From an uncultured Opitutia bacterium (GTDB lineage Bacteria > Verrucomicrobiota > Verrucomicrobiia > Opitutales > UBA953), in the NCBI GenBank assembly GCA_903919185.1, contig CAIXHF010000008.1, positions 1 to 32,495 of the forward strand: a DNA stretch of 32,495 nt, given 5' to 3'. The translations under genes and the position numbers were made by a program. This document shows, piece after piece, positions 1-32,495 of this stretch (the stretch's first letter is position 1; every line of letters begins with the position of its first letter). Below the pieces are notes generated by a model that worked only from the letters and a program-made list of their open reading frames with translations, did not search any database and was not told where the DNA came from.

Positions 1-113
1 AGCGTGCCGCGGTTGTGCAGTTCGCGGGTGTCGAGCTGGGCGAGTTCGTCAGGGGCCTTTTCGGCAGCGAAGGCCGTCGCCGCGATGAGGAGCAGGGGAA
101 GAAGCGGTTTCAT
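1..113 (-). CDS. Partial secreted protein, probable BatC/BatE-like TPR protein (N-terminus only)
   Basis: Only the first 37 codons are inside the window; the gene continues beyond position 1. The N-terminus is a clear signal peptide: MKPLLPLLLIAATAFAA, followed by a mature start EKAPDELAQLD. Its ATG overlaps the TGA stop of the upstream VWA gene by 4 nt (ATGA, 110-113), so it is the next gene of the MoxR/Bat operon and is probably translationally coupled. In such operons the gene after the two VWA proteins often encodes a tetratricopeptide-repeat protein (BatC/BatE). That assignment is inferred from position and from the short helical-looking sequence after the signal peptide; too little is visible to confirm a TPR. 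Confidence 0.7.
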   Translation of the reverse strand, partial: MKPLLPLLLIAATAFAAEKAPDELAQLDTRELHNRGT

Positions 114-1120
114 CGGATGGATGTGCGGCGGGTGGATAGAAGCGATTCGAGAACAATCAAAGCGAGGGCCAGCGAAAGAAACCATTCTTCGCGCGGGACA
201 CCGCGTCGCGTCGCGCCCGTGCCATCGGTGCCCGCTTGGATGGCGAGGCGGAGGGCTTCCATCCCTTCCCCGGCTTGGCCGAGGCGCACGAAGCGCCCGC
301 TGGTAACTTCCGCGACCTTGGCGAGGGTTTCTTCATCCAGTCGGCTGCGAATCTCTTCACCGCTGGAGTCTTTGAGTGTGTCTGGCGAACCGAGCGCACT
401 GATCACGGTAATCGGGCCGCCCGCGGGCGTACCGACGCCGATGCTGTGGACCACCAACCCTTCGCGGGCGAGTTTCTTCGCCGCGTCGATGCCGCCAGCC
501 TCGAGGTCTTCCCCGTCGGTGAGCATTAAGACGAGCTTACGGTTACGGTTCTTGGCGAACGCCGCCTCGGCCTCCTCGAGGGCGCGGCCGATGTCCGTGC
601 CAGGCACCTGGATGCTCGATGTATCCGTCTCTTCCAGCGTGCGGAAGAACGCGTCATAGTCGCGGGTCAAGGGGCACTGGAGGAAGGCTTGGCCGGAGAA
701 AGCCACCAAGCCGACACTGCCAGTGCCCTTGCGGCGCACGAAGTTCGCAATGGAAGCTTTGGCCCGCGCGAGGCGGTTGGGCCGCATATCTGCGACGAGC
801 ATGGACTTCGAGACATCGAGCACGAAGACCACGTCTTCAGTGGTGGCGCGTTGCTCGGTGATTTCGACGCCCCAGCGCGGCCCGGCCAAGGCGAAGCCGA
901 TGAGGGCGATAGCCACGGTGACGGCGAGGTCTTTGCTGAAGCGGCGGGTCGTGGAGTAGCCAGCGGTAAGGCGACTTAGGAGGTGCTCGGCCGCAAAAGC
1001 CGCCAAGCCCTGCCGGCGGCGGTTTTCCGTCCAGCGCAGCCCAGCAAAGCCAGCGAGTGCGACGACAATGGCGACGGCGAGCAGCCAAGGGGTCTCAAAG
1101 TGGAAGTCGGCGAAGTCCAT
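110..1120 (-). CDS. VWA-domain membrane protein, BatB-like
   Basis: A 336-residue protein with two N-terminal membrane segments (about 11-28 and 65-80), a von Willebrand factor A domain from about 95 to 290, and a last hydrophobic segment near residues 313-328. The metal-ion-dependent adhesion site is intact: D102-V-S104-K-S106, a TDGED motif further on, and a conserved Thr region around LEETDTSS. This layout (TM-TM-VWA-TM) is that of BatB-type proteins of the Bat (aerotolerance) operon, thought to form a cell-envelope complex with BatA and to be acted on by a MoxR ATPase. The start is 3 nt after the stop of the upstream VWA gene, and the stop overlaps the next gene. The precise cellular role is not established even in studied relatives. 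Confidence 0.88.
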   Translation of the reverse strand: MDFADFHFETPWLLAVAIVVALAGFAGLRWTENRRRQGLAAFAAEHLLSRLTAGYSTTRRFSKDLAVTVAIALIGFALAGPRWGVEITEQRATTEDVVFVLDVSKSMLVADMRPNRLARAKASIANFVRRKGTGSVGLVAFSGQAFLQCPLTRDYDAFFRTLEETDTSSIQVPGTDIGRALEEAEAAFAKNRNRKLVLMLTDGEDLEAGGIDAAKKLAREGLVVHSIGVGTPAGGPITVISALGSPDTLKDSSGEEIRSRLDEETLAKVAEVTSGRFVRLGQAGEGMEALRLAIQAGTDGTGATRRGVPREEWFLSLALALIVLESLLSTRRTSIR

Positions 1121-1123
1121 GGA

Positions 1124-2167
1124 TCAGGGCGCGCGCGGGCGGTAGAGCCCGAGGAGGAGTTCGGCGAGGAGCAGGGCGAAGGCCGCAACGATCCAAGCGT
1201 AGCGGTGGCTCTCGAAGGTGACGCTCTCGCGGATTTTCACCTCAGTGCGTTCGAGTCGGTTGATTTCTTCGTAGACGCTGGATAGCTCGTCCTTGTCCAG
1301 GGCCCGGAAGAAGCGGCCGTTAGTCAACTTCGCCATCTTATCCAGCATTTCATAGTTAGCTGGGTTGATGGTCTGCATCGGGATCGTCTTGCCGAAGGGG
1401 TCGCGGATGAGCTTGCCGGTGCGGATATCGAACTGCGGCAGCACGGTGGGCTCATTCTTGCCTAGGCCGACCGTATACATGCGAATGCCGAGCGCCGCCG
1501 CGAGTTCGGCTGACGGCACCGGCAGGATCGCCTTGCTCATGTTATCGTCGCCGTCGGTGAGGAGAATGAGGACCTTGGAGTTCTTGCCCTTTAGGTTCTT
1601 CATCCGATCGAGCGCCATGGCCACGCCGTCACCAATCGCCGTGCCCGCTTCGCGGATGATGCCGATGTGCATGCGGTCCACACCCTTACTGACCCAGTCC
1701 CGGTTAATGGTAATCGGGCTGAGCAGGTAGGGCTTGCCGGAGAAGACCACGGCGCCGATGCGGTCATCAGTACGCTTCGCGATGAAATCCTGGATAACCG
1801 CGTAGCTCGCCTGCCAGCGGGTGACTTCTTCCCGCGGCGTGCTCATATCTAAAGCCATCATCGACCACGAAAGGTCAATCACGAGCATGATGTCCAAGCC
1901 CTCGGTTTCCCGTTCGATTTCCTTGCTGACGGTTCGGGGTCCCGCAATGGCGACGATGAGGGCCGCCACCGTGGCGAGACGCAAGAAGAGGCGTAGCGAG
2001 CCGGCCGCTTCGCGCACGGGTGAGGACACGGCGCGCAACAGGCCAACGTCGGGATAGAGTAGGGCCGCGGCTTGGCCAGATTTTCCACGCAACCACGCGT
2101 AGAGTGGGAGTAACGCAAGGAAGATCAGCACCCACGGGTGTTCGAATTCGAAGCCAAGTTCGTTCAT
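1124..2167 (-). CDS. VWA-domain membrane protein, BatA-like
   Basis: A 347-residue protein starting with the EFEHPWVL-type N-terminus usual in BatA/BatB proteins, with membrane segments at about 12-24 and 58-76, a VWA domain from about 92 to 300, and a C-terminal membrane segment at about 325-342. The MIDAS motif is D98-L-S100-W-S102, followed by LLTDGDDN. It is paralogous to the following gene. The ATG overlaps the stop of the upstream DUF4381-like gene by 4 nt (ATGA at 2164-2167). It probably sits in the cytoplasmic membrane and works with the MoxR ATPase encoded at the head of the operon. Function is inferred from family and operon context. Confidence 0.88.
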   Translation of the reverse strand: MNELGFEFEHPWVLIFLALLPLYAWLRGKSGQAAALLYPDVGLLRAVSSPVREAAGSLRLFLRLATVAALIVAIAGPRTVSKEIERETEGLDIMLVIDLSWSMMALDMSTPREEVTRWQASYAVIQDFIAKRTDDRIGAVVFSGKPYLLSPITINRDWVSKGVDRMHIGIIREAGTAIGDGVAMALDRMKNLKGKNSKVLILLTDGDDNMSKAILPVPSAELAAALGIRMYTVGLGKNEPTVLPQFDIRTGKLIRDPFGKTIPMQTINPANYEMLDKMAKLTNGRFFRALDKDELSSVYEEINRLERTEVKIRESVTFESHRYAWIVAAFALLLAELLLGLYRPRAP

Positions 2168-2682
2168 GGACGGGGCGGGGCTTGAGTGGTGAAGGCGCGG
2201 CGCGAGGCTTCGACGCGGTGGACCGCTTCGCGCACCTGCGCGATGAGGATGTCAGGGGCCGCGGTCGCGCCCGCGAATTTCGCGAGGTCCGCGGTCTGTA
2301 AAGCGGTCAGCAAAAGACTTTGGGCTGGCAGGTAAAGCGGCAGGGTTTCCAGCCGGGCGGCGAGTTCCTGCGTTGAGAGGCTAGCGGCGAGTTGCCCATC
2401 GGTCGCCGCGAGGAAGTCCCGGAGGCCATGCGACACCAGCGCGGCGGCGGCGGGCCCGGCGGTGCGGGCGGCTTGTTGCAAGGTTTCTTCAAGAACCTGC
2501 TGTGCGGAGGTCAGCGGCGGCCGCTGGCGCCGGCGGCGGGCGACTTCCAGCAGCCCGAGGGTGATGATTAAGGCGAGGCCGAAGGCAACGGCGCCCCAAT
2601 AGGATTCCCACCAGCCTGGTGGAATCGGGGCGCGCGGTCCTTGCAGCACCAGCGGGGTATCGTCGGCGGCGAGGAAAATCAT
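2164..2682 (-). CDS. DUF4381-like single-pass membrane protein of the MoxR/Bat operon
   Basis: A 172-residue protein with a short periplasmic N-terminal stretch ending in PIPPGWWESYWG, one membrane segment (about 30-47), a basic stop-transfer RRRRQR, and an alanine-rich helical cytoplasmic tail. The Pro-Trp-Trp motif just before the membrane segment is typical of DUF4381 proteins, which occur between the DUF58 gene and the first VWA gene in many MoxR operons. It overlaps both neighbours by 4 nt (2679-2682 and 2164-2167), so translation is probably coupled along the operon. Its biochemical role is unknown; it may be an accessory membrane anchor of the VWA complex. Confidence 0.75.
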   Translation of the reverse strand: MIFLAADDTPLVLQGPRAPIPPGWWESYWGAVAFGLALIITLGLLEVARRRRQRPPLTSAQQVLEETLQQAARTAGPAAAALVSHGLRDFLAATDGQLAASLSTQELAARLETLPLYLPAQSLLLTALQTADLAKFAGATAAPDILIAQVREAVHRVEASRRAFTTQAPPRP

Positions 2683-3584
2683 CGACGGCGGCGACGCTCA
2701 AAGAAGCGGCTTAAGGTAGGAGCGACCGAGGCCTCGGCATCGAGGCGGACAACATCAACGCCGGCCCGGCCGAGGGCGGCACCAGTGGCGGCGAGCCGGG
2801 CTTGGGCGGCCGCGGTGAAGCGGGCGCGGAGGCTGGCCGAACTGGTATCGACCTCGCGGATCTCGCCGGTTTCGGCGTCTTCTAAGGCGACAATGCCGAC
2901 GTCAGGTAGGATGTATTCGCGTTCGTCGACGAGTTGCACGCAAGCGGTGTCATGGCGGGCGTTAAGCTCGCCGACGGCGGCGGCCATGGCGTCTTCGCCC
3001 TCGGGGCCAGCAAGGAAGTCGGAAACGACGAAGACCATCGCCCGGCGCTTGAGGGCGCGGGCGAGGCGGCGCATCGGCGTGGCGAAAGCGGTTCGTTTGG
3101 CGAGCGGTGGGTGGTCGAGGACATCGCGGATGAGGCGCAGGACATGGCGGCGACCCTTCTTGGCGGGAATCCAGAGTTCTTCGCGGTCGGTGAAGAGCAG
3201 CAGCCCGACCTTATCGCCGGCCTTAAGTGCGGAGACTGCGAGCGCGGCGGCTACTTCCGCGGCACGTTCGCGTAAGGTCCCGCGGCCGGAGCCGAAGCCG
3301 GCGGAGCCAGAGATATCGACCGCGAGCACCATCGTCAGTTCGCGTTCCTCGCGGTAGAGGCGGATGAATGGCTTGCCGGTGCGGGCGGTGACATTCCAGT
3401 CGAGCGCGCGTACGTCGTCGCCGGGCACATATTCGCGGAGCTCTTCGAAGTCGGTACCGCGACCCTTGTAGCGCGAGAGGTAGGCGCCCACCATCGCGTC
3501 GTTGACCATGCGCATAGCCACAATCTCGACGCGCTGGGCGCGGCGGAGAGTGTCCTGGGCGGAAGTCGGGACGACGGGGTCCAC
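2679..3584 (-). CDS. DUF58 domain protein
   Basis: A 301-residue cytoplasmic protein. The DUF58 core lies near residues 45-110 (GRGTDFEELREYVPGDDVR, then DWNVTARTGKP and an LYREERE-type segment), followed by a VWA-like fold beginning with AVDISGS, in which D-x-S-x-S is present (DISGS). DUF58 proteins accompany MoxR ATPases in nearly all MoxR/Bat operons, but their activity is not defined. The start is a GTG at 3582-3584, 21 nt after the MoxR stop; the ARTGKPFIR region and overall length of about 300 residues fit the family. The stop overlaps the DUF4381-like ATG. Confidence 0.88.
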   Translation of the reverse strand: MDPVVPTSAQDTLRRAQRVEIVAMRMVNDAMVGAYLSRYKGRGTDFEELREYVPGDDVRALDWNVTARTGKPFIRLYREERELTMVLAVDISGSAGFGSGRGTLRERAAEVAAALAVSALKAGDKVGLLLFTDREELWIPAKKGRRHVLRLIRDVLDHPPLAKRTAFATPMRRLARALKRRAMVFVVSDFLAGPEGEDAMAAAVGELNARHDTACVQLVDEREYILPDVGIVALEDAETGEIREVDTSSASLRARFTAAAQARLAATGAALGRAGVDVVRLDAEASVAPTLSRFFERRRRR

Positions 3585-3605
3585 GGGGCGTGGGCGGCGG
3601 GCGGA

Positions 3606-4574
3606 TTAAGGAACCTTCACCGCGTCGAGTACGCGGCGGACGATGGCGTCAGCGTCGACGCCTTCGGCGTCCGCTTCATAGGTGAGGATGAGGCGGTGAC
3701 GGAGCACGTCGGGCGCGATGTCCTTAATGTCCTGGGGGGTGACGTGGTCGCGGCCCTGCAGGAAGGCCCAGGCCTTGGCGGCGAGGGTGAGGTTGATGGT
3801 CGCGCGCGGGGAGGCGCCGAACTGCACGAGCTTCTTTAGGTCTGGCCCGCCTTCGTGGTGACCGCGGGTGGCGAGCACGAGTGAGACGATGTAGTCACGC
3901 ACGGGGTCGGCGACATGGATGGCGTCGACGGCCTGGCGGGCTTCCATGATTTCCTGTTGGGAGATGACCGGGCTGACGTCGAGCTTCGGCGAAGTGGTCG
4001 CCATCGCATCGAGAATCTTGCGCTCTTCATCGCGGGTCGGGTAGCCGATGTTCAGCTTCAGCATGAAACGGTCGACCTGCGCTTCGGGCAGCGGGTAGGT
4101 ACCCTCTTGGTCGATTGGGTTCTGCGTGGCGAGGACGAGGAACGGCGTCGGCAGGCGGTGGGTTTCACCACCGAGCGTGACTTGGCGCTCCTGCATCGCT
4201 TCGAGCAAGGCCGATTGCACCTTGGCGGGCGCGCGGTTGATTTCGTCGGCGAGGATGAAGTTCGCGAAGATCGGGCCCTTCTTGACGCTGTATTCGCCAG
4301 ACTTTGGGTCGTAGATCAGCGTGCCGACGATGTCGGCAGGCAGGAGGTCGGGCGTGAACTGAATGCGCGCGAAGTTGGCTTGGACGGTTTGGGCGAGCGT
4401 GCGGACCGAGAGCGTCTTGGCGAGGCCAGGGACGCCTTCGAGGAGGACGTGGCCATTGCCGAGGAGGCCGATGAGTAGGCGGTCGATCAGGTATTGCTGG
4501 CCGACGACGACGCGGGCGACCTGTTCACGGAGTCGCGGCACCCAAGTGCCGGCGGCGTTGATGGTGTTAGACAT
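3606..4574 (-). CDS. MoxR-family AAA+ ATPase
   Basis: A 322-residue AAA+ protein of the MoxR class. Walker A is GVPGLAKT (residues 47-54), Walker B is ILADE (107-111) followed by the MoxR signature INRAPAKVQSALLEAM, and sensor 1 lies in LATQNPIDQEGTYPLPEAQVDRF. The C-terminal helical lid carries GASPRATINL, the sensor 2 region. MoxR ATPases act as chaperones that help assemble or activate VWA-domain partners; the partners here would be the products of the following genes. It is the first gene of the operon, 103 nt downstream of pyrG. Its leader is C-rich (CCCCACCCCC directly before ATG) without a Shine-Dalgarno sequence. Confidence 0.95.
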   Translation of the reverse strand: MSNTINAAGTWVPRLREQVARVVVGQQYLIDRLLIGLLGNGHVLLEGVPGLAKTLSVRTLAQTVQANFARIQFTPDLLPADIVGTLIYDPKSGEYSVKKGPIFANFILADEINRAPAKVQSALLEAMQERQVTLGGETHRLPTPFLVLATQNPIDQEGTYPLPEAQVDRFMLKLNIGYPTRDEERKILDAMATTSPKLDVSPVISQQEIMEARQAVDAIHVADPVRDYIVSLVLATRGHHEGGPDLKKLVQFGASPRATINLTLAAKAWAFLQGRDHVTPQDIKDIAPDVLRHRLILTYEADAEGVDADAIVRRVLDAVKVP

Positions 4575-4644
4575 GGGGGTGGGGTTAAAAGGTGGGGTGG
4601 CGCCAAAACTGCGCGCCGCGGTTCTCCGCTCACTACTGACCTGA

Positions 4645-4663
4645 CAGCGTCCAGCGGACCCTG
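4645..4663. other. Short imperfect hairpin in the pyrG-moxR intergenic region
   Basis: Eight-base arms (CAGCGTCC and GGACCCTG) can pair with one mismatch around the loop AGC. No T-tract follows on the minus strand, so it is not a convincing terminator for pyrG; it could be a weak pause or processing site ahead of the moxR operon. The rest of 4575-4677 shows no other clear signal. Confidence 0.3.
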
Positions 4664-4677
4664 CTTCGTCTATCTAC

Positions 4678-6563
<1,886 letters not shown>

Positions 6564-7235
6564 ATGCCTGCAAGTTCCTGTTGCTCCTGCTGTCGTCCCT
6601 CCTCAATCGGGAAGAAGGTCGTCATGGCCCTTTCTGGCCTCGTCCTCGCTGGCTTCGTCCTCGGCCACATGTCGGGCAACCTCCTGATGTTCAAGGGCCC
6701 TAAGGCTATCAACGATTATGCGACCTGGTTGCACGCCAACCCCGGCCTCCTCTGGGGCGCGCGTATCGTGCTGATCCTCAGCACTATCGCTCATATTTGG
6801 GCCGGCATCCTATTGACCTTGGAAAACCGCGCCGCCCGCGAGGGTGGTCCGTCCGTTGACGCGACCCGCCGGGCCAGCCTGTCTTCCCGCACGATGCCCT
6901 ATTCGGGTGTCGTGATCTTGGCTTTTCTGATCTTCCACCTTCTTCACTTCACCTTCCGGCAGATTGCCCTCGGTGGCGTCGATTTCGGGGACAACGTTTA
7001 TAAGATGGTTATTGCTGGCTTCGCCCAACCGGCCGTGGCCGTTTTCTACATCGTTAGCATGATTCTGCTCTGCCTGCACCTAAGCCATGGTATCAGCAGC
7101 GTCTTCCAGACTCTCGGCCTGCGCAATGAGCGCTGGCGCTCCCGCCTCGATTGCGTCGCCAGCCTCTACGCTTGGCTTGTCGCCCTTGGCTTCATCTCCA
7201 TCCCTCTCGCCGTCCTCTCCGGCTACCTGAAGTAA
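6564..7235 (+). CDS. sdhC: Succinate dehydrogenase cytochrome b558 subunit
   Basis: A 223-residue membrane protein of the single-subunit, five-helix SdhC (b558) type found with fumarate reductase-like SdhA/SdhB in Bacteroidota, Bacillota and PVC bacteria. Hydrophobic segments are near 21-41, 66-87, 112-132, 152-175 and 198-220. Candidate haem-ligand histidines are H35 (GHMSGNL), H77, H125/H128 and H172/H175. It anchors the SdhAB catalytic subunits and passes electrons to quinone. The start at 6564 is chosen because the SSIGKK-x-x-MALSG segment, conserved near the N-terminus of this family, begins about a dozen residues in. sdhA follows 4 nt after the stop. Confidence 0.95.
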
Positions 7236-7239
7236 GTCC

Positions 7240-9168
7240 ATGAAACTCGACCCGAAGACTCCCGCCGGCCCGCTGGCCGATAAGTGGAACAACCATAAGG
7301 CGAAGCTCCGCCTGGTGAACCCGGCCAACCGCCGGAAGTACCACATCATCGTGGTCGGCTCTGGCCTCGCGGGCTCCGCCGCCGCCGCTTCCTTCGCTGA
7401 AATGGGCTATGAGGTTTCCTGTTTCTGCTACCAGGATAGCCCGCGCCGCGCGCACTCGATCGCCGCGCAGGGTGGCATCAACGCCGCCAAGAATTATCAG
7501 AACGACGGCGATAGCGTCCGCCGCCTTTTCCAGGACACCATCAAGGGGGGCGATTACCGCGCCCGCGAAGCGAATGTCTACCGCCTCGCGCAGGTCTCCA
7601 CGAACATCATCGACCAGTGCGTCGCTCAGGGCGTGCCGTTCGCTCGTGAATACGGCGGCTTACTGGCCAACCGCTCCTTCGGTGGTGCGCAAGTTTCCCG
7701 TACCTTCTACGCCCGCGGCCAGACGGGTCAGCAGCTCCTCATCGGGGCGTACTCCGCGCTCTCCCGGCAGATCGGCCTCGGCACGGTGAAGATGTATACG
7801 CGCCATGAGATGCTCGACCTCGTCCTCGTTGACGGTAAGGCCAAGGGCATCGTCACGCGCGACCTCGTCACGGGCGCGGTCGAAGCTTGGTCCTCCGATG
7901 TCGTGGTCGTCTGCACCGGCGGCTACGGAAATGTCTTCTACCTCTCCACCAACGCCCAAGGTTGCAACGTCACCGCGACGTTCCGTGCCCACCGCCGCGG
8001 CGCCGGTTTCGCGAATCCTTGCTACACGCAGATTCACCCGACCTGCATCCCCGTCCATGGCGAAGACCAGTCCAAGCTCACCTTGATGTCTGAGTCGCTT
8101 CGTAACGACGGCCGCGTCTGGGTGCCCAAGAACAAGGCCGACTGCGCCAAGCCCGCTTCCGAGGTCCCTGAAGAAGCCCGCGATTACTTCCTCGAACGCA
8201 AGTACCCGAGCTACGGAAATCTCGCCCCGCGTGATATCGCTTCGCGCGCCGCTAAGGAAGTCTGCGACGAAGGCCGCGGTGTCGGCCAGCTGGTGGACGG
8301 TCAGCGGCTCGGTGTTTATCTCGATTTCTCTGCGGCCATCAAGCGCCTCGGCGAAGCGGAAGTCCGTGCACGCTACGGCAACTTGTTTGATATGTACGCG
8401 AATATCACCGGCGAGAACGCGTATCGCCAACCGATGCGTATCTTCCCGGCGGTGCACTATACGATGGGCGGCCTCTGGGTGGACTACAACCTGCAGTCCA
8501 ACGTCCCCGGACTCTTCGTCGGCGGCGAAGCGAACTTCTCTGACCACGGAGCCAACCGCCTCGGCGCTTCTGCACTCATGCAGGGCTTGGCCGACGGCTA
8601 TTTCGTCCTGCCTTACACGGTGACCGATTACCTCGCCGGCGAGAAGTCGGGGAGCCGCCCCGCCCAGGATGCGCCAGAATTCCAGGCGGTCGTCAAAGAC
8701 GTCAACGCCCGCGTGGCCAAACTCCTCTCGATCAATGGCACGAAGTCCCCGCGCTACTACCACAAGGCGCTCGGCAAAATCACTTGGGGGCAGTGCGGCA
8801 TGGCCCGCGACAAGGCTGGCCTCGAGCAGGCTATCCGCGACCTGCAGGCCCTCCGCGACGATTTCTGGAAGAACGTGAAGGTCGTCGGCTCCGGTGAGGC
8901 CCTCGCCCCTGAACTCGAACGCGCGGGTCGCGTGGCCGACTTCCTCGACTTCGGCATCATGATGTGCCTCGACGCCCTCACGCGCGAAGAATCCTGCGGA
9001 GGTCACTTCCGCACGGAGTATCAGGACGCCGGCGAAGCCAAGCGCGATGATGCTGCCTTTGCCCACGCGGCCGTCTGGGAATGGCAGGGCGATGGTCAGC
9101 TGCCGGCCCGCCACATCGAACCCCTCGTTTACGAGGAGACCCAACTCTCCACCCGCTCTTACAAGTAA
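7240..9168 (+). CDS. sdhA: Succinate dehydrogenase / fumarate reductase flavoprotein subunit
   Basis: A 642-residue flavoprotein oxidising succinate to fumarate in the TCA cycle, bound to the inner face of the membrane through SdhBC. It shows the FAD-binding [12 protein letters not shown] (38-49), the His for covalent FAD (H72 in [11 protein letters not shown]), the substrate site HPTCIP, the catalytic Arg in [10 protein letters not shown], and the C-terminal FAD contacts HYTMGG and [16 protein letters not shown]. The length fits the roughly 640-residue SdhA that partners single-subunit SdhC proteins. It starts 4 nt after sdhC and stops 5 nt before sdhB, so the three genes are one operon. Confidence 0.98.
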
Positions 9169-9173
9169 TCACC

Positions 9174-9983
9174 ATGGTCCAGGACAACGGAAAAGAACCC
9201 ACCCTCGCGCTCAAACTGCGCGTCTGGCGCCAGCGCCGCGGGCAACCCGGCGCCTTCGAAGAGCACGCCCTCCCGGCCGTGCCGACTTCGGCCTCGTTCC
9301 TCGAGATGATGGATATGCTCAACGAGCAGCTCATCAAGGCAGGCAAGGACACCTTCGCCTTCGACCACGATTGCCGTGAAGGTATCTGTGGGATGTGCTC
9401 GATGACGATTAACGGCATGCCCCACGGCCCGATTCCAGGCGTGACGACTTGCCAACTGCACATGCGCAACTTCCGCGATGGCGAGACGATCACCGTCGAG
9501 CCGTGGCGCGCCCGCGCCTTCCCGGTGCTCAAGGACTTGGCCGTCGACCGTTCCGCTTTCGATAAGGTCATCCAGTCTGGCGGCTTCATCACCGTCCGCA
9601 CCGGCTCCGCCCCCGAAGCCAACAACATCCCGGTACCCAAGCCCATCGCCGATGAGGCGATGGACGCCGCTGAGTGCATCGGTTGCGGGGCTTGCGTCGC
9701 CTCCTGTAAGAATGGTTCCGCGATGCTCTTCGTCGGTGCCAAGATCAACCACCTCAACATTCTCCCGCAAGGTCAGGCGGAGCGCGACCGCCGCACCCTC
9801 GCCATGGTGAAGACCATGGACGACGCGGGTTTCGGCAACTGCACCAATTATGGCGAGTGCCAGGCGCATTGTCCGAAGAGCATCACGCTCGACGTCATCG
9901 CCAAGCTGAACCGCGACTACCTCCGAGCCCGCGTGAAGGAGTTCTTCTCTTCCACGGGTAAGCCTTCCAAGGGCGGAGACTAA
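9174..9983 (+). CDS. sdhB: Succinate dehydrogenase / fumarate reductase iron-sulfur subunit
   Basis: A 269-residue iron-sulfur protein carrying electrons from SdhA to the haem/quinone subunit. The [2Fe-2S] ligands are C67, C72, C75 and C93 (CREGICGMC, then C in VTTCQLH). The C-terminal ferredoxin part has C168-x2-C171-x2-C174-x3-C178 ([11 protein letters not shown]) and C223, C229, C233, for the [4Fe-4S] and [3Fe-4S] clusters. The start is the ATG at 9174, 5 nt after the sdhA stop; an in-frame upstream extension to 9081 would run into sdhA. The gene is followed by a strong terminator. Confidence 0.97.
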
Positions 9984-9990
9984 AAAGGCC

Positions 9991-10006
9991 GAGCCCCGGT
10001 GGGCTC
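9991..10006 (+). other. Small hairpin after sdhB
   Basis: GAGCCC and GGGCTC pair perfectly around the loop CGGT, directly upstream of the main terminator. It may help stop or stabilise the sdhCAB transcript. It lacks its own T-tract. Confidence 0.4.
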
Positions 10007-10017
10007 ACCGCCCAAAG

Positions 10018-10046
10018 AAAAGGGACGTCCAGTGGACGTCCCTTTT
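10018..10046. terminator. Bidirectional rho-independent terminator between sdhB and the DUF4956 gene
   Basis: A perfect 13-bp inverted repeat (AAAAGGGACGTCC with its complement) around the loop AGT. It gives GC-rich stems followed by TTTT on both strands. It ends sdhCAB on the plus strand and the convergent CotH/VTC/DUF4956 operon on the minus strand, whose last stop lies 21 nt away. Confidence 0.88.
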
Positions 10047-10066
10047 GCTTACTAATCCTCGCAACC

Positions 10067-10816
10067 TTAGTCGCTGTCTTGGGCGACCTGGTCGTTCGCC
10101 TTGGTGATGAGCACGCGGTTGTTGCCGTTGGCCATCTGCAGGGCGTTCGTGAAGAGATTGAGCTCGGCGGCGTCGTTGAGCGTGATGTCGTAGACGAGCT
10201 CGGTCATCATGCCGGCCTGGATAGTTTCGGCCGAGATCAGCTCATGGCTGAGGGCGAACTGCTTGAACGGTTCGGCGAAGGCTTGGTCGTAGTTCAGGTC
10301 ATTGCCGACGCGGATGCGGAGGACGTGCGAGCCGCGCTTGCTGCCGAAGATCGTGATGGTCCCGAGGACGTAGATGACGGCGCAGACGAGCGGCACAGTG
10401 ATAAGGGCCAATTCGTATTGGCGCGCCCCGACGGCCAAGCCAGTTGCCATGGCGAGGAAGATAAAGCCGATGTCGCGCGCCTGCGAGACGGTCCGGCGGA
10501 AGCGGATGATGGAAAAGGCGGCAAACATACCGAAGGCCGTCTCCTTGTTGCCGTGCACGACCATGATTACCATGGTCACGACCGTGCCGAGAATGATGAG
10601 GGTATTAACGTAGTCCTGTGAATACTTCGTGCCGCGGTAAGTGATTTTATAGAGCAGCGCGATCAGGCTGTTCAGGACGAAGCTGAAGAGGATGGCGAAA
10701 ACGATCTCTTTTAGGCCAGGGTGCTGCAGTTGCGCACCAGGGGCGAAGAGGGCGTCAAGGATGCCGTCACTATCGGTGACGGTTTGGGCCTGGGCGGCGA
10801 AGAGGGGGAGGTGCAT
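10067..10816 (-). CDS. DUF4956 polytopic membrane protein
   Basis: A 249-residue protein with about four membrane segments between residues 35 and 155, followed by a soluble alpha/beta domain of about 90 residues. The conserved segment FGMFAAFSIIRFRRTVSQARDIG is shortened here to its key part: SIIRFRR followed by ARDIG, the hallmark of DUF4956. The function is unknown. DUF4956 genes repeatedly neighbour VTC-domain polyphosphate polymerase and CotH kinase genes, as here, so a membrane partner of these enzymes is plausible. The ATG at 10816 is preferred over a TTG at 10831; both give a short gap to the VTC gene. Confidence 0.85.
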   Translation of the reverse strand: MHLPLFAAQAQTVTDSDGILDALFAPGAQLQHPGLKEIVFAILFSFVLNSLIALLYKITYRGTKYSQDYVNTLIILGTVVTMVIMVVHGNKETAFGMFAAFSIIRFRRTVSQARDIGFIFLAMATGLAVGARQYELALITVPLVCAVIYVLGTITIFGSKRGSHVLRIRVGNDLNYDQAFAEPFKQFALSHELISAETIQAGMMTELVYDITLNDAAELNLFTNALQMANGNNRVLITKANDQVAQDSD

Positions 10817-10837
10817 GGTAAGGGAGGGCAAAGGGGG

Positions 10838-11590
10838 TTAAGCGGCTAAAGAGAGGTGACGGCCCGCGACGCGCAAGCCTTCGCTGTATTTGCTGAATTG
10901 GTGGGGGTAGAGTTTCAGCCGGCTCAAGCGGGAAGCAAATGCGTAGGGCACGGCACCGGCGCCTTTAACCTCCATGATGCAGTGGTCGGCGGGCAGGACG
11001 TATTGGTTAAACTTTCGGTCGTCCACTACGGGCGTGAGGTCGTCGAAGCGTACCGCGATATCATGGTCAAAGGTCACACGCAGGGGTTCGCGGCCGAGGG
11101 CGACATCCGCCGGGAGGTGGAGGAAGTAGGCGTGGCGGTCGTAGCGCATCACGCAGCTGGGGCGGAACTCTTCGAGGGTACGCAGGCGTTGGATTTCGGC
11201 CACGATGCGGAGGTCGTGTGCGGAGAAAGAGGCGTCCGGGGTCGCGCCTTGGGTCACGGCGAGCGCCTGTGCCAGCGTCGTCTGGATACGGCGTTTTACA
11301 CCCCGACCGTCGGACTTATGTTTCACCTCAATGAAACTCGTGGGTGGGATGGCACCGTCATCGGAGCCGTAGACGCGGACGCGGAGTTTGCGGCGTGAGG
11401 GGACGCCCCGCCAGTTATCCCAGTAGCAACGCAGGTCCGGAGCGTCGTAGTAGAGGCTGACGATTGGGTAGTGCCCATCGGAGCCGCCATGGGTGTCGGC
11501 GAGTAACTGATCAGCCAGCTGTCCAAGGAGCTCATCGCGCTGGCTGCGGCGGATGAGGAACTTATACTCGAAGCGGTCGGCGGTATCCAT
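10838..11590 (-). CDS. VTC-domain (polyphosphate polymerase-type) protein
   Basis: A 250-residue protein matching the VTC fold, a tunnel-shaped triphosphate-binding domain of the CYTH/TTM type that in yeast Vtc4 makes polyphosphate from ATP. Characteristic charged strands are visible: FEYKFLI (E8, K10), RKLRVRVYG (67-75), FIEVKHK (86-92), VKRRIQ (98-103), MRYDRHAY (148-155), RVTFDHDI (171-178), IMEVKG (205-210) and a C-terminal KYSEG. The basic and acidic pairs expected for phosphate and metal binding are therefore present. It has no membrane segment; the adjacent DUF4956 protein may anchor it. It starts 4 nt after the CotH gene and ends 21 nt before DUF4956. Actual polyphosphate synthesis is inference. 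Confidence 0.87.
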   Translation of the reverse strand: MDTADRFEYKFLIRRSQRDELLGQLADQLLADTHGGSDGHYPIVSLYYDAPDLRCYWDNWRGVPSRRKLRVRVYGSDDGAIPPTSFIEVKHKSDGRGVKRRIQTTLAQALAVTQGATPDASFSAHDLRIVAEIQRLRTLEEFRPSCVMRYDRHAYFLHLPADVALGREPLRVTFDHDIAVRFDDLTPVVDDRKFNQYVLPADHCIMEVKGAGAVPYAFASRLSRLKLYPHQFSKYSEGLRVAGRHLSLAA

Positions 11591-11594
11591 GGGC

Positions 11595-13271
11595 TTAGGG
11601 CAGGCGGGTGACGGTCAGGCTGCTGCGGTCGGCCCAGAGTTCGCCGGCTTCGCCCCGTAGTTCGATGACCAAGGTCGGGTCGGTATCGGTGACGGTGAAA
11701 TCGACGCTGACACTTTTCCAAGGGCTGTCGCCGAGGAGGGGAGGGTTCTTGGCGTTATCGCTGCCACCCACGCCGGAGACGCGGAGGCGGCCGCCTTTAG
11801 CGTTATCGCCAGCGCCCGCTTTCACGCCCTTCCATTGGAGCTTAGCTTCGAGACGGTAACGGCCGGGCGAGAGCGAGAGCGGCAGGCGCCAATCAGCCCC
11901 TTTCTCCACGCCGATTTTTAGGTAGAGGCTATCTTTGCCGCCGAGGTTCACTTCCTTGGCGTCGCCCTTATCGGTTGACCAGGTCCAGGCGTAGTTAGCG
12001 GCGCCGAGGATGGCTTTGCCGCCGGCGCCGCGGAGGCGGTAGGCGTCTTCGACCTGAGCCTTCACGCAATCGAGGCGCGACTTAATTTCACGGGCGGCGT
12101 CCTTGCCCCGTTGTTCGAAGCGTTTGGATTCTTCGGGGTCGATGGGTTTCAGTTTGACCTTCAAGTCCCCGGCGACTTCTAGCGCGCGGCGCGGCCAGTC
12201 GATGGGCCGTAGGACTTTTTCGTAGACCGCGAAGAATTGGGTGCGGGCCCGTTCGCGCATGGTCTTGTCGAAGAGGAGCGCGTTGGGCACGGCCTTGGCG
12301 GGTTGGCGAAAGATATACCAGCGGGCATCGCCGTAGACTTGGTCCATCCCGTGGAGGAGGAAGTAGAACTTCCCGGACCCGGGGTCTTCGTAGGTGCGAT
12401 AATTATTCTGATTAAAGGAATACCCGTCCCAGTGGCAGAGCACCTGCTCCAGCGCGAGGTACCGGAAGTAGGCATCGATATCTAAAATCTTGTCCATGCG
12501 CTGGAGGCGCTTGGCGGGGTCGGGTTCGCCGAGGGCCCCGCAGAATTCGAGTAGGCGAGATTTTTCGGCCGGGTCGCCTTTATCGACTTCAAGGTTGGGG
12601 TTGATCTCGTTGAGGAATCCCCCGTCGTAGAGGTGACCGCTGGTATTCTTGAAAAAGTAATGCAGGAATTCACCATTGAAGCCTTCCTTGAGCACGTAGG
12701 TGCCGAGCACCTTATTGTTCAAGGTCACGTAGGCGTGCGTGCAGCGTGAGGCGGGGATGCCCGCGCGTCGGGCCATCTCGCCGGCGAGTTGCTCATGTAG
12801 CATGGTGCCGTCCTGCGCGCAGTTATTGAGCTGAAACTTCGAAGTGCCGCGGAACTCCTGGTCTTTCTTGACCTTGTCGGTCCGAATCGAGAACCCCGGC
12901 CGGTCCTCGTTGATCTGCCGGAAACTTCCCGCCGACCCCTTGAGTTTGATGAGGCAACTATCCAAGTGCTGCCCATTGGTTTCCTTGAGCGTGAACTTGA
13001 CGAGGGTCCGCGGGTCCTTGGCGAGCGCGGTCATGCCTTCTGGCGGGATGATCAGTGTCAGCCGAGGGACGACCCCTGCGAAGAGCGCGTCGTCGGGGAG
13101 GTCGGGGGCTTTCGGTAATACTGGCACGGCGGGGACATCCGGCGCCCCGATGACGGGCGTCGCGGGGGCGGGCGCAGTTTGGGCGGAGGCCGCTGCCGTC
13201 AGGCACAGCCATGCCCACCACGCATTACTAGAACGTGACAGGGCGGCGGGGCTGGGGGTAAGCGGGACCAA
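11595..13271 (-). CDS. Secreted CotH-kinase family protein (paralogue 1)
   Basis: A 558-residue protein with a signal-like N-terminus (AWWAWLCLTAAASAQT), a CotH kinase domain from about 65 to 400, and a C-terminal beta-sandwich-like region (about 415-558) rich in alternating strands, resembling a carbohydrate-binding module. CotH features include KFQLNNCAQD, HEQLAGEMARRAGIP, GTYVLKEGFN, WDGYSFNQNNYRTY (from residue 281) and the metal-binding HGMD (307-310). CotH proteins of Bacillus are atypical protein kinases for spore-coat proteins. The target here is unknown. The start is the TTG at 13271, the only one that keeps the full leader; it is uncertain. The VTC gene follows after 4 nt. Confidence 0.88.
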   Translation of the reverse strand: MVPLTPSPAALSRSSNAWWAWLCLTAAASAQTAPAPATPVIGAPDVPAVPVLPKAPDLPDDALFAGVVPRLTLIIPPEGMTALAKDPRTLVKFTLKETNGQHLDSCLIKLKGSAGSFRQINEDRPGFSIRTDKVKKDQEFRGTSKFQLNNCAQDGTMLHEQLAGEMARRAGIPASRCTHAYVTLNNKVLGTYVLKEGFNGEFLHYFFKNTSGHLYDGGFLNEINPNLEVDKGDPAEKSRLLEFCGALGEPDPAKRLQRMDKILDIDAYFRYLALEQVLCHWDGYSFNQNNYRTYEDPGSGKFYFLLHGMDQVYGDARWYIFRQPAKAVPNALLFDKTMRERARTQFFAVYEKVLRPIDWPRRALEVAGDLKVKLKPIDPEESKRFEQRGKDAAREIKSRLDCVKAQVEDAYRLRGAGGKAILGAANYAWTWSTDKGDAKEVNLGGKDSLYLKIGVEKGADWRLPLSLSPGRYRLEAKLQWKGVKAGAGDNAKGGRLRVSGVGGSDNAKNPPLLGDSPWKSVSVDFTVTDTDPTLVIELRGEAGELWADRSSLTVTRLP

Positions 13272-13396
13272 GCTGAGGTGGGCTGGGAAACGTCAAAATG
13301 GCTCTGGGATTTAGGGGAGTCAACCCCTCGAGCCGACCGGGAGTAAGGTTTATTCCTTATGAAAGACTATGAAACTTTCTTGTTCAGCTGGCCGCT
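13272..13396. other. Gap between the CotH paralogues
   Basis: It contains two small inverted repeats (CCCC with GGGG around 13313-13328, and TAAGG with CCTTA around 13344-13359). Neither is followed by a convincing T-tract on the minus strand. It may hold a second promoter for the CotH1-VTC-DUF4956 part of the cluster, but I could not identify one. Confidence 0.3.
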
Positions 13397-15115
13397 TCAA
13401 GGGAGCCGCACCAATTGCACGCTGCTGCGGTCAAGCCAGAGTTCGCCCGCGACGCCCGCCGGGAGTTCTACAATAATCGTGGGGTCGTTGTCGGTCACCG
13501 TGAAGTCGAGGGTCGTGGACTTCCAGGGGCTGTCCCCGAGGAAGGTTTGGTTTGCGGCCCCGCTCGGATTACCGGACAGACGGAGGCGCGCGCCTTTCGT
13601 GCCTTCGCCGCCCCCGGCCTTGATCCCCTTGTACTGAACTTTTGCTTCCAAGCGGTATCGGCCCGGGCCTAGGCAAAGTGCGAGCCGTAACTCCGCCCGG
13701 CCCCCAGCGCCGGCCTGCAGGTAAAAGCACTCCTTGCCGGCAAGGGTGGTTTCCTTGGCTTCGCCTTTGTCGGCCGACGGGAACCAGAGGTAGTTCCCGA
13801 GGGCGGCCTTGCCTCCACTCGGCGAGCGGAGTCGGTAGGCGTCTTCGAATTGTGCCTTCACGAAATCCATCCGCGCTCGGACCTGTTTGGCCCCGTCCTT
13901 GCCCCGCTGCTCGAAGCGCTTGGCTTCGGCAGGGTCGATGGACTGCAGCTTGGACTTAAGTTCCGCCGCCACCTGTTCGGTCCGGCGACCCCAATCGATA
14001 GGCCGAATAATCTTTTCGTAGACGAGAAAGCTTTGTTGACGGAACCGTTCGCGGATGGCCGGGGCGTCCTTGGCGGTCCAGAGCGCTTGCGACACGGCAG
14101 TGACGCTGGCGCCGGGGTAGAGGGGGGCATTCACGGGCGAGGAGTGGATGTAGGCCCGTGGACTGCTCTGCCCCCAAGAGTCGATACCGAACATGTTATC
14201 CATGCCGTGCATGATGAAGACGAACTTACCATCATCGACGTTTTCGTAGACCCGGTAGTTATTGGCTCGGTAGGAATAACCGTCCCCGTGCACCATGATG
14301 TTTTCCATCACGAGGTGCCGGAGGTAGGCATCGATATCCAAGATCTTGCTGATGCGGGCGGTGCGCTTGGCGGCATCGGGTTCGCCGAGGGCCCACGCAA
14401 ACTCGGTCAGTCGCGACTTCTCGGCGGGATCGCCATGGTCGCACTCGAGGTTGGGGTTAATGTCTTGGTGCAGACCGCCGTCGTAGAGGTGGCCGGTGGT
14501 ATTCTTGAAAAAGTAGCGGAGGAATTCGGTATTAAAGCCTTCCTTTAAGACGTACGTGCCTTGGACCTTCCCATTGAGGGTGACAAAGGCATGGGTGCAG
14601 CGCGACGCTGGGATGCCGGCCTTGCGGGCCATCTCGCCAGCGATCTGCTCATGCAGGTAGGTATTATCTTGGGCGCAGTTGTTGAGCTGAAACTTGGCCA
14701 CCCCCCGGAACTCTTGTGTCTTCTTAACCTTATCGGTGCGGATGGAGAGCCCCGGTCGGTCTTCATTGATTTGGCGGAGGCTACCTACGGAGCCCTTAAT
14801 CTTCACCGAACAGTTTTCGTAGGTCGCGCCGCCCACTTCCTTCATCGTCATGGGGACGAGCGTGCGCGGGTCCTTCATCAACTTCGCGATGTTCTCCGGT
14901 GTGATGGTTAGCTGGAGGTGAGGGACGAGGCCCGCAAAGAGCGCATCGTCGGGCTGGTCGATGACCTTGGTTGTCGCCGGTACGGGCGGTACATCCGGCG
15001 CGCCGATGACCGGGGTGTCTGCAGCCGGCAGCGCTACGCTGGCCCCAGCAGAGGCCAAGGCGAGGAGTAGGAGTCGAGTGGAGGGCAGGGGCAACACGCG
15101 CGGGGGTCCGTGCAT
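13397..15115 (-). CDS. Secreted CotH-kinase family protein (paralogue 2)
   Basis: A 572-residue close paralogue of the next gene downstream, sharing the PVIGAPDVP leader after the signal peptide, QINEDRPG, KFQLNNCAQD, GTYVLKEGFN, GDPAEKSRL, the HGMDNMFG metal site and the C-terminal beta-sandwich ending SPWKS and TVTD. It differs from its sister by an insertion of roughly 20 residues after the HGMD motif (around SWGQSSPRAYIHSSP). The start chosen (15115) gives a short n-region followed by the hydrophobic LLLLALASAGASVAL; an in-frame extension to 15238 would overlap the divergent gene. A 125-nt gap separates it from paralogue 1. Tandem duplication is likely. Confidence 0.87.
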   Translation of the reverse strand: MHGPPRVLPLPSTRLLLLALASAGASVALPAADTPVIGAPDVPPVPATTKVIDQPDDALFAGLVPHLQLTITPENIAKLMKDPRTLVPMTMKEVGGATYENCSVKIKGSVGSLRQINEDRPGLSIRTDKVKKTQEFRGVAKFQLNNCAQDNTYLHEQIAGEMARKAGIPASRCTHAFVTLNGKVQGTYVLKEGFNTEFLRYFFKNTTGHLYDGGLHQDINPNLECDHGDPAEKSRLTEFAWALGEPDAAKRTARISKILDIDAYLRHLVMENIMVHGDGYSYRANNYRVYENVDDGKFVFIMHGMDNMFGIDSWGQSSPRAYIHSSPVNAPLYPGASVTAVSQALWTAKDAPAIRERFRQQSFLVYEKIIRPIDWGRRTEQVAAELKSKLQSIDPAEAKRFEQRGKDGAKQVRARMDFVKAQFEDAYRLRSPSGGKAALGNYLWFPSADKGEAKETTLAGKECFYLQAGAGGRAELRLALCLGPGRYRLEAKVQYKGIKAGGGEGTKGARLRLSGNPSGAANQTFLGDSPWKSTTLDFTVTDNDPTIIVELPAGVAGELWLDRSSVQLVRLP

Positions 15116-15210
15116 TCCATGCAGTCCGGGGGCGTAGTCAACCCGGCGGGTTGAGGGCATTTTAGTGAGTGGCGTATTGCCACCGGTGGGGGAGGTTCTC
15201 ATAAGACGGC

Positions 15211-15954
15211 ATGCGTTCGTTCCTCGCCCTTTCCGCATTGACCTCGCTCAGCCTCTTTTCCGGTTGCTCGGGCTCGCCCTATGCCCCGGCCGAGAAGGCG
15301 GCTTCGGGCCTGCATGATGGCTTGGTCCTCGTGGCGCCGGCCAAAGGCACGGTCATCATGCGCAGCCCGGCTAACAAGGTCGCGCTGCTCAAGGTCGCTG
15401 CCTACACGGAACGGGGCACGACCCTGGAAACCCCTGCCGCCGCCGCCGCTTCCTTCAGCCTCTTCAATGGGGTCGCGGGCACGCTGCAGGAAAATTCCGG
15501 CCTGCGTTTTCTTACCCTCCTCGGCGAGCCCGAGGGGCACAGCAATCCCTACCGCGTCGAAACGGGCGACGGTAATTTCGAGCGCGGCTATTCGATTATT
15601 GAGATGGAACTGCAGCGCGGTGGCCTCGACCTTGAGACGGGCTGGCTGAGCGCGCGTAGCGTTTGCTTGGTGCGTACCGAGGTGGGGCTCGTGAAATACG
15701 TGGCCGGCACGGTGGAGATTCGGCTGAGCCGTAATAACTCTGGCGAACCCGTCTTGACGGTGACTTGCCCGCGCGGCTCGGCGGAGGTTTCTTATGTAAA
15801 CTTTACCCAGGACGCCGCCTACACTAAGTCGGTCGTTCGCGGCGGGTATGTGCAAATTACACAGAACCAGGTCGCCGGCCGCACCACGGTCGTCGCGGGC
15901 GATGTCGCTCCAGCCAAGCCAGTGTCGGCGAAGGATGCGTCCGCGGTTAAGTAA
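15211..15954 (+). CDS. FecR-like lipoprotein
   Basis: A 247-residue protein with a lipoprotein signal peptide: MRSFLALSALTSLSLFSG then C19, a slightly atypical lipobox (FSGC). The rest is beta-rich with a FecR-like repeated pattern: a G-T-x-L-x-T-P segment, SLFNGVAGTLQENSGLRFL, then a second set of strands with VKYVAGTVEIRLS. FecR-type domains bind ligands or pass signals in the periplasm; the ligand here is unknown. The resemblance is by pattern only and could reflect a different beta-helical fold. It is divergent from the CotH cluster (95-nt gap) and convergent with the GH20 gene, whose stop lies 3 nt away, with no terminator between them. Confidence 0.75.
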   Translation: MRSFLALSALTSLSLFSGCSGSPYAPAEKAASGLHDGLVLVAPAKGTVIMRSPANKVALLKVAAYTERGTTLETPAAAAASFSLFNGVAGTLQENSGLRFLTLLGEPEGHSNPYRVETGDGNFERGYSIIEMELQRGGLDLETGWLSARSVCLVRTEVGLVKYVAGTVEIRLSRNNSGEPVLTVTCPRGSAEVSYVNFTQDAAYTKSVVRGGYVQITQNQVAGRTTVVAGDVAPAKPVSAKDASAVK

Positions 15955-15957
15955 GCG

Positions 15958-17703
15958 TTAGCCTAGGCTGAGTCCGGCGACGCTTTCGGCGAGTCCGCCG
16001 CGGCGCGCGCGGGCAAGCCAAGTGTGTTCGAACCGTTCTCGCAGTGCGCGGGCCGCCGTGGCGTTCAGCGGTTGACCCGAGGCACGGAGCAAGCCGGCGC
16101 GCGCTAGCTCGAGGCCCACGGAGAGTTCGGTGCGTACGCGGCTATCTTGGATGGCGCCGACGAGGCCGGCGCCTTCCTCGAGGTAAGCCAGTGAGCGCGT
16201 GAGTTCGGCGGGGGTGACGCCTGCGACGAAGCCCGCGAGGGCAGCGGGTTGCGCGGTGAGGAAATCCCAACTGAGGCTCTTGTTGCGATTGGCCTTGGTG
16301 ATTTGGTTATCGAGCTGCCCCAGGTGTGTGAGCGCCGCGGCGACCGCGGGCGTGTCGTCGTCGGTGAGTCCACCGAGGACGCGGCAGGCGGCGACTGCAC
16401 TGGGCTCTTGGTTGGCGGTGAAGCTCCAAGCTTGGGCTAAGCCCGCGGCCATCGGTAGCCACGCGGTCGGCCACGGTTGGTGCGTGCCGTTGTCCCCCCA
16501 GGTGGTCACGAGTACGCCGCGGGCGCCGTGTTGGCGGGCGGCGCCGATCGCTTCAGTCTGATTCGTGAGCGCGTTATCGAGTCGACCCGTAAAACTTTGC
16601 CAAGCGCTGGTGCCTGGGGCGACGAGGTAGGCGCGCCCGAGTTCTTGCAGTCGTCCACATTGCGCCTGGAAGGGATGGCCCGCGTCGTAACCCCAGACCA
16701 CGGGTAACGCGTCCTGCGGGGCGTCTTGCGCGAGGGCGAGATCCTCGAGGAGAATGTCGCCCCAGAACTGCGGGGTGTGTCCACGCGCTGCGGCGAGGGC
16801 ACACAGTTTGTGCAGATGATCCAAATAAACGCGGTGCTTACCGTACGTCGCGACGGCTTCTTGGCTGGTGCCTTGCCCGAGTTCCCATGGTTCGTCGCCG
16901 CCGATGTTTACTTGGCGGCTGCGGAAACAGGGCAGGTAGTCGTCGAGCAGGCTGGCCACAAAGGCGAGCGAAGCGTCGTCCGGCTTCAGCGTGCCGGGGA
17001 ATTCCTTGAACCGTCCGGTGAGCGGATGAATCCAGCCTTGGGGGCATTCGGCGAGCGCTCGGTAACGTGGGTGGCGCAGCCAGCGCTCCATGTGCCCGAA
17101 GGTATTGAGGTTCGGGACGAGTTCGATTCCGAGCGCCGCGCAAGCCGCGTCGAGTGCGCGGATCTCCGCCGGCGTCAGGGGTGAGGCGTCCTGCCAAGCA
17201 TCCTCGTGACCAGGGAACGCGAAGGTATGTTCGACGTAGAGTTGGAGTTGGTTGACGCGCAGTTGTCCGAGTGCGCGGATGAGCTCGAGCAGCTCGGCTT
17301 GCGTCGGCACTTTACAGCGGGACACATCGAGCATGAACCCACGCACGGGCAGGTCGGGGCCGTCGACGATCTCTAAGCAGGGAAGGACGTCCGGGTTCTG
17401 TGCGTGGATTTGCCGCAGGGTTTGCGCGCCGTAGAGGAGGCCAGCGGCCGCGCTGGCCCGGAGCAGGATGCCGTCGCCATGGATGGCGAGCGTGTAGCTG
17501 TCCACGCCTAGGTCGGCGGTGAACTCGCTGCGGCAGGGTGCACTGGACTGGACAGCCAGCGCCGCTTGGGCTTCGGCGATGGTCGTCGGAAGACTAGCCA
17601 AGAATTGGGCGGTGGGGTGGGGCTGGGCCGGCACCACTAAGAAGCCGTCGCGCCGGCTCAATTCCCGTGGCCGGGGAAAAAGCGTGGGCAGGGCGGCAGG
17701 CAT
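15958..17703 (-). CDS. Glycoside hydrolase family 20 (beta-N-acetylhexosaminidase-like)
   Basis: A 581-residue protein with an N-terminal GH20b-like domain (about 1-117) and a TIM-barrel GH20 catalytic domain from about residue 118. Diagnostic parts are the strand-1 RGFMLDVSR (122-130), LNTFGHME (199-206), and the catalytic Asp-Glu pair D270-E271 in VNIGGDEPWELG, which in GH20 supports substrate-assisted hydrolysis of terminal GlcNAc/GalNAc. No signal peptide is apparent from the ATG at 17703, so it may act in the cytoplasm on imported amino-sugar oligomers. An in-frame extension to 17778 lacks signal features and would cover much of the divergent leader. Substrate is not determined by sequence. 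Confidence 0.9.
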   Translation of the reverse strand: MPAALPTLFPRPRELSRRDGFLVVPAQPHPTAQFLASLPTTIAEAQAALAVQSSAPCRSEFTADLGVDSYTLAIHGDGILLRASAAAGLLYGAQTLRQIHAQNPDVLPCLEIVDGPDLPVRGFMLDVSRCKVPTQAELLELIRALGQLRVNQLQLYVEHTFAFPGHEDAWQDASPLTPAEIRALDAACAALGIELVPNLNTFGHMERWLRHPRYRALAECPQGWIHPLTGRFKEFPGTLKPDDASLAFVASLLDDYLPCFRSRQVNIGGDEPWELGQGTSQEAVATYGKHRVYLDHLHKLCALAAARGHTPQFWGDILLEDLALAQDAPQDALPVVWGYDAGHPFQAQCGRLQELGRAYLVAPGTSAWQSFTGRLDNALTNQTEAIGAARQHGARGVLVTTWGDNGTHQPWPTAWLPMAAGLAQAWSFTANQEPSAVAACRVLGGLTDDDTPAVAAALTHLGQLDNQITKANRNKSLSWDFLTAQPAALAGFVAGVTPAELTRSLAYLEEGAGLVGAIQDSRVRTELSVGLELARAGLLRASGQPLNATAARALRERFEHTWLARARRGGLAESVAGLSLG

Positions 17704-17820
17704 AATCCGAGGGTTAGGCCTGTTTAACGCTCGGGCAAGCCCTCCGTGGGCCTCTTTTATCATTACGTCTTGGAACAAGGAGCGAAAACCCTACATCTAC
17801 ACCTTCTACCCCCGCATCCA

Positions 17821-20800
17821 ATGGTACGCCCCACCCTGAGTCTCCTGTTCTTCGCTGCTGCCGCCCACGCGGTTCCCGAAGGCTTCACTATCCGTGAATT
17901 CGTCGGCACCACCCAGGAGCCCGAAATCTACCCGACGGCCGTTGCAGCCGCCGCTAACGGCGATGTTTATATTTCGTCCGACAAGAATGGTTCGCTCGGC
18001 CACATCAAGGGGATGGGCCGCATCCTCCTCGCCCGCGACACCACGGGGGCCGGTAAGGCCGACGTGATGATCGAGTACGCCAAGGTGGAGTCGCCGCGCG
18101 GCGGTCACTGGGTGGGCGGCGTGTTCTATTTAGTGAACCCCCCTTTCCTCACCGCCTTCCGGGACAAGGATGGCGACGGCAAGGCCGATGAGCAGATTCT
18201 TTTGGTCGATGGCCTCGGCGGCGGGATTGAACACCCGCGCGGCGCTGACCATACCACCAACGGTTGCCGCATGGGCATCGATGGCTGGCTCTACATCGCG
18301 GTCGGCGACTTCGGTGCAGGTATCGAAAAAGACAAGGACGGTGCCAAGGGCCGCGACGGTAAGCGCGTGACGCTTTACGGCGGCGGCGTGATGCGCGTCC
18401 GTCCCGATGGCTCCGAGTTGGAGATCTACACCGAGATGACCCGCAATATCTGCGATACCGCCATCTCCCCGACGCTCGACCTCTTCTCGCGCGACAACAC
18501 TAATGACGGCAAGGGTTGGAACACACGCTTCCACCACTTCACGTCCCTCGCCAACCCGGGTTACCCTCGCCTGTATAAGAATTTCGACGATGAAATCGCC
18601 CGCCCGCTGGCCGACTACGGTGGTGGTTCGGGCACCGGCGGTCTCTACCTCAGCGAGCCCGGCTTCCCCAAGGGCTGGGGCGAAACGCTCTTCACCTGCG
18701 ATTGGACCACGGGCACGATTCACAATCACCCCATTAAGCAGTTCGAAGCGACGTTCGTCGCCCAGCAGCAGACCTTCCATAAGGTTAAGAACGCGACGGA
18801 TATCGACGTCGACGGCAGCTCCCGCCTCTACATCGCCGATTGGCGCGCGGGTGGCTTCAGCTACCTCGGTAAGGGCAAGCAGCAGGGCATGATCCAGCAG
18901 GTCGTGGCCACGGGCGTGACCCCGAACAAGTATGTGGACGTGACCAAGGTCTCGGATGCCGAACTCGTTAAGCTGCTCGCTTCTGACAGTGCCGTGCAGC
19001 GCCTCGAAGCTTCGCGTCGTCTCATCGATATGAAGAAGAGCGACCAAGCCCCCGCCGTCCTCGCTCTGGCCGCCGCCAGCAAGGCGCACCTCTATCACCG
19101 CGTCGCCGCGATCTTCACCTACAAGCAGATGCTTGGTAAGGACGCGACCCCTGGCCTCGTTGGCCTCACGAAGGATGACGCCGTCCGCGAGTTTGCCCTC
19201 CGCGCCCTCGCCGACCGTACTTCCGAAATCGCGGGCGTCCCCGTTCAGCCGTTCCTCGATGGACTCAAGGATGCCAACCCACGCGTCCGTCTGCAGGCCC
19301 TCATCGGCCTCCAGCGCCTCGGGGCCAAGGATGCCGCGGGTGCCATCGTCGACGCCGCCTCCACCTGGCCGGTCGACGAGTCCAAGGTCGAGGAAGGCGC
19401 GCACTACCGCCTCCCGCATACGGCCATCGCCGCCCTCGGTCATCTCGGCCATGCTAAGCCCATCGTCGAAGCGGCCAAGGATCCAGCGAAGCGTTATATT
19501 GCCTTCCGCTCCCTGCAGTTGATCCATACCAATGACTCGGTCGACGGCCTCATCGCCCTCAGCACCACGGGTGATGCCGACCTTCGTGCTGGCGCCATCG
19601 GTGCCCTCGCTCGCCTCTACCACGTTGAGAAGCCTTGGAACTATAAGGATTGGTGGAGCACCCGTCCGGATGACCGTGGCCCATACTTCATCCCGGCTGA
19701 GTGGGAAGCCACCCCGCGCATCAAGGACGCCATCGAAGCCGCTTACGCTAAGCTCCCGGGCAACCTCCGCATGGCCGTCCTCGAAGTCCTCGCGAAGAAC
19801 CGCATCGCCGTGACCACGCTCAAGCTCGAAGGCCTTGACCCAATTCGCCTCGCCATGGCTTCGCAGACGTTGCGTCCGGCAGATGTCGCTCTCCTGATCG
19901 ACGCCGCGCTATCCGCCAAGCGTCCCTGGAATGAGCGCTTTGATTGCTATAAGGCGCTCTCCAAACTTGAAGGGAACGAGGCCATTGCCCCGCGCGTGCA
20001 GGTGCTCGCCGGTTGGTTGAAGGAAAAGGGCGCCCCCTCTGGCGTCGATCAGGCCATCAACGACTTCGTCAACGATGGCCAGCGGGGCAACGAAGTGAAG
20101 CAGCTGCGGGCCCTCGCCAATAAGGCCGAAGACGCTAACTCCCGTATCCTCTGGCGCTCTCTTCTCACGGTGCTGAGCAGCCCGTTGACCAAGGAAGCGC
20201 AGAAGAAGGCCGTGCAGGCAGAGATTGATAAGAACCCGCGCGACATCGGCTTCTTTATGGCGATTTCTGACCTCGGCTTGAACGGATTTGATAAGGCCAT
20301 CGACGCCGCCATCGGCGGTGACAACACGATCCTCATCAACGCCGCCAAGGCCGCTCGCGAGGCGGGCAAGACTGCCGCCCAACACAAGGGTAAGCGCCTC
20401 GCGGAACTCTCTCTCGCCGACGCGACGGCCGCGGGCATGAAGGGTAAGGGTAACCTCAAGCTCGGCCAGAAGCTCTTCACCCAGCAGGGGTGCGTGGCTT
20501 GTCACTCCATTGACTTGGCGGCTGAGCAGAAGGGTCCCTACCTCGGCGCCGCCGGTGCGAAGTTCTCGCGCGACTACCTCGTGGAGTCCGTGTTGCAGCC
20601 CAACAAGGTCGTGGCCCAAGGCTTCCAGACGTTCATCTACCAGATGAAGGACGACTCCCAGCAGATGGGCTTCGTCACCGGAGAAGCCGATGGCGTCATC
20701 ACGCTCCGTAATATCGCCGGTCAGGTGACCAAGCTGAAGCGCGCCGAGATCCGCAACGAACGTCATGACCCCAAGTCGATGATGCCGGAAGGCCTCGCCG

Positions 20801-20871
20801 CTGGTCTCACCGCCGAAGAATTCAGTGCTCTCATTGACTACCTCTCATCCCTCAAGGCAATCGGCGGTTAA
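17821..20871 (+). CDS. PVC-type haem-binding CxxCH protein (propeller, HEAT repeats, cytochrome c)
   Basis: A 1016-residue exported protein. A signal peptide ([17 protein letters not shown]) is followed by a sugar-dehydrogenase-like beta-propeller (about 25-370; [47 protein letters not shown]), a long alpha-helical HEAT-like region (about 390-850), and a C-terminal cytochrome c domain with C891-V-A-C894-H895 and a distal Met candidate in the KSMMPEG region. Such fusions are expanded in Planctomycetota and Verrucomicrobiota and are thought to oxidise sugars or related compounds in the periplasm. The start at 17821 is chosen for its signal peptide; the frame is open to 17746 but that extension has no signal features. 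A terminator follows. Confidence 0.92.
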   Translation: [1016 protein letters not shown]

Positions 20872-20893
20872 GCCGGTCAAACTCTGACCCCTC

Positions 20894-20918
20894 AAGGGCG
20901 CCTGCGGGCGCCCTTTTT
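20894..20918 (+). terminator. Rho-independent terminator of the PVC cytochrome gene
   Basis: GGGCGCC (20896-20902) pairs with GGCGCCC (20907-20913) around the loop TGCG, extended by two A-T pairs, and runs into five T (20914-20918). It lies 22 nt after the stop codon. Confidence 0.88.
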
Positions 20919-20929
20919 GTTGGGAACGG

Positions 20930-21138
20930 GTAGGGGCAGCACCGCGTGCTGCCCTAGCGTATGAATCGGTGATCGGTGATGGGGATAGGGGATGCCAAAA
21001 AGGGGATAGGGGATGGGGGATAGAGCATTGGGAATAATGGATCCGGATGTTGGCGCTTTTGCTTCCCAACCCCTATCCCCCATCCGCTAACCCCTAACCC
21101 CAATTTCCCCTATCCCCTAGGCTGCCCAGCGGGCCGCC
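20930..21138. repeat. Imperfect palindromic repeat region upstream of metK with G-tracts
   Basis: This stretch of the 345-nt gap before metK is organised symmetrically. At its left edge GGGCAGCAC (20934-20942) pairs perfectly with GTGCTGCCC (20946-20954) around loop CGC, preceded by GGTAGG and followed by TAG; this is the same hairpin type as in the elements around thuA. Next come G-runs on the plus strand (20981-21019), then C-runs of mirrored sequence (21068-21117). The right edge is a second three-base-loop hairpin, 21120-21138 (8-bp stem, one mismatch, loop AGC). No coding signal is seen. Confidence 0.7.
20981..21019 (+). repeat. ATAGGGG heptad repeats with G-quadruplex potential
   Basis: Five runs of at least four G occur in 39 nt (20981-20984, 20988-20991, 21002-21005, 21009-21012, 21015-21019), with loops of 3, 10, 3 and 2 nt. 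The unit GGGGATA is shared with other intergenic sites in the window. Confidence 0.6.
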
Positions 21139-21141
21139 TTA

Positions 21142-21175
21142 TGACGTATCTTCCTATCAGGATATTTAGATGCTC
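21142..21175. promoter_or_regulatory. Possible operator or promoter region ahead of metK
   Basis: Within this AT-richer stretch (contrast with the GC-rich surroundings) lies an imperfect dyad, TATC at 21147-21150 and GATA at 21161-21164, with further paired positions between them (12 of 18 palindromic). It could be an operator for a SAM- or SAH-responsive repressor or simply part of a promoter. I found no recognisable SAM or SAH riboswitch in the leader. Confidence 0.25.
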
Positions 21176-21216
21176 ACTTGCCTTCAGGCCGATTCCCCTT
21201 TTGTTTCCCTGACCTT

Positions 21217-22398
21217 ATGGCACGCGCTGCTTCCTTCACCTTCTCCTCCGAATCCGTCGGCGAGGGTCACCCCGATAAGGTGGCCGACTCGATCTCCGAC
21301 TCCGTCCTCGACGCCTGCTTCGCCCAGGACCGTTTCTCCCGCGTCGCTTGCGAGACTTTGGTCAAGAGCGACCATGTGGTCATCGCCGGCGAACTCACCA
21401 CCAAGGCCAAGGTCAACTTCGAGGAAGTAGTCCGCGCCGCCATCCGCGAGATTGGCTACGTGAACGACGACGACGTTTTCCACGCCGATAAGATTTTCTT
21501 CACAAACCTGCTCACGAAGCAGTCGCCCGATATCGCCCAAGGCGTTGATGCACGTAAGGCCGAGGGAAAGAAGCACGCCCAGATGGGTGCGGGTGACCAA
21601 GGCATCATGTTCGGCTACGCGACGACGGAGACGCCTGAGCTCATGCCTGCGCCGGTCATGTTCGCGCACCGCCTCAACCGCGAGCTCGCCCGCCTCCGTA
21701 AGTCCGGCGCCAAGGGCACCGAGTGGCTCCGCCCCGATTGCAAATCGCAGGTCGCCGTCCGCTACGAAGATGGTCGCCCCGTCGCGATTGAGAACGTCGT
21801 TATTTCGACGCAGCACACGGCCGACGTGTCACACCGCCAGATTGAAAAGTTCTGCATCGAGCAGGTCATCCAGAAGGTCCTCCCGAAGGCCCTCGTCGGC
21901 AAGAGGACCGAATACCTCATCAACCCCACGGGTCGCTTCGTCGTCGGCGGACCCCAGGGCGATTGCGGCCTGACTGGTCGTAAGATCATCGTCGACTCCT
22001 ACGGCGGCATGGGCCGTCACGGTGGCGGCGCTTTCTCGGGCAAGGATCCGACCAAGGTCGACCGTTCGGCGGCCTACATGGCCCGCTGGGTCGCTAAGCA
22101 CATTGTCGCCGCGGGCGCCGCTGAACGCTGCGAACTCCAGTTCGCCTACGCCATTGGCCACCCCGAGCCGACCAGCCTACACCTCGACACTTTTGGCACG
22201 GGCACGTTGTCGGATTCGCAGATTCTCGCCGCAGTGCAGAAGGTCTTCCGTTTCAACCCGGCCGAGATTATCCGTCAGCTCGATCTCCGTCGTCCGATCT
22301 ACCGCGCCTCGACCCACTACGGCCACTTCGGCAAGCAAGGCCTGCCATGGGAAGCGACCACGAAGCTCCCCGCTTTCCTCAAGGCCCTCCACGCCTAA
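21217..22398 (+). CDS. metK: S-adenosylmethionine synthetase
   Basis: A 393-residue enzyme making S-adenosylmethionine from methionine and ATP. The three MetK signatures are present: GEGHPDK near the N-terminus, [12 protein letters not shown] in the centre, and [19 protein letters not shown] towards the C-terminus. The ATG at 21217 is chosen because family members begin a few residues before the FTSESV-type motif (here [15 protein letters not shown]); an upstream in-frame ATG at 21178 adds a non-conserved tail. The leader is pyrimidine-rich without a Shine-Dalgarno. ahcY follows after 39 nt, so the two steps of methyl-group turnover are probably co-transcribed. Confidence 0.97.
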
Positions 22399-22437
22399 GC
22401 GACCGTCCTTTCACCTCAATTATCACTCCTCACACCT

Positions 22438-23853
22438 ATGGCCAAAAAATTCACTGATTTCAAAGTTGCCGACCTCAGCCTCGCTGAATGGGGCCGCAAG
22501 GAACTCCAAGTCGCCGAGCACGAAATGCCCGGTCTCATGGCCCTGCGCGCTAAGTACGGCAAGAAGCAGCCGCTCAAGGGCGTGCGTATCGCCGGCTCCT
22601 TGCACATGACCATCCAGACGGCCGTGCTCATCGAGACGCTTGCCGACCTCGGTGCCGATGTGCGCTGGGCCTCTTGCAATATCTTCTCCACACAGGATCA
22701 CGCGGCCGCGGCGATTGCCAAGGCCGGCGTGCCGGTCTTCGCCTGGAAGGGTGAGACGCTGGTAGAATACTGGGAGTGCACCATGCGCGCGCTCACCTGG
22801 CCCAACGGCGACGGCCCCGAGCTCATCGTCGACGACGGTGGCGACGCCACGCTCCTTATCCACAAGGGCTACGAACTCGAGAACGGCTCCAAGTGGGTCA
22901 ACACGAAGTCCGAGTCCGAGGAAGAGCAGATCATCAAGAACCTGCTCAAGAAGGTCGCCAAAGAGAAGCCGGGCCACTGGCATAAGGTCGTGAAGAGCTG
23001 GAAGGGCGTCTCGGAAGAGACCACCACCGGCGTGAAGCGTCTTTACCGCATGCTCGAAGAAGGCTCCTTGCTCGTCCCGACCATCAACGTCAACGACACT
23101 GCCACGAAGTCGAAATTTGATAACCTCTATGGTTGTCGCGAATCGCTCGTCGACGGCATCAAGCGCGCGACCGACGTCATGATCGCGGGCAAGGTGGCCC
23201 TCGTCATGGGCTATGGCGACGTCGGCAAGGGTTCGGCCCTGTCCCTACGTGGGCTCGGTGCCACGGTCCAGATTGCCGAAATCGACCCCATCTGTGCGTT
23301 GCAAGCCGCGATGGAAGGCTACCGCGTCGTCACCGTCGAGGACACCCTCGGGACGGCCGATATCTACGTCACGGCGACGGGCAATAAGGACATCATCACC
23401 CTCGAGCACCTGACCAAGATGAAGGACCAGGCCATCGTCTGTAATATCGGCCACTTCGATAACGAAATTCAGGTGACCCGCCTCAACGCCTTCAAGGGCG
23501 CGAAGAAAGACACCATCAAGCCGCAGGTTGACCGCTATACCTTCAAGGATGGTCGCCAGCTTTACATGCTCGCCGAAGGCCGCCTCGTGAACCTCGGTTG
23601 CGCCACCGGCCACCCGAGCTACGTGATGTCGACGTCGTTCACCAATCAGGTCCTCGCTCAGCTACACCTCTGGGAATCGCGCGCCACGGCCAAGCCAGGC
23701 GTCGTTGTTCTGCCGAAGCACCTCGACGAAGAAGTCGCTCGTCTACACCTCGGTAAGCTCGGCGCTAAGCTGACCAAACTCTCGAAGGACCAAGCCTCCT
23801 ACATCGGCGTGCAGGCGAATGGCCCCTTCAAGCCGGATAATTATCGTTACTAA
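22438..23853 (+). CDS. ahcY: Adenosylhomocysteinase (SAH hydrolase)
   Basis: A 471-residue NAD-dependent enzyme splitting S-adenosylhomocysteine into adenosine and homocysteine, relieving product inhibition of methyltransferases. Visible features are [15 protein letters not shown] (54-68), the substrate region [18 protein letters not shown], the Rossmann NAD site [10 protein letters not shown] (258-267), the HFDNEI segment, and the C-terminal KPDNYRY in which Lys and Tyr contact NAD of the neighbouring subunit. The roughly 40-residue insertion around 150-190 ([15 protein letters not shown]) is the one seen in many bacterial and plant-type enzymes. It follows metK, which supplies the substrate of the methyl cycle. 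Confidence 0.98.
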
Positions 23854-23867
23854 ACGCCCGTCGAAAT

Positions 23868-23941
23868 TGGCAGGGAAGGAGGGAGTCGAACCCACGCCCG
23901 CGGATTTGGAGACCGCTGTGCTACCGTAACACTTCTTCCCC
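23868..23941 (-). tRNA. tRNA-Trp (anticodon CCA), divergent
   Basis: On the minus strand the 74-nt sequence folds as a cloverleaf: acceptor GGGGAAG/CTTCCCT, D-arm GTGT/GCAC with a GG-containing loop, anticodon loop CTCCAAA (anticodon CCA, 23907-23909), T-loop TTCGACT, discriminator G and encoded CCA. CCA anticodon, G73 and encoded CCA fit bacterial tRNA-Trp. Oddities are an A instead of the near-universal U at position 8, a T-T mismatch closing the anticodon stem (31-39), another T-T mismatch in the T-stem, a G-U first acceptor pair and a 4-nt variable loop. It lies antisense 14 nt past the ahcY stop. It may be functional but divergent, or decaying. Confidence 0.85.
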
Positions 23942-23950
23942 GTAGGCGGC

Positions 23951-23980
23951 TCATTAAGCGACCTAGTTCGCCGGAAGCAA
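23951..23980 (-). promoter_or_regulatory. Candidate promoter of tRNA-Trp
   Basis: On the minus strand a TTGCTT (23980-23975) and TAATGA (23956-23951) are separated by 18 nt and lie about 10 nt before the tRNA 5' end. This is the best sigma-70-like pair in the region and would place the start almost at the tRNA. Confidence 0.4.
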
Positions 23981-23987
23981 CCAGAAC

Positions 23988-24010
23988 AGACCGCCACCCG
24001 GGCGGTCTTT
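23988..24010 (+). terminator. Hairpin terminator downstream of ahcY
   Basis: AGACCGCC (23988-23995) pairs perfectly with GGCGGTCT (24001-24008) around loop ACCCG and is followed by TT then ATGTTTT. It lies 135 nt past the ahcY stop, beyond the oppositely oriented tRNA, so the ahcY transcript would include antisense tRNA-Trp. Confidence 0.6.
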
Positions 24011-24038
24011 ATGTTTTGGGGTGGAGCCACCCTAGGAG

Positions 24039-24077
24039 CCCCCCATCCCCTATCCCCTATCCCCTAACTCCCCCTAT
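24039..24077 (-). repeat. CCCCTAT heptad repeats at the end of the TPR-like gene (G-rich on the minus strand)
   Basis: C-runs at 24039-24044, 24047-24050, 24054-24057, 24061-24064 and 24070-24074 are separated by 2-5 nt, with the unit CCCCTAT in tandem. On the minus strand these are G-runs and meet the usual G-quadruplex pattern. The repeat reaches into the TAG stop (24074-24076) of the neighbouring minus-strand gene, so its mRNA would carry the G-runs at its 3' end. A short GGGTGG/CCACCC hairpin followed by TAG lies just to the left (24019-24032). Confidence 0.65.
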
Positions 24078-25138
24078 CTCGCCAACACCCACTTCATGGC
24101 GCTGAGTTCGCCGTCCCGGCGGACGCGTTTGAAGTATTCCTGGGAGGTGGCGGCGTCCATCTTCAGTGAGGTTTCGCTAAAGGCGGACGTCGTGGCTTTG
24201 ATATCCGCATTCTTGGCTTCGAGTTCGGCCAGCCGTTCGCCCGCGGTCTGGCCATTACCACCCGTGGCGGTCAGTGGGTCGAGTTGCTCGAGGAAACTGC
24301 GTTCAATCGACATCCCCACGAGTTGATCGATGAGGTAGGGCGCTTGGCTTTGCATCTTCTGGCCGAGGTCGAGTCCGACGAGCACCGTGGGGTGTGCGGC
24401 GTCGTAATCTTCGGCTTTGATGAACTCGTCCTTCAAACTGTCGAGGTGCCGCGAGACTTCGCGTATGGGCGTGAGCGTCGGACGCGTGAGGCCTGCCATC
24501 GCGGCGAGCTGGGCGCTCAGCGGGTCTTGGCCGGCGCTGAGGTAGGCCTGTTCGGTGCCCGCCATAATCTGCTCGGAAAAGTCCGCCAGCGTGCCGTGGT
24601 CGAGCGAAGCGAGGAGCCCGTTAGCGGCTTCACCATACTTACCTTCGTTGAAAGACAGGTGCGCGCTCAAGTAATCGCCCAAGGCGTTGTCGGGGCTAAC
24701 GGCCTTGAAGGCTTCGAGGGCGGCGCGGCGTTCTTCAGGCGTGGCGCTGGGGCAGAGGGCGACTTCTAACTGCACGAGAGGATTCTCGGGGTAGGCGAGG
24801 GCGGCCTCTTGGAGGAACTCTAAGTCGCCCGAGAGGCGTGCGGCCACGATGAGGCTTTGAGCGTCCCGTCCGCAGGAATCGACGTAGGCGTTGATCTGCG
24901 TCGGCGTCAGCTTGGGCGCGCCATTCTTTTGGAACTCCGCCCACACTTCGGCCACGGTCTTGCCGCTAGCCGTCACGGCCTGCAGGTTGAGCGGCTGGGC
25001 TGAGCGGGCGGCGACCCGTTTCGTCGGGGGTGGCGGCTTGGTCTGCCACTTCTTATCCAGTTGCCGGAACGAAAGCACCCAAGCCCCGATCGCTAAGACG
25101 AGGGCTCCGATAAGGATGATGAGGGTGCGTCGGCTCAA
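24074..25138 (-). CDS. Membrane-anchored helical protein of unknown function
   Basis: A 354-residue protein with a single N-terminal membrane segment (about residues 4-22, LIILIGALVLAIGAWVLSF), a proline-rich linker (PPPPTKR), and an alpha-helical remainder with TPR-like patterns (AALAYPENPLVQLEVAL, AHLSFNEGKYGEAANGLLASL). It is likely held on the outer face of the membrane. The chosen start is the TTG at 25138, which overlaps the TGA of the upstream oxidoreductase gene (TTGA) and has GGAGA about 6 nt upstream; an in-frame TTG at 25156 gives a longer form without that support. Translational coupling to the oxidoreductase is likely. I do not recognise the family. Confidence 0.75.
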   Translation of the reverse strand: MSRRTLIILIGALVLAIGAWVLSFRQLDKKWQTKPPPPTKRVAARSAQPLNLQAVTASGKTVAEVWAEFQKNGAPKLTPTQINAYVDSCGRDAQSLIVAARLSGDLEFLQEAALAYPENPLVQLEVALCPSATPEERRAALEAFKAVSPDNALGDYLSAHLSFNEGKYGEAANGLLASLDHGTLADFSEQIMAGTEQAYLSAGQDPLSAQLAAMAGLTRPTLTPIREVSRHLDSLKDEFIKAEDYDAAHPTVLVGLDLGQKMQSQAPYLIDQLVGMSIERSFLEQLDPLTATGGNGQTAGERLAELEAKNADIKATTSAFSETSLKMDAATSQEYFKRVRRDGELSAMKWVLAR

Positions 25139-26427
25139 AGCTTCTCCAGCGACCAAGGCTTGCGCAGCTCGCGCGAGAGCATGCCCGTAGCGGTATCGTC
25201 GTTGAACTTACCGGTGGCGGCATCGAACTTGAGCTTTCGGCCCGTGAAGATGGCGGCGTTACCGAAGTGGCCGATGGCCGTGGCGTGGTGCGCCGCGAGG
25301 GCGTGCGAGATCGGCTTACGGCGGGACTGGCAGCAATCGACGAATTCCTGGTAATGGTCGGTCGTGCCGGGGCAGCGCCAAGCGTCTGGCCCGAGGTCTT
25401 TTTCCCAGAGGCCCTTGATGCTGCATTCTTGGCCGCCGCGGCGGATGAAGAGCGAACCCTTCTCGCCGGTGAATTTAACGCCTTCGAACTTACTGTTCAC
25501 GTTCAGCTGGACGCCATCGGCGTAGGTCAGGGTGTAGTCGTAGGTGCGGTGCGTATTCCAGGGGGCCTCGCGGAGCTCGCCCGTGCCTTCGACGGCGACG
25601 GGGAATTCGGCGTCCTTACCGATGGCCCAAGCGGCGATATCGCCGTGGTGGCAGACCCAATCGAGCACCATGCCACCGCCGAAATTGGTGTGCCAGCGCC
25701 AGTGGAAGTGGAAGACGCGCGGGTCGTATTCCATCCAGGCGGACGGGCCGACCCAGAGGTCGTAGTCGACTTCGCTCGGCGGCTTTTCGCCCGGCTTGGG
25801 GGCGTCGGGAATCTTATGGTTGTTCGTCGTGGTGCCAGCTTCGACGCGCAGAATCTTGCCGAGTTCGCCATTACGGATGATTTCGACGGCGCGGCGGAAG
25901 TTACCCGTCGAGCGCTGCCACATGCCGGTCTGCCAGACGCGGCCGTTGGCCTTGACGGTGTCGACGATGGCTTTGCCTTCGGCCCAGGTCTTCGCGAGCG
26001 GCTTCTCGCCGTAGACGTCGATACCCGCGCGCAGGACCGCACAGCTCATCACGCCATGCCAGTGGTCGGGCAGGCCCATGACCGCGGCGTCAGGCTTTTC
26101 CTTCGCCAGCAGTTCACGGAAATCTTGATACTGCTTCGGGGCGGCTTGGCCGGCCTTCACGACGGCTTCGGACGAAGATTTGAGCACGCGCTTGTCGATG
26201 TCGCAGACGGCGATGACCTGGACGCCTTTCTTCGACATCAGGTTGCGCATGTCGCTGCCGCCTTGGCTCTTCAGGCCGATGCCGGCCAGCTGTAGACGGT
26301 TGGAAGGAGCGACGGTGCCGTCCTTGCCCAGGGCGGACGCTGGGATGATGGAGGGAAAGCCGAGGGCGAAGCCGGCGAGGGCAGAGTTACGCAGGAACGT
26401 GCGGCGATCAAGACGAGGGGTAGGCAT
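25135..26427 (-). CDS. Tat-exported Gfo/Idh/MocA family oxidoreductase
   Basis: A 430-residue NAD(P)-dependent oxidoreductase. The N-terminus is a twin-arginine signal (R8-R9-TFLR, then a hydrophobic stretch to about 33), so the folded, cofactor-loaded protein is exported. A Rossmann domain follows (LQLAGIGLKSQGG; VIAVCDID; PDAAVMGLPDHWHG), with the family's EKPLAKT motif (Lys-Pro), and a C-terminal alpha/beta domain with DYDLWVGPS and HFHWRWHTNFGGGMVLDWVCHHGD. Proteins of this layout are strongly expanded in Verrucomicrobiota and Planctomycetota and probably act on sugars or sugar acids. The substrate is unknown. It is divergent from thuA, with a repeat element between them. Confidence 0.93.
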   Translation of the reverse strand: MPTPRLDRRTFLRNSALAGFALGFPSIIPASALGKDGTVAPSNRLQLAGIGLKSQGGSDMRNLMSKKGVQVIAVCDIDKRVLKSSSEAVVKAGQAAPKQYQDFRELLAKEKPDAAVMGLPDHWHGVMSCAVLRAGIDVYGEKPLAKTWAEGKAIVDTVKANGRVWQTGMWQRSTGNFRRAVEIIRNGELGKILRVEAGTTTNNHKIPDAPKPGEKPPSEVDYDLWVGPSAWMEYDPRVFHFHWRWHTNFGGGMVLDWVCHHGDIAAWAIGKDAEFPVAVEGTGELREAPWNTHRTYDYTLTYADGVQLNVNSKFEGVKFTGEKGSLFIRRGGQECSIKGLWEKDLGPDAWRCPGTTDHYQEFVDCCQSRRKPISHALAAHHATAIGHFGNAAIFTGRKLKFDAATGKFNDDTATGMLSRELRKPWSLEKL

Positions 26428-26572
26428 GGAGGGAAGGGGATAGGGGATAGGCGGGGAGGCGGGGAGGCCTTATGGGGTGAGGGGATTGAAGACGAAACTT
26501 AGGAGGATGGAAGAGCAAGATGAGGGCAGGGAAGAGGGGGACGAGAGGCAGTGCAAAGGTGGAAAGGTCTGT
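26428..26572. other. Purine-rich leader region upstream of the oxidoreductase gene
   Basis: The plus strand is strongly purine-rich (pyrimidine-rich in the sense of the minus-strand gene). It includes GGGGATAGGGGATAG at 26436-26450 immediately before the start codon, and GGCGGGGAGGCGGGGAGG at 26450-26467. No Shine-Dalgarno precedes the gene. GTGCAAAGGT at 26551-26560 is mirrored by ACCTTTGCAC at 26851-26860 on the far side of the repeat element, so the symmetry extends beyond the element arms. Confidence 0.5.
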
Positions 26573-26814
26573 TGGTTGGCTAGAGTATGGTTGGCTTGGG
26601 GTTGTGACGCCGCTTTGCGGCGGGCATCAATGGGTAGGGTCAGCACTGCGTGCTGACCTAGGGCGGCCGTTTTACGGCCGCGGGTAGGGGCAAGGCTTTG
26701 CCTCGCACTCCTAGCTTGGAGGGCGCGGCGAAGCCACGCCCCTTCCTAGAAACATATGCGGCCACAGGCCGCAGCCATTCCCCTGGCCAACCATACTCTA
26801 GCCAACCAGCCCCC
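26573..26814. repeat. MITE-like hairpin-mosaic element, copy 1 (upstream of thuA)
   Basis: Bounded by inverted arms: left core 26573-26601 (28 of 29 nt as in copy 2) and right 26776-26814 (38 of 39 nt complementary to the copy 2 left arm). Each arm holds the 10-mer GGTTGGCTAG twice, 15 nt apart, with small changes. Inside are hairpins, nearly all with 3-nt loops: 26608-26622 (CGCCGC, loop TTT), 26638-26658 (GGTCAGCAC, loop TGC), 26663-26681 (GCGGCCGT, loop TTT), 26688-26708 (GGGCAAGGC, loop TTT, two mismatches), 26721-26741 (loop GAA, one mismatch) and 26757-26773 (TGCGGCC, loop ACA). No ORF or target-site duplication is evident. Confidence 0.85.
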
Positions 26815-26983
26815 TTCTTACTTTCTTCCCCCTTCATTTCACACCTTCACACCTTTGCACCGGCCATCGGCCGATTTGCACTTTCACACTGCCCATCTCC
26901 CGCCTCTCCCCTTGCCATCCCTCGGCCCCGCTCTATCCCCATACCCATACCCATACCCCTATCCCCTATCCCCACCCGTCCCC
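26815..26983. other. Pyrimidine-rich leader of thuA with CCCATA and CCCCTAT repeats
   Basis: The stretch is almost entirely pyrimidine on the plus strand. It contains another three-base-loop hairpin at 26861-26873 (CGGCC, loop ATC) flanked by two TTTGCAC copies, three CCCATA units at 26938-26955 and CCCCTAT units at 26956-26973, directly before the thuA ATG. Eight C-runs of at least three C between 26937 and 26983 give G-quadruplex potential on the minus strand. No promoter was identified. Confidence 0.5.
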
Positions 26984-27766
26984 ATGCGTTCCTTCTTCGC
27001 CCTGCTTTTTGTCTCTCTCGTTGCTTCGGCCGCTGAGCCGACCCGTGCCTTAGTCTATTCCCGAACGGCGGGCTTCCGTCACGGCGACTCCATCCCGCTG
27101 GGCAATAAGATGCTCGCTGCTCAATACAAGGCGGCTGGCCTCGAGACCGATTTTTCCGAAGACCCCGCGGTTTTCACGCCCGAGAACTTGGCCCGCTACC
27201 GTTCGGTGGCCTTCATGAGCACCACGGGCGACGTGATGACCCCGGCACTGGCGAAGGACGCCACGCCTGAACAGAAGGCCGCGGCGGCCAAGCAAGGCGA
27301 CGCTGGCCGAGAAGCTTTTCAGAAGTGGATGGAGAATGGTGGTTCGTTTATCGGCGTCCATGCCGCCACCGATGCCGGCAATGACGTCCTCAAGAAGTGG
27401 CCTTGGTATGCCAAGATGGTGGGTGGTCTTTTCGCCGGTCACCCCGCCCAGCAGGTAGCGGTACTCCACGTCATCGATAAGGACACCTTGGCAACCAAGC
27501 ACCTCCCGGCTGATTGGAAGCGCAAGGACGAATGGTATAACTTCAAGAACCTCGAAACCGAGAACCACGTGCTTCTCGTGATCGACGAAACCACTTACAA
27601 GGGCGGCAACACTAAGCCCGGTGAGACCCACCCGATGTCCTGGACTAAGTCTGTGGGCAAGGGCCGGATGTTCTACACCGCCCTCGGTCACACCAAGGAA
27701 TCCTTCGCCGAGCCGGAGTTCATTCAGCACGTCAACGGCGGCCTCCTCTGGACGTTGGGGAAGTAA
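26984..27766 (+). CDS. Secreted ThuA-like domain protein
   Basis: A 260-residue protein with a signal peptide (MRSFFALLFVSLVASAAE) followed by one ThuA-like domain, a class I glutamine-amidotransferase-like fold. Conserved parts are ALVYSRTAGFRHG, the GSFIGVHAATDA segment (the position of the nucleophile elbow, without a Cys), DEWYNF and HPMSWTKSVGKGRMFYTALGHT. ThuA-like proteins are linked to sugar metabolism, and in Verrucomicrobiota many are exported and sit near Gfo/Idh/MocA oxidoreductases, as here. The enzymatic role is unknown. The ATG at 26984 is chosen because it gives the signal peptide; the frame is open further upstream but that part is repeat sequence. Repeat elements lie on both sides. 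Confidence 0.9.
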   Translation: MRSFFALLFVSLVASAAEPTRALVYSRTAGFRHGDSIPLGNKMLAAQYKAAGLETDFSEDPAVFTPENLARYRSVAFMSTTGDVMTPALAKDATPEQKAAAAKQGDAGREAFQKWMENGGSFIGVHAATDAGNDVLKKWPWYAKMVGGLFAGHPAQQVAVLHVIDKDTLATKHLPADWKRKDEWYNFKNLETENHVLLVIDETTYKGGNTKPGETHPMSWTKSVGKGRMFYTALGHTKESFAEPEFIQHVNGGLLWTLGK

Positions 27767-27773
27767 GTGGGTA

Positions 27774-28097
27774 GGGGGCTGGTTGGCTAGAGTATGGTTG
27801 GCTAGGGGAATGAGGGCAGGCCGAAAAAAGGGGGACCGGGGACCGGAATGAGAGCCAAAGGGAGACCGGAACGATGGTAGGGTCAGCACTGCGTGCTGAC
27901 CTAGCTGCATCTAAAGGTAGGGGCGTGGCTTCGCCGCGCCCTCCACGCTAGGAGGGCAAGGCAAAGCCTTGCCCCTACCCGCGGTCGCAAAGCGACCGCC
28001 CCAGGTCGGCACGCAGTGCCGACCCTACCTAGAAATATGTGCGGCCACAGGCCGCAGCCATTCCCCTAGCCAACCATAATCTAGCCAACCAGCCCCC
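27774..28097. repeat. MITE-like hairpin-mosaic element, copy 2 (downstream of thuA)
   Basis: Inverted arms of 39 nt (27774-27812 and 28059-28097) match at 38 of 39 positions. GGTTGGCTAG occurs at 27781-27790 and 27796-27805, and mirrored copies in the right arm. The interior holds three-base-loop hairpins: 27881-27901 (same stem as in copy 1, loop TGC), 27921-27941 (loop TTC), 27954-27974 (GGGCAAGGC, loop AAA, perfect), 27981-27999 (GCGGTCGC, loop AAA, perfect), 28004-28024 (GGTCGGCAC, loop GCA, perfect, reversed relative to the first) and 28040-28056 (TGCGGCC, loop ACA). A GGACCGG-rich purine stretch fills 27830-27872. It begins 7 nt after the thuA stop and ends 11 nt before the next stop. 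No ORF. Confidence 0.88.
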
Positions 28098-28108
28098 TTC
28101 TTTCACTC

Positions 28109-29701
28109 TTACCCACGCTTCCCATTCAACAACAACCCGACCCAGGTGCGGCGGATGAGGAAGTGATTAATCAGGAGCAGTGAGCCGAAGGTGATCGAGC
28201 AAACGAGCCCGCATTTGACGATGGGCCAGAGTTTCCAATTAACCATCCAGAGTTGTAGGGCGATGACGAGCGGGAGGTGCGCGACATATATCCAGAGTGA
28301 CGCATCGGCCAGGCTGCGCACGGCTTTGATGGGTTTGGCAAAGTATGCGGTAAAGAGGTCAAGTAAGGTAAAGGTCATGCCCCAAGCCACGCAGGCTTGC
28401 AGTCCACAGCTCAGGAAATGGATGGCGGGTTCGCTCGACCACGCGGAGAAGAACGCGAGCGGTAAAATAATAAACGTCAGGAAGGGGAGTTGAATCCACG
28501 CTAGCCAAGGGTAGCGGGCAGGCTCGCAGCCGCGGATTCGCAGGGCCGCCCCGAAGGCAAAGAAGAAGCCGTAGAAGACCAAGGTAGCGGGCTTCTCGAG
28601 GACGGACATCTCACCGTCGATCCCGAAGCCGATATCCTTGCGGGCCCACCAGAAGAGTAACGTCGTGACGGGCAGTAACCAGATGAGTCGCGTCCATTCG
28701 GCCAACATCCAGCGCGGCATCGCTGGCAGGTTCCAGCGCTCATTGACCCAGGCCCACACGCCGAAGGCGAGTGTGAGAATCATCAGCACCCACATGAACC
28801 ACAGGTGGCTGAGCCAAGGCTGATGCAGGGCGGCCGTGAGTTGGCTCCATCGCTGCTCCCCTGCCTTGCCCGGCTCCAGTAACCCAAGGACGGCGCGCCG
28901 CCCTTGTTTCATCTGCTCCTCGGTGTGCTTCAAGCCCAGCTGTCCGTAGATTTGCCACGACTCGTTTTCATCCCCCGTCGTGAGTTGGGCGGCCGTCTTG
29001 CCGTCATCGTTCTTGGCCTGCAGTACCTCGTCAGCCCATGGGCGACCGCGGGCGGATTCTACGATAACTTGAGCGGCCTCCGCTTGGCCAAAGCGAGCCG
29101 CGGCATGAAGGGCGTGTTCGCCATGCAGCCGTGCCAACATCGTCTCCGCGGGGCGGCCATTATTGCGCTTGAGTAAGACTTGCAGGGCTTCGGTCTGCCC
29201 GAGCGCCGCCGCCAAGTATTGGGCATTGCCGAGGTCGTCATCATCGGGGGCGATTTTCTTGAGCTCCGCGAGGTCGCCTTGCCGGACGGCTGCGTAGACT
29301 CCGTCGGTCAATTGGGCGGCCCCAAGGGAGCGCCGCCATTTCTGTTGTTGGCCTACACTCGAAACCCAGTGCGTGAGCGGCAGGAACGCGACCGCGGCCA
29401 AAGCAAAGGGAATGAGGAGTCGGCGGAGTCGTCGCTTCACCATGCCGACGGCCCCTGCGCGGCGTAGCACCATCGCGGTGAAGTAACCCGCAATGACGAA
29501 GAAGAGTTCCATGCGCCAGCCGTGGATGAAGGCCCACCCGGCCGTCAGCAGGCCGCTTTCACCCCGGTCTTGGACGACCCAGTAAGGCCCCATGTACGCC
29601 AAACACGCGTGCAGGACGATACCCAAGAGCATCGCGAAACCGCGGAGGGCGTCGTAGTCGTGCCGTCGTTCGTCGGGCAGGCTGGGCGGGAGCGTCGACA
29701 C
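28109..29701 (-). CDS. Acyltransferase-3-like membrane protein with an ankyrin-like insertion
   Basis: A 530-residue polytopic protein. The N-terminus is typical of the acyltransferase 3/OpgC group: DYDALRGFAMLLGIVLH (15-31) and a WRMELFFVIAGYF helix. About three helices (17-37, 60-79, 95-112) are followed by a soluble insert of roughly 125 residues (131-255) that looks like ankyrin repeats: DGVYAAVRQGDLAELKKI, LAAALGQTEALQVLLKR, HALHAAARFGQAEAAQVIVESA, LQAKNDDGKTAAQL. About seven more helices follow. Members transfer acyl groups to sugars or envelope polymers; the substrate is unknown. The start is a GTG 6 nt after the HEAT gene stop, so the two genes form an operon. Confidence 0.88.
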   Translation of the reverse strand: MSTLPPSLPDERRHDYDALRGFAMLLGIVLHACLAYMGPYWVVQDRGESGLLTAGWAFIHGWRMELFFVIAGYFTAMVLRRAGAVGMVKRRLRRLLIPFALAAVAFLPLTHWVSSVGQQQKWRRSLGAAQLTDGVYAAVRQGDLAELKKIAPDDDDLGNAQYLAAALGQTEALQVLLKRNNGRPAETMLARLHGEHALHAAARFGQAEAAQVIVESARGRPWADEVLQAKNDDGKTAAQLTTGDENESWQIYGQLGLKHTEEQMKQGRRAVLGLLEPGKAGEQRWSQLTAALHQPWLSHLWFMWVLMILTLAFGVWAWVNERWNLPAMPRWMLAEWTRLIWLLPVTTLLFWWARKDIGFGIDGEMSVLEKPATLVFYGFFFAFGAALRIRGCEPARYPWLAWIQLPFLTFIILPLAFFSAWSSEPAIHFLSCGLQACVAWGMTFTLLDLFTAYFAKPIKAVRSLADASLWIYVAHLPLVIALQLWMVNWKLWPIVKCGLVCSITFGSLLLINHFLIRRTWVGLLLNGKRG

Positions 29702-29707
29702 CCGCGC

Positions 29708-30484
29708 TTATTTCTCGGAGGGTTTTTCGAGTTTCACAATCAGCCGTTCCAGTGCTGCCTTGGTCGCGGCATTCGCGACTTTCGCCGCCGCGACCTTTAA
29801 GGCCGGGACGTCTTCCGGGCGGGCGAGTTTGAGCAACGCCTTCTGAGCTTCGAGGCGGAGGGTTTCGTCGGAAAGCAACGTGCAGAGGCTTGGGCAGACC
29901 GCGCGGTTGTTCCGGATGATGGCGGCCTTGATCAGGGCGGTGCGGCCAGCGAGGTCGAGCTTCGCGTTAAGGATGCCCGCATTAAAGGCGTCGGTCACGC
30001 CGGCCCCAGAGGTCTTCGCCAGCGCGGCGATGATGTTCTCGTTCAGGGCTTCGTCTTTCGCGAGTTCGGCCAGAATCGGTACCGCTTTGGCGCCACCGAT
30101 TTCTGCTAAGGCCAGCGCGGCCTCCGCCTGGAGCGGCGAGTCCTTCTGCGCTGCAAGCGCGGCGACTTGCGCGGCGGTCGTGGTCGCCTTCGCTTCCGCG
30201 AGGGCGGCGAGGAGCAGTCGGGCAGTTTCGAGGTCGACCTTGCCGAGCACGGCACCGACTTGTCCCGCTAACGGTGCCGTGGGTTCGTCCACGATGCGTT
30301 CACGGAGGTCATCAATGGCGGCGCGGCGGATTTCGACGACGGGGTCGGTCAGGGCCGTGAGCGCGGAGGCCTTGCCTTGCCGGAAGGCCTTCAACGCTTC
30401 GGTATACTTAGCGTGGTCGAGCGTCGCGGTCTCGGCGGCACCCGCGACGGCGGCGAAGAGGAGGAGGGCAGGGAGGAGGCGCAT
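29708..30484 (-). CDS. Secreted HEAT-repeat protein
   Basis: A 258-residue protein with a signal peptide (MRLLPALLLFAAVAGAAE) and a series of paired alpha-helices typical of HEAT or PBS-lyase-like repeats: DPVVEIRRAAIDDLRERI, SPLQAEAALALAEIGGAKAVPILAEL, DETLRLEAQKALLKLARPEDVPAL. Such repeats form curved scaffolds for protein binding; no enzymatic motif is visible. It is the first gene of a two-gene operon with the acyltransferase (6-nt gap) and is divergent from the HD nuclease gene. Because both proteins carry helical repeat scaffolds, a joint envelope role is possible, but this is speculative. Confidence 0.82.
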   Translation of the reverse strand: MRLLPALLLFAAVAGAAETATLDHAKYTEALKAFRQGKASALTALTDPVVEIRRAAIDDLRERIVDEPTAPLAGQVGAVLGKVDLETARLLLAALAEAKATTTAAQVAALAAQKDSPLQAEAALALAEIGGAKAVPILAELAKDEALNENIIAALAKTSGAGVTDAFNAGILNAKLDLAGRTALIKAAIIRNNRAVCPSLCTLLSDETLRLEAQKALLKLARPEDVPALKVAAAKVANAATKAALERLIVKLEKPSEK

Positions 30485-30606
30485 AAGGCGTCGGGGTAAG
30501 TTAGGACGTGGACGAACGGAGTAAAGAGTAGGCCGAGCCCCGATATTCCTTGGGGCGGTCGTTCTTTTCGCTTTCTCACCCCTGTTTCTCCCTCCAACCT
30601 GCCCGC
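30485..30606. other. Divergent intergenic region between the HEAT and HD-nuclease genes
   Basis: It contains GCCCC (30535-30540 area) and GGGGC (30552-30557 area) that can pair around a loop of about 10 nt, followed on the plus strand by a T-rich tract. AGGCCGAGCCCCG here is also found just after sdhB. No firm promoter was identified; the downstream leader is pyrimidine-rich. Confidence 0.3.
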
Positions 30607-31599
30607 ATGTCCGATTCGCTCCAGACGCTCCGCGAAAGTAAATCCCTGCCCGTGGGTTCCCGTTTCCAGGCCATCTGTGCCATGGGCGAGGTGTCCACCA
30701 AGACGGCCAAGACCGGCACGTCCTACCATGAGGTGACGCTCGCCGATGCGACCGACGACTTTAAGGCCCGCGTCTTTAGTGATTCGCCGAACAAGCCCAT
30801 CCTACTGGCGCTCAAGCCCGGCTCCATTCTCCGCGTCACGGGGACGGTCGGCGAATACATGGGCCGGCCGGACCTAAAGATGGAAACGCTCGCGGCCATC
30901 ACCGACGCCGAGAAGTCCGATCCAGCCGTGATGGGTCGCCTGACGCCTGTCTCCCAGCATGACCCGCTGAAGATGCGTGCCGACCTCGCTGGCATCATCA
31001 GCCGCATCCCACACGATGGCTTGCGGGCCACGGTGGAGTCCGTCCTAGAGGAACATGGCGAGCGTTTCTACGAGGCTGTCGCCGCCTTGGGCATGCACCA
31101 CGCCTATCGCCACGGCCTGCTCGAGCACACGCTGCGCATGGCCAAGTGCGCCGAGGCTTTGTTGCCGCTCTACACCAAGGTCGACCACTCGCTCGCGGTT
31201 GCGGGCACGATTTTGCACGACCTCGGTAAGGTCCAGGAATATTCCCGCCTCGAGCCCGGCATGGCTAAGGCTGGGTTTACCCGCGCCGGCAATCTCCACG
31301 GTCACCTCGTCCTCGGTGCCTTCATCGTTCGTACGCATGGGACGAAGGTCGGCCTTGAGGCTTCGCTCCTCGAACGCCTCGAGCATATTTTGCTCTCGCA
31401 CCACACCATGCGCGAATACGGTGCCGCCGCGATTCCTTCGACGCCGGAGGCCGTCTTCGTGGCCCGCATCGATGACCTCGATGCCAAGCTCTCGGCCGTC
31501 GAAGAGGAACTGCGCAAGGCCCCACCTGGGGTGGAGTTCATGCAGTTGCGCGCCATCGACGGCCAGTTGTTGATCACGCCGCCGAAGACAGGTCGCTAA
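30607..31599 (+). CDS. YhaM-like OB-fold/HD-domain 3'-5' exoribonuclease
   Basis: A 330-residue protein with an N-terminal OB-fold nucleic-acid-binding domain (about 15-97: FQAICAMGEVSTKTAKTGTSYHEVTLAD) and an HD metal-dependent domain (about 160-290). HD ligands visible are H174 in GLLEHTL, H204-D205 in TILHDLGK, and a later HH in ILLSHHTMREYG. The architecture and length match the YhaM family, 3'-to-5' exonucleases acting on RNA and single-stranded DNA in Gram-positive bacteria. The ATG at 30607 gives a normal family N-terminus; the frame is open to 30550 but the extra part is T-rich leader. queA begins 3 nt after the stop. Confidence 0.9.
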   Translation: MSDSLQTLRESKSLPVGSRFQAICAMGEVSTKTAKTGTSYHEVTLADATDDFKARVFSDSPNKPILLALKPGSILRVTGTVGEYMGRPDLKMETLAAITDAEKSDPAVMGRLTPVSQHDPLKMRADLAGIISRIPHDGLRATVESVLEEHGERFYEAVAALGMHHAYRHGLLEHTLRMAKCAEALLPLYTKVDHSLAVAGTILHDLGKVQEYSRLEPGMAKAGFTRAGNLHGHLVLGAFIVRTHGTKVGLEASLLERLEHILLSHHTMREYGAAAIPSTPEAVFVARIDDLDAKLSAVEEELRKAPPGVEFMQLRAIDGQLLITPPKTGR

Positions 31600-31602
31600 G
31601 CG

Positions 31603-32495
31603 ATGGACGTCGCGGAGCTGGATTTCGACCTGCCTCCGGAACGGATTGCCGCCGAGCCCGCTGCCCGGCGCGATGGCTCACGCTTGTTGGTGGTCCGCCG
31701 CGCCACGCGCACTATCGAGCACCATCGCTTCGCTGACTTGCCGTCGCTGTTGCCGCCGGGCACGACGCTCTTTCGCAATAATGTCCGCGTGCTCAAGGCT
31801 CGCCTCGCCGGCGTCCGGCCGACGGGCGGTAAGGTTGAGTGCCTCTTGCTCAATCCCGCGGGTACGCCCAACGAGTGGCGCTGTATGCTGCGTCCGGGCA
31901 AGCGCGCGGCCGACCCCGCGGGTTTTTTCGTGGCGGGCCATCACGCGGTCGTCACGCGCGTCGAAGAGGGCGGGGCATACCTCGTGCGCTTCGCCTTGCC
32001 GGCCGGACTGACCGTCCTGCAGTTAGCGGATTGCGTCGGCGAACTGCCGTTGCCGCCTTACATCGTGGAAGCCCGGAAGGATCGGGGCCTTACGCCGACG
32101 GATGATGCCGCTCGCTATCAGACCGTCTATGCGGATGCCTCCGCCACGCGTGCCGTCGCCGCCCCGACAGCGGGCCTACACTTCACGCCCGAACTCCTCG
32201 CGCAATTACTAGCCGGTGGTCACGAGTCCTTCGACCTCACGCTCGACGTCGGGGCAGGGACGTTTCAGCCCATTCAAGTGTCGGACCTCACCCAGCACGT
32301 GATGCACCGCGAGACCTACGCCATCCCCGCCCGGACCTTGGCGGCCCTGCGCGATCGTCGTCCTCGCTTGGCGGTCGGTACGACCACGATCCGTTCCGCC
32401 GAGGACTGTCTGCGTAAATGCGGAGACTTCGCCGCGGCTCCCGCAGGTGATTGGCAATCCGAGTCCGAGCTCTTCCTGCGACCGGGGGACACCAT
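31603..32495 (+). CDS. queA: tRNA preQ1(34) S-adenosylmethionine ribosyltransferase-isomerase (3' end outside window)
   Basis: The first 297 codons of QueA, which transfers and isomerises the ribosyl part of SAM onto preQ1 in the tRNA wobble position, forming epoxyqueuosine. Conserved parts read in order: [11 protein letters not shown] at the N-terminus, [69 protein letters not shown] and AVGTTTIRS. The usual G-S before VAAPTAG reads T-R here ([12 protein letters not shown]). The gene starts 3 nt after the YhaM-like gene and is open at the window end; family length of about 340-350 residues suggests roughly 50 residues are missing. It uses SAM made by the nearby metK product. Confidence 0.96.

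Follow-up and report, generated by a model that had tools for sequence, protein, structure and literature searches.

Hairpin elements on both sides of thuA in an uncultured Opitutia bacterium are probably nested composites of GTAG-type REP sequences

What kind of sequence are the two hairpin-rich elements that enclose the thuA gene of an uncultured Opitutia bacterium? Both lie in a window of 32,495 nucleotides, the whole stretch of DNA analyzed here, from a draft genome (G000; 2.29 Mb, 223 contigs, 89% complete) of a genus whose named members are freshwater Opitutae. Element 1 (26573–26814) is located in the spacer between a divergently transcribed oxidoreductase gene and thuA, and element 2 (27774–28097) where thuA and an acyltransferase gene converge; both are intergenic, with ORF calls being approximate throughout. 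A preliminary description of the window had reported these coordinates together with inverted arms, short hairpins with 3-nt loops, no transposase in the window and no visible target duplication, all of which were found again. The arms of element 2 (27774–27812 and 28059–28097) match at 38 of 39 positions, those of element 1 (26573–26601 and 26780–26808) are 93% complementary over a matching stretch of 29 nt, and nine perfect hairpins, all with a 3-nt loop and with a stem of 6–9 bp, are distributed over the two elements.

From left to right, element 1 begins with a 29-nt left arm (26573–26601, plus strand) made of two repeats of about 15 nt, TGGTTGGCTAGAGTA and TGGTTGGCTTGGGG, and an adjoining hairpin of 6 bp with a 3-nt loop (26608–26622, unstranded like the other hairpins outside the REPs). 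These are followed by a sequence designated REP-A (26633–26661, plus strand), with GTAG head, 9-bp stem GGTCAGCAC, loop TGC and tail CTAG, a hairpin that flanks RAYT genes in sister genomes. Directly attached is the REP-B unit, comprising hairpin H (26662–26682, GCGGCCGT TTT ACGGCCGC), a CAAGG-type REP-B with GTAG head (26683–26711, plus strand) and, separated from it by a 6-nt linker (26712–26717), an inverted GTGG-type REP-B (26718–26746, minus strand). A 7-bp hairpin, TGCGGCC ACA GGCCGCA (26757–26773), also present in element 2, and the right arm (26776–26814, minus strand) complete the element. In element 2, the 39-nt left arm (27774–27812, plus strand) precedes a TCAG-type REP-A (27876–27904, plus strand) that is 100% identical to 26633–26661, a GTGG-type REP-B (27916–27944, plus strand), the variable linker ACGCTA (27945–27950), an inverted CAAGG-type REP-B (27951–27979, minus strand), hairpin H (27980–28000, GCGGTCGC AAA GCGACCGC), a TCGG-type REP-A as inverted partner of 27876–27904 (28003–28029, minus strand), the second copy of the 7-bp hairpin (28040–28056) and the right arm (28059–28097, minus strand). 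The interiors had been taken for different, reshuffled mosaics but turned out to be two oppositely oriented copies of a single composite core (90% complementary over 115 nt), and the right ends share a direct repeat of 112 nt. Each element folds as a whole into one nested structure (z = -14.8 and -12.2 versus shuffles). A known structured RNA was rejected as the identity of the elements, as all Rfam matches were sub-threshold and to microRNA models only. Outside the arms, at 26539–26571 and 26838–26890, lies a (GTGCAAAGG)n module around a CGGCCGATGGCCG hairpin, an intergenic module likewise seen in spacers of the relatives G030, G031 and G017. Moreover, both ends of the divergent spacer (26428–26451 and 26934–26983) bear gene leaders of (CCCCTAT)n-like runs in inverted orientation, and C-rich leaders of this kind are also present in relatives.

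The following genome-wide statements are based on whole-genome searches and on 530 kb of G000 contigs, partly picked for having matches. Two elements do bracket thuA, as initially described, but they are not confined to this gene: with element 2 as query, BLAST gave 131 matches in G000, distributed over dozens of contigs in unrelated contexts. These copies rule out a simple local duplication, and a comparison of the thuA spacers of relatives likewise did not show the region to be one. The pattern GTAGGG-NNN-GCAC-NN-CGTGC-NNN-CC has 110 exact matches in G000. Within the genus, 23 of 25 genomes contain it; all 13 genomes outside the genus lack it, and its reversed control gave no match. A second motif, GTAGGGGC..GGC.T.GCC..GCCCTCC, was detected 23 times in G000 and in 31 of 55 genus genomes. 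On 12 G000 contigs, partly chosen for matches, 63 hairpins with a stem of at least 8 bp and a 3-nt loop were counted versus 3 in Markov-shuffled sequence. Most palindromes are preceded by GGTAG, and a GTAG head before a short palindrome is the definition of GTAG-type REPs (PMC2817692, PMC3733652). The arrays are mainly extragenic (63 of 77 are centered outside approximately called ORFs of at least 150 aa). Furthermore, the stem columns of REP-A covary, with 87% paired among 54 distinct sequences compared to at most 77% in shuffles, so that the palindrome is kept by compensatory change, as is characteristic of GTAG-type REPs. Arrays and folds also contain two inverted REPs able to form one hairpin, the arrangement defining REPINs and BIMEs. 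Judged by their sequence, the hairpins of both elements are GTAG-type REPs, with GTAG head and perfect 3-nt-loop palindrome, and the likeness to BIME/REP mosaics noticed at the outset was well founded.

Sister species possess the corresponding RAYT genes, which encode Y1/HUH transposases of about 145 aa with HxH and Y..NPxRA motifs (the Pfam Y1_Tnp match is weak) and are flanked by these REPs in inverted arrangement. REP-A hairpins identical to those of the window are found on both sides of the RAYT genes of G002, G016 and G063, where they form GGTCAGCACTGCGTGCTGACC/GGTCGGCACTGCGTGCCGACC doublets on either side; both hairpins and doublets also occur at the G007 gene. The REP-B unit (27915–28000) shares 90% identity with the RAYT flank of G057 (over 68 nt) and 82% with that of G058 (over 73 nt). 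Among 43 RAYTs, all 65 pairs with less than 40% divergence share an identical REP, compared to 2% of the more distant pairs (Mantel r 0.69, a value that 0 of 10000 permutations reached). Given the GTAG head and the cognate RAYT flanks within the genus, the hairpin cargo can be assigned to REP sequences with cognate transposases, and the initial impression that no known family matches does not hold, since the RAYT genes of sister genomes have REPs of the A and B types at their flanks. The pairing also bears on the proposal that local duplication, slippage and gene conversion alone, without any transposition, have produced the elements. Such an origin would accommodate the 112-nt direct repeat, and the low-complexity flanking modules and the core swaps between the thuA sites look like conversion. 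However, neither the specific RAYT-REP pairing nor the spread over unrelated contigs would be expected from it, and it is considered very unlikely as the sole explanation; the two thuA sites have nevertheless probably undergone some conversion with each other.

In the draft assemblies of G000, G030, G031 and G017 (80–91% complete), no RAYT was found at E ≤ 1e-8, and the commonest REP-A subtype of G000, bearing a TTGG stem, does not adjoin any of the RAYTs found. Hence, G000 shows no cognate RAYT in the same genome at this threshold and 89% completeness, and a REPtron is not claimed for it. REPtrons may be absent from REP-bearing strains (PMC3733652), and the missing RAYT is therefore no bar to REP membership, which is kept. 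Because none was detected in an assembly of this completeness, the REPs of G000 are probably orphaned or moved in trans. Larger Y1 transposases of 304–334 aa (L067 on G000 contig C159, L077, L078, L147–L149) were rejected as REP mobilizers because their flanks differ: the flanking palindrome is GGGGTCAGGCC in L067 and L077 and a related one, GGGGTCAGACCGCTT, in L078, while no hairpin is within range of the transposase genes of L147–L149. The 304-aa genes at L067:858–1772 and L077:3783–4697 have at their flanks a palindrome unlike the REPs (AAAAGGGGTCAGGCCGTTAG...) that fits the TIRtron motif GGGGWSAS (PMC3733652).

REPs as such are known building blocks; unusual here is that different kinds of them are nested in strict order genome-wide. 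REPs of different RAYT families follow one polarity, arm> A> B> <B <A <arm. Among the orientation switches in the 58 multi-unit arrays of G000, 51 are convergent and 2 divergent, whereas a mean of 40 and a minimum of 25 divergent switches were obtained in 10000 random trials; this test counts arrays as independent, and with composite cores sharing ancestry the counts are less independent than assumed. Going from outer to inner neighbors, A-B was counted 43 times versus 7 for B-A, and arm-A 14 times versus 4 for A-arm. The order is replicated in G031 (19 convergent versus 2 divergent switches; A-B 19 versus B-A 1). With few exceptions, the inner doublet reads GTGG> linker <CAAGG and is in most cases followed by hairpin H. 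The linker (27945–27950 and homologous sites) measures 6–9 nt and differs in sequence in almost every copy, with 22 distinct sequences among 27.

Features of this layout have precedents. Like the GTAG-type REPs and REPtrons described previously (Nunvar 2010, PMC2817692; Di Nocera 2013, PMC3733652), the arrays show a GTAG head, extragenic palindromes and inverted (HH) doublets, and RAYT genes with cognate REP flanks have diversified together with them. Opitutus terrae, also belonging to the Verrucomicrobia, is reported to be highly enriched in GTAG repeats, GTAG REPs are known to form heterodimers, groups and clusters (Di Nocera, PMC3733652), and BIMEs show alternating REP orientations (Nunvar, PMC2817692). 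Unlike in these systems, REPs of several RAYT families are nested here in one polarity. The REPINs of Pseudomonas fluorescens SBW25 (Bertels and Rainey 2011, PMC3116915) are comparable as REP doublets that form a long hairpin and act as a mobile unit, and for five regions of this species insertion of REPINs into REPINs has been suggested (PMC3116915); however, REPIN clusters in SBW25 are restricted to these five and lack obvious organization, whereas the ordered nested composite dominates in two genomes here. Hybrid BIMEs of Stenotrophomonas (PMC2817692) also combine REPs of two different RAYTs, but as modules repeated head-to-tail instead of nested concentrically. In Anabaena variabilis, GTAG-15 dimers have inserted into long palindromes (PMC3733652), similar to the REP dimers within inverted non-REP arms here, with the difference that those palindromes are intact while the arms of G000 are usually single. 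As REPIN-into-REPIN insertion has been suggested (PMC3116915) and hybrid BIMEs have been described (PMC2817692), the kind of arrangement is already known. As far as a limited literature search shows, in which no description of nested BIMEs was found, concentric order as the dominant genome-wide layout has not been described.

The arms behave differently from the layers they enclose. Allowing up to 3 mismatches, 38 copies were found in G000, bearing out the expectation that they recur elsewhere in the genome, 13 in G031, 12 in G033, 7 in G030, 6 in G057 and at most one in each of the others; the arms are hence mainly confined to one subclade, while the REPs are genus-wide. Positioned outside both REP layers, the arm module is 34–39 nt long and has neither a GTAG nor a hairpin. 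For the 30 arms whose full context is available, a REP lies within 200 nt inward of 26 and outward of 3, but inward-facing pairs within 450 nt were seen at about three sites and most arms are single. At one site, a 63-nt arm module between the same two REPs is present in G000 and absent from G031 and from G017; as G017 also lacks it, gain in the G000 lineage is likelier than loss. At a second site, G031 lacks a composite of about 320 nt that G000 has, while keeping the arm and the outer REP on either side of it, and at the 3' site of thuA, G031 has the left arm alone and G030 a partial right arm alone. The arms are consequently a separate module and not the ends of a mobile unit, being mostly single and gained or lost independently of the REP composite, and their role as transposon ends was rejected on the same grounds. 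A MITE-like transposon with the 39-nt arms as terminal inverted repeats and the hairpins as cargo would suit the inverted arms at both ends of both window copies and their inward orientation toward REPs in 26 of 30 cases. With about three closely paired sites in the contigs examined for 38 arms in G000, solitary arms at thuA, arm and composite coming and going separately, different phylogenetic ranges of arms and REPs, and neither a transposase nor a target duplication tied to the arms, it is nevertheless highly improbable; terminal repeats that bound a mobile unit with target duplication, as in MITEs, were not found. The idea of mobile units with conserved arms collecting hairpins is not supported in its original form either, with arms mostly unpaired, present without the composite and gained without REP change.

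G030, G031, G017 and G064 have the same succession of oxidoreductase, thuA and acyltransferase genes as G000, and many further genomes share the first two, but the spacers differ. No array is present upstream of thuA in G064, G014, G040, G041, G049, G060 and G002. The G030 core upstream of thuA is nearly identical to the downstream core of G000, and its downstream core resembles the upstream one of G000; the cores at the thuA flanks are thus inverted and exchanged between the two genomes, and the shared hairpin H differs by one compensatory pair change. Array content turns over between genomes whose neighboring genes are about 90% identical. Presence/absence cases at orthologous sites could be deletions instead of insertions. 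The core is inverted in element 1 relative to element 2 and, on each side of thuA, in G000 relative to G030. This might suggest a switch, with thuA expression changing whenever inverted arms or REPs recombine and thereby flip the core. However, no recombinase is nearby and the near-symmetric cores have no identified promoter, making such a switch highly improbable.

Selection for host functions, such as bidirectional terminators, 3'-end protectors or gyrase/IHF sites, with mobility being secondary, would be in accordance with the very stable folds, with published roles of REPs (PMC2817692, PMC3733652), with the position of element 2 between convergent genes and with arrays being somewhat commoner in convergent spacers (16 of 51 versus 39 of 179 of all spacers). 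On the other hand, element 1 lies between divergent genes, orthologous upstream spacers of several relatives are devoid of arrays, content turns over between genomes with neighboring genes of about 90% identity, and stem covariation would be equally expected from transposase recognition. We regard primarily host-functional structures as unlikely.

Consequently favored, and highly probable in our view, are composite REPINs/BIMEs that became nested stepwise through RAYT activity and recombination. Layer A consists of two REPs in inverted orientation, their type being that found beside one RAYT clade, and encloses layer B, the inverted pair GTGG> <CAAGG with hairpin H, of the type flanking another clade, with the 34–39-nt arm module outside both. 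A Y1/HUH RAYT would recognize GTAG and hairpin on single-stranded DNA and move or copy the REP doublet into intergenic sites, later REPINs would land inside or beside earlier ones, and the cores would be flipped and exchanged as the numerous inverted copies undergo homologous recombination with one another. For related enzymes, GTAG, stem-loop and a C|T cut site are needed in vitro (PMC8266576). These Group 3 TnpA-REP systems of Stenotrophomonas and Marinomonas likewise have short REPs with a perfect stem, with a 3-nt loop in Stenotrophomonas; GTAG and loop matter, and single-stranded DNA is cut at C|T beside the hairpin (PMC8266576). Their biochemistry is known; for the RAYTs considered here, we infer catalysis, as well as the inside-out order of insertion and the part played by recombination. 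A more tentative, rather doubtful extension is that, in this genus, the apex or linker of a REPIN serves as insertion target for REPINs of other RAYT families, concentric order then being a transposition target rule. If so, arrays would grow inside out, their layers would be a dated record of successive RAYT families, and nesting would not be a product of decay or recombination. The spread of REPs has so far been inferred instead of watched. With over a dozen RAYT/REP pairs that differ in their hairpins, and with close genomes showing presence/absence at the same spacer, the genus makes testable the specificity of RAYTs for their own hairpin and the use of older REPINs as targets of REPINs; the nesting order of the arrays may record their insertion history.

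At two further loci, L320 (G031:C28) and L321 (G031:C33), G031 has whole extra genes in intergenic positions that hold only repeats or a short spacer in G000. In the window itself, a solitary GCAG-type REP, GTAGGGGCAGCACCGCGTGCTGCCC, is located outside elements 1 and 2 (20930–20954, plus strand), directly after a 1041-aa ORF with a CxxCH heme-binding motif.
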